Assembly: GCA_003279705.1 (NCBI GenBank)
Contig: QCGZ01000004.1
Span: 1 to 64,000 of the forward strand
Length of the DNA stretch: 64,000 nt
Direction of reading: 5' to 3'
Source of the DNA: OCS116 cluster bacterium AG-390-I16
GTDB taxonomy: Bacteria > Pseudomonadota > Alphaproteobacteria > MED-G09
Each line of letters opens with the position of its first letter. Within the stretch, counting starts at the first letter, position 1. Shown here one piece after another: positions 1 through 64,000 of the stretch. The translations under genes and the position numbers were made by a program. The notes below the pieces were generated by a model. That model was not told where the DNA came from and ran no database searches. It saw only the letters and a program-made list of their open reading frames with translations.

Positions 1-890
1 TCATTACATGAAGTAATTAATGAAAATCTTTTCTTTAAAATGTTAGTTAAATTTCGTTCATCATTATTTGGTATTAATTGATTATCAATCTTCACAACTG
101 GACAAATTATATGAGAGGAGGATGTAATGAAAACTTCTTTAGCATCCTTTAATTTATCTAATGTAATTTGACCTTCAAAAATTTTTATATTCTCATCACG
201 GGCGATTTCCAAGACACTTTTTCGAGTAATTCCATATAAAACCTGATTTTCATGAGCAGTTAATAAATTATCTTCGCCATCAACAATAAAAATATTTGAA
301 GTTGTTGACTCTGTTATATTTCCATTCTCATCTGTAAAAAATATTTCATCATAACCGTTTCTTCGAGCTTGCCATTTCGCCATCATCGATGATGTATAAT
401 TTCCAGCAATTTTTATTTGTGGTGGAATAATATCATTTCTTCTTTGATGTTTTTCTTTTTCTATCCAAACACTTAACTCTTTAAATTTATGAAAAGTTTG
501 AGTATTTTTTGAAATAATATCCTTTTGAGGATCATATACAGCAATTGCAACAGTGGAGAAAGGATCCTGAGGTACTACGTCTACTTCAACTGACGCAATA
601 TAAACACTTATTTTAATATATTTACTTCCTGGATTTTTTTTTACAGTATCCTTTATTGCTAATTTAATTTCATTTTCATTATAACTTATTGGAATTCCAG
701 CAGTTTCACATGAACTAAACAATCTCTTAACATGATCATGAAGACGAAAAATTGAAACCACTCCATCATTTTCAAAAATTGGAATAAACCCAAAAATAAG
801 AGAACCACGTTGATGAGAATGTGACAAAATATGGACATTAGCTTTTTCCCAATTCACATATTCACCATTTATCCAAATTTTTCTTTGCAA
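1..890 (-). CDS. Class IV (branched-chain / D-amino-acid type) aminotransferase, 3'-truncated by the window edge
   Basis: Own translation of the minus strand, absent from the ORF track: (TTG)LQRKIWINGEYVNWEKANVHILSHSHQRGSLIFGF...SSMMAKWQARRNGYDEIFFTDENGNITESTTSNIFIV...; class IV aminotransferase pattern. No in-frame ATG before the upstream stop, so a TTG start is inferred. Confidence 0.8.
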   Translation of the reverse strand, partial: MQRKIWINGEYVNWEKANVHILSHSHQRGSLIFGFIPIFENDGVVSIFRLHDHVKRLFSSCETAGIPISYNENEIKLAIKDTVKKNPGSKYIKISVYIASVEVDVVPQDPFSTVAIAVYDPQKDIISKNTQTFHKFKELSVWIEKEKHQRRNDIIPPQIKIAGNYTSSMMAKWQARRNGYDEIFFTDENGNITESTTSNIFIVDGEDNLLTAHENQVLYGITRKSVLEIARDENIKIFEGQITLDKLKDAKEVFITSSSHIICPVVKIDNQLIPNNDERNLTNILKKRFSLITSCN

Positions 891-940
891 ATGAATTACC
901 TTTAGTAAAGAATCAAATTTTAATTTAACCTAAAATTATA

Positions 941-1681
941 ATGTTTCAAATTCTTATAAATTCTTGGATTGGTATTGGTGTAGTAACGTTTCTTACTCTA
1001 CTTTTTATAAGCGCACCTTACGGGCGTCATATAAGGTCTGGCTGGGGACCTCTTCTGTCAAAAAGAATTGGGTGGATTTTTATGGAGACCCCTGCTCTTT
1101 ACATTATGTGGCTATTTTATTTTTTATATGCTGATTTTACCAATATTGTCTTGATAGTATTCTTATTCCTTTGGTCTATTCATTACACTAATCGAAGTAT
1201 TATTTGGCCTTTCTTAATTGATAAGAATGGCTCTATGCCTTTAATTGTAGCTCTTCTCGCTTTTATTTTTAATATTTTTAATGCTTCTTTTCATGGTTAT
1301 TGGTTCTTCTTTATGGATAATCAATATGAGGTTTCATGGCTTTTAAGCTCAAATTTCTTATTAGGTTTAAGTATTTTTATTTTAGGAATGGCAATAAATA
1401 TTCATTCAGATAAAATATTATTAAGGATATCAAAAGAGAAAAAAGGATATAAAATTCCCTATGGCGGTTTTTATAAGTGGATAACAAGTCCAAACTATTT
1501 AGGAGAAATTATTGAATGGATAGGATGGGCCATAATGACTTGGAGTTTATCAGGGTTTGTTTTTGCCCTTTGGACAACATTTAATCTTCTCCCAAGAGCT
1601 TTAAAACATCACTCATGGTATAAAGATAAATTTGATAATTATCCAAAAGATCGAAAAGCCATAATTCCGAAAATTTTATAA
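941..1681 (+). CDS. Steroid 5-alpha-reductase (SRD5A) family membrane protein
   Basis: C-terminal FYKWITSPNYLGEIIEWIGWAIMTWSLSGFVFALWTTFNLLPRALKHHSWYKDKFDNYPKDRKAIIPKIL matches the SRD5A1-type signature; several hydrophobic segments. Confidence 0.82.
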   Translation: MFQILINSWIGIGVVTFLTLLFISAPYGRHIRSGWGPLLSKRIGWIFMETPALYIMWLFYFLYADFTNIVLIVFLFLWSIHYTNRSIIWPFLIDKNGSMPLIVALLAFIFNIFNASFHGYWFFFMDNQYEVSWLLSSNFLLGLSIFILGMAINIHSDKILLRISKEKKGYKIPYGGFYKWITSPNYLGEIIEWIGWAIMTWSLSGFVFALWTTFNLLPRALKHHSWYKDKFDNYPKDRKAIIPKIL

Positions 1682-2614
1682 TTACCCGCCTGATGGTGTA
1701 GTTATATCATCATCAATAGGAACCCAATCTTGTTGTTTTACCCACTCACTAAAAGTGGTTAATTTAATTGGAATTTCTTCTAAAACATCCTCCATATCAA
1801 CCTTAAATGGATTTAGATTATCGGTGTTTTCGTTATTATACTCATAAAAACCCTGCATTGCAGCTATATAATCTTCCCTACCAATATCACTTACACCCTC
1901 AAAAATATCTGCCATGCGAATTGCAAACTCTTTTGGCGTTAATGTTTTAGGCTTTATTGATCTTCCAAGGTGTCCTGATAATGTATCAGCAATTCTTTGA
2001 GGAGTTAAAACTTCTGGCCCACCTATTACCATTGCCCTACCTATAAGGTCATCTCTTTCAAGTGAGGCAATCATAAATTTAGCAACGTCGTCTAAACAAA
2101 TCCAATTAGCTTGAAGCCCCTCTTTATGAGGATAAGCAAATTCATCATTTTCAATAATATCGTTTCTAGCCCACTTAGTTAAAGTATTGTCCATGAATAA
2201 TACTGGTCTGAAAATAGTTGTTCTTGCACCGCCTTGCTTTAAAGCTCTTTCAGTAGCTAAAACTCTATCATAATTATACTGACCAATTTCATCATCAGGT
2301 GCGTATGCAGCCGTTTGATATATAAGTCTTATATCTGCCCTTGCAGCAGCAGCTCCAACAGCAGCACAAAAATCAATCATTTTCGTAACTTGTTCAAATG
2401 AAGGTTTATTATAAAAAGCGGCATCAGATCCTTTTATCGCATTATCGAGGCTTTCAGGATCATTATAATCTGCTGAAACTTCAGTCACATTTTCATTTTT
2501 AAAAACACCTTTTTTTCTGGTGATAGCTCTTACTTGATAGCCGGCTAGCAATAATTGACGAACTTGTGCCTGCCCCATTCTCCCTGAAGCACCAAAAACA
2601 GTTACTAATGTCAT
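1682..2614 (-). CDS. NmrA-like / NAD(P)-binding Rossmann-fold oxidoreductase
   Basis: N-terminal VTVFGASGRMGQAQVRQLLLAGYQVRAITR dinucleotide-binding motif, NmrA-like layout. Confidence 0.8.
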   Translation of the reverse strand: MTLVTVFGASGRMGQAQVRQLLLAGYQVRAITRKKGVFKNENVTEVSADYNDPESLDNAIKGSDAAFYNKPSFEQVTKMIDFCAAVGAAAARADIRLIYQTAAYAPDDEIGQYNYDRVLATERALKQGGARTTIFRPVLFMDNTLTKWARNDIIENDEFAYPHKEGLQANWICLDDVAKFMIASLERDDLIGRAMVIGGPEVLTPQRIADTLSGHLGRSIKPKTLTPKEFAIRMADIFEGVSDIGREDYIAAMQGFYEYNNENTDNLNPFKVDMEDVLEEIPIKLTTFSEWVKQQDWVPIDDDITTPSGG

Positions 2615-2654
2615 AGAAATCCCCTTAGTCAGTTTAACTTATTTATTAAATAAC

Positions 2655-3419
2655 CTATCGGCCTGATAGTAATTTAACAAGCCATTTTGGGGTTATTTTC
2701 ATTAAAAAAACCAAAATTTTATAATGCCAACCATTTATAATTATTTCTTTACCAGACATTGAGGCTTCATATGCTTGCTCAACCACGGTTCTTGATTCCA
2801 TCCACATAAATGAAGGAATAGAACTTTTAAAATCCTTCATCTCTTTATGAAATTCAGTGTGCGTAAAACCAGGACATACAGAGCAAGAAAAAATATTCTT
2901 ATTTTTATAATCATTATGTATCATTTCTGAAAATTTTAAGAGCATTAATTTTGTAGCAATATACATTCCACCAGAATTTGTATAAGGAGCAAAAGCGGCA
3001 ACAGATGATATATTTATAATTCTTCCAAATTTTCTTTTTATCATTCCTGGTAAAAATAATCTTGTCAGTGCGATTGCTGAAGTAGACAAAACATTTATAA
3101 AATCTATATGATCCTTTAAAGATACTTCTTCAAAACTATCAGTTAATCCGTAACCAGCATTATTTATTAAAACATTAATTTGAATTTTGTTTTCTTCACA
3201 AAAATTATAAATTTCTTCAGTTGATTTTAAATCACTTAGATCACAAGAAATGATAAAAGCTTTTATTCCAAATTTATTGGTTAGGTTACTTTTAATTGCT
3301 TCTAAATTTTTTTCTCTTCTAGCAGTAAGGACTAAATCATAACCTTTCTCAGCAAATAAAGTTGCAAAATCTTTTCCTAGCCCAGAGGAGGCACCTGTTA
3401 TAAGTACAGTTTTATTCAT
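2655..3419 (-). CDS. Short-chain dehydrogenase/reductase
   Basis: TGASSGLGKDFA, NNAGYG and YIATK motifs. Confidence 0.88.
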   Translation of the reverse strand: MNKTVLITGASSGLGKDFATLFAEKGYDLVLTARREKNLEAIKSNLTNKFGIKAFIISCDLSDLKSTEEIYNFCEENKIQINVLINNAGYGLTDSFEEVSLKDHIDFINVLSTSAIALTRLFLPGMIKRKFGRIINISSVAAFAPYTNSGGMYIATKLMLLKFSEMIHNDYKNKNIFSCSVCPGFTHTEFHKEMKDFKSSIPSFMWMESRTVVEQAYEASMSGKEIIINGWHYKILVFLMKITPKWLVKLLSGR

Positions 3420-3431
3420 AAAAATCCTTAA

Positions 3432-4715
3432 TTAACGTTTTTCAAAAGTTAAATGAAGCTCTTTTAAACCTCTTAAGGCAAAGTGAGGATGGTGAAGAAA
3501 ATCATTCTTGTTCTCTGCTAGATTAATATTTTTTAAACGCTTTAATAATATATCAAAGGCCATTCTCATTTCCTGTCTAGCCAGCGGTGCGCCAATACAA
3601 TGATGATGGGAGATGCCGTAAGCAAGATGTTTTCCTGGATTTTTTCTTTCTAAGTCCATATGCATAGGACAACTAAACATTTCCTCATCTCGATTTGCAG
3701 AACCAAACCTCATATCAATTATTGAACCCTCAGGAATTGTTACATCGCCTATTGTTACATCTTTTCGAACTCTTCTAAAAAGACTTTGAACTGGTGTTTC
3801 AAGTCTAATAATTTCCTCCACAAAATTTTTAAGTTTTGATTTTCCGGTAATTAAATCATTAAGTTTTTCTTTCTGTTGCATCAAAATTAACATTCCACCA
3901 GCTATTGAGTTAGTAGTAGTTTCATTACCTCCAATATTTAATGCACTTACCATCGATAAAAGCTCTTCAGTAATTAATTGACTTCCATCTTCAAATTTAA
4001 AATTGACTAAGTCTGAGATAATATCTTCTTTTGGGTTTTTTCTTTTTTCTTCAAATGTCTTATTCATATAGTGCTGAAATTTAACTAATCTTTCTGCGCA
4101 TGCGATTTCTTCATCCTCTGTTAATCTTTGACTTAAACCCTCTGATGTATCAAAAGACCAAGCCTTTAACTTTGATAAATCCTTCTTTGGAAAACCTAAT
4201 CTATCTTGAATAATATTCATTGGTAGAGGGACACAAAATTGTGAAATAAACTCAACTTCACCATCATCAATAAAATCATCAATTAGTTCATTAATTAAAT
4301 CTTTAATATAAGGTTCCATTTTTCTTATCTTACTGGCTGTAAAGCTAGGGTTTGATGCTTTTCGAAATTTTGTATGATGCGGTGGTTCAGAGTCAAACGT
4401 TGCTATTTGGCTCCAACCCTTTTCTATGAAAACTTTTTTAACCTTTTCTCCATTCTTCCAATAACCATTCTTTTTATTTTCCTCTTTAATATCTTTATCC
4501 CAATACCCCGACAAATCTCTAGAAAAGAACTCATAGTCTGTTAAGACCCTTTTTAAATCGTTATATTTAGAAACAACAAAAAAACCAGTATCAGGACTTA
4601 AATAAATAGGAGCCTCTTCCCTTAAAAATTCATAAGCCTCATAAGGATTCTCTTGCAGATTAGGATCTAAGAAATTGATATCAGATAATTTAATTCTATT
4701 TTCTTTCATATTCAT
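3432..4715 (-). CDS. Cytochrome P450
   Basis: I-helix GGNETTT, ExxR (EEIIR), Cys heme loop AYGISHHHCIGAPLARQE. Confidence 0.92.
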   Translation of the reverse strand: MNMKENRIKLSDINFLDPNLQENPYEAYEFLREEAPIYLSPDTGFFVVSKYNDLKRVLTDYEFFSRDLSGYWDKDIKEENKKNGYWKNGEKVKKVFIEKGWSQIATFDSEPPHHTKFRKASNPSFTASKIRKMEPYIKDLINELIDDFIDDGEVEFISQFCVPLPMNIIQDRLGFPKKDLSKLKAWSFDTSEGLSQRLTEDEEIACAERLVKFQHYMNKTFEEKRKNPKEDIISDLVNFKFEDGSQLITEELLSMVSALNIGGNETTTNSIAGGMLILMQQKEKLNDLITGKSKLKNFVEEIIRLETPVQSLFRRVRKDVTIGDVTIPEGSIIDMRFGSANRDEEMFSCPMHMDLERKNPGKHLAYGISHHHCIGAPLARQEMRMAFDILLKRLKNINLAENKNDFLHHPHFALRGLKELHLTFEKR

Positions 4716-7700
4716 CTATCTTCTAGAGTGAATGCAATTAAGTGATCTGAGGCTGGAGAACCAACTGCCCAATGTCCTCCTGCAGCAATTACTACAAATT
4801 GTTTCCCATTCTTATTTGTATAAGTCATTGGTGTTGCATGACCAGCTGTTGGTAATCTAAATTTTGCTAGCTCTTCACCTGTTTCAGTCTTAAATGCTCT
4901 TAAATAATAATCACTGGTTGCTGCTATAAATGTCAAACCTGAAGCAGTAACTGTAGGACCACCTATATTTGGAGCTCCTTTGATCCACCAAAAAGGAAAG
5001 GGTGCTAAATCTTTAGATGTTCCTAACGGAATTTGCCATAAATGATCACCAGTATTTAAGTCGATTGCAGTAAGATTTCCCCAAGGGGGTTTAGTGCATG
5101 GAACCCCTAACGGAGACATAAATCCATAAGCTCTTATAGTACAGTATGGAGTCCCCTCATTTTGTTGTAATGCTGAAAATCTTGATTGAACACTATCTCT
5201 TGCTAATTCTTTAAGAGCTTTATCACAATCTTTCCTTGGAACCATTACTATTGTACTTGATAAATTCATTGTATTGGCAATAAGAATATTCCTGGATGCA
5301 TCAACTGCAGGACCTCCCCAATTTGCACCTCCTATTGCACTCGGATAGTGAACGCTTCCCTCTAAAGACGGAGGAGTATAAAGACCTTCATTTCTTAAAT
5401 CTTCTGCAGCTTTTTTACAATAACCCTTGTCCCAGGGAGTAAAACCAAAAACTTCTTCAGGATCTAAATAAGTTGGCGTCAAAGGAGCTGGTTTTGATGG
5501 GAAAGGCTGAGTTTTAGTAACATAATCACCCTCAACAGCACCTTGAGGAACCTCTCGCTCCTCTATAGGAAAAATAGGCTCACCTGTCTCTCTGTTTAAT
5601 AGAAAAATAAAACCCATTTTGGTTGTCTGTGCTAATGCTTTTATAACCTTTCCATCTTTTTCATAATCATAAAATGTTGGTTGAGAGGGAACATCATAAT
5701 CCCAAATATCATGATAAACTGTTTGAAAATGCCAAACAACTTCTCCTGTTGATGCATCTAAGGCTACTACAGAGCTAGAATAATAATCTGAACCGTTTCT
5801 ATGGCCACCATAATTATCTGCAGCGGTATTTCCTGTAGGAAGGTAAACTAAATTTAATTCAGGGTCAGTCGATATAATCGACCACACATTCGTTGTACCT
5901 CTTTGATATAATTGTTGTCCATCTTCATCAATTATAGGCTCTTGTCCTGGAGGTATTGGATCCCAATACCATATTAAATCACCTGTTTCAGTCTTAAATG
6001 CTCTTAAATAATAATCACTGGTTGCTGCTATAAATGTCAAACCTGAAGCAGTAACTGTAGGACCACCTATATTTGGAGCTCCTTTGATCCACCAAAAAGG
6101 AAAGGGTGCTAAATCTTTAGATGTTCCTAACGGAATTTGCCATAAATGATCACCAGTATTTAAGTCGATTGCAGTAAGATTTCCCCAAGGGGGTTTAGTG
6201 CATGGAACCCCTAACGGAGACATAAATCCATAAGCTCTTATAGTACAGTATGGAGTCCCCTCATTTTGTTGTAATGCTGAAAATCTTGATTGAACACTAT
6301 CTCTTGCTAATTCTTTAAGAGCTTTATCACAATCTTTCCTTGGAACCATTACTATTGTACTTGATAAATTCATTGTATTGGCAATAAGAATATTCCTGGA
6401 TGCATCAACTGCAGGACCTCCCCAATTTGCACCTCCTATTGCACTCGGATAGTGAACGCTTCCCTCTAAAGACGGAGGAGTATAAAGACCTTCATTTCTT
6501 AAATCTTCTGCAGCTTTTTTACAATAACCCTTGTCCCAGGGAGTAAAACCAAAAACTTCTTCAGGATCTAAATAAGTTGGCGTCAAAGGAGCTGGTTTTG
6601 ATGGGAAAGGCTGAGTTTTAGTAACATAATCACCCTCAACAGCACCTTGAGGAACCTCTCGCTCCTCTATAGGAAAAATAGGCTCACCTGTCTCTCTGTT
6701 TAATAGAAAAATAAAACCCATTTTGGTTGTCTGTGCTAATGCTTTTATAACCTTTCCATCTTTTTCATAATCATAAAATGTTGGTTGAGAGGGAACATCA
6801 TAATCCCAAATATCATGATAAACTGTTTGAAAATGCCAAACAACTTCTCCTGTTGATGCATCTAAGGCTACTACAGAGCTAGAATAATAATCTGAACCGT
6901 TTCTATGGCCACCATAATTATCTGCAGCGGTATTTCCTGTAGGAAGGTAAACTAAATTTAATTCAGGGTCAGTCGATATAATCGACCACACATTCGTTGT
7001 ACCTCTTTGATATAATTGTTGTCCATCTTCATCAATTATAGGCTCTTGTCCTGGAGGTATTGGATCCCAATACCATATTAAATCACCTGTTCTAATATTA
7101 TAAGCGCGAACAACTCCGCCAGGAACAGAGGTACTTACATTATCAGCAATACCCCCACCAACAACAACTACATCACCAATAATTGCTGGAGGAGAAACAC
7201 TATAATAATAAGCAGGATTATGTTGACCCAGACCATCTCTTAAATTCACTCTTCCATAATCTCCAAAATCAGCACAAAGTTTTCCAGTCTTTCCGTCTAT
7301 AGCAAAAAGTTCAGCGTCAATTGTTCCAGTAATAATCCGATGATAGCATTCTTCATTTTCAGATTTATTTATATCTATCCAGCTACCAACTCCTCTACAA
7401 TGAAGAAGTGCTTTTTGTTCAATTTCTACTTTGGGATCAAATACCCATTTCTCTTCTCCAGTTTCAGGGTCTAATGCAAAAACTCTGTTGTAAGGTGTGC
7501 AATAAAATAAAGTATCATTGACTAAAATTGGTGTTGCTTGGAATGATGTTTGCTGACTGCTGTTTGGTGTAACATCTTCAGTCCAATTCAAACCAGCATG
7601 AAAATCACCTGACCTATGTGTCCAAATTTTTTTTAAATTTTTTACATTTTCAGGTGTAATTTCATCAGCCTCAGAATAATGACCGCCACCAGAGTCTTTC

Positions 7701-7783
7701 CCATATGAAGACCAATCATCATTTTTTGCATTAAGTGATTGGTATGAGATAATAAAAATTAATATAAAAAGTATTCTAAGCAT
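4712..7783 (-). CDS. PQQ-dependent dehydrogenase (glucose/quinate dehydrogenase-like beta-propeller) with an internal 368-aa duplication
   Basis: PQQ propeller motifs (ALDASTGEVVWHFQTVYHDIWDYDVPSQPT). The track start at 7855 is probably too far upstream; MLRILFILIFIISYQSLNA at 7783 is a Sec signal peptide and removes the overlap with the next gene. Confidence 0.88.
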   Translation of the reverse strand: MLRILFILIFIISYQSLNAKNDDWSSYGKDSGGGHYSEADEITPENVKNLKKIWTHRSGDFHAGLNWTEDVTPNSSQQTSFQATPILVNDTLFYCTPYNRVFALDPETGEEKWVFDPKVEIEQKALLHCRGVGSWIDINKSENEECYHRIITGTIDAELFAIDGKTGKLCADFGDYGRVNLRDGLGQHNPAYYYSVSPPAIIGDVVVVGGGIADNVSTSVPGGVVRAYNIRTGDLIWYWDPIPPGQEPIIDEDGQQLYQRGTTNVWSIISTDPELNLVYLPTGNTAADNYGGHRNGSDYYSSSVVALDASTGEVVWHFQTVYHDIWDYDVPSQPTFYDYEKDGKVIKALAQTTKMGFIFLLNRETGEPIFPIEEREVPQGAVEGDYVTKTQPFPSKPAPLTPTYLDPEEVFGFTPWDKGYCKKAAEDLRNEGLYTPPSLEGSVHYPSAIGGANWGGPAVDASRNILIANTMNLSSTIVMVPRKDCDKALKELARDSVQSRFSALQQNEGTPYCTIRAYGFMSPLGVPCTKPPWGNLTAIDLNTGDHLWQIPLGTSKDLAPFPFWWIKGAPNIGGPTVTASGLTFIAATSDYYLRAFKTETGDLIWYWDPIPPGQEPIIDEDGQQLYQRGTTNVWSIISTDPELNLVYLPTGNTAADNYGGHRNGSDYYSSSVVALDASTGEVVWHFQTVYHDIWDYDVPSQPTFYDYEKDGKVIKALAQTTKMGFIFLLNRETGEPIFPIEEREVPQGAVEGDYVTKTQPFPSKPAPLTPTYLDPEEVFGFTPWDKGYCKKAAEDLRNEGLYTPPSLEGSVHYPSAIGGANWGGPAVDASRNILIANTMNLSSTIVMVPRKDCDKALKELARDSVQSRFSALQQNEGTPYCTIRAYGFMSPLGVPCTKPPWGNLTAIDLNTGDHLWQIPLGTSKDLAPFPFWWIKGAPNIGGPTVTASGLTFIAATSDYYLRAFKTETGEELAKFRLPTAGHATPMTYTNKNGKQFVVIAAGGHWAVGSPASDHLIAFTLEDR
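4875..7091 (-). repeat. Tandem direct repeat, 2 x 1104 bp, apparently identical, inside the PQQ dehydrogenase gene
   Basis: TCACCTGTTTCAGTC at 4875 and 5979 and TCACCTGTTCTAATA at 7083; both spacings are 1104 bp. Intervening DNA reads identically in both copies by eye. Confidence 0.93.
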
Positions 7784-7791
7784 AAAATATC

Positions 7792-9753
7792 CTAATTGTT
7801 TTTGGGAAGTGTAAAGGCAATCAAATGATCTGAAGCTGGCGTTCCAATAGCCCAATGTCCTCCTGCAGCGATTACAACAAACTGTTTACCTTCTTTATTA
7901 GTATAAGTCATAGGTGTTGCGTGTGCACCTGTGGGAAGTCTGAACTTAGCAATTTCTTCACCTGTTTCAGTATTGAAAGCTCTTAAGTAATGATCACTTG
8001 TAGCACCTATAAAGGTTACTCCGGATGCAGTAACTGTAGGACCTCCCATATTTGGAGCTCCTTTAATCCACCAAAAAGGGAAAGGTGCTAAATCTTTAGA
8101 AGTTCCTAGTGGAACATTCCATAAATGTTCACCAGTATTAAGATCAACTGCAGTTAATGTTCCCCAAGGAGGCTCAGTACATGGTACACCTAAAGGAGAA
8201 AAGAAACCCATCGAACGAAGATTGCAATATGGAGCACCCTCATTTGATTCAATATTAGTAAATCTAACTTGGTTTTTATTAATTGAGAGCTCTTCAAGAG
8301 GTTTAGCACAATCCTCCCTAGGAATCATAACTATCAAACTAGCCATGTTATTTGTATTAACAACCATGATATTTCTTTTTGAATCGACAGCAGGTCCTCC
8401 CCAATTATTTCCACCAACACCACTAGGATAATGAATACTTCCTTGAAGAGAAGGAGGTGTAAATAGACCTTCATTCCTCAATTTCTTCGCTGTTCTCTTA
8501 CAATGACCTCGGTCCCAAAAAGTAAAGCCAAAAGCTTTATCAGGATCAAAATATGTAGGATTTAAAGGTGCTGGTTTAGATGGAAAAGGTTGAGTTTTAC
8601 TAACATAGTCCCCTTCGATAGCTCCTTGAGGAACCTCTCTTTCTTCAATTGGAAAAATGGGCTCACCTGTTTTCCTGTTCAGTAGAAAAGTAAGCCCAGT
8701 TTTTGTTGTTTGTGCAAGCGCTTTTATAATTTTTCCATCTCTTTGAAATTCGTAAAAAGTTGGTTGAGACGGAACATCGTAATCCCAAATATCATGATGA
8801 ACTGTTTGAAAACTCCAAACTAATTTTCCTGTATCGGCATTTAAAGCGACAACAGAGCTTGAATATTCTTCAAGACCTTCTCTATGGCCACCATAGTAGT
8901 CAGGAGATGCATTTCCAGTAGGAAGGTAAACCATATTTAAATCTGGATCAGCTGATATTATTGACCAAACATTTGCCGTTCCTCTCCTGTATAATGGATT
9001 ACCATTATCATCTAAAATAGTTGCTTCATCAGGAGGAATTGGATCCCAATACCAGGCTAATTCCCCTGATCTTATATCAAAAGCTCTTACCACACCCCCA
9101 GGAATGTCTATTGATAAATTATCAATAACACTTCCACCTACTACAATTTTTTCATTGATGATTGCTGGTGGAGAAGTGCTCCAATAATATAAAGCAGGAT
9201 GTTCACCGAGTCCTTCTCTTAAATTTACTCTTCCATTATTTCCAAAACCCTCACAAAGTTTTCCATTCTTACCGTCTATTGAGAAAAGTTCCGCATCAAT
9301 GGTAACGCCCATTATTCTATGATAACAACTATCAGAGGGTAACTTTGTTTCATCTTTCCAGCTACTTAAACCTCTGCAAGCTAAAATTGCTCTACCATCT
9401 TTTTTAAGCTTAGGATCAAAAACCCACTTTTCTTCTCCAGTTTCAGGATTAAGAGCAAAAACTCTATTGTAAGATGTGCAATAAAATAATGTATCATCAA
9501 CTAAAAGAGGTGTTGCTTGAAAGGATGTTTGATATTCTCCACCTTTTACGCCCGCAGAATTTGCTCCACCTTTATAATCACCCGACCTATGAACCCATAC
9601 TTTTTCTAACTTTCCAACATTTTCAGGGGTTATTTCATCTGCTTTTGAAAAATGTCCTCCACCAGATCCTTTGCCATAAGCTGTCCAATCATCGGTCGCA
9701 GAAAAAACTGGGTTTATAAAGAAAATAGTAAGAAGAAGAAGAAGAAAACGCAT
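7792..9753 (-). CDS. PQQ-dependent dehydrogenase (glucose/quinate dehydrogenase-like), paralog of the adjacent gene
   Basis: Signal peptide MRFLLLLLTIFFINPVFSA and the same propeller motifs; 653 aa, normal length for the family. Confidence 0.9.
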   Translation of the reverse strand: MRFLLLLLTIFFINPVFSATDDWTAYGKGSGGGHFSKADEITPENVGKLEKVWVHRSGDYKGGANSAGVKGGEYQTSFQATPLLVDDTLFYCTSYNRVFALNPETGEEKWVFDPKLKKDGRAILACRGLSSWKDETKLPSDSCYHRIMGVTIDAELFSIDGKNGKLCEGFGNNGRVNLREGLGEHPALYYWSTSPPAIINEKIVVGGSVIDNLSIDIPGGVVRAFDIRSGELAWYWDPIPPDEATILDDNGNPLYRRGTANVWSIISADPDLNMVYLPTGNASPDYYGGHREGLEEYSSSVVALNADTGKLVWSFQTVHHDIWDYDVPSQPTFYEFQRDGKIIKALAQTTKTGLTFLLNRKTGEPIFPIEEREVPQGAIEGDYVSKTQPFPSKPAPLNPTYFDPDKAFGFTFWDRGHCKRTAKKLRNEGLFTPPSLQGSIHYPSGVGGNNWGGPAVDSKRNIMVVNTNNMASLIVMIPREDCAKPLEELSINKNQVRFTNIESNEGAPYCNLRSMGFFSPLGVPCTEPPWGTLTAVDLNTGEHLWNVPLGTSKDLAPFPFWWIKGAPNMGGPTVTASGVTFIGATSDHYLRAFNTETGEEIAKFRLPTGAHATPMTYTNKEGKQFVVIAAGGHWAIGTPASDHLIAFTLPKNN

Positions 9754-9824
9754 ACATTACCCCTATATAAATAAAGACTATTATATAAGTAGTTTTTGAA
9801 AAATGCTTCAATAAAAAATAAGAA

Positions 9825-10658
9825 TTATTTATTTAATTTTTGTATAATTGATGGAGGTTTTCCTAAGAAATATTCAACATAATTTTGAATTCTTTTAGTT
9901 TCTTTCTCTATATCATCAACGATAGAGGAAGGTTCAACTGATTTTCCAAATTTTATACTATAATTAAAATTTTTTTTATTAAACAACTCTCTAAATAGGC
10001 CTACATCTTTTAATTCTGTATTAACTATTTCTAAAAAATAAAAAAGAAGAGAATTTGATCCAGTTATATGAAACGGAACAATTGGTGCGTTATATTTCTT
10101 TGAGAGTTTTATTATTGTTGTTAACCAAGGTCTTTCATATAAATATACACCCTTTCTTTTAGAAAGACGTGAGGAGGGGAAAACCAACAAAGCTTTATTT
10201 GCTAAAAGAGCATCCTTAGTTGATTTTAAAATCATACGGCTTTTTTCAGATGATTTATTTTTTTCATTCCAATCAACTGGAATAATTATATCCTGAAACC
10301 CTTTAGCAATTTTAATCATATCTGAGTTAGCGTATAGGGTATAATCAGGTCTATGTTCCTTTAATACATCAAACATTACGATACCATCAGTTAAACCAGT
10401 TGGATGATTACCAGCTAGTATTATTGGCCCACTTTTAGGTACATTATTGATATCTTTAATAAAATGGTCTGACTGAAGAAAATTAGTTAAGTAAGTAAAA
10501 CACTCAAATCCTGACTTTTCAGAAATATCATCAACAATTCTCTTTGCGTCATAATATTTAAAAACCTTAAAGATAGATGGCTTAATAAACGACCACAAAA
10601 TCTTATTTCTCATAAGATTTGGGCACCTTTCTTCCATTATTTCATCAATAGGATGCAT
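9825..10658 (-). CDS. 1-acyl-sn-glycerol-3-phosphate acyltransferase (PlsC-like)
   Basis: GPIILAGNHPTGLTDG (NHxxxxD-like) and VFPSSRLSKRKG, as in PlsC-type acyltransferases. Confidence 0.7.
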   Translation of the reverse strand: MHPIDEIMEERCPNLMRNKILWSFIKPSIFKVFKYYDAKRIVDDISEKSGFECFTYLTNFLQSDHFIKDINNVPKSGPIILAGNHPTGLTDGIVMFDVLKEHRPDYTLYANSDMIKIAKGFQDIIIPVDWNEKNKSSEKSRMILKSTKDALLANKALLVFPSSRLSKRKGVYLYERPWLTTIIKLSKKYNAPIVPFHITGSNSLLFYFLEIVNTELKDVGLFRELFNKKNFNYSIKFGKSVEPSSIVDDIEKETKRIQNYVEYFLGKPPSIIQKLNK

Positions 10659-10682
10659 AAAATTGTCTATCCTTAATTTTAA

Positions 10683-12230
10683 TTAATTAGGATTATTTTT
10701 TTCTCTCTTTATAATTAATCTATTTAAAGCTGCAATATAAGCTCTTGCAGAAGCGACGAGTGTATCCGTATCAGCTCCTCTACCTACAACTGTTTTACCA
10801 TCCTCATGTAAACGAACACTAACCTCAGCTTGCGCGTCAGTTCCTTGAGTTACAGCATGAACTTGATATAGCTGAAGGTTAGCATTATGAGGAAAAAGAT
10901 TTTTAATTGCATTAAATATAGCATCAACTGGACCAGAACCTTCTGATACGCTTGATATCTCTTTATTATCTATTTCAATTGATAAATCTGCAATTTGCGG
11001 TCCAAAAGTGCCAGCCTCAATTTTAAGTGAAATTAATTTTATATGATCCAAACTCGTAGAAAACTCATCATCAATAATTGCTATGATATCGTCATCAAAA
11101 ATTTCCTTCTTTTTATCTGCTAAATCTTTAAATCTATAAAATGCATCATTTAATTGATTGTCAGCAAGTTCATACCCAAGTTCAAATGCTTTTTCTTTAA
11201 AAGCATGGCGACCAGAATGCTTACCCATAACAAGAGTTGATTCACTTAAGCCAATACTCTCAGGGGTCATAATTTCATATGTTTCATTATTTTTAAGCAT
11301 ACCATCCTGATGAATTCCGGATTCATGTGCAAAAGCATTCTTTCCAACAATAGCTTTATTATATTGAACAGGAAACGAGGTTACTGATGAAACTAACCTA
11401 GAAGCCCTTGTAAAAAGAGTAGTATCAACTTTAGACTCATAATTTAATATATCTTTTCTTACTTTCATTGACATAACCAATTCTTCAAGAGCAGCATTGC
11501 CTGCGCGCTCTCCAATTCCATTCATAGTACATTCAATTTGTCTTGCTCCCGCCCTTACACCAGATAAAGAATTAGCAACTGCTAAACCAAGGTCATTATG
11601 ACAATGAGTTGAAAATGTAACTTTATCAGCTGAGGGTACATTATTAATTAATGAATCAATAATTTCAAAATATTCCTCGGGAGTTGTGTAACCAACTGTA
11701 TCGGGAATATTTATAGTTGAGGCTCCTGATGAAATAGCAGTCTCGACACATTTAAAAAGAAAATCTCTATCCGTTCTAGTTGCATCCTCAGCTGACCACT
11801 GTACATCCTCTACTAGATTTCTAGCTCTTGAAACTGAACGTTGAATGGCATCAATAACCTGATCCTCATCCATTTGTAGTTTAAATTTCATGTGTATTGG
11901 ACTTGTTGCTATAAATGTATGAATACGAGGGTTAACAGCATGTTTTACTGCTGCTCCTGCTCTATCAACATCTTTATCTCCAGCCCTAGCTAAACCGCAA
12001 ACTTGAACGTTTTTAACAACTTTAGAAACCTCTGACACAGACTCAAAGTCACCCTCAGAAGCAATAGGAAAACCAGCCTCAATAATATCAATGCCCATAG
12101 TATCAAAAATTTCAGCTATTTGAATTTTTTCACTCAATGACATTGAAGCCCCAGGAGATTGCTCTCCATCCCTAAGGGTCGTATCGAAAATTTTAATATA
12201 ATTACTTGTTTTGATCATTTTTATCTCCAA
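10683..12230 (-). CDS. leuA: 2-isopropylmalate synthase
   Basis: [36 protein letters not shown]-terminal LeuA allosteric domain. Confidence 0.97.
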
Positions 12231-12283
12231 AAAAATTTATTTTTGGCTTTTTTAAATTATCCCCTAAGACATCTCGCCAAAAG
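12225..12283 (-). terminator. Candidate attenuator terminator of the leuA leader
   Basis: Gene strand: TTTTGGC ... GCCAAAA, followed by ATAAATTTTTTT, just upstream of the leuA start. Confidence 0.5.
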
Positions 12284-12290
12284 ATTAGTC

Positions 12291-12398
12291 CTAGAGGCTA
12301 ATAAGCAGAAGAGATAAAAGAACTGAAGACAATAGGATAGTCTGAAGCAAGATTGTGCTGCTATTCAAAAACAATTTATGTTGACTATCGATGTTCAT
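12291..12398 (-). CDS. Leu-rich leader peptide (leuA attenuation)
   Basis: Minus-strand ORF MNIDSQHKLFLNSSTILLQTILLSSVLLSLLLISL* (35 aa, 12 Leu) in the ilvC-leuA gap, followed by terminator-like inverted repeats. Confidence 0.75.
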   Translation of the reverse strand: MNIDSQHKLFLNSSTILLQTILLSSVLLSLLLISL

Positions 12399-12441
12399 AA
12401 ATAAGCTAATGCCTTAAATTTTTGATTGGATCAAGTAAAAA

Positions 12442-13464
<1,023 letters not shown>

Positions 13465-13487
13465 TTATAATCTCCGTATAATGAATT

Positions 13488-14003
13488 TTAATTTTTTGAA
13501 CCACGAGCAATTGCAGCTAAACCAGTTCTTGATATATCGTTCAACCCTAATGGACGCAAAAGGTCAATAAATGAATTAATTTTATCCATTGCTCCTGTCA
13601 ATTCAAAAACAAATGATTTATCAGTTGTATCAACAATTTTTGCTCTATAAATTTCTACCAACCTTAAAATTTCTTCTTTATTTTGATTAGTATATAATAC
13701 TTTTATTAATGCCATTTCTCTCTCTACTGAAGGTCCTTCTATAGTAAGATCTGTTACTTTATGAACTGGAACAAGTCTTTCCAAATGGTTCTTTATTTGA
13801 TCAATTGTTTTTGGACTTCCTTTTGAAACAATTGTAATTCTTGAAGTATGAGAGTCTTTATCCACTTCAGCAACAGTTAGACTTTCAATGTTATATCCCC
13901 TTCCTGAAAAAAGGCCAATTACCCTTGCTAATACACCAGCCTCATTATCTACAAGCAAAGAAAAGGTATGAGTTTCTTGAATATCTTCTTTAATTGTAAT
14001 CAT
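13488..14003 (-). CDS. ilvN: Acetolactate synthase small subunit
   Basis: ACT domain: HTFSLLVDNEAGVLARVIGLFSGRGYNIESLTV. Confidence 0.97.
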   Translation of the reverse strand: MITIKEDIQETHTFSLLVDNEAGVLARVIGLFSGRGYNIESLTVAEVDKDSHTSRITIVSKGSPKTIDQIKNHLERLVPVHKVTDLTIEGPSVEREMALIKVLYTNQNKEEILRLVEIYRAKIVDTTDKSFVFELTGAMDKINSFIDLLRPLGLNDISRTGLAAIARGSKN

Positions 14004-15745
14004 ATCAAAACCTTTCCTTCATCACCAACTTCTATTGATATACCCTCATCATTCAAAAGCATCTCATTATGCCCAGCGCCAGAAGGAATCATTGGGTAAC
14101 AATTTTCATCTTTATCAACTACACAATCAAAAATCACAGGTAAATCAGTATCAAGCATTTCTATAATCTTATCATCTAGTTCTTTAGGGTTTTGAGCTCG
14201 AATCCCATGGGCGCCATAGGCTTCAGCTAATTTTACAAAATCGGGAAGAGAGTCTGTATAAGAGTGAGAATATCTTCCGCCATGAAGCAGCTCTTGCCAT
14301 TGTCTAACCATGCCCATGTATTGATTATTTAGAATGAATATTTTAACCGGTAATTTATGCTGAACAGCTGTTGATAATTCTTGCATGTTCATTAAAATTG
14401 ATGCTTCTCCAGCAATATCAATAACAGTTGATTTTGGGAAAGCAACTTGAGTACCTATTGCAGCAGGAAGTCCATACCCCATTGTACCCAATCCCCCAGA
14501 TGTCATCCATCTATTAGGCTCATTAAAATGATAATGTTGAGCAGCCCACATTTGATGTTGACCAACCTCAGTACTAATAAAAGTATCCTTATCTTTTGTT
14601 AATTCATATAATCGCTCAATAGCATATTGAGGTTTAATTGTTTTTTCAGATTTTATATAATTCAGAGATTTAATATCTCTCCAATTATTTATTTGATCCC
14701 ACCATTTTGAGGTATCAGATTTATAACCTTTTGATCTCCACAAAATAAGCATATTTTCTAATACATGCGCACAATCACCTATTACAGAAACATCAACATC
14801 AATGGTCTTGTTAATTGAAGTAGGATCAATATCAACATGTATTTTTTTTGAATTTGGAGAGAACGCATCTAAGCGACCAGTAACTCTGTCATCAAATCTT
14901 GCGCCAATGTTAATGATTAAATCACTATCGTGCATAGTCATATTTGCCTCATATGTCCCATGCATGCCCAGCATACCAAGCCATTGATCATTGTTAGCAG
15001 GAAAAGCACCTAAACCCATTAATGTAGATGTAATAGGAAAACCAGTTAAATTAACAAATTCTTTTAAAAGATGGCTGGCCTCAGGTCCAGAGTTTATAAC
15101 TCCACCACCAGTATAAAAAACAGGTTTCTTTGCTTTCGACATTAATTCTACAGCCTGTTCAATTTCAAAAATTTCTGGTTTTACCTTTGGCTTATAACTT
15201 GAATGCTCAACTTCAGACATAGAACAATATTCTGCATCAGCAAATTGAACATCTTTAGGAATATCAATAAGAACAGGTCCAGGCCTTCCAGTAGTAGCCA
15301 CCAGGAATGCTAAATGAATTGTTTTCGCCAAATCCTCAGGTCTTTTCACCAACCAATTATGTTTGGTACAAGGCCTTGTAATACCTACTGTATCACATTC
15401 TTGGAAAGCATCTGTTCCGATTAAATGACTTGGAACCTGACCAGAAATACAAACTAACGGAATAGAGTCCATTAAGGCATCAGTTAGACCGGTAACAGCA
15501 TTTGTAGCACCTGGACCAGAAGTAACAAGAACAACACCTGGTTTACCAGAAGACCTTGCATACCCCTCAGCTGCATGAACTGCGCCTTGTTCATGACGAA
15601 CTAAAACATGAGCAGGAGCTTTATTACTTTTAAATAATTCATCATACAAAGGTAAAACTGCGCCTCCAGGATAACCAAAAATATGATCTACACCCTGTTC
15701 GTTTAAAGCTTTTACTATTACCTCTGCACCAGTCATTTTAGTCAT
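14000..15745 (-). CDS. ilvB: Acetolactate synthase large subunit
   Basis: ThDP enzyme: GADVIVKALNEQGVDHIFGYPGGAVLP-type N-terminus, RHEQGAVHAAEGYARSSGKPGV. Confidence 0.97.
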   Translation of the reverse strand: MTKMTGAEVIVKALNEQGVDHIFGYPGGAVLPLYDELFKSNKAPAHVLVRHEQGAVHAAEGYARSSGKPGVVLVTSGPGATNAVTGLTDALMDSIPLVCISGQVPSHLIGTDAFQECDTVGITRPCTKHNWLVKRPEDLAKTIHLAFLVATTGRPGPVLIDIPKDVQFADAEYCSMSEVEHSSYKPKVKPEIFEIEQAVELMSKAKKPVFYTGGGVINSGPEASHLLKEFVNLTGFPITSTLMGLGAFPANNDQWLGMLGMHGTYEANMTMHDSDLIINIGARFDDRVTGRLDAFSPNSKKIHVDIDPTSINKTIDVDVSVIGDCAHVLENMLILWRSKGYKSDTSKWWDQINNWRDIKSLNYIKSEKTIKPQYAIERLYELTKDKDTFISTEVGQHQMWAAQHYHFNEPNRWMTSGGLGTMGYGLPAAIGTQVAFPKSTVIDIAGEASILMNMQELSTAVQHKLPVKIFILNNQYMGMVRQWQELLHGGRYSHSYTDSLPDFVKLAEAYGAHGIRAQNPKELDDKIIEMLDTDLPVIFDCVVDKDENCYPMIPSGAGHNEMLLNDEGISIEVGDEGKVLI

Positions 15746-15825
15746 TTATAAATTCCTTAAATTACTTTTTTATCAATCAATCTTGCAGGAAATTAATAAA
15801 TATAGCAATAAAGGTCAATATTATT

Positions 15826-16740
15826 TTATAATTTTTTTATAATTTCGTTTATAATTTTATTTGAATATTGCGTATTTATGCTATTCCACGAAATCATCTG
15901 ATTATTTATCCAAGTTATTTGCCTTTTTGCGTACTGATGAGTTTTAAACTTTATTAACTCTAAAACTCTATCAATAGTGATATCATTATTTAAAAATGAG
16001 ATAATTTCATCTACACCTATCGCCCTCATTATTGGAGAATTTTCAGAATAATTCTTATTTAATAAGTGCATCACTTCTTCAACTACACCATTTTCAAACA
16101 TATAATCGACTCTTAAATCGCAATTTTTGTAAATCCACTCTCTATCAGCATCTATTTTAAAATTTATGGTTTTATAATTTATTATTTTTTCCCTCTTCAT
16201 AAGCCAAAAGTCTGAAATTTTTTTATTAGTACCTTCATAAACCTCTAATGCTCTCATTATTCTTTGCTTGTCATTAGAGTTGATTTTTTCTGACGCCTTA
16301 GGATCAATGAAAGCTAATCTTTTTTGTAATTCCTCAAGACCATTTTTTTCTAATTCATTCTCGATATTTAACCTTATTGATTTATCTATGTCTGGTATAG
16401 GTGATAATCCATCAGTAATTGCTTTAAAATAAAACCCTGTACCACCAACAACTATTGGTACTTTTTTTCTTTTAATTACATCTTTTAGGATTTCATTTAT
16501 TTCATTAATCCATTTTCCAACTGACCAGTTAATATCTCCATCTAAAAAACCATAACAGTGATGTTTAATTTTTTCTTTTTCGATGTCAGGTCTGGCTGTT
16601 AAAATAAATAAATCTCGATAAAGCTGAATTGAATCGGCATTTACTATTTCACCATTAATTTTTTCTGCTAATTTGGAAGCTAAAGAAGATTTTCCTGTAG
16701 CAGTTGGGCCAGATAGTAAAACTATTTTTTCATTCATCAT
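15826..16740 (-). CDS. miaA: tRNA dimethylallyltransferase
   Basis: LLSGPTATGKSSLA, NADSIQLYRDL, VVGGTGFYFKA. Confidence 0.96.
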   Translation of the reverse strand: MMNEKIVLLSGPTATGKSSLASKLAEKINGEIVNADSIQLYRDLFILTARPDIEKEKIKHHCYGFLDGDINWSVGKWINEINEILKDVIKRKKVPIVVGGTGFYFKAITDGLSPIPDIDKSIRLNIENELEKNGLEELQKRLAFIDPKASEKINSNDKQRIMRALEVYEGTNKKISDFWLMKREKIINYKTINFKIDADREWIYKNCDLRVDYMFENGVVEEVMHLLNKNYSENSPIMRAIGVDEIISFLNNDITIDRVLELIKFKTHQYAKRQITWINNQMISWNSINTQYSNKIINEIIKKL

Positions 16741-16849
16741 TTATACTTTTTAGTCTTAAATTTAGTTAATAAATAATTTAAATTATTTTCAAACATTATT
16801 AGATATATGTGTTAATTAAAATTAATTAATTTTCTTAAACGGTAAAATC

Positions 16850-18091
16850 ATGAAACTAATAAAATCATTTAAAGCCTTAAGACCAAAAAAGGGTAAAGAA
16901 AATGATGTGATAGCCCCTCCTTATGATGTACTAAATTCGGCAGAAGCAAGAGAAATGGCTAAAAACAAACCATTTAGCTTTCTACATGTGTCAAAGCCTG
17001 AAATAGATTTAGATCATAAAATTGAATTTAGTAATCCTAAAGTTTATGAAAAAGGTGCAGAAAATCTTAATAACTTAATAAAAAATAAAGTTTTGATTCA
17101 GGATGATGAAGATTGCTTGTATATTTATGAAATAAAATTAAATGAAATATCACAGACTGGTGTAGGTTGCATAGCCTCTGTAGAGGCATATCAAAAAAAT
17201 ATTATAAAAAAACATGAATACACCAAACCGGAGAAAGAAGATGACAGGGTGGAAAATATTACCAAACTTAAAGCACAGACCGGCCCTGTTCTTTTAGCAT
17301 ATAAAAATACCGATAAAATTTCTGAAGCAATAAATAAAGCTAAGGTTCAAAAGCCAGTATATAATGTTTTTGCTCATGATGGATCAAATCATAAAATATG
17401 GGTCGTCAATAATAAGGATCAAATTGAAAAAATGCTCAGTGAAATTAACTCTATGGAGTCCCTCTTTATTGCTGATGGACACCATAGATCAGCTGCAGCT
17501 GCTAGAGTAAAAGAAAAATTTTCAAAAAAAAATCTAAACCATGATGGTAATGAAAACTATAATTATTTTCTTGCAGTTGCTTTTCCACACTCAGAAATGA
17601 CAATTCTTGATTATAATAGAATAATTAAAGGATTAAACGGGCAATCAATTAATTCTCTTATATCCAATATAGAAAAAAATTATTTTGTAAAAAAACACAG
17701 TGAAGAATTTAAACCAGTAACCAAAAATACTTTTGGTATGTACATAGATAAAAATTGGTATGAATTAAATGCCATTAAAGAAAATATAAATTTAACCGAC
17801 CCTGTAAAGTCACTTGATGTATCTATATTACACGATACAATTATTGAACCTTTGCTTGGCATTTATGATGAAAGAACTGACCCAAGAATAGATTTTGTTG
17901 GAGGCGCAAGAGGTCTTAAAGAACTTGAAAATAGAGTTAATAATGACAACTTTGATATTGCATTTGCTCTTTTTCCTACCCCTATTGAGGCGCTTATCGA
18001 TGTAGCAGAGGCCAACAAAGTTATGCCTCCTAAGTCAACATGGTTTGAGCCAAAGTTGCTTGATGGATTGTTGTCTCACCTTATAAATTAA
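16850..18091 (+). CDS. DUF1015 family protein
   Basis: N-terminal KALRPKKGKENDVIAPPYDVL and IADGHHRSAAA signature. Confidence 0.88.
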   Translation: MKLIKSFKALRPKKGKENDVIAPPYDVLNSAEAREMAKNKPFSFLHVSKPEIDLDHKIEFSNPKVYEKGAENLNNLIKNKVLIQDDEDCLYIYEIKLNEISQTGVGCIASVEAYQKNIIKKHEYTKPEKEDDRVENITKLKAQTGPVLLAYKNTDKISEAINKAKVQKPVYNVFAHDGSNHKIWVVNNKDQIEKMLSEINSMESLFIADGHHRSAAAARVKEKFSKKNLNHDGNENYNYFLAVAFPHSEMTILDYNRIIKGLNGQSINSLISNIEKNYFVKKHSEEFKPVTKNTFGMYIDKNWYELNAIKENINLTDPVKSLDVSILHDTIIEPLLGIYDERTDPRIDFVGGARGLKELENRVNNDNFDIAFALFPTPIEALIDVAEANKVMPPKSTWFEPKLLDGLLSHLIN

Positions 18092-18095
18092 GTAA

Positions 18096-19568
18096 TTATT
18101 TCTGATTAAAAGATAAAGAAACTAAAGAAACTAATCTCAACTCAGGTCTCCAAACTCTTAATAGAATTCTTTCATCACCTTCTTTTTGACGTTCTTTTAG
18201 TAAATTATAAACTTGTTCAGAACTTTGTGCTTTTACAGTTGATTGAAGAGTAACATTCCCTGATATCCTTTGATGAGTTAAGCTAATAATTACACTTCCA
18301 CTTGTAATTTTTTTTGAAAAAGCCTCTGATTCCTCATCAACAGTAATAACTGCAACACCTTTAATAGATGACGGGATCTGATTTTCCCTGCGGAAATTTT
18401 CTGTGAGATCGCCAAGACCAAGTCCTAAAATTTTATCGATATTATTTGAATCTTCCTCGTTTACTTTATTCTCATTACCTTCAAGTCTTCCAATTTTTAC
18501 TTTAAGCTCAACCTCTTTACCAAAACGAATAAGTTTAATTTTTATTTTTTTTCCAATATCAGTATTGGCTACTTTTGTAGTAAGATCTCTCATATCGTTA
18601 ATTTCTTCTTTATTGAAACCAATTATAACATCACCCTCTTCAATTCCTGCTTTATCAGCAGGTCCATCTTTTACAACTTGCTGAACTAAAGCTCCTTTTG
18701 CTTCATCCAAATCCATATCTTTAGCAAGTTCCTCGGTTACATTTTGTATCATAACCCCAAGCCAACCTCTTCTTGTTTCGCCATATTTTTTAAGTTGGTC
18801 AATAACTGGCTTTACTAAATCAGATGGTATTGAAAAGCCTATTCCAACTGATCCGCCAGTTTGTGAGTAAATCATTGTATTTACCCCAATAACCTCACCA
18901 TCCATATTAAAAAGTGGTCCGCCAGAGTTACCTTTATTTATAGGAGCATCAGTTTGAATAAAGTGATCATAAGGACCAGACCCTATATTTCTGCCTAAAG
19001 CAGAAATAATACCCGCAGTGACCGTGCCTCCTAAACCAAAAGGATTTCCGATAGCAACAACCCATTCACCAACTTTAGAATTTTCACTATCTCCAAAACT
19101 TACATAAGGAAGATCTTCCTCAGAATTAATTTTTAATAACGCAAGATCCATGCGTGGATCTAGTCCAATTACTTCAGCATCATAAACCTCGTCATTGCTT
19201 AGGGTGATTTTTATTGTTTCAGCCTCTTCGACAACATGGTTGTTAGTTACAATAAATCCATCATCTGAAATAATAAAACCTGAACCAGCTGTTCTTTGAG
19301 GCATTCTTTTCTGAGGTTGATTTCTAAAAAAATCTCTGAATCTTTCATCGTTAAAAAAATCAAAAGGAGATCCTGGTGGACTTTGACGCATTTGTCCTGA
19401 TTGATTTTCTTTCTCTTTTTGCTTCCTAACTACTGATACATTTACAACAGAGGATGAATACTCTTCTGCAAGAGAAGTAAAATCTGGTAAAGATGAATTT
19501 GCAATAGGATTTAAGAAAATCACAAAAAGAAAAGATATTGCTATATATTTTAAAGTTAATTTTATCAT
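18096..19568 (-). CDS. degP: DegP/HtrA-type periplasmic serine protease with PDZ domains
   Basis: GSGFIISDDGFIVTNNHVV, DLALLKI, GNSGGPLFN; follows hflK-hflC. Confidence 0.94.
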   Translation of the reverse strand: MIKLTLKYIAISFLFVIFLNPIANSSLPDFTSLAEEYSSSVVNVSVVRKQKEKENQSGQMRQSPPGSPFDFFNDERFRDFFRNQPQKRMPQRTAGSGFIISDDGFIVTNNHVVEEAETIKITLSNDEVYDAEVIGLDPRMDLALLKINSEEDLPYVSFGDSENSKVGEWVVAIGNPFGLGGTVTAGIISALGRNIGSGPYDHFIQTDAPINKGNSGGPLFNMDGEVIGVNTMIYSQTGGSVGIGFSIPSDLVKPVIDQLKKYGETRRGWLGVMIQNVTEELAKDMDLDEAKGALVQQVVKDGPADKAGIEEGDVIIGFNKEEINDMRDLTTKVANTDIGKKIKIKLIRFGKEVELKVKIGRLEGNENKVNEEDSNNIDKILGLGLGDLTENFRRENQIPSSIKGVAVITVDEESEAFSKKITSGSVIISLTHQRISGNVTLQSTVKAQSSEQVYNLLKERQKEGDERILLRVWRPELRLVSLVSLSFNQK

Positions 19569-19580
19569 TGAGTATGACTA

Positions 19581-20561
19581 TTATTCTGAGGCTAAGTCAG
19601 GGCATAAGGCATCCCTAAGCCTGCTATTATTATTGATTAAGTTGATTAATTTTTTACTTTCATCACTTAATTTATCAGTAGAATTTGTAACGATAGATGA
19701 AGAGTTTGGATTGTTTAGAAACTTAAAAAACTCGCTATCTGGTGATAAAACAATTGTAGTTTCATCATCTAATGAGTTTTCATAAGACATCATTGATCTG
19801 TAAAATGCAAAAAAGTCTTTATCAAGTCCATAAGCTGATGCAAATATTCTATTCCTACAAGCATCACCAATACCTCTATTAATTTCGGCATCACGAGTAG
19901 CCTCTGATAATAAAACAGTTACAGTTTTTTCAGCTTCCGCTCTAATTCCTCTGGAGATTTCTTGACCCTTACCTCTAAATTCTGCTGCTTCCTGTTGTCT
20001 CTCAGTCTGCATTCTTCTATAAATTGCTTGGCTATTTGCGTCAGGTAAATCAGCTCTTTTAATTTTAACATCTACAATATTAATACCTAAATTAAGGGCT
20101 TGTTCATTTGCTCTTTCAGTTATCTTCTTCATAAGATCATCTCTATTGTCTCTTACAACTGTAACAAATTCCTCTGCACCTAAAATAGATCTCAAGCTTG
20201 AAGATACAATAGCCTGCAATCTTGAACGAGCTATTCTTTCATCCCTTACGCTAATATAAAATTGAAGAGGGTCTGAAATTCTCCATCTTGTAAAAGAGTC
20301 AACAACAAGTCTTTTTTGATCTGCTGCAATTACTTCTTCAGCTGGAGAGTCTAAGGCTAAAATTCTTTTATCCAAATATTGAACTTGTTGGATGAATGGC
20401 ATTTTAATTTTTAGTCCAGGCTCAGTTACGGGAGCACCAACTGGTCTTCCAAACTGAAGAACGATTGCTTGACGAGTTTCATGAACAGAAAAAAAGGTAT
20501 TAAAAATTAATAATACAAAGATACCAAGAAAAACTATTGAAGCAGTCTGTTTAACACTCAT
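19581..20561 (-). CDS. hflC: HflC (SPFH/prohibitin domain, FtsH modulator)
   Basis: ETRQAIVLQFGRPV..., RRMQTERQQEAAEFRGKGQE; adjacent to hflK. Confidence 0.95.
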   Translation of the reverse strand: MSVKQTASIVFLGIFVLLIFNTFFSVHETRQAIVLQFGRPVGAPVTEPGLKIKMPFIQQVQYLDKRILALDSPAEEVIAADQKRLVVDSFTRWRISDPLQFYISVRDERIARSRLQAIVSSSLRSILGAEEFVTVVRDNRDDLMKKITERANEQALNLGINIVDVKIKRADLPDANSQAIYRRMQTERQQEAAEFRGKGQEISRGIRAEAEKTVTVLLSEATRDAEINRGIGDACRNRIFASAYGLDKDFFAFYRSMMSYENSLDDETTIVLSPDSEFFKFLNNPNSSSIVTNSTDKLSDESKKLINLINNNSRLRDALCPDLASE

Positions 20562-21658
20562 TATCTTTTACCTTTCTTATTTATTTCATTTAAAGGTAGG
20601 TAAGGAACTACTCCTTGGCCTCCAACTGAGTCACTATCAACAATAATTTTATTCATACTTCCAAAAACCTTTTCCATTGTCTCTAAAAACATTCTTTGTC
20701 TTGTAACATCTTTAGCCTGTATATATTCAGAGTAAATTGATACAAATCTAGTAGCCTGACCTTCGGCTTCAGCTACAGTTTGTGATTGATAAGCTTCTGA
20801 CTCCCTAAGAATTTTTGAAGCCTCACCTTGTGCTTCTGGAACAATTTTATTCGAATATGCATTTGCTTCATTTCTAGCTCGCTCTTGGTCAGCTCTTGCA
20901 GCCTGAACATCCCTAAATGCATCAATAACTGCAGAAGGTGGGTCAACTTTTTGCATCTTTACTTCTCTGATCTCAATACCAGAACCATAAGAATCTAAAG
21001 TGGATTGCATAAGAGACCTAACATCATTTTCAGTTCTTTGACGGGCCCCTGTTAAAATCGGTTGAATATCAGAATTACCTACAATTTCTCTCATAGCGCT
21101 CTCAGAAACTGCCTTTATTGTTCTCTCAGGGTATTGAATTTTGAATAAAAATGAACTTGCGTCTTTGATAACCCAAAAAACAGAAAAATCTATATCAACT
21201 ATATTTTCATCACCAGTAAGCATTAGACTTTCCTCTGGGACATCTCTTAAAGATCTTGATGGATTTGAAAAGCCAGATCCAGATGGACCTCTCATTCCTA
21301 TATCAATTCTATTAACAGTTGTAACTTTCGGTGTAAGTGCGGTCTCAATTGGAAAAGGAAGATGATAATGTAGCCCAGGTCCTGTTTGACTTGTAAATTT
21401 ACCAAACCTAAGAACAACGCCTTGCTCATCAGCATTAACTCTGTAAATACCACTTAAAGACCATAGCCCTAATAAAATAAGCAATACGGCTAATAGACCT
21501 TTCCAGCCTTTACCACCACCAGGTAAAAATTTTGAGATAATTTTTTGAAGACCATTGAAAGGATTCTCAAAATCTTGTCGATTATTATTCTGACCCCATG
21601 GATTTTGATTATTACCATTCCAACCATTATTATTCTCATTAATTATTTTTTGTTTCAT
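20561..21658 (-). CDS. hflK: HflK (SPFH domain, FtsH modulator)
   Basis: Asn/Gly-rich N-terminus, NADEQGVVLRFGKFTSQTGPGLHYHLPFPIE. Confidence 0.95.
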   Translation of the reverse strand: MKQKIINENNNGWNGNNQNPWGQNNNRQDFENPFNGLQKIISKFLPGGGKGWKGLLAVLLILLGLWSLSGIYRVNADEQGVVLRFGKFTSQTGPGLHYHLPFPIETALTPKVTTVNRIDIGMRGPSGSGFSNPSRSLRDVPEESLMLTGDENIVDIDFSVFWVIKDASSFLFKIQYPERTIKAVSESAMREIVGNSDIQPILTGARQRTENDVRSLMQSTLDSYGSGIEIREVKMQKVDPPSAVIDAFRDVQAARADQERARNEANAYSNKIVPEAQGEASKILRESEAYQSQTVAEAEGQATRFVSIYSEYIQAKDVTRQRMFLETMEKVFGSMNKIIVDSDSVGGQGVVPYLPLNEINKKGKR

Positions 21659-21754
21659 TTTTAAACTTTCTATTTACTCAATATGTCCTTATATGACATC
21701 TTGAGCCATGGAGTAAATCAAATTCAACAACATTAACGAAATTTAATTATTTAG

Positions 21755-22804
21755 ATGACAGAAAATATAAAAAAAATAATAGAAGAAAAGTTAAAAAAAA
21801 TTATACTTCCTAACGAAAAATATCTTATTGAAGAGGAAATAATTGAGGGTATTAGCTTTAAAGAGGGACATATTCAAATTTCTCTGTTTGCAAATAAAGA
21901 TAATCTCGAAGAAATTGAGGTCGTTGGAAAAATAATAAAAAAAGAATTACAAAATATTGATGGAGTTATAAGCGTTACTACGGTTTTAACAAACGAACCT
22001 AATAAAAAAAGTAATTCGAACAAAATTGAAAATAAAAAACAAAAAATTAATAAAATTAGTAATGTTAAAAAAATTATAGCTGTTGCAAGCGGTAAAGGTG
22101 GGGTTGGAAAGTCAACAATATCAATTAATCTAGCCTCTGCGTTTTCTTTAATGGGTAAAAAAGTTGGTATATTAGATGCAGATATACATGGGCCATCGGT
22201 TCCTCATATGCTTGGTTTAAAAGGCAAACCAGAAGTTAATAATGATAAGAAAATTATTCCATTTGAATTTAATTCAATGAAAGTAATGTCGATTGGATTT
22301 TTATTAAATGAAGAGCAACCGGTAGTTTGGAGGGGGCCAATGGTTCACTCGGCTATTAAACAAATGGCAACTGAAACAGATTGGGGTAATTTAGATATAC
22401 TGATTATTGATATGCCGCCTGGAACAGGAGATGCACAAATCACAGTGTCACAACACTTACCGCTAGATGGAACAATTATAGTATCCACACCACAACCTGT
22501 TGCGCTTAATGATGCAGTTAAAGCTATTGGAATGTTTAGAAAAGTTGATATCCCAGTCATTGGTATTATAGAAAATATGTCTTATCTACTTTTAGATAAT
22601 GGAAAAAAAGAAGATATTTTTGGAAAAGACGGTGCTAAAAATATGTCAGAAAAAGAGAAAATTTTATTTATTGAAGAAATACCTCTAGATAAAGAAATAA
22701 GAGAAAGCTCAGATAAAGGAAATCCATACGTTTTTTCAAAAACAAATAGTTTAACAAAAGATATATTTATAAAAGCAGCAGAAAAAATAGAAAAAATAAT
22801 TTAA
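21755..22804 (+). CDS. mrp: Mrp/ApbC-family Fe-S cluster carrier ATPase
   Basis: VASGKGGVGKSTISINLA deviant Walker A, DADIHGPSVPHMLG, DMPPGTGDAQIT. Confidence 0.95.
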   Translation: MTENIKKIIEEKLKKIILPNEKYLIEEEIIEGISFKEGHIQISLFANKDNLEEIEVVGKIIKKELQNIDGVISVTTVLTNEPNKKSNSNKIENKKQKINKISNVKKIIAVASGKGGVGKSTISINLASAFSLMGKKVGILDADIHGPSVPHMLGLKGKPEVNNDKKIIPFEFNSMKVMSIGFLLNEEQPVVWRGPMVHSAIKQMATETDWGNLDILIIDMPPGTGDAQITVSQHLPLDGTIIVSTPQPVALNDAVKAIGMFRKVDIPVIGIIENMSYLLLDNGKKEDIFGKDGAKNMSEKEKILFIEEIPLDKEIRESSDKGNPYVFSKTNSLTKDIFIKAAEKIEKII

Positions 22805-22807
22805 AAT

Positions 22808-23314
22808 TTATTTTTTTTCAAAGATTTTTAAGCGATGTGAACAACTATCTCCCTCCATCTTTGTTATTTCGCCTGTAAAAGTCTCATTATATAAATCTTT
22901 ATCAAAATTTGGAAAAAAAACGTCACCATCAGGGGATGAGTGAACTTGTGTGTAATAAATTTTTGAAGCAATTTTTAAAAAATAATTAAAAAGGTACTCT
23001 CCGCCTATAACCATAATTTCTTTTGTATTTCTCTTTTTAGCGCATTCCTCAGCTTTTGAAATTGATTGCTCAATATTTTCACAAAAAATAACACCATCAT
23101 TTTTTAATTTTTTTTGCCTTGTAACAACAATATTATCTCGTCCTGGTAAAGGTCTACCAATTGAGTCCCATGTTTTTCTGCCCATAATCATAGGTTTATT
23201 CATTGTAAATTTTTTAAAATTCGATAAATCAGATGGTAAATCCCACGGCATTGAGCCATTTTGGCCAATAACCCTGTTTTCAGCAACAGCAACAATTAAA
23301 CTAAAATTAAACAT
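22808..23314 (-). CDS. folA: Dihydrofolate reductase
   Basis: SLIVAVAENRVIGQNGSMPWDLPSDLSNFKKFTMNKPMIMGRKTWDSIGRPLPGR. Confidence 0.96.
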   Translation of the reverse strand: MFNFSLIVAVAENRVIGQNGSMPWDLPSDLSNFKKFTMNKPMIMGRKTWDSIGRPLPGRDNIVVTRQKKLKNDGVIFCENIEQSISKAEECAKKRNTKEIMVIGGEYLFNYFLKIASKIYYTQVHSSPDGDVFFPNFDKDLYNETFTGEITKMEGDSCSHRLKIFEKK

Positions 23315-23316
23315 TT

Positions 23317-24123
23317 TTACACCGCAACTGGAGCAGGAATATGTGGATGAAAAATATAATCTTCCAAGACAAAATCTTCAAATTCAAAATCAAAAATACT
23401 TTCCGGATTGGAAATAATTTTCATCTTAGGAAGTTCTTTAAAGTCTCTTTCTAATTGTTCTTTGGCTTGATCAAAATGGTTTGAATATAAATGAGCATCA
23501 CCAAACGTATGAACAAATTCTCCAAGTTCTAATTTTAAAATTTTAGCAATCATCATTGTTAAAAGTGCATATGATGCAATATTAAAAGGGACACCTAAAA
23601 AAATATCAGCAGATCTTTGATAGAGTTGGCAGGATATTTTTCCATTTGACACATAAAATTGAAACAAACAATGACAAGGGGGAAGAGCCATCTTTTCAAC
23701 ATCTGATGGGTTCCAGGCTGTAACTATTAGCCTTCTCGAATCAGGATTATTTTTTATTTGGTCTATTAAACCAGATATTTGATCAATTGTTTTACCATTT
23801 CTTCCTGGCCATGATCTCCATTGATAACCATAAACGGGACCTAATTCACCATTTTCATCAGCCCATTCATCCCAAATACTAACACCATTTTCTTTTAAAT
23901 ATGATATATTGGTTTCACCTTTTAAGAACCATAAAAGTTCATAAACTATTGATTTTAAATGAATTTTTTTTGTTGTTAATAATGGAAATCCTTTTGACAA
24001 ATCAAATCGCATTTGGTGGCCAAATACTGACCGAGTACCTGTACCTGTTCTATCATTTTTGTCAGTACCATTTTCTAAAACGTGTCTTAATAATTTATGA
24101 TATTGTTTCAAAGAAAACTCCAA
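23317..24123 (-). CDS. thyA: Thymidylate synthase
   Basis: [33 protein letters not shown], adjacent to folA. Confidence 0.97.
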
Positions 24124-24238
24124 AAATTAATATTAATTCTAAACTACTTTTTTGTCTCTTCAAATTTTATTTAATAAATTGTATAAAAGAAATGCTGGTT
24201 TACCAGATATAGTGATAAACGGTTGATATAATAAACTA

Positions 24239-24482
24239 TTCGGACCCGGGGGCGGTACCCGGCACCTCCACCATAATTATGGGGGTGAAATAGGATCGAC
24301 GAGAGCGTAAAAATCTTCTTTTCACTCGGCATTGTTCCGCCGTTATCGGGCTATTTTATAGAAGCAAAAAGCGACTATGCAGAGTATTCTCTCGCAGCTT
24401 AATGCGCGAGTTACTCAACTTAACTCCTAATTATTTGCATAATTAGGCGGGGTTTGAGGGGCACCTGGCAACAGAAGCTCCT
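24239..24482 (+). ncRNA. ssrA: Circularly permuted (two-piece) tmRNA
   Basis: Acceptor piece first: CCGGG-GGCGGTA-CCCGG T-arm, then CACCTCC-ACCA (CCA 24271-24273); 7-nt TAATTAT; then GGGGGTGAAATAGGATCGAC 5'-end motif at 24281. Tag ORF GCA...TAA 24364-24402; 3' GGGGCACCTGGCAACAGAAGCTCC. Outer boundaries approximate. Confidence 0.93.
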
Positions 24483-24518
24483 TGTTTATTTCTAAACTAA
24501 TAACCTTGGAGATTTAAC

Positions 24519-25910
24519 GTGAAGAAAGAAAGACAAGAATCAGATGCTTTTGGTCCTATTAAAGTAGAAAGCAACAAGTATTGGGGCGCTCAGACACAGA
24601 GATCTCTTAAAAATTTTAAAATTGGTGGAGAAAAAATGCCTATTCCTCTTGTTAGAGCTTTAGGAATAGTAAAATTATCCGCCGCTATAGTTAATAAAAA
24701 TATGGGAGATCTTAAACCAAGAATTGCTAATGCAATCATTAGAGCTTCGAAAGAGGTTATTAGCGGTAAATTTGACGATCACTTTCCTCTTGTTGTTTGG
24801 CAAACTGGTTCAGGGACACAATCAAATATGAATGCGAATGAAGTTATTTCAAATAGAGCTATTGAAATTCTTGGGGGTAAACTTGGATCAAAAGATCCGG
24901 TTCATCCAAACGATCATTGTAATATGTCACAATCCTCGAATGATACATTTCCTACTGCAATGCATATAGCTACAGCAATTGAAATTAACAAAGAACTTAT
25001 CCCTTCTCTCAAAAGACTTTCGAATTCAATAGGGAAAAAAGAGAATGAATTTAAAAAAATTATTAAAATAGGACGTACTCACCTTCAAGATGCCACCCCA
25101 GTAACTTTAGGACAAGAATTTTCAGGATATAAAGCACAAATTAACAACGGGATTAAAAGAATACAAAAATCATCAGAAGAACTTTTTTATCTTGCCCAAG
25201 GAGGAACTGCTGTTGGAACTGGATTGAATTCAAAAAAAGGTTTTGATAAAAAATTTGCTCTCGAATGTAAAAAAATAACTAAATTACCATTTAAAACATC
25301 TGAAAATAAATTCGAATCTTTAGCAACGCATGATGCGATTGTTGAAGTTTCTGGTAGCTTAAACACCATTGCAACTTCACTTTTTAAAATTGCTAATGAT
25401 ATTAGATTGCTTGGTTCTGGTCCTAGATCCGGTTTAGGGGAAATACAATTACCTGAAAATGAACCAGGGTCTTCAATTATGCCTGGAAAAGTTAATCCTA
25501 CACAGTGTGAAGCGATGACAATGCTATGTCTTCAAGTGATTGGAAACCATACAACAATAAGTGCAGCAGGTAGTCAGGGTCACTTTGAGCTTAATGTTTT
25601 TAAGCCAGTAATTGCATATAATATTTTACAATCTATTAAATTACTTTCAGATGGCTCAGAAAGCTTTATGAAAAATTGTATAGCAGGAATTAAGCCTAAT
25701 AAAATTAAAATTCAAGAACTATTAAATAGCTCTTTAATGCTTGTAACTGCTCTTGCACCCGTTATTGGATATGATAATGCTTCAATCATAGCAAAATCAG
25801 CTCATAAAAATGGAACAACTCTTAAAGAAGAAGCAATTAAACAAGGTTTTGTGACCGAAGATGAGTATACAAAAATTGTTAGACCGGAAAAAATGATTTC
25901 GCCATCTTAA
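24519..25910 (+). CDS. fumC: Fumarate hydratase class II (GTG start)
   Basis: [44 protein letters not shown] upstream of GTG. Confidence 0.96.
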
Positions 25911-25914
25911 AATT

Positions 25915-26127
25915 ATGAATCAAATAAAAAAATCACTTATTCTCTCAGGCCATAAAACAAGTATTGCATTAGAGAAAGAATTTTGGATTGCCCTTAAAGA
26001 AATTTCAAAAAAACAAAACATTGATATTGATAAATTAATTGAGAAAATTGATAAAAAAGAAAGAAGTGGAAGCTTAGCATCGGCAATAAGAGTTTTTATT
26101 TTAAAAAAATATATGAATCTTGATTAA
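25915..26127 (+). CDS. Small ribbon-helix-helix domain protein
   Basis: 70 aa; KSLILSGHKTSIALEKEFWIALKEISKKQNI...SLASAIRVFILKKY matches the RHH family often seen in alphaproteobacteria. Confidence 0.75.
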   Translation: MNQIKKSLILSGHKTSIALEKEFWIALKEISKKQNIDIDKLIEKIDKKERSGSLASAIRVFILKKYMNLD

Positions 26128-26209
26128 AAATGAATCAATGTATGCTTAATAAATTTTATAAATAGTCATTATAAGTTATGTACCACATGTTACCTCAAGA
26201 AAATATTCA

Positions 26210-28441
26210 ATGATAAACTTTCAAGAACTTGAGAATTTCAAAAGATTGAATGAAGTTCAGAGAGAGGCCGTTCTTCATGATAATGGACCTTTACTTGTTT
26301 TAGCAGGAGCAGGTACTGGTAAAACAGGCGTTTTAACAACTAGACTTGCAAGGTTATTAACTGAAAATCTTGCTCTACCAGGAGAAATTCTCTCCGTTAC
26401 CTTTACAAATAAAGCTGCAAATGAGATGAGATCAAGAGTTAGCAATCAGATTGGTGACAGAGCCTCAGGATTAAAATGGTTGGGAACTTTCCATTCTATT
26501 GGTGCTCAAATATTAAGAACATACCCAGAGAAAGTTGGATTAAAAAGTGATTTTATAATTTTAGATACTGATGATCAAATTAGATTATTAAAACAGTTGA
26601 TTAGAGATGAAAATATAGATGATAAAAAATGGTCTCCAAAAGGACTCCTAAACCTTATTGATAAATGGAAAAATAAAGGAATTCTTCCTAACAACATCTC
26701 ACGAGATGATGGTGATTATTTTGCAAATGGTAAAGGCAAAATTTTATATAAAAAATATCAAGATCAATTAAAGTTTTTCAATGCCGCAGATTTTGGAGAT
26801 TTAATTCTTGAATGCATAAGACTTTTTAACGAAAATATCGACATTTTGGAACAGTATCAAAATCGTTTTAAATTTATGTTAGTTGATGAGTATCAAGATA
26901 CAAATTCATCTCAATATACCTTATTAAAATTATTATCGAATAAATGGATGAACATTTGCTGTGTAGGCGATGATGATCAATCTATTTACTCCTGGAGAGG
27001 AGCTGAGGTAAGTAATATTTTAAGGTTTGAAAAAGATTTTCCGAATGCAAAAGTAATAAGGTTAGAACAAAATTACAGATCAACAGGTAATATTTTAGCA
27101 GCTGCTTCAAAATTGATTGAGTCTAATGAATCTAGATTCGGAAAAACTTTGTGGACCTCGTCATCTGAGGGAGAAAAGGTTTCTGTTACATCTACATGGG
27201 ATGGTGAAGAGGAAGCAAGAATAATTACTGACGAAATAGAAAAGTATTCTTTAAACAATAAAAATCTTGATGAAATTGCAATATTGGTAAGAGCTAGTTT
27301 CCAAATGAGAGAGTTTGAAGATAGGTTTATATCAGTTGGCCTACCTTATAAAGTTATTGGAGGTCCAAGATTTTATGAGAGAAAAGAAATACGGGATGCA
27401 AATGCCTATTTTAGAATTGCTATTCAACCAAACGATAGTCTTGCTCTTGAAAGGGTTCTTAATACCCCAAAAAGAGGTATTGGAGAAACAACAATAAAAA
27501 AAATTAAGGATTATTCTAAAAATAATAATATTTCTTCAATTGAAGCCATTAGAGACCTCATAAAAACATCAGAAATAAAACCAAAAACAAAACTTTCTTT
27601 AAAGAACTTTATTGATTTAGTGGATAGATGGCATAATTTACTTAATGAAAGAAGTCATTATGAGCTCGCTGAAATAATTCTTGAAGACTCTGGTTATTTA
27701 GAAATGTTAAGGAATGATGAATCAATTACTTCTGCAGGAAGATTAGAAAATATCAAAGAATTATTTAGATCTATTGAACCTTTTGAAAGCTTGCAGGCCT
27801 ACCTAGAACATATTGCTCTGGTAATGGAGATAGATAAAAACCCTGACGGTAACAAAGTTACTTTAATGACTTTGCATGCCGCTAAAGGACTTGAATTTGA
27901 TTTTGTTTATCTTCCTGGTTGGGAGGAAGGTGTCTTTCCAAATCAAAGGTCTTTAGATGAAGGGGGAATAGAATCCCTTGAGGAAGAGAGAAGACTTGCT
28001 TATGTTGGAATAACAAGGGCAAAAATAAAATCCTCGATTTTTTATGCTGCGAATAGAAAGATGCATAATCAATGGCTTTCAAGTATACCTTCAAGATTTA
28101 TTAATGAAATGCCAGAGGAAAATATTGAAATAAACTTATCTCATTTTTCAGGAAATCAAAAAAACTATACAGATATTGAAGAAGATATATTCGATCAATC
28201 TGATTACAGTACGCCTGGTTGGGAAAGAGCAAAAATAGAGACAAGTAATAAAAATTTAGAAAATTTTAAACAAAAAATAATTTCTACCTCACATGCTAAA
28301 TACTCCAAAGGATCAATAGTAATCCATAAAAAATTTGGTCAAGGTAGGGTTGAAAGTATAGATGGAAAAAAATTAACTATTAATTTTGGTGAAAGCGGAA
28401 CCAGAAAGGTAATGGAAAATTTTGTAGAGTCCCTTAATTAA
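26210..28441 (+). CDS. UvrD/PcrA-type superfamily I DNA helicase
   Basis: LAGAGTGKTGVLTTRLARLL Walker A, VDEYQDTN, GDDDQSIYSWRGAE, TLHAAKGLEF. Confidence 0.95.
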   Translation: MINFQELENFKRLNEVQREAVLHDNGPLLVLAGAGTGKTGVLTTRLARLLTENLALPGEILSVTFTNKAANEMRSRVSNQIGDRASGLKWLGTFHSIGAQILRTYPEKVGLKSDFIILDTDDQIRLLKQLIRDENIDDKKWSPKGLLNLIDKWKNKGILPNNISRDDGDYFANGKGKILYKKYQDQLKFFNAADFGDLILECIRLFNENIDILEQYQNRFKFMLVDEYQDTNSSQYTLLKLLSNKWMNICCVGDDDQSIYSWRGAEVSNILRFEKDFPNAKVIRLEQNYRSTGNILAAASKLIESNESRFGKTLWTSSSEGEKVSVTSTWDGEEEARIITDEIEKYSLNNKNLDEIAILVRASFQMREFEDRFISVGLPYKVIGGPRFYERKEIRDANAYFRIAIQPNDSLALERVLNTPKRGIGETTIKKIKDYSKNNNISSIEAIRDLIKTSEIKPKTKLSLKNFIDLVDRWHNLLNERSHYELAEIILEDSGYLEMLRNDESITSAGRLENIKELFRSIEPFESLQAYLEHIALVMEIDKNPDGNKVTLMTLHAAKGLEFDFVYLPGWEEGVFPNQRSLDEGGIESLEEERRLAYVGITRAKIKSSIFYAANRKMHNQWLSSIPSRFINEMPEENIEINLSHFSGNQKNYTDIEEDIFDQSDYSTPGWERAKIETSNKNLENFKQKIISTSHAKYSKGSIVIHKKFGQGRVESIDGKKLTINFGESGTRKVMENFVESLN

Positions 28442-28482
28442 AAATTCCTATATTAATTTTTCAAACTAATTATAATAATTAT

Positions 28483-30270
28483 ATGATGCCTAAGAATATT
28501 GAGAAAAATATTAAAAAACTTCGTGAACTTTTTGATGAAGAAACCATTGACGCTTATATTGTTCCACACGAAGATGAGTTTTTAACTGAATATGTTCCTA
28601 ATCATTCTGAGAGGTTAAGTTTTATAACAGGATTTACTGGTTCTGCAGGTTTAACAATAATAACAAAAAATAAAGCAGTCATTTTTGTTGATGGACGATA
28701 TACAACTCAAGTTAAATTAGAAACATCCGATAAAATATTTGATTACCAAGATTTAAATAATACTAATATTGAAAATTGGATAAAAAAAAATATAGAACAA
28801 CAAAGCCAAATTGGATTTTGTTCAATGACCATATCATTTGATAAATTAACTTCTTTTAAGAAATTTGTTTCAAATACAAAAATTACTTTTAAGAAAACTG
28901 ATAACTTGATTGATAAAATATGGCTAAAAAGACCCAATCAAAGAAATGGATTAATCTACGAACACAAAAGCAAGTTTTCAGGTGTATCTCATAAAGAAAA
29001 AAAACAACTAATAATAAAAGAAATTATAAAAGAAGATTGTGACTCTCTTTTTATTAGTGAACCAGAGAATAATTGTTGGTTTTTAAATATAAGGGGAGAT
29101 GACCTAGAGTTTACTCCTTTAGTAAGAAGTTACTCTTTAGTTCAAAAAAACGGAGAAATTAATCTCTTTTCAGATCATGAAATAACAAACAGTATAAAGG
29201 AATATTTTAAGGAAAATAATATAAGACATTTTTCAATTAATAAAATTGAAGAATTTTTTAAAAATAGAAATTTTAAAAAAACTATATTTGATTTTAAAAC
29301 TACTCCATTTGAGCTTGCAAATATTATTTTTAAATATTCGGATGATTTTAAAAATCTCTCAAATCCATGCAACTTGTTAAAAGCATGTAAAAATAAAACT
29401 GAAATTGAAGGTGCAATAAAAGCACACATCAGGGATGGGGTAGCTTTAACTAAATTTCTATTTTGGCTAGATAGTAAATCTGAAAATAATAAATTAAATG
29501 AAATTGATGTAGAGGAAAAATTATTAGATTTAAGAAAAAATGAAGAGAACTTTATTTCACCTTCTTTCAATACAATTGCTGGTGCAGGAAGTAATGGAGC
29601 TATTGTTCATTACAAAGCTAATGAAGCAAGTTGTAAAAAACTAAAAGCTGGCGATCTTTTACTTGTAGATTCTGGAGGACAGTACCTAGATGGCACTACT
29701 GATGTAACCAGAACAATAATATTATTTCCAAAAGAACAAAAAATACAAAAAGAAAAGAAAGATAGATTTACCCGAGTATTAAAAGGCCATATCGCCATAG
29801 CATGTTCAGTTTTTAAAAAAGGTACTATAGGTAAAGATTTAGACCCTTTTGCCAGAAAATATTTAATTGAAGAAGGATTAGATTATAAACATGGTACAGG
29901 TCACGGCGTTGGTTCATTTCTAGGAGTTCACGAAGGTCCACAAAGTATATCACCATTAGGCTTTCAAGAAATTAAAGAGGGTATGATAATTTCAAACGAG
30001 CCAGGATATTATAAGGAAGATGAGTATGGAATAAGAATAGAAAATTTAATTCTCACTAAAGAAATGAACGATGATAGTAACCATCTTTACTTTAAAACAC
30101 TTACCTTAGCTCCAATAGATAAAAATTTAATATCCACAGAAATACTTAATGATGATGAAATAAAATGGATAGATACTTATCATGATAAAGTATACAAAAA
30201 TTTATCAGAATTTATGCAAGAAAAAGAATTAGTCTGGTTGAGAAAAAGTTGTGAGCCTATTCTGCAATAA
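28483..30270 (+). CDS. pepP: Aminopeptidase P family (M24 peptidase)
   Basis: VDSGGQYLDGTTDVTRT, KHGTGHGVGSFLGVHEGPQ, MIISNEPGYY. Confidence 0.93.
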   Translation: MMPKNIEKNIKKLRELFDEETIDAYIVPHEDEFLTEYVPNHSERLSFITGFTGSAGLTIITKNKAVIFVDGRYTTQVKLETSDKIFDYQDLNNTNIENWIKKNIEQQSQIGFCSMTISFDKLTSFKKFVSNTKITFKKTDNLIDKIWLKRPNQRNGLIYEHKSKFSGVSHKEKKQLIIKEIIKEDCDSLFISEPENNCWFLNIRGDDLEFTPLVRSYSLVQKNGEINLFSDHEITNSIKEYFKENNIRHFSINKIEEFFKNRNFKKTIFDFKTTPFELANIIFKYSDDFKNLSNPCNLLKACKNKTEIEGAIKAHIRDGVALTKFLFWLDSKSENNKLNEIDVEEKLLDLRKNEENFISPSFNTIAGAGSNGAIVHYKANEASCKKLKAGDLLLVDSGGQYLDGTTDVTRTIILFPKEQKIQKEKKDRFTRVLKGHIAIACSVFKKGTIGKDLDPFARKYLIEEGLDYKHGTGHGVGSFLGVHEGPQSISPLGFQEIKEGMIISNEPGYYKEDEYGIRIENLILTKEMNDDSNHLYFKTLTLAPIDKNLISTEILNDDEIKWIDTYHDKVYKNLSEFMQEKELVWLRKSCEPILQ

Positions 30271-32413
30271 AATCATTCCACTCCTGCTCAGAAAAAACTC
30301 TAACACCATATTCATTTGCTTTATCTACTTTTGATAATGTCGGTTTATCTCCCGCAATCAAAAAATTAGTCTTTTTAGAAAGTGATGATGATAGTTTGGC
30401 GCCCAAAAGTTCAATTTTTACCTTTGCTTCAGCACGACTCATAGTTTTAAGTGTACCAGTGATTAGGACTGTTTTATTTGATATTTTCGTTTCTTTAACT
30501 TCCTTATTGTACTGTTTTACAGTAACGCCAGACTGAATCAATTGAATTATTAATTGCCTTGTATCATTATTTTGAAAAAAATCTATAAGTGAGAGAGCAA
30601 CTTTTTCACCAACACCATCCAAAGACAAAAGTTCTTGTTTGGATACTTCAATGTTATCAATTGTTATATTTTCTAACATTTTATTAATAGATTTATAATA
30701 ATTTGCAATTAAATCAGCAGAAGATAAGCCCAAGTGTCTTATTCCAAGAGAAAATAAAAAACGATCTAAATCAATTTCTCTTTTTTTATTAATTGCATTA
30801 AATAATTTAAGGGCGCTTTCCTTGATTGTTCCGATTTTTAACCTTGGTCCAGAGGTATATTTCCAAAAAGAAGGTGGATTATTCTTATATTTTTCTTCTA
30901 AATAAAAAATATCAACTGGTGATTTAATTAAACCCTCCAAATAATATTCATCTATCTGTTTTTCACCCAAACCATCGATATCAAAAGCTGATTTTGACGA
31001 AAAATGCTTAATTCTTTCAATAAGTTGAGCAGAACAATTAAATGCCCCAGTACACCTAATGTATTTTTCTTCTTTTTCTTTTTTTCCTGTCTTTATTTTA
31101 TCCCTAATAGTTTTGGAGTTACAAACAGGACAAATTTCTGGAGGACTAATTGGTTTTAAATTTTTTTCTCTTTTCTCTTTAATTACACCGATAACTTGTG
31201 GAATAACATCCCCTGCCCTTTGAACCCAGACAGTATCTCCAACCCTAATATCCTTTCTTTTTATTTCTTCAAAGTTATGAAGACTTGCGTTTGAAACAAG
31301 TGCGCCTCCAATATTTACAGGCAAAAGTCTTGCAACTGGTGTCAAAACACCTGTACGTCCTACCTGTATTTCAATATCTAAAATTTTAGTTACTGCTTTT
31401 TCTGCAGGAAATTTATGAGCAATTGCCCATCTTGGGTGATGTTCGGTCGATTGAAGTCTCTCACGCCAATCTAGTCTATTAATTTTATAAACTATTCCAT
31501 CTATATCATAACCAAGAGCCGCTCTTCTTTCCAATATATCTTCATAGAAAACAATTAATTCATCAATAGACTTAAAAAGACCAAAATTATCATTTGTAGG
31601 AAAGCCTAATTCTTTAAAAAAATTTATCAAATCATAATGATTGTCATACGGTAAGAAAGATACGCTTCCCCATGCGTATGCAAAGAACTCTAAAGATCTT
31701 TTTGCCGTTTCATTTGGGTCTAATTGTTTTAAAGATCCTGCAGCGGCATTTCTTGGATTTTTAAATAATTCCTTTCCCTGCTTATCCTGAATTTTATTTA
31801 ATAGATTAAAATTATCATGGGACATATAAACCTCACCCCTGATCTCTAATAGTTTTGGTGTTTTTTTTCTATCTAGTACATGAGGTATACTTTTTATGGT
31901 TTTAATATTTTCTGTAATATCCTCCCCTGTTTTACCATTTCCCCTAGTTGCTCCTAACTTTAAAATACCGTCTTCATATATTAAACTTGCTGAAAGACCA
32001 TCTATTTTTGGCTCAGCCACATAATCAATTTTTTCTGTACTATCTATTCTTAAAAAATTTCTTAGACTATCGCTCCAAGAAATAACCTCTTCTTTGTTTT
32101 TGGCATTTTGAATTGAAAGCATGGGGGTTGAATGATTTACCTTCTTAAATTTTTCAGAAGGTTCAGCACCTACTGAGAGAGATGGCGAGTTTGCATTAAC
32201 TAAAGAAGGATATTTTTGTTCAATTTCTAATATAGATCTTCTTAAATCATCATATTCTGCATCTGAAATTAATGGATTATGATCTTTATAATAGGAAATA
32301 TCATGTTTTTTTACTGTCAGGTATAACTGTTCAAGCTGATCTTTTACTTTTTTCTCTTTTGAGGTTTTAGTATTATCCGATTGGTGTTGATCTATTTTTT
32401 CTTTATTCGACAT
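30257..32413 (-). CDS. ligA: NAD-dependent DNA ligase
   Basis: EPKIDGLSASLIYEDG active site, Zn finger CPVC...C...C, HhH repeats and C-terminal BRCT domain. Confidence 0.97.
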   Translation of the reverse strand: MSNKEKIDQHQSDNTKTSKEKKVKDQLEQLYLTVKKHDISYYKDHNPLISDAEYDDLRRSILEIEQKYPSLVNANSPSLSVGAEPSEKFKKVNHSTPMLSIQNAKNKEEVISWSDSLRNFLRIDSTEKIDYVAEPKIDGLSASLIYEDGILKLGATRGNGKTGEDITENIKTIKSIPHVLDRKKTPKLLEIRGEVYMSHDNFNLLNKIQDKQGKELFKNPRNAAAGSLKQLDPNETAKRSLEFFAYAWGSVSFLPYDNHYDLINFFKELGFPTNDNFGLFKSIDELIVFYEDILERRAALGYDIDGIVYKINRLDWRERLQSTEHHPRWAIAHKFPAEKAVTKILDIEIQVGRTGVLTPVARLLPVNIGGALVSNASLHNFEEIKRKDIRVGDTVWVQRAGDVIPQVIGVIKEKREKNLKPISPPEICPVCNSKTIRDKIKTGKKEKEEKYIRCTGAFNCSAQLIERIKHFSSKSAFDIDGLGEKQIDEYYLEGLIKSPVDIFYLEEKYKNNPPSFWKYTSGPRLKIGTIKESALKLFNAINKKREIDLDRFLFSLGIRHLGLSSADLIANYYKSINKMLENITIDNIEVSKQELLSLDGVGEKVALSLIDFFQNNDTRQLIIQLIQSGVTVKQYNKEVKETKISNKTVLITGTLKTMSRAEAKVKIELLGAKLSSSLSKKTNFLIAGDKPTLSKVDKANEYGVRVFSEQEWNDFIAE

Positions 32414-33164
32414 TATCCTTAATCAATTCATAACTATCTTTATACCATGAACTTTCCGGAAAATTATGACCTAAAACTGAAGCAGTATTATAAGCTTCAT
32501 CGAGTAAGCCCATTGATAAATATGCCTCAACTGTTCTATGAAGCGCCTCCGGAACATGACTTGTGGTTTGATAATCAACGGTAACAGTTCTAAATCTGTT
32601 AATTGCTGCTAAAAAAGCCTTTTTCTGAAGGTAATATCTTCCGATGTACATTTCTTTACCAGCTAAATGATCCAGCGTAAGATCAATTTTTAATTGTGAG
32701 TCTTTTGCATAATCTGTATCAGGATACCTTCTTACAACCTCTACAAAAGATTCTAATGCTAATTCAGTTATTCTTTGATCCCTTGCTACATCTTGAATTC
32801 TCTCGTAATAGGATTGTCCAATTAAGTAATAAGCATAAACCGCATGCTTGTTACCTGGGTGAAGAGAAATAAACCTTTGAGCAGTTGATATTGCTTGATC
32901 ATACTGGTTTTGAAGATAGTAAGCATATGCAGACATTAACATTGATCTTCTAGCCCATGATGAGTAAGGATGTTGTCTTTCAACCTCATCAAACTCAAAT
33001 GCAGCCTGTTGGAGTCTTCCTCTATCAAGATTATAAACAGCATTATTATAAATCGCTGCCAATGATCTTTCTCTGTACTCAGGTCTCTCATTAGTACTAG
33101 AACATCCTGATATCAGAATTAATAGCAAAGGTATAAAAAATTTATATAAATTTAGTTTTCTCAA
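32403..33164 (-). CDS. bamD: Outer membrane assembly lipoprotein BamD
   Basis: Lipobox LLILISGC, TPR repeats, position after lpxC. Confidence 0.92.
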   Translation of the reverse strand: MRKLNLYKFFIPLLLILISGCSSTNERPEYRERSLAAIYNNAVYNLDRGRLQQAAFEFDEVERQHPYSSWARRSMLMSAYAYYLQNQYDQAISTAQRFISLHPGNKHAVYAYYLIGQSYYERIQDVARDQRITELALESFVEVVRRYPDTDYAKDSQLKIDLTLDHLAGKEMYIGRYYLQKKAFLAAINRFRTVTVDYQTTSHVPEALHRTVEAYLSMGLLDEAYNTASVLGHNFPESSWYKDSYELIKDNVE

Positions 33165-33233
33165 TTGATTTCAACGTAAGAATTAAATTAAATTAATATT
33201 ATAAACATCTATAATTAAAATGTCTTTATAAAA

Positions 33234-34196
33234 TTAACTGGCTAGGTAATTTGACTCGATGCCTCTATTAAACTCTTGATAAGGTGTATCTGAGTATTCA
33301 ACTATTTCATAGTTCTCATTAGATTTAAATAATTCATGCAATAGAAGATTGTTAATATAATGACCACATCTTAGCCCTTGATAACTTCCTTGAATTCGAT
33401 AACCTGAAGTATAAATATCCCCTACTGCATCTAATAATTTATGCCTTGAAAACTCATTTTCATGCCTTAAGCCTTCAGGATTAATTATTTCATTTTTATC
33501 AACAATTATACAATTATCAATACTTCCACCTAAGCCAAGACCTTGCGAGCGCATATATTCAACATCTTTAATAAAACCAAAAGTTCGTGCATTTGAGGCA
33601 AAGTTTTTAAAATTATAATTAGTAAGTGATGTAGATGCACTTTGCTTACCAACGGCCTCATTCTCAAAATCAATTTCAACAGAAAATTTTTGGTCACTAC
33701 TTGGAGTAAATGAACAATATTTATTATCAACAGTAACTTCGATCTTTCTTAAAATTTTCAAAATTTTTCTTTTCATTTTAAGCGATTGTATTCCACAGTC
33801 TTCAATTATCTCAATAAAAGGTAATGAACTTCCATCCATAATTGGAACCTCAGGTCCATTTAACTCAATAATTATATTATCAATACCTGCTCCATTAAAA
33901 GCAGCCATTAAGTGTTCAATGGTTGATATTTTAATACCATATTTATTCTCTATTGTTGTGCATAAGCTTGTATCAGAAACATTTGAATATAGAGCTTGTA
34001 TTGAACGTTCTTTAATTTTTTTATCTATATCTGTCCTTATAAAAACAATACCAGTATTTTCTCTACCAGGCTTCAAAGTTACTTTAATAAGGTTTCCAGA
34101 GTGTAGACCTATACCATTAAAGCTCTTGGATTTTAAAATAGTTGTCTGCCAAGGATGGTTTCCAGATGTTATTGATGGTGAAACAAGGTTGTTCAT
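33234..34196 (-). CDS. lpxC: UDP-3-O-acyl-N-acetylglucosamine deacetylase
   Basis: GIGLHSG, TIEHLMAAFNGAGIDN, GEEVPIMDGSS-like motif, HKLLDAVGD. Confidence 0.97.
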   Translation of the reverse strand: MNNLVSPSITSGNHPWQTTILKSKSFNGIGLHSGNLIKVTLKPGRENTGIVFIRTDIDKKIKERSIQALYSNVSDTSLCTTIENKYGIKISTIEHLMAAFNGAGIDNIIIELNGPEVPIMDGSSLPFIEIIEDCGIQSLKMKRKILKILRKIEVTVDNKYCSFTPSSDQKFSVEIDFENEAVGKQSASTSLTNYNFKNFASNARTFGFIKDVEYMRSQGLGLGGSIDNCIIVDKNEIINPEGLRHENEFSRHKLLDAVGDIYTSGYRIQGSYQGLRCGHYINNLLLHELFKSNENYEIVEYSDTPYQEFNRGIESNYLAS

Positions 34197-34346
34197 AAAA
34201 ATATCTTTAATTTACTTATTTTCTAACTTAAAATTTATCTATAAATTCATAACAATAGTTATGTTTACAGTTAAACAAATAACAATTAAAATCATAGATA
34301 GCTAATAAATGATTGTGACTTAATGTAACTTAGATTAATTAAGAAT

Positions 34347-35705
34347 TTATTGACCTTTAATTTTTCCAAAAAATCTTTGCAATGCAGGAATCTCTAATTG
34401 AGAATTTGAATCATCTTCTTTCTCAGAGGAGTCAAATCTATCACTATTAAATAAAGGAACTCCATCATCTTTTTCCCAATCCTCAGGTTCAGGTAAATTT
34501 GAAATATTCTCATCAGATAGTGAGTCTGAAAAGTCATCATCAAAATCATTATAATCATCAAAGTCCATATTATGCGGTTCCTCAGGTGTAGTTTTTTTAA
34601 CCTCTAGCTCAACATTTTCTGTTTCATTATCATTGATTACATCAACAAAATTACTCTCGGTTGAATTATTTTCCTTATTAATTTCAACAATCTTCTCTTC
34701 AACTGATTGATCCATACCAGTTGCAATAACTGCTGTTTTAAAATTATCCCCCATTTGTTCATCCTGGAAGATACCAAAAATTACTTCGCATTCTTCTCCA
34801 ACATCCTTTTGAATAACAGATAGAGCACCTTGTATCTCAAAAGGATTAATATCTGCACCAGCTGTCAAAGAAACCAAAAGTCCCTTTGTTCCTTTCAATG
34901 ATAAATCATCTAACATAGGATTTGAAATTGCATCTTCAGCAGACAAAATAGCTCTGTCCTCTCCAGAAGAAACTCCTACACCAAATACAGCTTTACCTTT
35001 ATGTTGCATAATTGTTTTAACATCTGCAAAATCAATATTAATAGAACCGTTCTTCATTATTAGAGCGCTTATTGCCGACACCCCATCATATAGTGTTTTG
35101 TTTACGAGATCTTCACATTCTTTCATTGGAGTTTTTTCATTAATAATTCTAAAGATATTTTGGTTAGGTATTACAATTACAGTGTCAAGAATTGCACATA
35201 GCTCGTCGATACCACTTTTAGCAGACAACATTCTTTTTTTGCCTTCAAAACTCCAAGGTGTAGTAACAATTGCGACTGTAAGAATACCCATATCTTTTGC
35301 TAACTGTGCTATAACTGGTGCAGCACCTGTACCAGTACCTCCACCAAGACATGCAGTAATAAACAACATATGAGTACCCTCTAAATACCTCCTGATTTCT
35401 TCTTGAGACTCCTCTGCTGCTTTTTTACCAACTTTTGGATCAGCACCAGCACCAAGGCCTTCTGTCGAATGAGAGCCAATAGAAATGGGTGTAACTCCTT
35501 TAAGATTTTCAAGGTCTTGGACATCGGTATTAGCAGCGAATAATTCAACCCCATCAAGGCCTTGCTCAACCATTGTTTTAAGAGCATTACCTCCACCACC
35601 ACCAACACCTATTAAGGATAACCTTGGTCGTAGCTTTTCTATTTCAGGTGTTTCCAAAGAAATACTGCTATTAGATACGAAATTTTCATCATCATAAGTA
35701 GTCAT
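34347..35705 (-). CDS. ftsZ: Cell division protein FtsZ
   Basis: IGVGGGGGNAL, GGGTGTGAAPVIA tubulin signature, acidic linker, C-terminal EIPALQRF. Confidence 0.98.
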   Translation of the reverse strand: MTTYDDENFVSNSSISLETPEIEKLRPRLSLIGVGGGGGNALKTMVEQGLDGVELFAANTDVQDLENLKGVTPISIGSHSTEGLGAGADPKVGKKAAEESQEEIRRYLEGTHMLFITACLGGGTGTGAAPVIAQLAKDMGILTVAIVTTPWSFEGKKRMLSAKSGIDELCAILDTVIVIPNQNIFRIINEKTPMKECEDLVNKTLYDGVSAISALIMKNGSINIDFADVKTIMQHKGKAVFGVGVSSGEDRAILSAEDAISNPMLDDLSLKGTKGLLVSLTAGADINPFEIQGALSVIQKDVGEECEVIFGIFQDEQMGDNFKTAVIATGMDQSVEEKIVEINKENNSTESNFVDVINDNETENVELEVKKTTPEEPHNMDFDDYNDFDDDFSDSLSDENISNLPEPEDWEKDDGVPLFNSDRFDSSEKEDDSNSQLEIPALQRFFGKIKGQ

Positions 35706-35775
35706 TTTAAGACCTCATAACATTACAATGTAAATTTCTACTGATTCTTACATTTAAACAAGCTTAAGTTATTGA

Positions 35776-37071
35776 TTAAAAACCAGAACCCATTATTTTT
35801 TCTATTATTTTCACAGCAAAATTATTATTTTTAGATTTATTTTTAATTTCATTTTCTTGCATTAAAATTGAATGCAAAAGCATGCCAGTACAAGATGTAA
35901 ATGCCGGGCCTGATAGCTCTTCAACTAAATTATTTATACCAGAAGGAAAACCAATTCTTACTCTAGCTTCTAATATTCTTTCTGCAAACTCTATACTACC
36001 AGGTAACTCCATAGTACCGCCTGTAATTATAGTATTTTTATTGGAAATATCTTTGTAACCAGATTGTTCTAAACATTTTTTTGAATGCATAAGTATTTCC
36101 CAAAATCTTGGCTTAATAATTGAAATCAATTTTGACCTAGAGAATGAAAGTCTATTTTCATCATTGCCACCTATAATTGGTATTTGAAAAATTTCTTCTC
36201 CATCATTTGCTCCCCTTAAAGCGCTTCCATATAAGGTTTTTAATGCTTCAGCTTGATCAAATGGTGTACTTAACTCCTTTGATATATCATTTGTAATATA
36301 CCAACCACCAAGGTTAAGTGATTTTGCATAAACTATTGAACCATCGATAAAAACTGAAATTGAAGTAGTCCCTGCTCCAATATCAATACAAACCGATCCT
36401 TGATTTTTCTCCTCATCTGTGAGGGCTGACAGAGCAGATGTGTATGGTTTTGCTGTGAAGTTAGTTACATTCAAAAAACAACTATTAATTATATTTTCTA
36501 AATTATTTATATGGTTAGGGTTTGCATAAATAAAAAGTAATTTAACACCAAGTTTTGAAGCACTCATACCAGAAGGATTAACAATATTTTTTATGTTATC
36601 AACAATATAAGTTGATGGAATAATATGAAGAATTTTTTTATTTTCTTTATTAAATTTTTGTTTTGCAATTTCTATTACTTCAGCAATGTGATTTTGATTT
36701 ATAATTTGATTACCAATAGAAAGTTCACCGAAAACTCTTTCTGTTCTAATATAATTTCCTGAAACATTTGCTGAAACATTTTCAACCTCATAATTTGCTT
36801 GATTTTCAGCCAAATCAACCGCTTTCCTAATTGACTCCTCAAGGTCATTAATATTTGTAATTCCTCCATTTTTAATTCCATTTGATTGTGAATACCCAGA
36901 GCCAATGAGTCTAATTTTTTTTCGATCTAAAATATTATCTACTTTCCCGATTAAGCACACCACCTTATCTGAGCCAATATCAATTGCTGTAATAACTTTT
37001 TCAGATTGATAGTTTGATTTATTATTAATGAAAAAATCTTGTTGATTTTTATCCTTTTTAACCATTTCCAT
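35776..37071 (-). CDS. ftsA: Cell division protein FtsA
   Basis: TAIDIGSDKVVCLIG, SVCIDIGAGTTSISVF; between ftsQ and ftsZ. Confidence 0.96.
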   Translation of the reverse strand: MEMVKKDKNQQDFFINNKSNYQSEKVITAIDIGSDKVVCLIGKVDNILDRKKIRLIGSGYSQSNGIKNGGITNINDLEESIRKAVDLAENQANYEVENVSANVSGNYIRTERVFGELSIGNQIINQNHIAEVIEIAKQKFNKENKKILHIIPSTYIVDNIKNIVNPSGMSASKLGVKLLFIYANPNHINNLENIINSCFLNVTNFTAKPYTSALSALTDEEKNQGSVCIDIGAGTTSISVFIDGSIVYAKSLNLGGWYITNDISKELSTPFDQAEALKTLYGSALRGANDGEEIFQIPIIGGNDENRLSFSRSKLISIIKPRFWEILMHSKKCLEQSGYKDISNKNTIITGGTMELPGSIEFAERILEARVRIGFPSGINNLVEELSGPAFTSCTGMLLHSILMQENEIKNKSKNNNFAVKIIEKIMGSGF

Positions 37072-37786
37072 TAACCCTGTCCGTGGTTATTTTACCCTCC
37101 ACTCTTAAATCAATCTTTTTGTGACCTTTTTCAATTAACTTATTTTTCTTAATATAAGAGTCTAATAATGAGAGAGACTCTGTAATATTATTCTCAGGTA
37201 ATAGAATCCTTACTCCATTTTTATAATGAAGATCCCATCTTCTTCTACTAACAAAATTAGCATGATCAATCTGATTTAAAATATCTGGATAGTTGTGCAG
37301 TTTATCTAAAAGATTTTTTAATTTTTTATCAGCACCCATTCCTTTTATTTGGAAGTAATTTTGAAATTCATTTGATTTAATTTTCTCTATTCTAAAACCA
37401 TATTCATCTAAAATATACTGTTCAGAACCTCTTTTCCAGACTGCTGAAGGAGAATATTCCTCAATACTTATACTTAGAGTTTCTGGATAAACCTTTCTCA
37501 CAATCACATCTTTTATCCATGATATTTTTTCTATCTCACTTTGAATATTTTTTAAATTTATGGATACCAGTGATTTATTTTCATAAGGCCTTAAAACCTC
37601 AGATAATATTTTTTTTGATGAGCGGTCTCTTCCAATAATTTCAATATTATTTATATAAAATAAATCAATAAAATTAGAGGTTAATTCTTCTTTGATTATG
37701 CCATTTTTAAAAAAATTAATAAAAATTATGGAAATAATAATTACTAACAGAATTAATGAATATTTATATTTATTTATCGATCGCAA
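37058..37786 (-). CDS. ftsQ: Cell division protein FtsQ (POTRA)
   Basis: N-terminal TM, POTRA-like IEIIGRDRSSKKI...ISWIKDVIVRKVYPETLSISIEE; synteny. Confidence 0.9.
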   Translation of the reverse strand: MRSINKYKYSLILLVIIISIIFINFFKNGIIKEELTSNFIDLFYINNIEIIGRDRSSKKILSEVLRPYENKSLVSINLKNIQSEIEKISWIKDVIVRKVYPETLSISIEEYSPSAVWKRGSEQYILDEYGFRIEKIKSNEFQNYFQIKGMGADKKLKNLLDKLHNYPDILNQIDHANFVSRRRWDLHYKNGVRILLPENNITESLSLLDSYIKKNKLIEKGHKKIDLRVEGKITTDRVNGNG

Positions 37787-38704
37787 GAAGCATCCTCCAA
37801 TAAATAAAGAATTAAATCACTATATGAAATACCCTGTTTCTCTAATAACTCAGGAACAAGAGAAGTTATAGTCATTCCCGGTTGAGTATTTATTTCTAGA
37901 GCAAAAAGTGACTCTGCATTATTTTCACCACTCCACCTAAAATCGGTTCTCGAAATTCCTCTGCAACCAAAGATATTATGACACTTAAGTGCTGTTTTTT
38001 TTACCAAATTATATATTTCTATTGGAATATTGGCGGGAATAATATGGTCCGATGCTCCAGGTTCATATTTTGCATAAAAGTCATAGAAAGTATTTTTTGT
38101 TTTGATCTCTACAACTTCTGTTGGCTTGTTATTAAAAACTGCGCAAGATAATTCAATTCCTTCAATATAATCTTCAATCAAAACACTTTCCCCATAGATC
38201 CAGGATTTCTTAATTTTTGGTAATTTATTTCTATCTGATTCATTCAAAATTACATAAACTCCATTACTGGAACCTTCCTGAAGAGGTTTTATTACAAAAG
38301 GTAATGCCTTGTTTAGATTGCTAATATTATTAATTTTTATAAGTTTATACTTTGGGGTATTAATATTATTCTTTAAAAATAGCTCTTTTGATAAGACTTT
38401 ATTCATACATATTTCAGATGAAGAGATACCTGAATGCGTATAAGGGATATTATTTTTTTCTAATAAAGATTGCACAGATCCGTCTTCACCACCCAACCCA
38501 TGCAAAGCATTGAAGCAGACATCTGGTTTGATTTTAATCAAATTTTTTATGAAATCACCCTTACAATCAAAAGGTATGGTGTTAAAACCTTGAGTCGATA
38601 AAGATTTTATAATATTTTCTCCAGAGGAAATACTTATTTCTCTTTCTAAAGACTCCCCCCCCAAGAAGAATAACAATCTTAGTATTTTTATTAATTTTTA
38701 CCAT
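37774..38704 (-). CDS. ddl: D-alanine--D-alanine ligase, apparent frameshift near the N-terminus (8-G run at 38655-38662)
   Basis: ATP-grasp motifs (LQEGSSNGVYVI, EINTQPGMT). The open frame starts at TTG 38676; ATG 38704 gives MVKINKNTKIVILLGG in the other frame. Confidence 0.9.
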
Positions 38705-39620
38705 TCTTCCCTAAGATTTGAATTTCCCACTCAAGTTTAATGCCAAATTGACTTTGTACTTTATCAATGATTATCTCTCCTAAGTTTTCAAAATCTGATG
38801 CTTTGGCCTTTCCTGTATTTATCATAAAATTATTATGGAGGTCTGAAATCATGGCGCCACCACATCTTAAATTTGATACTCCTAACTTACTTATTAACTC
38901 CCAGGCCTTATAGTTTTTGTAATTTTTAAAAGTACTTCCTCCGGTTGGACATCCTTGGGGTTGAGAAGATATTCTTTTTTTTGAGATTTCACATATTTTT
39001 CTTTTAATTTCTTCTTTATTTTTTTTAAAACCCATTAAATTTACAGAAGTAATTATTAAGTCTTTTGGTATATTTGACTCTCTGTATTTAAAATCTATTT
39101 CTTTTGCTTTTTTTTTAATTTTTTTTCCATTTCTATTTAAAAAATTTACATCCAAAACAATATCTTTAAACTCAGAACCATAACAACCAGCGTTCATAAA
39201 AATACCCCCACCAATTGTACCTGGTATTCCTGATAAAAACTCTAATCCCCCTATTTGAAAATCAATAGATTTTTTTGCTACTTCTTTATCTAGGGCCCCA
39301 GAACCAACATTTAAAATATTTTGTTCTTTATGAGTTAATTTTTTAAAATCTGAAGGCATTAAAATTGATAATCCTGATAAACCACCATCACGGATTAAAG
39401 TATTTGACAGTTTTCCAAATATAGTTAGCTCAATGCTGGGAATTAATTCATTTAAAAGAATTGAGAGATCAGTCTCATTTTTTGGTATATATAAATATTC
39501 TAAAACCCCTCCAGCCTTAAACCATGATAGATTTTTAACTGATTTTTTATAAAAAAATTTACCACTTAATTCATCAACAACTGAAGGTGTTTTTAAAATG
39601 GGTTTTAAATTATTAAACAT
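38691..39620 (-). CDS. murB: UDP-N-acetylenolpyruvoylglucosamine reductase
   Basis: FLSGIPGTIGGGIFMNAGCYG, PQGCPTGGSTFKN. Confidence 0.96.
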   Translation of the reverse strand: MFNNLKPILKTPSVVDELSGKFFYKKSVKNLSWFKAGGVLEYLYIPKNETDLSILLNELIPSIELTIFGKLSNTLIRDGGLSGLSILMPSDFKKLTHKEQNILNVGSGALDKEVAKKSIDFQIGGLEFLSGIPGTIGGGIFMNAGCYGSEFKDIVLDVNFLNRNGKKIKKKAKEIDFKYRESNIPKDLIITSVNLMGFKKNKEEIKRKICEISKKRISSQPQGCPTGGSTFKNYKNYKAWELISKLGVSNLRCGGAMISDLHNNFMINTGKAKASDFENLGEIIIDKVQSQFGIKLEWEIQILGKNGKN

Positions 39621-41043
39621 TCAAAACCTCATATCTAAATTCATTAGCGTAATCATTGCACCATGAGGAAATTGATCCAGCGCCCATAAATACAACAATA
39701 TCTTTTGGTTTTATTATTTGATTTATTTTATTTTTAGCTTTTAAAAAATTATTGAAATAATATGCTTCTGTAAATTTTTTTTTGTTTATGTCATTTGTTA
39801 AATTTAGTGAACTTATGCCTTTTATCTTTCGTTCTCCTGCATCAAATATTGGTAAAATTATAGAAATATCAGCCTCTTTTAATGATTTGATAAAATTATT
39901 ATAATTTTCGTTTAATCTTGAGTATCTATGAGGTTGGATAACAGCTATTAATCTTCCATTTTTGGGCTTTAATGCACTTAAAGTATCTTTTATTTCTGTA
40001 GGATGATGAGCGTAATCATCGTAAAAAATAATATCATCCTTATCAAATATTTTTGTAAGCCTCCTTTTAACCCCTTGGAAGGACTCCAATGATTCTTTAA
40101 TGATACTTCTATTGATATTAAAATTAATACAAACTGAAATCGCTGCAAGTGCATTTTCAATATTATGATTACCTAAAAGTGGAAAATTTATACTTCTAAT
40201 AAATGAATTTTTTTTGTTAAAATTTTTAATTTCAACATCAAAAATAATCCCGTCTTTATTTTTTTTTATTATCTTAGCCTGAATATCCGAACTACTGTTA
40301 AATCCATATTTATAAATATTTAAAGATTTAAAATTTTTTAATATTGATTGAATATTCTTATCTTTTTCCGAAACAGCCAAAAAGCCAAATGGAGAAATAT
40401 TTTTTATGTAAAAATGAAATGACTCAATAAGCTTTCTTTTACTTCCATAGAAATCTATGTGCTCGTTATCAATAGAAGTTATTACCCCTCCAAAAGAGGG
40501 TAGAAAAGAAAAACTTCCATCAGATTCATCAGTTTCAACTAGCATAAGATCACTTTTTCCTAATTTTGTATTTGAACCATATGAATTTAAAATTCCTCCA
40601 TTAATAACAGTAGGATCTAATTTTGCTTTATCTAAAATTTCTGCAATTAAAGAAACTGTTGTTGTCTTTCCATGGCTTCCAGCGACAGTAATTGTACGTT
40701 TCATCCTCATTAATTCTTTAAGCATTTCAGGGCGACTTATCACAGGAATATTAAGTTCTATTGCCTTTCTAATTTCTGGATTATTTTTTGAAATAGCAGA
40801 AGAATAAACAATCAAAGAGGCATTTTCTACATTACTAGGATGGTGACCAATGAATATTTTAATACCTAGCCTTCTCAACCTTAAAACATTTGAATTTTTA
40901 TGTTGATCTGATCCTGTAACTTTATAACCAAGGTTTTTCATTATCTCGGCAATACCGCTCATCCCGATACCACCGATACCAATAAAATAAATATTTTTAA
41001 TTATTTTCAAATCAAAGTTCCCTATTTGATAATAAATCATCAA
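39613..41043 (-). CDS. murC: UDP-N-acetylmuramate--L-alanine ligase
   Basis: YFIGIGGIGMSGIAEIM, AGSHGKTTTVSLIA. The true start may be slightly downstream of 41043. Confidence 0.96.
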   Translation of the reverse strand: MMIYYQIGNFDLKIIKNIYFIGIGGIGMSGIAEIMKNLGYKVTGSDQHKNSNVLRLRRLGIKIFIGHHPSNVENASLIVYSSAISKNNPEIRKAIELNIPVISRPEMLKELMRMKRTITVAGSHGKTTTVSLIAEILDKAKLDPTVINGGILNSYGSNTKLGKSDLMLVETDESDGSFSFLPSFGGVITSIDNEHIDFYGSKRKLIESFHFYIKNISPFGFLAVSEKDKNIQSILKNFKSLNIYKYGFNSSSDIQAKIIKKNKDGIIFDVEIKNFNKKNSFIRSINFPLLGNHNIENALAAISVCINFNINRSIIKESLESFQGVKRRLTKIFDKDDIIFYDDYAHHPTEIKDTLSALKPKNGRLIAVIQPHRYSRLNENYNNFIKSLKEADISIILPIFDAGERKIKGISSLNLTNDINKKKFTEAYYFNNFLKAKNKINQIIKPKDIVVFMGAGSISSWCNDYANEFRYEVLNV

Positions 41044-42121
41044 TGATTGATCTAATTTTTTCTGAAGAGTTATTTACTACTATTTCTTTATTTGCTTTTG
41101 CCATATTTTCTAATATTTCAGGTTTCTCTATTAACTCATCTATAACCTTGTATAATTGATTTGAGTCTAGTTTTTTTTCATTTTTAACAATAACTTGGCC
41201 AATTTTTTCTAATTCAATAGTATTTAATCTTTGATCATCATCTACAGAATGTTGAAATGGAATAAATATTGCTGGAGTTTTTGTTGCAGCCACTTCAGCA
41301 ACAGTTGAAGCTCCCGATCTTGAAATTAATAGGTGAGAGTTATTTAGTAACTCAGGTAAATTATAGAAAAAAGTTTTAACCTCAGATTTCACATTCATAG
41401 AGTGATAACATTTTTTCACTCTCTCAAATTCATTAATTCTAACTTGATGAAAAACTCTTAATAGAGATTTTTTTGTATTATCCAGCTTATTTATACTATC
41501 AGGAATAATATCCGAAAAAAATGAAGCACCTTGACTTCCACCAAAAATAAGTAAGTTTAAAAACCCATCTTGATGATGAGTCTTATAATCTTTTTTATAT
41601 TTAAAGATTTCTGGTCTTATAGGGTTACCAGTATAAAATATTTTATCATTATATTTTTTTTTAATACCTTTTACTTTTAAATGGCCAACAGTCAGTCTAT
41701 CAGAGAGATTTAACATTAGCTTATTAGCCCTTCCAATAATTTTATTTTGTTCATGAATAATTATTTTAATATTCAATAGTTTTGCTGCGAAAATAGTTGG
41801 TATTGTCGGATAACCACCAAATCCAATTACTAGTTTAGGACTAATTCTTAAGGTATAAAAAAGAGAATATATTAAACCAATTAAAATTTTAAAAGAAATT
41901 ACAGGCCATTCAATCAGCCTAGTATTTGTGAATGTTCCAGAAGGAATAATTCTTATTCTACTTAAATCAAAATCTCTCAATAGAGTTTCGACCCTTTTAT
42001 CTGTAAATAAGAATACCTCATAACCATTTATCTTTAATTCTTCAGTAAGGCTTAATGCTCCGTATAAATGACCTCCTGTACCACCTGCAGTTAAGATAAT
42101 TTTTTTGCTTGATTCATTCAT
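41012..42121 (-). CDS. murG: UDP-GlcNAc transferase (lipid II synthesis)
   Basis: LTAGGTGGHLYGALSL, VIGFGGYPTIPTI, ISRSGASTVAEVA. Confidence 0.96.
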   Translation of the reverse strand: MNESSKKIILTAGGTGGHLYGALSLTEELKINGYEVFLFTDKRVETLLRDFDLSRIRIIPSGTFTNTRLIEWPVISFKILIGLIYSLFYTLRISPKLVIGFGGYPTIPTIFAAKLLNIKIIIHEQNKIIGRANKLMLNLSDRLTVGHLKVKGIKKKYNDKIFYTGNPIRPEIFKYKKDYKTHHQDGFLNLLIFGGSQGASFFSDIIPDSINKLDNTKKSLLRVFHQVRINEFERVKKCYHSMNVKSEVKTFFYNLPELLNNSHLLISRSGASTVAEVAATKTPAIFIPFQHSVDDDQRLNTIELEKIGQVIVKNEKKLDSNQLYKVIDELIEKPEILENMAKANKEIVVNNSSEKIRSIIDDLLSNREL

Positions 42122-42122
42122 T

Positions 42123-43298
42123 TCAAAAATTTATCCCGGGTTCACTAAAATTTTTTTTCATTTTTTTTATCCTTGGATCATCTTTTTTTGTTAAGGATAA
42201 AAACATACCCATACAAATCCCTAATGAGAGTATTGAAGAACCACCATATGAAATAAAAGGAAGTGTCATTCCTTTGGCAGGTGCTAAACTTAAATTAACA
42301 GCCATATGAAATAATGTTTGAAGACCAAAAATTAATAGTAATCCTGATGCAGCTAATTGATTAGCATAATTTGAAACTAGAGTAATTTTTGAAAAGCCCC
42401 TTATAATTAAAAATCCATAAATCAGAATAATAACTATAATTAAAAATAATCCACCCTCTTCAGCAACAGCAGCAAAAATAAAGTCAGTATAAGCATCTGG
42501 TAAATTATATTTCATCCAGCCCTCACCTATTCCTTGCCCAAACAACCCACCATTTTCGAAAGCATCTATTGCTGCAGAAATTTGAGTTGGTCTATTATCC
42601 AAAGATTCAGGAAAAAACCATCCCGCAAGCCAATTATTTACCCTTGAAGCTACATGTGAGAAATTTAAATATAAAAAAATAAAACCCAGAAAAGATGTTG
42701 TAGTTAAAGCACTAATTATTTTCCAAGATAAACCGTTAAAAAATAATAAACCCATGATTGTTAAAATTATAAGAATTGTTTGGCCGACATCAGGCTGAAG
42801 TAATAAAAGTGATATAACAATTAAAGTAACTATTAGAGGTATTATCTGGAGAGTAATATCACTTTCTAACCTTGATCTTGCTAAAAACCACGAAACAACA
42901 ATAATTAAAGATGGTTTAAGAAATTCTGAGGGTTGAATCGTAAATCCAAAAGCTGATAGCCACCTTGAAGCACCCCCACTACTTACTCCAATAATTAATG
43001 TTAAAAAAATTCCAATAAAACTAATGATAAAAACTATTAGAGATAATTTCCTTACCAAACTAGAGGGTAAAATTGAAATTGATACCAAAAAAAATAATGA
43101 TATGAAAAAATAAATAAAATGCCTAGTAAGGAAAAAATAAGTATTAGTTTTAATGCTTATTGCTTCAGCCGGACTAATTGCTAAAGAAAAAAATAATCCT
43201 ATACAACCTAAAAAAATTATTGCAAATAACATCCATCTATCAACCGTATACCACCAAACTCCAAGCACACTCATATTTGTTCTTGATATTCTAAGCAT
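42123..43298 (-). CDS. ftsW: SEDS glycosyltransferase FtsW
   Basis: Polytopic; GASRWLS, LQPDVGQT, GQGIGEGWMKYNLPDAYTDFIFA, PFISYGGSS. Confidence 0.95.
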   Translation of the reverse strand: MLRISRTNMSVLGVWWYTVDRWMLFAIIFLGCIGLFFSLAISPAEAISIKTNTYFFLTRHFIYFFISLFFLVSISILPSSLVRKLSLIVFIISFIGIFLTLIIGVSSGGASRWLSAFGFTIQPSEFLKPSLIIVVSWFLARSRLESDITLQIIPLIVTLIVISLLLLQPDVGQTILIILTIMGLLFFNGLSWKIISALTTTSFLGFIFLYLNFSHVASRVNNWLAGWFFPESLDNRPTQISAAIDAFENGGLFGQGIGEGWMKYNLPDAYTDFIFAAVAEEGGLFLIIVIILIYGFLIIRGFSKITLVSNYANQLAASGLLLIFGLQTLFHMAVNLSLAPAKGMTLPFISYGGSSILSLGICMGMFLSLTKKDDPRIKKMKKNFSEPGINF

Positions 43299-44579
43299 TT
43301 ATTCAGCCTTACTTGTTAAAGACGAAATTATCTTGATGAAAAAAGTTCCTCTATCTTCATAATTTCTAAATTGGTCATGAGAACTACATCCAGGTGATAA
43401 AAGTATTGAACCTTTTTTATTTTTCTTAGCTGCTTTAAGTGCCGCTTTTGTTGCATCTGATAAATTTTTATAGATAGATGGTTTCTTTACACTTGGAGAT
43501 AATTTTTTTATTTCACTGGCTGCTGAACCTATCAAAAAAATTCCTTTAATTTCACTCGAAGATAAATTTAACTTTGAAAGATCATTGTTTTTTGAATAAC
43601 CGCCTCCTATCCAAAAAATATCTTTAAAAGAGTGAATTGCTAAATTAGCTGCTGAAACATTTGTAGCCTTAGAGTCATTAATAAATCTTATAGAGCCGTC
43701 ATCATAGACCAACTCCATTCTATGTTTTAACCCTTTAAACTCTTTTATTCTTTTTCTTATAACCCCTTTTTCAATCTTAAAAATTTCTAAAACTTTTTCT
43801 ATTGCCTCAAAATTATATGGTAAATTCACATCAACAGATAAATCAGTTTTTGTGAACAGAATTTTTTTGGATTTCAAATTTTTATCTGCAATATACTTTG
43901 AATACTTATCGTCAATGGAAATAATCGAGTAATCATTTTTATCCTGATTTTTAAAAATATTTGATTTTATATCCCTGTATTCAATCATATTGGAGTGTCT
44001 ATCCAGATGGTCTTCGGAAATATTCAACAATACAGCTATTTCAGGTTTCAATTTTGTATCAATCTCGAGCTGAAAAGAAGAAATTTCAATAATATAAATT
44101 GTTTTTTTATTACCTTTTTTTAATTTTAAAATAGGTTTTCCAATATTACCCGCCAATCTAACATCAAAGCCCTCTTTCTTTAAAATCTCGTATATAATTG
44201 ATGCAGTGGAAGTTTTACCATTTGTTCCGGTAATTGCTATCATTGTCCCTCTGTGAAAATCTTTTCCTCTTGCCATTTCAAAAAGTGTTATATCACTGCA
44301 AATTTTCGTATTTTTTTTAATTAAGTTTTTTAATTTTTTCTTCCTTTTTAGATCAATTCCTGGTGAAGGAAAAAATGAATATAAATCAGTCCATGGCCAT
44401 TCTTCAATTTCTTTCAAAATCAATTTCTTTTTTGTAAATTTTTTTCTTATACTTGGATTATCGTCCCATACATAGACATTAGCACCATTAGAATTTAATG
44501 TTTCTGCTATAGAAGAACCTGTAATACCTAGTCCATATATACCAATATTCTTAGATTTAAATTGATCAAAATTTAACAT
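43299..44579 (-). CDS. murD: UDP-N-acetylmuramoylalanine--D-glutamate ligase
   Basis: GITGTNGKTSTA-type Mur ligase motif, HRMELV, NDSKATN. Confidence 0.95.
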   Translation of the reverse strand: MLNFDQFKSKNIGIYGLGITGSSIAETLNSNGANVYVWDDNPSIRKKFTKKKLILKEIEEWPWTDLYSFFPSPGIDLKRKKKLKNLIKKNTKICSDITLFEMARGKDFHRGTMIAITGTNGKTSTASIIYEILKKEGFDVRLAGNIGKPILKLKKGNKKTIYIIEISSFQLEIDTKLKPEIAVLLNISEDHLDRHSNMIEYRDIKSNIFKNQDKNDYSIISIDDKYSKYIADKNLKSKKILFTKTDLSVDVNLPYNFEAIEKVLEIFKIEKGVIRKRIKEFKGLKHRMELVYDDGSIRFINDSKATNVSAANLAIHSFKDIFWIGGGYSKNNDLSKLNLSSSEIKGIFLIGSAASEIKKLSPSVKKPSIYKNLSDATKAALKAAKKNKKGSILLSPGCSSHDQFRNYEDRGTFFIKIISSLTSKAE

Positions 44580-44580
44580 T

Positions 44581-45669
44581 CTACCTCAACTTTAAAGTCG
44601 CCAGACCAATGATTGCTAAAATAAGCGAGATAATCCAAAATCTTATTACTATTGTGGACTCTGACCAGCCTTTCTGTTCAAAATGATGATGAAGCGGAGC
44701 CATCATAAAAACTCTTTTACCAATTAACTTATATGAAAGTACTTGAATAATTACTGATGAAGCCTCGAGAACAAATAAACCACCAATGATAAATAGAACA
44801 ATCTCATGTTTTACACTAATAGCAACAGACGCAATCAAACCGCCAAGGGATAGTGAACCAGTATCGCCCATAAAAATCATTGCTGGAGGAGCATTAAACC
44901 ATAAAAAACCTAAGCCTGCTCCAAATAATGCAGCACAAATAACCACTATTTCTCCTACATCTGGAATAAATTGAATATAAAGATAATTTGAAAAAACATA
45001 ATTACCGACTAGATATGAAATTACACCCATTGATGAAGCTGTTATCATTACTGGTATAATGGCTAAACCATCTAAACCATCTGTTAAGTTTACAGCATTG
45101 GTAGTTCCAACTAAAACACATAGAGAAAAAAGAATAAAAAACCAACTCGAAACAAAGAACGGGGATTTAAAGAAAGGTATATAAATTGAATAATTATTCC
45201 CATCTGGAAAATTTTTTAAAATTAGAAAAACTATTGATAAAGATAATAATATTTGTATTAATAATTTAATTTTCCAATTAATTCCATCAGACGATGATTT
45301 TTTAATTTTTTTATAGTCATCTGCAAAACCCAAAGCTCCAAAACCCATAGTTGAATAAAGAATAATCCAAATAAATTTATTACTTAAGTCAGACCAGATC
45401 AAGGAGCTAGAGATCAAGGAAAAAATTATTAGAATCCCCCCCATAGTTGGTGTTCCAACTTTTGTAAGTAAATGCGATGGTGGCCCATCTTGTCGAATTG
45501 GTTGTCCCTTTTTTTGTTTTTGTTCCATAAATATAATAAATTTTGATCCAAAACAAAGGCATATAAATAAAGAAGTTAATACCGCAAATGCTGATCTAAC
45601 GGTGATATAGTTAAAAATATTTAAACTGTTGAAGTCAGAAAGGAAATTTTCAAGAAGATATAAAATCAT
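44581..45669 (-). CDS. mraY: Phospho-N-acetylmuramoyl-pentapeptide transferase
   Basis: GTPTMGGILI, NLTDGLDGLAI, FMGDTGSLSLGG, HHHFEQKGW. Confidence 0.97.
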   Translation of the reverse strand: MILYLLENFLSDFNSLNIFNYITVRSAFAVLTSLFICLCFGSKFIIFMEQKQKKGQPIRQDGPPSHLLTKVGTPTMGGILIIFSLISSSLIWSDLSNKFIWIILYSTMGFGALGFADDYKKIKKSSSDGINWKIKLLIQILLSLSIVFLILKNFPDGNNYSIYIPFFKSPFFVSSWFFILFSLCVLVGTTNAVNLTDGLDGLAIIPVMITASSMGVISYLVGNYVFSNYLYIQFIPDVGEIVVICAALFGAGLGFLWFNAPPAMIFMGDTGSLSLGGLIASVAISVKHEIVLFIIGGLFVLEASSVIIQVLSYKLIGKRVFMMAPLHHHFEQKGWSESTIVIRFWIISLILAIIGLATLKLR

Positions 45670-47072
45670 TACGCTATATTCCTTAACAACTTTTCTTCAT
45701 TTAAATAATTAAGGATAATTTTAATTTTGCTCTTGGAAGAACCTTTTATTAATAAAATATCTTCATTATTAATTTTTTTATTCAATTGCTTAATTAGTTC
45801 TTCAGGTTTTTGAGCAAAAGCACCCTTTTTATCATTTGATAGATTATCCCAAAGATATTTCATTCTTTTTCCAGAACAAAAAACAAGATTAATATTTGTT
45901 TTATTAATAAATTTAGCAATTTTTATATGAAATTCCTCTGAAAATTTACCAAGCTCCAGCATCTCTCCAAGTATTAATATTTTTCTCTTATCCTTATAAA
46001 AATCTATATCAGTTAGTAAATTAATTGATGAAATCATTGATTCCGGGTTGGCATTAAAACTTTCATCAATAATTTGAATTTTTTTATTTTGAAAAGATAA
46101 GTCATAAGTCAAACCCCTTCCTTCAATAGGACTAAAATTTGATAATTTTTTGGTTATATTTGTTAAGGGTAAATTTAGGATGTTGCATACAGATAAAACA
46201 GCTAATGCATTAAATGCCATATGCAATCCAGGGGCAAACATTTTAAAATTTAAAGGCTTAGAATTTATTTTTGCTTCTATAAATGATCCTTGAGGAAAAT
46301 ATTTATAATTAATTAAAGAGTTTTTAGTTTCATCTTTTTTACCAAAACTTATTAATTCTATATTATTTTTTTCACATAAATTATTAGTGGATTTATTAAT
46401 AGAAATATTTTCATTTAGCACTAAGAAGCCGCCTGGTTTTATTCCATTAATTATTTCAAGTTTTTCTTTCAAAATCTCTTTTTTTGATTTAAAAAATTTT
46501 ATGTGAGCACTTCCGACATTATTAATTAATCCAATATCAGGCTTAATAATCTTACTAAGATAAGAAATTTCACCATAATTATTCATACCAACTTCAAAAA
46601 TAGAAAAGTCAGTATTTGATGGCATCCTTGATAATGATAATGAAACCCCTATTTTATTATTATATGAAGATTCTGAATAATGAATTCTGCCATAATCAAT
46701 TAAAGATGAGGCTAACATTTCTTTGACAGTTGTCTTACCAGAGCTGCCAGTAACAGCTATGATTTTTCCTTTATTTCTCTCTCTTGACGACTTTCCAAGA
46801 CATACTAAAGCTTTTAAAACGTCATTAACTACGACAACTTTATTTTCATGATTAAGCACAGGAGCATTTGAAATAACTATTGAGGCCCCCTTCTTAATTG
46901 CCTCACCAATAAATTGATGGCCATCATAATTAGGCCCAGCTAAAGCAAAAAAAATATCACCTTTATTGATAGTTCTTGTATCAATTGAGACACCTGAAGC
47001 ATTCCAATTTGATGGTCCATGACCATTTGTAATTTTTAATACATCTTCCCCTTTCCAAAGAATTTTATCCAT
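45669..47072 (-). CDS. murF: UDP-MurNAc-tripeptide--D-Ala-D-Ala ligase
   Basis: IAVTGSSGKTTVKEML, DESFNANPESM. Start moved from 47111 to the ATG at 47072 (MDKILWKG). Confidence 0.94.
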   Translation of the reverse strand: MDKILWKGEDVLKITNGHGPSNWNASGVSIDTRTINKGDIFFALAGPNYDGHQFIGEAIKKGASIVISNAPVLNHENKVVVVNDVLKALVCLGKSSRERNKGKIIAVTGSSGKTTVKEMLASSLIDYGRIHYSESSYNNKIGVSLSLSRMPSNTDFSIFEVGMNNYGEISYLSKIIKPDIGLINNVGSAHIKFFKSKKEILKEKLEIINGIKPGGFLVLNENISINKSTNNLCEKNNIELISFGKKDETKNSLINYKYFPQGSFIEAKINSKPLNFKMFAPGLHMAFNALAVLSVCNILNLPLTNITKKLSNFSPIEGRGLTYDLSFQNKKIQIIDESFNANPESMISSINLLTDIDFYKDKRKILILGEMLELGKFSEEFHIKIAKFINKTNINLVFCSGKRMKYLWDNLSNDKKGAFAQKPEELIKQLNKKINNEDILLIKGSSKSKIKIILNYLNEEKLLRNIA

Positions 47073-48495
47073 TAGCATTCTCCAGAAAATTTTTAACAAC
47101 ATCCATATCACTAAAATATGTTTTTTTACCTTTTTCTATTTGATAGCTCTCATGTCCTTTCCCAGCAATTATGAATATATCTCCTGAATTAGCTTCAGAT
47201 AAACCATACTCAATGGCCTCCTTTCTATTAAAAATTATTTGAGCGCTAGGGCATCCTTTTTGTATCATTTTAGCTATATTACTTGGATCTTCGTATCTTG
47301 GATTATCATTGGTTATAATTACTTTATTTGAAAACCTCTCTGCTATTTCTCCCATTATTTTTCTTTTTGAAACATCTCTATCACCACCACAACCAAAGGC
47401 TAAAATAATATTTTTTGATAAAGAATTTGCGTATTGCAAAACCGATAAAAGAGCATGAGGAGTATGCGCATAATCAATTATAATTTTTGAATTATTTTTT
47501 GATTCAATAGTATTCATCCTTCCGTAAACAGGTTTAATATTTTCTATTACCGAAAAAACATCTTTATAATTTGCTCCAGATGTTATTGCTAAACCAGCAG
47601 CACAGAGAGCATTTGATATTTGAAAGTATGCTTGAAGATTAAAGTTAAATGAAAAAATTTCATCATTATATAATATTTCTACCTTATGACCTGTAGCAAT
47701 ATTTTCTGAAGAAAGAATCTTTAATTTTTCAGCATTAATACCAATATCAAAAATATTTCTATTAAATTTTTTTAATTTTTCAAAAAATTTTATACCCTCG
47801 TCATTATCTGTAAAAATTACTGATGTTTTCTCAAAGGGAAGGATGTTATTAAAAAGTTTAAACTTAGTATTAGAGTACTCCTGTATAGATTTATGATAAT
47901 CCATATGATCTAAGCTTAAGTTAGTAAAACAGGCAGACTCCAGATCAACAGAATTAATACGATATTGATCAATAGCATGACTTGATACCTCTAATGCTAA
48001 ATTTGATACCTTCAATTTTGCAAGTTTATCTAATATTTGATGAAGCTTAATTGGGCAAGGAGTTGTGTTGCTAGTATTAATATTTAGATTTTCTGATCTA
48101 ACACCTAGCGTTCCAATTGTTGCAGAATTATAACCAAGCAGTTCCCATATTTGATATAAAAAATCTACAGTTGATGTTTTACCATTTGTTCCGGTAACTG
48201 CGCAAATTGTGTCAGGTGAACCAGGGAAAAATAATTTAGATAATTGAGATAGTTTTTTTCTTGGATTTTGATTAAAAATTACTGGAATATTTTCTTTCTT
48301 AATTCTTTTATTTGAAGTTAAAATTGCAACCGCACCTTTTTTAACAGCTTCATCAATATAATCTTCCCCATTGTTTTTAATACCATCAATTGCAACAAAA
48401 AGGTTTCCATTTTTAATTAATTTACTATTGGATTGAATACCAGATAAACTAATATTATCTTCAAATGTATCATCAATTAATCTAAGAGGTATCAC
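47065..48495 (-). CDS. murE: UDP-MurNAc-Ala-Glu--diamino-acid ligase
   Basis: AVTGTNGKTSTVDF, TNDNPRYEDP (meso-DAP DNPR motif), AGKGHESYQ. Confidence 0.96.
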   Translation of the reverse strand: MIPLRLIDDTFEDNISLSGIQSNSKLIKNGNLFVAIDGIKNNGEDYIDEAVKKGAVAILTSNKRIKKENIPVIFNQNPRKKLSQLSKLFFPGSPDTICAVTGTNGKTSTVDFLYQIWELLGYNSATIGTLGVRSENLNINTSNTTPCPIKLHQILDKLAKLKVSNLALEVSSHAIDQYRINSVDLESACFTNLSLDHMDYHKSIQEYSNTKFKLFNNILPFEKTSVIFTDNDEGIKFFEKLKKFNRNIFDIGINAEKLKILSSENIATGHKVEILYNDEIFSFNFNLQAYFQISNALCAAGLAITSGANYKDVFSVIENIKPVYGRMNTIESKNNSKIIIDYAHTPHALLSVLQYANSLSKNIILAFGCGGDRDVSKRKIMGEIAERFSNKVIITNDNPRYEDPSNIAKMIQKGCPSAQIIFNRKEAIEYGLSEANSGDIFIIAGKGHESYQIEKGKKTYFSDMDVVKNFLENANG

Positions 48496-50258
48496 AGAGA
48501 ATTCTCCTCAATTAAATTATTTTTTGAGATATCTTTTTTTACATCTTTTACATCTTTATCAACATTATATTCAACATTTAAGATTGGAGCTATTAATCGA
48601 ATAACCTCACCTGCTGTAGGTCCAGCATTATGAAATGAGCTTCCCCCCATAATGCCTCTTGAAGGATTCTCTTTAGGTCTTTCATAGCTTACCAAAATAA
48701 CATACTTAGGATCCCAGCCCGGAAATGCACCTACAAAAGATGTTCGATTTCCACACCCAGTGTAAGCTCCATTACATGGAATATCCGCTGTTCCAGTTTT
48801 ACCAATAACAGCATAACCTTCAATATCAGCTTTTTGTCCTGATCCATGCTTAACAACCTGACGCATCGCATAAATTGTTTTTGTACTTGTATTTTTTCTT
48901 ATAACCCTATTCTCTTTTTTTGAATTATTGTAATAATTAAGAGAAGGCTGAATTTTATAACCGCCATTTACCATCGTAGCTACAGAAGAAGTAAAAGACA
49001 AAGGAACAACGCTTAAACCTTGACCAAATGAAATTGTAATCATTGAATTATCTGTCCACCTTTCAGGTAAGATGGGTGATCCTGTTTCATAAACCTCAAG
49101 TAAATATTCGTCTAAAAGGCCTACTTTCTGTAAAAAAGATTTCTGATTTTCTCTTCCAACTTTTATTGCAATCTGTGCCATACATCGATTAGAAGATCTA
49201 ACCAAACAATCTACTGAATTAATTAAATTTTCTGAACTCTGATTTCTGTAATTATTTAAACACCTATTTGCTGCTATTTTTATACAAATGTTATCATCAA
49301 ATTTATCATTAAGATCTATTTGGGAACTCTCAAGGCCCATGGCTAATGTCATTATTTTCATAACTGAACCAAGCTCATAACTACCTTGGAAAACTTGATT
49401 AAATGTAGATTCTTTTACTGCGCCATTTGTATAATTTTTATTAATCATATTTGGATCAAATGTTGGTAGTGACGCTGAGGCAATAATTTGTCCGTTATTT
49501 GCATCCATAACTATACCAAAGCCACTTTCAGCACCATATAATTCAATTCCTTTTGCAATTTGATCTTCAAGGTGAAATTGAACAGATATATCAATACTAA
49601 GTTTAATATCTTCGTGGAGGATTTTAGATTTTGGTATTGTTTTTTCAATTCCAGATAAGCCAATTAGGTCTCTTCCTGAATATCCTATTATATGAGATGC
49701 CAGTTGTTTGTTGATATAAATTCTTCTCCAAACAGAATGAAACTCTACCTCAGCCACACCAGAATTTAAAATATCGTAATATTGAATATCATTTATATTA
49801 TCCGCAATCTCAACATAACTTTTATTTTCAAGTTTATTTAGAAACACATCCTTATTTAGTTCAGGAATCACCGCCTTTATCATTCGAGCAGTTTCTTCTG
49901 GGTTAACTGGATTTCTAATAGAAGCCCTTTTTGTCTCTATTGTCGTAGCTAATAATTTATCATTTCTATCATAAATTTCTGGTAAAGGATTTTTGATTGA
50001 ATTTGATATAATTTTATTTGGCTTGCTTAAGATTTCACCTGGAAATATTGCTAGTGATGTACTTCTAACTATAAAAATCGCGAAGACAAAAATAAATAAA
50101 AACTTCGCTAAATGAACCCTCTCTCTACTTAAGGATATTTTATCAATATCATTTCGATTATTATTTAGCCCTTTATGGCTGTCATGAAACAAAAAACTAA
50201 GATCATTACCTGCTGTAGCCTTAACATTTGTAAATTTATTTTTCTTTAAATTAACCAT
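48492..50258 (-). CDS. ftsI: Penicillin-binding protein 3 / FtsI transpeptidase
   Basis: GSVMKIMT (SxxK), SSN, KTGTAD motifs. Confidence 0.95.
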   Translation of the reverse strand: MVNLKKNKFTNVKATAGNDLSFLFHDSHKGLNNNRNDIDKISLSRERVHLAKFLFIFVFAIFIVRSTSLAIFPGEILSKPNKIISNSIKNPLPEIYDRNDKLLATTIETKRASIRNPVNPEETARMIKAVIPELNKDVFLNKLENKSYVEIADNINDIQYYDILNSGVAEVEFHSVWRRIYINKQLASHIIGYSGRDLIGLSGIEKTIPKSKILHEDIKLSIDISVQFHLEDQIAKGIELYGAESGFGIVMDANNGQIIASASLPTFDPNMINKNYTNGAVKESTFNQVFQGSYELGSVMKIMTLAMGLESSQIDLNDKFDDNICIKIAANRCLNNYRNQSSENLINSVDCLVRSSNRCMAQIAIKVGRENQKSFLQKVGLLDEYLLEVYETGSPILPERWTDNSMITISFGQGLSVVPLSFTSSVATMVNGGYKIQPSLNYYNNSKKENRVIRKNTSTKTIYAMRQVVKHGSGQKADIEGYAVIGKTGTADIPCNGAYTGCGNRTSFVGAFPGWDPKYVILVSYERPKENPSRGIMGGSSFHNAGPTAGEVIRLIAPILNVEYNVDKDVKDVKKDISKNNLIEENSL

Positions 50259-50546
50259 TTAGTTTTTTTCTATTTCTTGATTAATAAATTCAATGTTTTC
50301 ACCCTTTGAAGGTGATAGCCTAAGCTGTGGATAGTATTTCTCCGATAATTTCTGAAGCCTTTCAGGGCTTGTCCTTACAACCCAATCTGTTTTTAGGAGT
50401 ATTTCTTTATTCTGTTCTTTTTTTAAGGAATAATTAATATTATTTAGCTGTCTAACCTTATCTTTAATTTCATGACTAATTATTTGATTAAACACTATTA
50501 ACGAAATGAAGGTGAAAAAAAGACTATAGACAAATAATTTAAACAC
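50259..50546 (-). CDS. ftsL: FtsL-like division protein
   Basis: 95 aa, single N-terminal TM plus coiled coil, between rsmH and ftsI. Confidence 0.75.
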   Translation of the reverse strand: MFKLFVYSLFFTFISLIVFNQIISHEIKDKVRQLNNINYSLKKEQNKEILLKTDWVVRTSPERLQKLSEKYYPQLRLSPSKGENIEFINQEIEKN

Positions 50547-51519
50547 TTACACCTCCATATTTTATAAAATTATGTGAATTATTTTTTAAAATTTCTTGTG
50601 CAGATGTTCTGTATACATATCGTAAATGAGCTGATCGAGATCTTGGGTTTTCTTTTATTTCACTTTTAGTAGGTTTTGTAACTCTCTTTGTTTTATAGTA
50701 AAAAGGTAACTCAGTATTACCTAAAGAATATTTCTTCTCTGAAATCGAATTATATTTTATAAAATTTTTGACAATTCTATCTTCTAAAGAATGAAATGAA
50801 ATGACTATTAATTTCCCGCCTTCATTTAAAATACTCTCTGAAGATATTAACGCACTATATAATTCTTTTAATTCATCATTTAAATAAATTCTTAATCCTT
50901 GAAAAGTCTTCGTTGAAGGGTGAATTTTATGATATTTTCCAGCTTTTGATTTTTTAATAATATTAGATAATTCAAAAGTAGTTTGAATTTTTTTTATTTT
51001 TCTTTGTTCAATTATATTCTTGGCAATTCTTCTTGATTTTCTCTCTTCCCCAAATAAATAAATGATATTTGCTAAATCTTCTTCTTTATATTTATTTATT
51101 ATATCAAATACCGATGTTTTATTATCGTCCATTCTCATATCTAATGGAGCATCATAGCGAAATGAAAAGCCTCTTTCTGGAGTATCAAGCTGCATTGAAG
51201 AAACCCCTAAATCAATAAAAATAGCATCAACTTTTTTAATACCAATCTTTGAAATATGATTTGTTAATTCTCCAAACCTTCCATTAATTAAAGTTAGCCT
51301 ATCGCCATATGATTTATAGCGATCTTGATTTAAAGAAAATACCATTGGGTCTCTGTCAATGCCAATTACATGACAATCGGCACTATCAAGAATTTTTCTA
51401 GTATGTCCTCCCGCACCTAAAGTGCAATCAATATAGGTTTCATTTGATTTTGGATTTAATATTTCTAAAACTTCATTCATCATTACCGATTTATGAGTTG
51501 GAATATTATTATCCATCAA
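50539..51519 (-). CDS. rsmH: 16S rRNA (cytosine1402-N4)-methyltransferase
   Basis: HKSVMMNEVLEIL, DCTLGAGGHTR, DLGVSSMQLDTPERGFSF. Confidence 0.97.
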   Translation of the reverse strand: MMDNNIPTHKSVMMNEVLEILNPKSNETYIDCTLGAGGHTRKILDSADCHVIGIDRDPMVFSLNQDRYKSYGDRLTLINGRFGELTNHISKIGIKKVDAIFIDLGVSSMQLDTPERGFSFRYDAPLDMRMDDNKTSVFDIINKYKEEDLANIIYLFGEERKSRRIAKNIIEQRKIKKIQTTFELSNIIKKSKAGKYHKIHPSTKTFQGLRIYLNDELKELYSALISSESILNEGGKLIVISFHSLEDRIVKNFIKYNSISEKKYSLGNTELPFYYKTKRVTKPTKSEIKENPRSRSAHLRYVYRTSAQEILKNNSHNFIKYGGVSV

Positions 51520-51995
51520 TCTATTTCCTCAAATTTAACTTTATTTAAACCAACAGGGCCTATCAGATTTCTGTGTTCAAGAGCCTTAACTTTTGCCTTT
51601 TCTTTAAATTCCTCAAAATCATTAGGGTTCCAAACTTGAAACTTTCTACCTTGACCAACAAAAACAGCTTTATTTTTCAAGTTTGCGTGTTCCATTAGGC
51701 TTTCTGGCAAAGATATCCTTCCATCTTGGTCATACGATAGATTGTATGTGTCAGCAAAAAGTGATGTGGATAATGCATCTGTTTCTTCTGCAAATAACTG
51801 CATTCTCTCTACACTTTCTGAAATTTGATTTATCAACTCCAGACCCCCTCCATCAATAGATTTTGATGTAAAAGAGGGAAATAAATAAACGCCAGGGTAG
51901 CCTTGGAACTCAAGAACAGTCCTAAAAGATGCAGGAATTGAAATCCTGCCCTTAGCATCAATTTTATTAACCGCGCTTGATAAAAATATTTTCAA
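51516..51995 (-). CDS. mraZ: MraZ transcriptional regulator (TTG start)
   Basis: NKIDAKGRISIPASFR and DQDGRISLPESL SpoVT/AbrB-like repeats; GGAGG before TTG. Confidence 0.96.
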   Translation of the reverse strand: MKIFLSSAVNKIDAKGRISIPASFRTVLEFQGYPGVYLFPSFTSKSIDGGGLELINQISESVERMQLFAEETDALSTSLFADTYNLSYDQDGRISLPESLMEHANLKNKAVFVGQGRKFQVWNPNDFEEFKEKAKVKALEHRNLIGPVGLNKVKFEEID

Positions 51996-52057
51996 AAAAC
52001 CCTCCAGTTTTTTTAAACAAAAGAATAACCTGATCTTATAAAAATAAGACTTAAATA

Positions 52058-52092
52058 TGGATTATCATGGGATATTATGGGAGTCAATGGGA
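52058..52092 (+). promoter_or_regulatory. Putative MraZ operator: four TGG(G)N repeats with exact 10-bp period
   Basis: TGGAT-TATCA-TGGGA-TATTA-TGGGA-GTCAA-TGGGA at 52058, 52068, 52078, 52088, upstream of mraZ. Confidence 0.75.
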
Positions 52093-52146
52093 TTTAATTA
52101 AAAAATACGCACAAAGTTACTTTTAAAAATTTTAATTCTCTGAAAA

Positions 52147-52497
52147 TGTCAGATGATTTATAAGCCGGGTTCTGTACTTTAAAAAAGCGATGATCATTCA
52201 TCTTGAGTATACGTTGCCGTATACCTCTAGCAACCTACCCGAATAACTAGAAAGAGAAATTCTCTGGCTAAGCCAACGTTATTCCTATTTGGTCTTGCTC
52301 CCAGTGGGGTTTACCCTGCCAAATATGTTACCATATAAGCGGTGCGCTCTTACCACACCTTTTCACCCTTGCCCTAAGGCGGTATATTTTCTGTGGCACT
52401 TTCCCTAAGGTCACCCTCGCCGGGTATTACCCGGCACTGTCTCTCATGGAGCCCGGACTTTCCTCTTTAAAAAAAGCGATCATCCAATCATCTGACA
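52147..52497 (-). ncRNA. rnpB: RNase P RNA (bacterial class A)
   Basis: Minus strand: GAGGAAAGTCCGGGCTCC, GTGCCACAGAAA, TACAGAACCCGGCTTATA; P1 TGTCAGATGAT/ATCATCTGACA closes the ends. Confidence 0.96.
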
Positions 52498-52544
52498 GTT
52501 TTGTAATATAAAAAAAATTGATTTTGGTCAATATTTTATAAATT

Positions 52545-53153
52545 TTAAGCCTTTGAACTTGGTCTTTCAGATAATTTCTGTTGATAGTCTTTTAAATTTT
52601 GAAACTCATCAGGAATTAGAATTTTTGGCCACTTGGCAAATTCAAAACATGTAAAAGCAGTTGTGTCAGCAACAGTATATCTATCTAAACAAATAAAATT
52701 TTTACCTTCAAGTTGTTCGTTTAACCATTTAAAAAATTTTAAGACTCTTGGTTTATTTGCTTCTGACCATTCCGGTACTTGTTCTTCTAAATGTGCCATA
52801 GCTGGATGTCCATGTCTAAAAACTGACGCAATTGGTATCATCAATAAAAGCTCTAAACGTCTTTGCCACATTTCAATTTGAGCTATTTCTTTAGGATTTT
52901 TTCCAAATAGGTTTGGTTCAGGATTTAATTCCTCTATGTATCTGCATATTGCTATCGACTCTGTTATGAAAGTTCCATCATCAAGTTCAAGAGCAGGTAC
53001 TTGTGATAAAGGGCTTATTTTCTTGTAATCATCTTTTTTATGATCACCTTTCATAATATCAATAGATTTAATCGGAATATCTATATTCTTTTCAGAAAGA
53101 AATACTCTAACCCTTCTAGCATTTGGTGCTGCACCACCATCATAAAAAATCAT
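52545..53153 (-). CDS. Glutathione S-transferase family protein
   Basis: MIFYDGGAAPNARRVRVFLSEKNI, SQVPALELDDGTFITESIAICRYIE; GGAGG before ATG at 53153 (track start 53222 too long). Confidence 0.9.
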   Translation of the reverse strand: MIFYDGGAAPNARRVRVFLSEKNIDIPIKSIDIMKGDHKKDDYKKISPLSQVPALELDDGTFITESIAICRYIEELNPEPNLFGKNPKEIAQIEMWQRRLELLLMIPIASVFRHGHPAMAHLEEQVPEWSEANKPRVLKFFKWLNEQLEGKNFICLDRYTVADTTAFTCFEFAKWPKILIPDEFQNLKDYQQKLSERPSSKA

Positions 53154-53252
53154 TTCTAATCTCCCTCCTAAAACAATTAAAAAATTTGATGACATTCTAT
53201 TTGTATTAGTTAATTTAATCATTAATTTATAAAAATGCTAGGGAGAACAAAA

Positions 53253-54161
53253 ATGACAATTGATTTTAAAGATAAAGTTGCAATCATTACGGGAGCAGGT
53301 GGTGGATTGGGTAGATCTCATGCTTTAGAATTGTCAAAAAGAGGGGCTAAGGTCGTTGTAAATGATCTTGGAGGATCTGTTGATGGTTCTGGAGGATCAT
53401 CTGGTGCAGCCGAAAAAGTTGTAAAAGAAATTATTAGTTCCGGTGGTCAGGCTATATCTAATGGTTCATCGGTTACAGACGACAACGGTGTAAAACTAAT
53501 GATTGATCAAACAATCGATGAGTATGGAAGAATTGATATACTAATAAATAATGCTGGAATATTAATTGATAAATCATTTTCTAAAATGGAAATTAATGAT
53601 TTTGAAAAAGTTTTAAATGTTCACCTAATGGGAACTGTTAAACCAACAAAAGCTGTTTGGGAAATAATGAAAGAACAAAACTATGGAAGAATATTAGTTA
53701 CTTCCTCATCATCTGGTTTATATGGAAACTTCGGACAAACTAATTATGGGGCAGCGAAATTAGGTCTGGTAGGTTTTATGAATACCCTTAAGCTCGAAGG
53801 TCAAAAATATAACGTCCATGTTAATGCCCTAACTCCAGTGGCTTATACAAGGATGACCGCAAATTTAATGCCACCTGAAGCTGAAAATTTATTAACACCT
53901 GAAAGCGTTACTCCTGCAGCAATTTATTTAGTTTCGCATGAAGCTCCCAATGGAACTATTTTGTGTGCTGGTGCTGGAGTCTATTCTGTTTCAAAAATTA
54001 TGGAATCTGATGGATTAAGTCTTGGACTTAATGCCACCGCTGAAGATATTGTTAATAACTGGGAAAAAATATCTAATTTTAATGAAGCGAAGTCATATAA
54101 TATGGGTGGAGAGCAGACCGGTAAGGTTTTTGAAAAAGCGATGGAAACAATTGAGAAATAA
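53253..54161 (+). CDS. Short-chain dehydrogenase (HSD17B4/multifunctional-enzyme-type SDR)
   Basis: DFKDKVAIITGAGGGLGRSHALELSKRGAKVVVNDLGGSVDGSGGS, NNAGILID, NYGAAKLGL. Start moved to ATG 53253 after GGGAG. Confidence 0.87.
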   Translation: MTIDFKDKVAIITGAGGGLGRSHALELSKRGAKVVVNDLGGSVDGSGGSSGAAEKVVKEIISSGGQAISNGSSVTDDNGVKLMIDQTIDEYGRIDILINNAGILIDKSFSKMEINDFEKVLNVHLMGTVKPTKAVWEIMKEQNYGRILVTSSSSGLYGNFGQTNYGAAKLGLVGFMNTLKLEGQKYNVHVNALTPVAYTRMTANLMPPEAENLLTPESVTPAAIYLVSHEAPNGTILCAGAGVYSVSKIMESDGLSLGLNATAEDIVNNWEKISNFNEAKSYNMGGEQTGKVFEKAMETIEK

Positions 54162-54177
54162 TTGATGAAATTTTTTA

Positions 54178-55662
54178 ATGAGTGACATTTCTTTTAATAT
54201 AAAAAACTATATTGAAGAACCAATTATTAACGAATTTGGTTTTAGAGAATATGATGCTCGATGGATTTATCCAAAACAAATTAATTTGAGCGGTATAAAA
54301 AAACTTGGCTATGGTCTTGGACAATTAATTATAGAAGAAAATGTCAAAAAAGAGATTGTTATAGGCCATGATTATAGATCCTATTCTGAAGAAGTTAAAA
54401 ACGCTCTTGTATCTGGTTTATTATCATACGGTATAAATGTTTTTGATATTGGATTAACTATATCACCTGGTGCATATTTTGCTCAATACGATTTAGATTG
54501 TAAATCTGTTGCAATGGTTACAGCTAGTCATAATGAAAATGGGTGGACCGGCTTTAAAATGGGAGTAAATAGACCTTTAACATTTGGACCAGACTTAATG
54601 AAAAGACTTAAAGAAATATGCCTTAATAACTTAAGCCCAAAAAAAATTAATGGTGAATATACCTATATTGAAGGAATGAATGCCAAATATATTGAGGACC
54701 TAACTAAAAGAAATAATATTAAACGTAAACTCAAAGCTGTTGTAGCTTGCGGAAACGGAACATCAGGTATTTTTTCTCCAGAAATATTAGAAAAAATTGG
54801 TATTGAAGTTATTAAGGTTCATTGTGATCTTGATCATACTTTTCCTAACTACAACCCTAACCCAGAAGATCTAAAAATGCTTAAACATGTAAGCGAAGAA
54901 GTTATAGCAAATAATGCAGATATTGGTTTTGCTTTTGATGGAGATGGAGATAGATGTGGCTATGTTGATAATAATGGTAAAGAAGTTTTTTCTGATATTA
55001 TGGGTGTACTATTAGCTAGAAATTTCTCAAAAAAATATAAATCTTCAAAATTTGTAATTGATGTTAAATCAACAGGATTATTTAGTTCAGATAAAATTTT
55101 AAAATCTAATAACGCCAGTGTTCAATATTGGAAAACGGGTCATAGTTATATCAAACAAAAAACATCTGAAATATCAGCTTTAGCTGGTTTTGAAAGATCA
55201 GGTCATTATTTTTTTAATCAGCCTATTGGAAGAGGTTACGATGATGCATGTTTGTCGGCAATTGAAGTTTGTAAACTTTTAGATGAAAATCGAGAAAGTA
55301 GTATTTCAGATATGATTAAAGATCTACCTAATACATTTAATTCACCAACAATGTCGCCAGAATGTGCAGATAATGTAAAATATCAAACTATCGACAAAAT
55401 TTCAGAAATAATCAGAGATAAATACGAAAATAAAATTAAAATCGCAGATCAGGAAATTCTATCTATCTTAACGATAAATGGGATAAGATTTACTCTTGAA
55501 GATGGCAGTTGGGGACTAATTAGAGCCTCATCAAATAAACCAAATCTTGTTGTTGTCTGTGAAAGTACTTCTTCTGAATATGTAATGAGAGAAATTTTTA
55601 AGTTTATTGATAATTTATTAAAAAAATTCAAAGAAATCGGTCCTTATGACCAATCTATTTAA
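54178..55662 (+). CDS. Phosphomannomutase/phosphoglucomutase
   Basis: VTASHNENGWTGFKMG, FAFDGDGDRCGYVD, GFERSGHYFF. Confidence 0.93.
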   Translation: MSDISFNIKNYIEEPIINEFGFREYDARWIYPKQINLSGIKKLGYGLGQLIIEENVKKEIVIGHDYRSYSEEVKNALVSGLLSYGINVFDIGLTISPGAYFAQYDLDCKSVAMVTASHNENGWTGFKMGVNRPLTFGPDLMKRLKEICLNNLSPKKINGEYTYIEGMNAKYIEDLTKRNNIKRKLKAVVACGNGTSGIFSPEILEKIGIEVIKVHCDLDHTFPNYNPNPEDLKMLKHVSEEVIANNADIGFAFDGDGDRCGYVDNNGKEVFSDIMGVLLARNFSKKYKSSKFVIDVKSTGLFSSDKILKSNNASVQYWKTGHSYIKQKTSEISALAGFERSGHYFFNQPIGRGYDDACLSAIEVCKLLDENRESSISDMIKDLPNTFNSPTMSPECADNVKYQTIDKISEIIRDKYENKIKIADQEILSILTINGIRFTLEDGSWGLIRASSNKPNLVVVCESTSSEYVMREIFKFIDNLLKKFKEIGPYDQSI

Positions 55663-56480
55663 AAAATTTCAAAAAACATTCTTGCAGAGGTAATTAATAA
55701 AAAAATAGCAAAAATATTTGTCAAAATTTTATTATCTAATTTGTTAGCTGACTTTGCACCAATTGGAGCCGCATAAGAAGAAATTGGTGCAATTAAAAGT
55801 AACCCAATAATATTTACATACCCCAAAGAGCCAAGTGGTAAATTTTCATTATTCCAACCTGTTATAATAAAAAAAATAGTACCTGGAATTGCCAAATAAA
55901 AACCAAGACCAGAAGCGGTTCCAACTGCTTTGTGAATAGTTTTACCAAATAATGTCATCAAACTAACATTAAATGTACCCCCGCCAATTCCTAGCATGGA
56001 GGATAAAGAGCCAACTGAAAAAGGTATAAAACTTCCAAAAAAACCTTTTGGAATATCATTACCAAGCTTAAATTCCTGTTTATTAATAAATAAATTCATT
56101 GATACAAAAAAAGCTATAAGAGCAAAGATAAAAGTTAGCCAAAAACCGGAGATAAGGCCAGCTATAATTGCACCAATAATTGAACCAAAAATTGTCGGCA
56201 AAAGCCATGATTTTAAAACGCTATAATCAATATTATCATTTTCTTGATGGGATTTATATGAGCGCCAACCTGTTGGGATTATAACCGCTAGAGATGTAGC
56301 TACAGAAATATGCATAACAACATCTTCAGGAACACCAATAAGAGACAAAAAATGATACAATACTGGCACCACTATAATTCCTCCGCCGACACCCAATAAA
56401 CCTGCTATAAAACCAGAAATAAAACCAGATAAAGATATTACTAAAGCAAAAGGTATTAATGAAAAAAGATCACTACTCAT
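55659..56480 (-). CDS. TauE/SafE family sulfite exporter-like membrane protein
   Basis: GFIAGLLGVGGGIIVVPVL and SMLGIGGGTFNVSLM repeated motifs, polytopic. Confidence 0.9.
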   Translation of the reverse strand: MSSDLFSLIPFALVISLSGFISGFIAGLLGVGGGIIVVPVLYHFLSLIGVPEDVVMHISVATSLAVIIPTGWRSYKSHQENDNIDYSVLKSWLLPTIFGSIIGAIIAGLISGFWLTFIFALIAFFVSMNLFINKQEFKLGNDIPKGFFGSFIPFSVGSLSSMLGIGGGTFNVSLMTLFGKTIHKAVGTASGLGFYLAIPGTIFFIITGWNNENLPLGSLGYVNIIGLLLIAPISSYAAPIGAKSANKLDNKILTNIFAIFLLITSARMFFEIF

Positions 56481-57475
56481 TAAGCAGCCTGATTTTGAAA
56501 AGAAATAATCTGATTTAATGCTTCCTTCAGAACTTTTGGATCATCTCTTCTTCTTGGCGCTTCATGACTTAAATAACTTCTCCAAAGTTTTGCTCCTCTA
56601 CAACCATGAAATAAACCAAACATATTTTGAGTTACTATATTAATTGGGACATTATTTTTTACACAAATTTCCAAATAGGAGATCATTTCTTCAACAATCT
56701 CAATTCTTGATGGAATCTTTTTATCATCATTGAAGAAAATTTTATCAACATCAACAATGGAATAAGGATTTTCCTGAACCGCTCTTCCCAACATAACACC
56801 ATCAAGCTCAATTCCTTTTGATTTAGAAATCTCTTTTTTACCCTCGTAAGGGCTTAAAATGCCACCATTTAAAATTATATTTAATTCAGGCCATTTTCTT
56901 TTTATCATTCTAACTATATCATAATCTAAAGGAGGAATTTCTCTATTTTGTTTTGGATCTAAACCATCCAACATAGCTTTTCTAGCATGTATAATATAAG
57001 TTGAAACTCCGGCATTTTTGGTTGTTTCAACAAATTCTGTTAACATTTCATCAGGATTGTGATCATCAATACCAATTCTACATTTAATAGTTACTGGTAT
57101 TTTAATTTTTTCTTTTATTCTTTCAATACATTCTGCAACTAAGTTAGGGTGAGCCATTAAGCAAGCCCCAAAATTTCCAGCCTGAACCCTCTTTGATGGA
57201 CAACCAATATTTAAATTAATTTCATCATACCCATATTGCTCACCAATTAAAGCTGCCTTGGATAAAGTCAAAGGGTCTGATCCAGCTATCTGAAGCGCTA
57301 CAGGATGTTCAACTTCATCAAATCCTAATAAAAAATCTTTATCGCCGTAGATTATTGAATCGGCAACAATCATCTCAGTATAAAGCCTTGCATGCTTACT
57401 AAACTTTCTAAAAAAGAATCGGCAATGTCGATTTGTGACATCAATCATAGGTGCGATACAAAACTTATGAGACAT
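56480..57475 (-). CDS. dusA: tRNA-dihydrouridine synthase A
   Basis: FCIAPMIDVTNRHCRFFFR, LNIGCPSKRVQAGNFGACLM, HARKAMLDGLDPKQNREIPPL. Start set to MSHKF at 57475. Confidence 0.93.
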   Translation of the reverse strand: MSHKFCIAPMIDVTNRHCRFFFRKFSKHARLYTEMIVADSIIYGDKDFLLGFDEVEHPVALQIAGSDPLTLSKAALIGEQYGYDEINLNIGCPSKRVQAGNFGACLMAHPNLVAECIERIKEKIKIPVTIKCRIGIDDHNPDEMLTEFVETTKNAGVSTYIIHARKAMLDGLDPKQNREIPPLDYDIVRMIKRKWPELNIILNGGILSPYEGKKEISKSKGIELDGVMLGRAVQENPYSIVDVDKIFFNDDKKIPSRIEIVEEMISYLEICVKNNVPINIVTQNMFGLFHGCRGAKLWRSYLSHEAPRRRDDPKVLKEALNQIISFQNQAA

Positions 57476-57703
57476 TTTTAAAAATTCCCTAATCCCCAAT
57501 TAATAATATATAGCTCATAATTCAAATAAATTTGAAAAATTATAATCTCTATACTGTATTTCTTTGGTTAATAACAATAATTTATAGTATTAATTAAGCA
57601 AAATAATTTAATTGTAATATAAATTTAATATAAGTTTAATGTATTTGAAATGATTCAATAATAAAATTTAATTTTAAATTATCACCACTCCATGAGGCTT
57701 TAA

Positions 57704-60700
57704 ATGATTTACACAAATAAACTAATGAAAATCCTAACTTTTACTGTTTTTGCTATCTTTATCTCATCAATAAATACTTCTGACCTATCAGCTGAACAAA
57801 CCACAGGTGTTATCAGGGGTTCTGTTATTGATGAGTCAGGGAATCCTGTTTCTGGGGCATCTGTTCAAATCATTCATACCCCCTCTGGAAGTAAATCATC
57901 AACCTCAACTGGAAATTCTGGAGCTTTTTATTCTAGAGGGCTTAGATTAGGAGGGCCATTCAAAATAACAGTTACTAAATCTGGCCTATCCAATACAAAG
58001 ACCAATATTTTTACTAAATTAGGAAGTGAAGCTGGTGTTTCTTTTACTTTAAGCTCAAACAATATTGAAGAAATTGTTGTAACAGCAAAATCTGCTAATT
58101 TAGATAGTTTAGGGGTTGGTCCAGGTTCTGTATTCGATGCTGAGGATATTTCATCACTTCCCTCAATTGATCGTGATATTAAGGATATAGCTAAACTTGA
58201 TCCATTTGTTACAGTAGACAACAGTGGCAGATTGTCTTTTGCTGGTGGCATGCCAAGATTAATTGGCTTTATAATTGATGGTGTTAGTGCGAATGACTCT
58301 TATGGTTTAAGTTCAAATTCATATCCTACTAATAGAATGCCATTATCTATGGATGTTATTGATCAAGTCTCTGTTAAGGTTGCAAATTTTGATGCTGAGC
58401 TTGGAGAAGCATCAAGTGGTAATATTGTTCTTACTACAAAAGCTGGAACAAATGATTTTCATGGATCATTTACAATAGAATCTACTCAAATAGCTGGAGA
58501 TGAACCTTTCGGTAAAAAATCAGACAACGCCGATCCCGATACTGAATTATTTTCAATAGCTTTAAATGGTCCAATCATAAAAGATAAATTATTCTTTTCG
58601 TTTGGTTATGAAAAATATGAAGCAACTGATCCAATACAAATGCAAGCATTTCAATCTGGTTCTGTGACAAGAGCTGAAGCTGATGCAGTAATTAAAGCGG
58701 CAAAGGATGTAATAGGTTATGACGCAGGTTCTTATACCAAGGGTCTAATGGAAGAAGATGAAAAAACATTCCTAAGACTTGATGCAAATATTACAGACAC
58801 TCAAACTCTTACACTTGAGTACATACACGTAGATGGATATACAGAAAGCGCTTATTGGAATAGATCGTGGGGATTACCCCTTTCAAGTGACTGGTATACT
58901 ATCAATAAAGAGTATGAAACTATTAAATTTGAATTAAACTCTGACTGGTCTGATAATTTTTCAACAAAAATAATGTATTCCGATACTGATGTAATGAATC
59001 CAAATACACCAGTTGGTGCTACAACAATAGGTGAGGTTGGAATTAAGGTTCCTTCTGGGGGTACAGTTTTTTTTGGTCCTGATCAATATAGACACGCTAA
59101 CGAAATTCAAACTAATAGAAAACAATTTGAAGTTGCTGGTTACTATAATATAGGTAATCACGCAGTCACTTTGGGCTATAAGAGCATTGAAAATGATATG
59201 TTTAATATGTTCTCAAGAAATAGTTTAGGTGAATACGATTACAATTCAATTGAAGACTTTATTGCTGGTAATTTAAAAGAACTAGATTATAGAAATGCTG
59301 ATACAAATATGCCACGCGATGCAGCAGGTCGTTTTAATATGGATTATACAATTATTTATTTACAAGATACTTGGAGTATAAATTCAGATTTAACTGCTAG
59401 AATAGGCTTTAGATATGAAGAAATAGGTCAAGATACTACCCCTGAATATAATCCTTTTTGGTATAATTGGACTGGTGACACCTATATCCCAGCGCCAAGA
59501 AATGATGTAAATTTAGATGGAGAGGACATTATAATGCCTCGTTTTTCATTAGATTGGCAAGCAGAGGATAATGTTTTAGTTACATTTGGATACGGCGAAT
59601 TTAGTGGCAACCTGCCCCCAGTCTGGTTTGGTGGTCCTTATATTGACTCAGGTTTAAACCTGCCAGGTAATAAGCTAAGGGCTAAAAGTAATAACTTACC
59701 TACTCCAGGAACACCTGAAAGTTATCCAGGTGATGCAGCATTAGCTCTTGTTAGGAACGAAATTGGTGATACTGGTGGATATACCGCTATGATGGATAAA
59801 GACTTTGGAATCCCATCTATAACTAAAATAAGTTTAGGTTTAGTTGCAGATTTAGAATCTAATATAACTGTTAGAGCAAATATAATTCATATGGAAGAAG
59901 AAGATCCAGTAGGTGCAATTATTGGTGGTTGTGATCCAAAAGGGACAGCACTAGCTGATAATAGACCTCTTTATGGAGGTTGTAGCTATGTTGGATATTT
60001 AACAACATTTAAAAATATTCAACCCGAAACTAATGTTTTTGGTATTTCCATGGAAAAATATTTCGATAATGGATTATTCTTATACTTAGGATATGCTCAC
60101 ACAGACAGAGAAATGGCTCATATGATGACAAGCTCTATTATTTTTTCAAGTGCTGTTAGAATGCCAATATTTGATCACTTAACTCCTGTGAATAGTCGTT
60201 CTCATTATGAAATTGAACATTCATTTGATTATGCTCTAACATGGAAAGGAAATATATTTGGTAACTTAGAAACAAGTATTGGGTTAAATGGTTTTAGACA
60301 GTCAGGTAACCCCTATAGCTATACATTCAGAGGTGATTTAAGTGGATATAGGACTGATGGTGAAAATATAGAATTACTCTATGTACCATCAATTGATGAT
60401 CCTAATGTAATTTATTCTGATGGGTTTGATACAGATGCTTTCGAACAATTCCTTCAGGACTCAGGTTTATCTGCATATAGAGGTTCAGCAGTTCCAAGAA
60501 ATAGTTTTAATAGTCCGTGGGCTGGAACATTTGATTTAAGAATTGCTCAAGAACTTCCTTTTGGAGGCGTTCCTGGTAAAGCAACTTTTTACCTTGATAT
60601 TGAAAATGTACTTAATTTAATAAATTCTGATTGGGGTGGCTTTCAAAACTATGTTGGCTCGACATCCAATTCTAGAGGTATTGTTGAAGCTGAAGTAGAT

Positions 60701-60808
60701 GATCAAGGAAGATATGTTTATAAAACATTTAAGGTTGATGGTGAGCCAACACAAAATGTTGGTAAATCTGTATATCAAATTAAAGTTGGACTTAAATATC
60801 AGTTTTAA
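57704..60808 (+). CDS. Oar-like TonB-dependent receptor with N-terminal carboxypeptidase-regulatory-like domain
   Basis: Signal peptide, GVIRGSVIDESGNPVSGASVQI, plug region, C-terminal YQIKVGLKYQF. Confidence 0.87.
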   Translation: MIYTNKLMKILTFTVFAIFISSINTSDLSAEQTTGVIRGSVIDESGNPVSGASVQIIHTPSGSKSSTSTGNSGAFYSRGLRLGGPFKITVTKSGLSNTKTNIFTKLGSEAGVSFTLSSNNIEEIVVTAKSANLDSLGVGPGSVFDAEDISSLPSIDRDIKDIAKLDPFVTVDNSGRLSFAGGMPRLIGFIIDGVSANDSYGLSSNSYPTNRMPLSMDVIDQVSVKVANFDAELGEASSGNIVLTTKAGTNDFHGSFTIESTQIAGDEPFGKKSDNADPDTELFSIALNGPIIKDKLFFSFGYEKYEATDPIQMQAFQSGSVTRAEADAVIKAAKDVIGYDAGSYTKGLMEEDEKTFLRLDANITDTQTLTLEYIHVDGYTESAYWNRSWGLPLSSDWYTINKEYETIKFELNSDWSDNFSTKIMYSDTDVMNPNTPVGATTIGEVGIKVPSGGTVFFGPDQYRHANEIQTNRKQFEVAGYYNIGNHAVTLGYKSIENDMFNMFSRNSLGEYDYNSIEDFIAGNLKELDYRNADTNMPRDAAGRFNMDYTIIYLQDTWSINSDLTARIGFRYEEIGQDTTPEYNPFWYNWTGDTYIPAPRNDVNLDGEDIIMPRFSLDWQAEDNVLVTFGYGEFSGNLPPVWFGGPYIDSGLNLPGNKLRAKSNNLPTPGTPESYPGDAALALVRNEIGDTGGYTAMMDKDFGIPSITKISLGLVADLESNITVRANIIHMEEEDPVGAIIGGCDPKGTALADNRPLYGGCSYVGYLTTFKNIQPETNVFGISMEKYFDNGLFLYLGYAHTDREMAHMMTSSIIFSSAVRMPIFDHLTPVNSRSHYEIEHSFDYALTWKGNIFGNLETSIGLNGFRQSGNPYSYTFRGDLSGYRTDGENIELLYVPSIDDPNVIYSDGFDTDAFEQFLQDSGLSAYRGSAVPRNSFNSPWAGTFDLRIAQELPFGGVPGKATFYLDIENVLNLINSDWGGFQNYVGSTSNSRGIVEAEVDDQGRYVYKTFKVDGEPTQNVGKSVYQIKVGLKYQF

Positions 60809-60829
60809 ATTATTAGCAATAATTATTAA

Positions 60830-60857
60830 GGGCGCTATTAACTGGCGCCCTTTTTTT
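60830..60857 (+). terminator. Rho-independent terminator after the TonB-dependent receptor
   Basis: GGGCGC-TATTAACTG-GCGCCC followed by TTTTTTT. Confidence 0.9.
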
Positions 60858-60870
60858 ATATAATAATAGA

Positions 60871-61944
60871 ATGTATAAAAAAAAATTAAAAAAAATAAAC
60901 CGAAGGATTTTTTTATTTGGAAGTGGGATTTTTCTGCTTTCATTTTTTCCTTTTTTTAAAAGTTTAAATGCAAATAATAGAACACAGTTTAAAATCACTT
61001 GTGGCTCTTGCATTTCACAAGACAGAAAACAACCTATTTGGAAAAGTATCTTAAAAGAGAGATCTAATGCTTTTATTTTTATGGGAGATAATGTCTATGG
61101 TGATGACAAAAAAAATGGCGAATTAGAAATATTAAAAAAAGCATATGAAAAACAAAAAGAAAAAATCCCTTTTAAAAAATTAGAAGAAACAAATGAAATT
61201 TTCTCCGTATGGGATGATCATGATTATGGAAAAAATGACGGTGGCTCTGAGTTTCCATATAAAAAACAATCGAAAGAATTATTCTTAAAATTTTGGAGAA
61301 TTCCTTTAAATGATTCTAGAAGGGGTCGAGAAGGTATTTATTTTAAAAGAAAAAGAAAAATAGGTAATAATATTATTCAATTTATCTTTCTTGATACTAG
61401 GTATTTCAGATCACCTTTAAAACCCACCGATGAAAAATGGACGCCAACAAAAGAGCGATATATTCCAGATGATGATCCTTCTAAAACTTACTTAGGTGAA
61501 AGACAATGGAAATGGTTAAATAATTCTATGAAAGAAGAAGCAGATATAAGAATACTTGTATCAAGTATTCAAGTTATTGCAGATGGACACGGTTATGAAA
61601 AATGGGGAAACCTTCCGATGGAAAAATTACGATTATTTAATTTAATTGATAAAAATAATATTAATAATTTAATTATTTTATCAGGAGATCGCCATAGAGG
61701 AGGTATATATAAAGAGAAAACTAATGGAGGCAATCAATTATTTGAATTAACTTCGAGTTCTTTAAATTTACCTGCAGGAAAATTATTTAAATCTAAAGAA
61801 GAATTAGGCCCAAATAGAATAGGATCAACTTTTTTAGAGGAAAATTATGGAGTTGTCGAAATTAATGATGATAAAAAAATTACCCTATCTATTAGAGGCT
61901 TAGATCAAAAAACTCATAATAAAATTAATATAAACTTATCTTGA
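60871..61944 (+). CDS. PhoD-like alkaline phosphatase/metallophosphoesterase, possible Tat substrate
   Basis: FKITCGSCISQDRKQPIW, FMGDNVYGD, WDDHDYGKNDGG, ILSGDRHRGG; N-terminal NRRIFLFGSG plus hydrophobic stretch. Confidence 0.88.
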   Translation: MYKKKLKKINRRIFLFGSGIFLLSFFPFFKSLNANNRTQFKITCGSCISQDRKQPIWKSILKERSNAFIFMGDNVYGDDKKNGELEILKKAYEKQKEKIPFKKLEETNEIFSVWDDHDYGKNDGGSEFPYKKQSKELFLKFWRIPLNDSRRGREGIYFKRKRKIGNNIIQFIFLDTRYFRSPLKPTDEKWTPTKERYIPDDDPSKTYLGERQWKWLNNSMKEEADIRILVSSIQVIADGHGYEKWGNLPMEKLRLFNLIDKNNINNLIILSGDRHRGGIYKEKTNGGNQLFELTSSSLNLPAGKLFKSKEELGPNRIGSTFLEENYGVVEINDDKKITLSIRGLDQKTHNKININLS

Positions 61945-63162
61945 ATCTGCTAGTTCATTAAACGGTACATTTTTGTCTACTCTAATATCCTGAGGTAGAC
62001 CCAAAACTCTTTCAGCAACAATATTTTTTAAAATCTCATCCGTTCCACCTGCAATTCTATATCCAGCGGCACTCATCCATTGGTTTTGAAATATAGAATG
62101 CATTAAAGACATATCTGGATCGTTCAAAATTCCAGCAGCACCTTGTAAATCCATTGCAAAGCTTGCTAAATCTTGCATTTTAGGGGCGGATACAACTTTC
62201 CCAATAGAGCTTTCAGGGCCTGGGGTTTCACCTTTTGATAATGATGTTAATGATCTCATTTTAGTATACTTTAAGCCTTCAGATTGAACATACCAATCTG
62301 CAATTTTAGCTCTAACGAGGTCATTTTTAATAGCTGGCTTATTATTCAAAATCACATCTTTCGCTAACTGAGTTAAAGATGAATAATCAGCTGATTTAGG
62401 AACACCAATAGCTAATCTTTCATTCATTAAAGTAGTAAGTGCAACTTTCCAACCTTCACCAACTTCACCAAGTCGTTGTAAGTCGGGTACCCTTACATCA
62501 GTAAAAAATACTTCATTAAAGTTAGAACCACCTGAAATTTGTCTAATTGGTTTTATTTCTATTCCAGGAGACTTCATATCTAAAAAGAAAAATGACAAAC
62601 CTTTATGTTTAGGAACCGTTGGATCTGTTCTGACAACAATAATACCAAAATCACAAAAATGTGCACCTGAAGTCCATACCTTTTGACCATTAATTATCCA
62701 GTCATCTCCATCTTTTTCAGCTTTTGTTCTAACTCCAGCAACATCTGAACCTGCAGAAGGCTCTGAGAATAACTGACACCATATTTCTTTTCCGTAAAGG
62801 GCAGGCTCTACATATCTTTCATTCTGTTCTTTCGTTGCCCAAGCCATTATTGTAGGTATGCACATACCTAAACCAATATCAAAAAAGCCTGTCGGTACAT
62901 TATACTTAGACTCTTCTTGAGAATAAATAACAGATTGAATGGAGGAACCTCCAAGACCACCATATTCTTTTGGCCAAGTAATAGCCGCATAACCTGCTTC
63001 AGCTTTTTTTGCTTGCCAATCCCTGGCTCTTGCTAGGGCACTCTCTTGAACATCAATTGAGTCATAACCACCAGCTTTTTTCTCTTTTGGTGCATTATTT
63101 TTAAGCCACTCTCTTACCTCTAAACGAAAATCATTTTCTTCCGGTGTATCATTAAAATCCAA
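61936..63162 (-). CDS. Acyl-CoA dehydrogenase
   Basis: CQLFSEPSAGSDVAGVRTKAEKDGDDWIINGQKVWTSGA, AGGTDEILKNIVAERVLGLP. Confidence 0.93.
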   Translation of the reverse strand: MDFNDTPEENDFRLEVREWLKNNAPKEKKAGGYDSIDVQESALARARDWQAKKAEAGYAAITWPKEYGGLGGSSIQSVIYSQEESKYNVPTGFFDIGLGMCIPTIMAWATKEQNERYVEPALYGKEIWCQLFSEPSAGSDVAGVRTKAEKDGDDWIINGQKVWTSGAHFCDFGIIVVRTDPTVPKHKGLSFFFLDMKSPGIEIKPIRQISGGSNFNEVFFTDVRVPDLQRLGEVGEGWKVALTTLMNERLAIGVPKSADYSSLTQLAKDVILNNKPAIKNDLVRAKIADWYVQSEGLKYTKMRSLTSLSKGETPGPESSIGKVVSAPKMQDLASFAMDLQGAAGILNDPDMSLMHSIFQNQWMSAAGYRIAGGTDEILKNIVAERVLGLPQDIRVDKNVPFNELADSR

Positions 63163-63211
63163 TGTTTATCTCCTTATTTAATTATTTTTTTCTTCTAATT
63201 GTGTAACCAAT

Positions 63212-64000
63212 TTATTTTTTCCAGGAAGCTATACTTCCAAGAGAAAGACCAAGAACTTGACTTCTTCTATAATAAAATTGAGTATCAGCCTCCCAAGTAA
63301 ATCCAATACCTCCATGGGTTTGAATATTTTCTTGGGCAGCAAAATTGAATGCATCAGTTGCAGCAACCCTTGAGGCTGCAGCAGCAATCTTTAAATCTGA
63401 GCCTTTATCATTCAACATCATCGCTCCATAGTAACTATTTGACTTAGCCAACTCAATCTTAATATACATATCAGCAAGCTTATGTTTTACAGCTTGATAT
63501 GATCCAATTTGTCTTCCAAAAGCAAATCTATCTAAAGCATATTCCTTTGCCATGTTAAGAGATGCCTCAGCCCCACCTATTTGCTCGAAAGAGATTAATA
63601 CTGCAGCAATATCAAGTATTTGCTGAACATCACTCCATCCATCACCTGATGAATTCATAATTTCACTTGAAGTATTATTAAAAATAATTTCTGCATGATC
63701 TCTTGTTTGATCAAGTGTAGATAGTGACTTTTTTTCAATTCCTTTCTCAGATAAATCAACAATGGACATCCCGATAGAATCCTTGGTTTTATCCCTAACA
63801 ATTACCACGCAAATATCTGCATAACTTCCATCGGGAACAGGCATTTTTGTTCCTGTCAATTTGCCAGAGGAAAAAGTGCATTGAATATTATCAGGATTAG
63901 GCTCCATAGCACTTTCAGGCAATGCAAAAGTTGCAATTATTTCTCCGGAGGCAAGCTTAGGAAGATAATTTTCTTTTTGTTCACTAGTACCAAATAATTT
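63212..64000 (-). CDS. Acyl-CoA dehydrogenase, 5'-truncated by the window edge
   Basis: RFAFGRQIGSYQAVKHKLADMYI, NIQTHGGIGFTWEADTQFYYRRS. The frame stays open beyond 63922 (KLFGTSEQKENYLPKLASGEIIATFALPESAM...), so the track start is an edge artefact. Confidence 0.9.
   Translation of the reverse strand, partial: KLFGTSEQKENYLPKLASGEIIATFALPESAMEPNPDNIQCTFSSGKLTGTKMPVPDGSYADICVVIVRDKTKDSIGMSIVDLSEKGIEKKSLSTLDQTRDHAEIIFNNTSSEIMNSSGDGWSDVQQILDIAAVLISFEQIGGAEASLNMAKEYALDRFAFGRQIGSYQAVKHKLADMYIKIELAKSNSYYGAMMLNDKGSDLKIAAAASRVAATDAFNFAAQENIQTHGGIGFTWEADTQFYYRRSQVLGLSLGSIASWKK

What the first reader, a model, noticed from the sequence alone, without database searches (positions are those of the whole stretch)
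4875..7091. Perfect in-frame 1104-bp tandem duplication inside a PQQ dehydrogenase
The same 1104 bp (368 codons) occurs twice head-to-tail with no difference I can see. All three boundaries share TCACCTGTT (4875, 5979, 7083), a 9-bp microhomology. Removing one copy gives about 655 aa, matching the 653-aa neighbour. The encoded 1023-aa protein would carry several extra propeller blades. This is either a very recent slippage or unequal recombination event, a population variant, or an assembly error.
Basis: partly seen in the sequence, partly recalled or inferred. Interest (0 to 1): 0.7.

Follow-up and report, generated by a model that had tools for sequence, protein, structure and literature searches.

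The report
Duplicated half-propeller, probably amplification chimera
A stretch of 1,104 bases inside a sugar/alcohol-dehydrogenase-type gene of an uncultured marine bacterium appears twice, letter for letter, but no relative has this and the same assembly holds another false-looking join, so it is more likely a DNA-amplification artefact (or else a very recent, ordinary copying accident) than a new enzyme.

Summary
Window 4875-5987 equals 5979-7091 (1113 bp, offset 1104, no mismatch), and the three boundaries share TCACCTGTT. The unit runs from one propeller W-motif turn (residue 232) to another (residue 600) of a 655-aa PQQ dehydrogenase. It carries four of eight motif intervals in frame and gives a 1023-aa ORF with one hybrid motif.

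No relative has it: all orthologs and paralogs in the genus, the family and a genome-wide scan are single-copy. The nearest relatives differ by 6-9% in the unit.

The new evidence concerns the assembly. Another contig of this genome, C13, ends in an exact 1372-bp inverted copy of its own start. The join has a 6-bp microhomology and breaks two genes whose counterparts lie 15-30 kb apart in relatives. That fits the published signature of multiple-displacement-amplification (MDA) chimeras. Contig order also resembles the genus's single-cell assemblies. I slightly favour an amplification chimera walked twice by the assembler (0.52) over a real, very recent microhomology-mediated duplication (0.43). 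A functional enlarged enzyme is unlikely. Reads would settle it.

The parts
4712..7783 (-). PQQ-dehydrogenase gene A as assembled, 1023 aa, with signal-peptide-like N-terminus
   Evidence: ORF; Pfam PF01011 far above cut-off
5979..7082 (-). Unit copy read first in the gene (about aa 234-601)
   Evidence: exact match at offset 1104; codon positions
4875..5978 (-). Unit copy read second in the gene (about aa 602-969)
   Evidence: exact match at offset 1104
7083..7091 (-). Original microhomology site 1 (W-motif RTGD, aa 231-234)
4875..4883 (-). Original microhomology site 2 (W-motif ETGE, aa 967-970 of the long form; aa 599-602 of the single-copy form)
5979..5987 (-). Junction microhomology; the sequence across this point was found in no relative
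   Evidence: junction string absent from viral contigs
5954..6004 (-). Hybrid W-motif RAFKTETG|DLIWYWDPI created by the junction (aa 594-610)
7792..9753 (-). Tandem paralog B, 653 aa, single-copy; carries the same 9-mer at 7958 and 8663

Best explanation
The second copy is most likely not in the organism's chromosome. During whole-genome amplification of a single cell, a displaced 3' end that had copied the gene to one W-motif re-annealed through the 9-nt string TCACCTGTT (AACAGGTGA on the gene strand) at another W-motif of the same gene and was extended again over sequence already copied, giving a direct-orientation chimera. The junction created a loop in the assembly graph, and the assembler walked the same 1.1-kb node twice, so the copies are identical by construction. 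Shown: exact identity, microhomology, absence in all relatives examined, and an independent chimera-like junction in the same assembly. Inferred: that this genome is a single amplified genome, and that the loop was walked on a minority junction.
For: (1) Contig C13 ends in an exact 1372-bp inverted copy of its own first 1372 bp. The junction truncates a PhoR-like histidine kinase and an MFS gene, has a 6-bp A-run overlap, and joins pieces that are colinear and 15-30 kb apart in G003, G004 and G007. In an MDA study, 85% of chimeras were inverted and over 70% were primed at 2-21 nt of complementarity; direct ones under 10 kb apart exist (11 of 475), 91% of them with complementarity (PMC1855051). 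Single-cell assemblies of Prochlorococcus contained 7 chimeric contigs each (PMC2731171). (2) The contigs scanned in G000 are numbered by decreasing length, as in the genus's known single-cell genomes G004 and G008, while the two MAGs sampled (G002, G009) are not. A 23S/5S rRNA gene set sits inside a contig and contamination is 0.02%; both fit a single-cell genome. (3) A known single-cell relative, G008, holds a comparable partial-gene direct duplication: an exact 930 bp repeated 2715 bp on, with a headless P450 copy. (4) No relative has the duplication. (5) The 9-bp match is perfect only in this genome among the four nearest; the three nearest relatives each have one mismatch.
Against: The source of the assembly is not stated, so a single-cell origin is inferred. 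Short-range direct MDA chimeras are rare (11 of 475), and only one inverted junction was found in 94% of the genome. The duplication lies inside a 67-kb contig, not at its end. The ORF stays open and the join falls in exact structural register.
Confidence: 0.52

Rival explanations
1. A real, very recent tandem duplication in this cell's lineage. Replication slippage or illegitimate recombination between two copies of a 9-bp string in the W-motif codons duplicated four blade-equivalents in frame. It is probably neutral or harmful, buffered by paralog B, and prone to collapse by recombination between its identical copies.
For: The event used a 9-bp microhomology (chance 7e-5 for a random breakpoint pair). 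It is in frame, and both breakpoints lie in equivalent beta-hairpin turns of the ortholog model (strands 225-229/235-239 and 592-597/603-608). Zero differences in 1104 bp bounds divergence below 0.27% (below 0.8% at third positions), against 6% to the nearest relative. No second direct repeat of this size exists in 94% of the genome.
Against: The same assembly carries another chimera-like junction. Exact 1.1-kb tandem copies are not normally resolvable by short reads (own knowledge). The in-frame property is unremarkable.
Confidence: 0.43
2. A retained, functional enlarged PQQ dehydrogenase (twelve motif intervals), either with an enlarged ring or with an eight-bladed ring plus a half-propeller appendage.
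For: The frame is open with signal peptide and C-terminal end intact. Local blade amplification in differentiated propellers is documented (8% of a set of recently amplified propellers, PMC9218822).
Against: Found in one genome only. No sequence adaptation between copies. The model of the long form is poor (mean pLDDT 51 against 83 for the single-copy ortholog), though its alignment covered copy 2 only by the query itself. The largest propellers known are 12-bladed, and those form by oligomerisation.
Confidence: 0.03
3. Unequal crossing-over between tandem genes A and B made the duplication.
For: A and B are adjacent paralogs and share the 9-mer at the same motif.
Against: Both copies are 100% A sequence; B is about 75% identical over the unit. 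A crossover between A and B would give an A/B hybrid, not an internal repeat of A.
Confidence: 0.01

Closest known systems
MDA chimeras (phi29 template switching; PMC1855051, PMC2731171)
   Same: Microhomology of 2-21 nt at the junction, segments under 10 kb apart, one junction per event; the same genome has an inverted junction of the commoner type
   Different: Short-range direct (duplication-type) junctions are the rare class; most would not be expected to survive in the middle of long contigs
RecA-independent, short-homology tandem duplications in bacteria (own knowledge)
   Same: Head-to-tail, exact copies, 9-bp homology at both ends, unit about 1 kb
   Different: Presence in cellular DNA not shown
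Local amplification within differentiated beta-propellers (PMC9218822)
   Same: Blade-register duplication inside an otherwise diverged propeller; lineage-specific
   Different: Four blade-equivalents copied as a block, 100% DNA identity, no evidence of folding or retention
PQQ-dependent dehydrogenases (PF01011; glucose/quinate-type TIGR03074)
   Same: Full-length match and W-motifs; HDIWDYDVPSQP and TTKMG stretches resemble the active region of E. coli glucose dehydrogenase (own knowledge, not tested)
   Different: No N-terminal membrane domain; half of the propeller present twice in the assembled form

Membership tests
PQQ-dependent dehydrogenase (PF01011) | Match to the beta-propeller profile above the curated cut-off | tested here: met
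   1228.6 bits for the 1023-aa form (inflated by duplication) and 753 for paralog B, against a cut-off of 26.7; the ortholog model finds PQQ alcohol/methanol dehydrogenases in PDB
Membrane-bound PQQ dehydrogenase subfamily (TIGR03074) | Score above 832.65 with the N-terminal membrane domain | tested here: not met
   Single-copy paralog B scores 713.5 and the match starts at profile position 153 of 783; the long form (1116) passes with two matched stretches, i.e. through double counting
MDA chimera | Junction with short complementarity joining segments not contiguous in the genome | tested here: met
   9-bp junction; relatives lack it
MDA chimera | Other chimeric junctions in the same library, mostly inverted | tested here: met
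   C13 terminal 1372-bp inverted copy with 6-bp overlap, both genes broken
MDA chimera | DNA was amplified by MDA | tested here: inconclusive
   Assembly type not named; length-sorted contigs, rRNA in contig and low contamination fit a single-cell genome
MDA chimera | Junction depth below flank depth in reads | not testable with these tools
   No reads available
In-vivo microhomology-mediated tandem duplication | Head-to-tail copies with homology at the ends, absent in relatives | tested here: met
In-vivo microhomology-mediated tandem duplication | Present in cellular DNA | not testable with these tools
   Needs reads, PCR or a second genome of the same strain
Recently amplified beta-propeller | Extra blades in register within one open frame | tested here: met
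   Breakpoints in equivalent hairpin turns of the ortholog model; hybrid motif in frame
Recently amplified beta-propeller | The enlarged protein folds | tested here: inconclusive
   Model mean pLDDT 51, pTM 0.50, with one-sided alignment coverage

The most novel reading that the evidence does not exclude
A cell lineage of an uncultured marine alphaproteobacterium carries a half-propeller amplification at zero divergence: an expressed PQQ dehydrogenase enlarged from eight to twelve W-motif intervals by one slip between W-motif codons, a natural snapshot of how propellers change blade number.
Probability: 0.06. Interest if true: 0.5.

Novelty: not a real feature. Interest (0 to 1): 0.2.

Why it matters
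If real, it would show a propeller changing blade number in one step, with the conserved W-motif codons themselves supplying the microhomology and the frame. If an artefact, it is a clean warning: a chimera formed between conserved repeat motifs yields an open, in-register, plausible long protein that passes gene calling and a curated profile cut-off (here TIGR03074, through double counting). Repeat-protein surveys that include single-cell genomes should check exact internal duplications against reads.

Tried and rejected
Crossover between paralogs A and B: rejected, the unit is pure A sequence. In-frame status as evidence of selection: dropped after the control showed 56% in-frame repeats in ordinary genes. 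An apparent multi-kb repeat on contig C10 was a counting error of mine: seeds at one offset were summed; the real runs are 50-96 bp in paralogous RTX-like genes. Structure of the 1023-aa form: alignments kept placing relatives on one copy, so the second copy stayed almost uncovered and the low-confidence model is not interpretable. Junction string in viral contigs: none, uninformative. pqqC search: nothing found anywhere, controls included, so no conclusion. Plasmid collection: only relatives below 60% identity.

Full report
OBSERVATION. The repeat is exactly as described. At offset 1104 the window matches itself without a mismatch from 4875 to 5987 (second copy 5979-7091; 1113 bp), and identity falls to background on both sides; TCACCTGTT stands at 4875, 5979 and 7083. 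The gene is on the minus strand (ATG at 7783, stop at 4712): 1023 aa as assembled, 655 aa with one unit. Upstream lies a 653-aa paralog, about 75% identical in DNA over the unit.

WHAT THE UNIT IS. The protein is a PQQ dehydrogenase (PF01011). The closest named NCBI subfamily is TIGR03074, but without its N-terminal membrane part, and the single-copy paralog falls below that subfamily's cut-off. Eight W-motif-like turns can be read in the 655-aa form (my reading of the sequence). The unit runs from the fourth (aa 232, RTGD) to the eighth (aa 600, ETGE), so it carries four intervals, and the junction makes one hybrid motif, RAFKTETG|DLIWYWDPI. In an AlphaFold model of the single-copy ortholog of G008 (mean pLDDT 83), which resembles solved PQQ alcohol and methanol dehydrogenases, both breakpoints fall in the turn of a beta-hairpin: strands 225-229/235-239 and 592-597/603-608. 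The insertion is thus in structural register. The eight-bladed count itself is inferred from family knowledge and motif count, not measured on the model.

RELATIVES. Searching the whole genus (10 genomes) and family (18) gave only single-copy genes; full-length frames are 652-689 aa and the only longer frame is this one. A scan of 85,462 species genomes and an ORF survey of the loci found no gene with an internal duplication of this kind. Some distant homologs have longer frames, but these carry N-terminal extensions and a single match. The nearest relatives differ from the unit by 6.0% (G001), 8.6% (G004) and 8.4% (G008), while the two copies differ by 0 of 1104, an upper bound of 0.27%. The organism belongs with OCS116/PS1-clade alphaproteobacteria judging by the titles of its relatives.

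MECHANISM OF THE JOIN. The chance that random breakpoints in this gene share 9 bp or more is 7e-5, so annealing at this string is part of the mechanism. The string encodes the conserved T-G-D/E of the W-motif. It is perfect between the two sites here; in G001, G004 and G008 one of the nine bases differs. Being in frame is not remarkable: 8-bp-or-longer repeat pairs are in frame in 64% of cases in this gene and 56% in fifteen control genes.

CELL OR TEST TUBE. Exact 1.1-kb tandem copies cannot usually be phased by short reads, and assemblers can write a graph loop twice (own knowledge). I therefore looked for other traces of chimerism. In 1.05 Mb (94%) of the genome there is one other long exact repeat: contig C13 ends in a 1372-bp exact reverse complement of its own beginning. 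At that junction a PhoR-like kinase and an MFS gene are both cut. In G004, G007 and G003 the two sides lie on one contig, colinear, 15-30 kb apart, and the join shows a 6-bp A-run overlap. This fits the published signature of MDA chimeras: 85% inverted, over 70% primed at 2-21 nt of complementarity, direct short-range cases 11 of 475 (PMC1855051). Seven chimeric contigs were found in each of two Prochlorococcus single-cell assemblies (PMC2731171). The scanned contigs of G000 are numbered by decreasing length like the known single-cell assemblies G004 and G008, and unlike the MAGs G002 and G009. Large-subunit rRNA sits inside a contig. A known single-cell relative, G008, has its own partial-gene direct duplication. 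None of this proves that the PQQ junction is an artefact, but it makes an artefact at least as likely as a real event.

VERDICT. I put 0.52 on an amplification chimera walked twice by the assembler, 0.43 on a real and very recent microhomology duplication, and a few per cent on a functional enlarged enzyme. The novelty label follows the first of these; if the second is right, the label would be 'new member of a known kind'. The long-form structure prediction (mean pLDDT 51) cannot decide, because the alignment covered essentially one copy only. If real, the case is a further example of local amplification in propellers, already documented (PMC9218822), unusual in copying four blade-equivalents at once and in having no divergence.

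LIMITS.

Noticed in passing
Own genome contig C13 (L112:1-1372; L168:6268-7639): Contig end is an exact 1372-bp inverted copy of the contig start, with a 6-bp overlap, cutting a PhoR-like kinase and an MFS gene: a probable amplification chimera.
   Followed up: yes
Own genome C13, about 19.9-26.27 kb (L168) against G004:C2 (L196): About 6.3 kb is 99.8-100% identical to another species' genome (G004) although flanking DNA is mostly 85-95% identical: recent homologous recombination between species, or cross-contamination between single-cell libraries.
   Followed up: partly
L236 (G008:C16) 11231-12160 and 13946-14875: Exact 930-bp direct repeat 2715 bp apart (continuing imperfectly for a short way) that leaves a headless second copy of a cytochrome P450 gene: duplication or amplification chimera in a known single-cell genome.
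   Followed up: partly
L109 (own C10) 120-5895: Three neighbouring large secreted-type genes share a C-terminal domain with exact stretches of 50-96 bp at offsets 2913 and 1657, suggesting a recently amplified paralog cluster.
   Followed up: no
Own genome and genus: Several PQQ-dehydrogenase-type genes but no pqqE above the curated cut-off in any of 10 genus genomes; possible dependence on external PQQ. Control genomes also gave none over the cut-off, so absence is not shown.
   Followed up: partly
window 4712-9753 and relatives G001, G004, G008, L024, L025, L027, L034: A and B PQQ-dehydrogenase genes are kept as a tandem pair in several species, while in G002, G005, G006 and G009 they lie on different contigs.
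   Followed up: no
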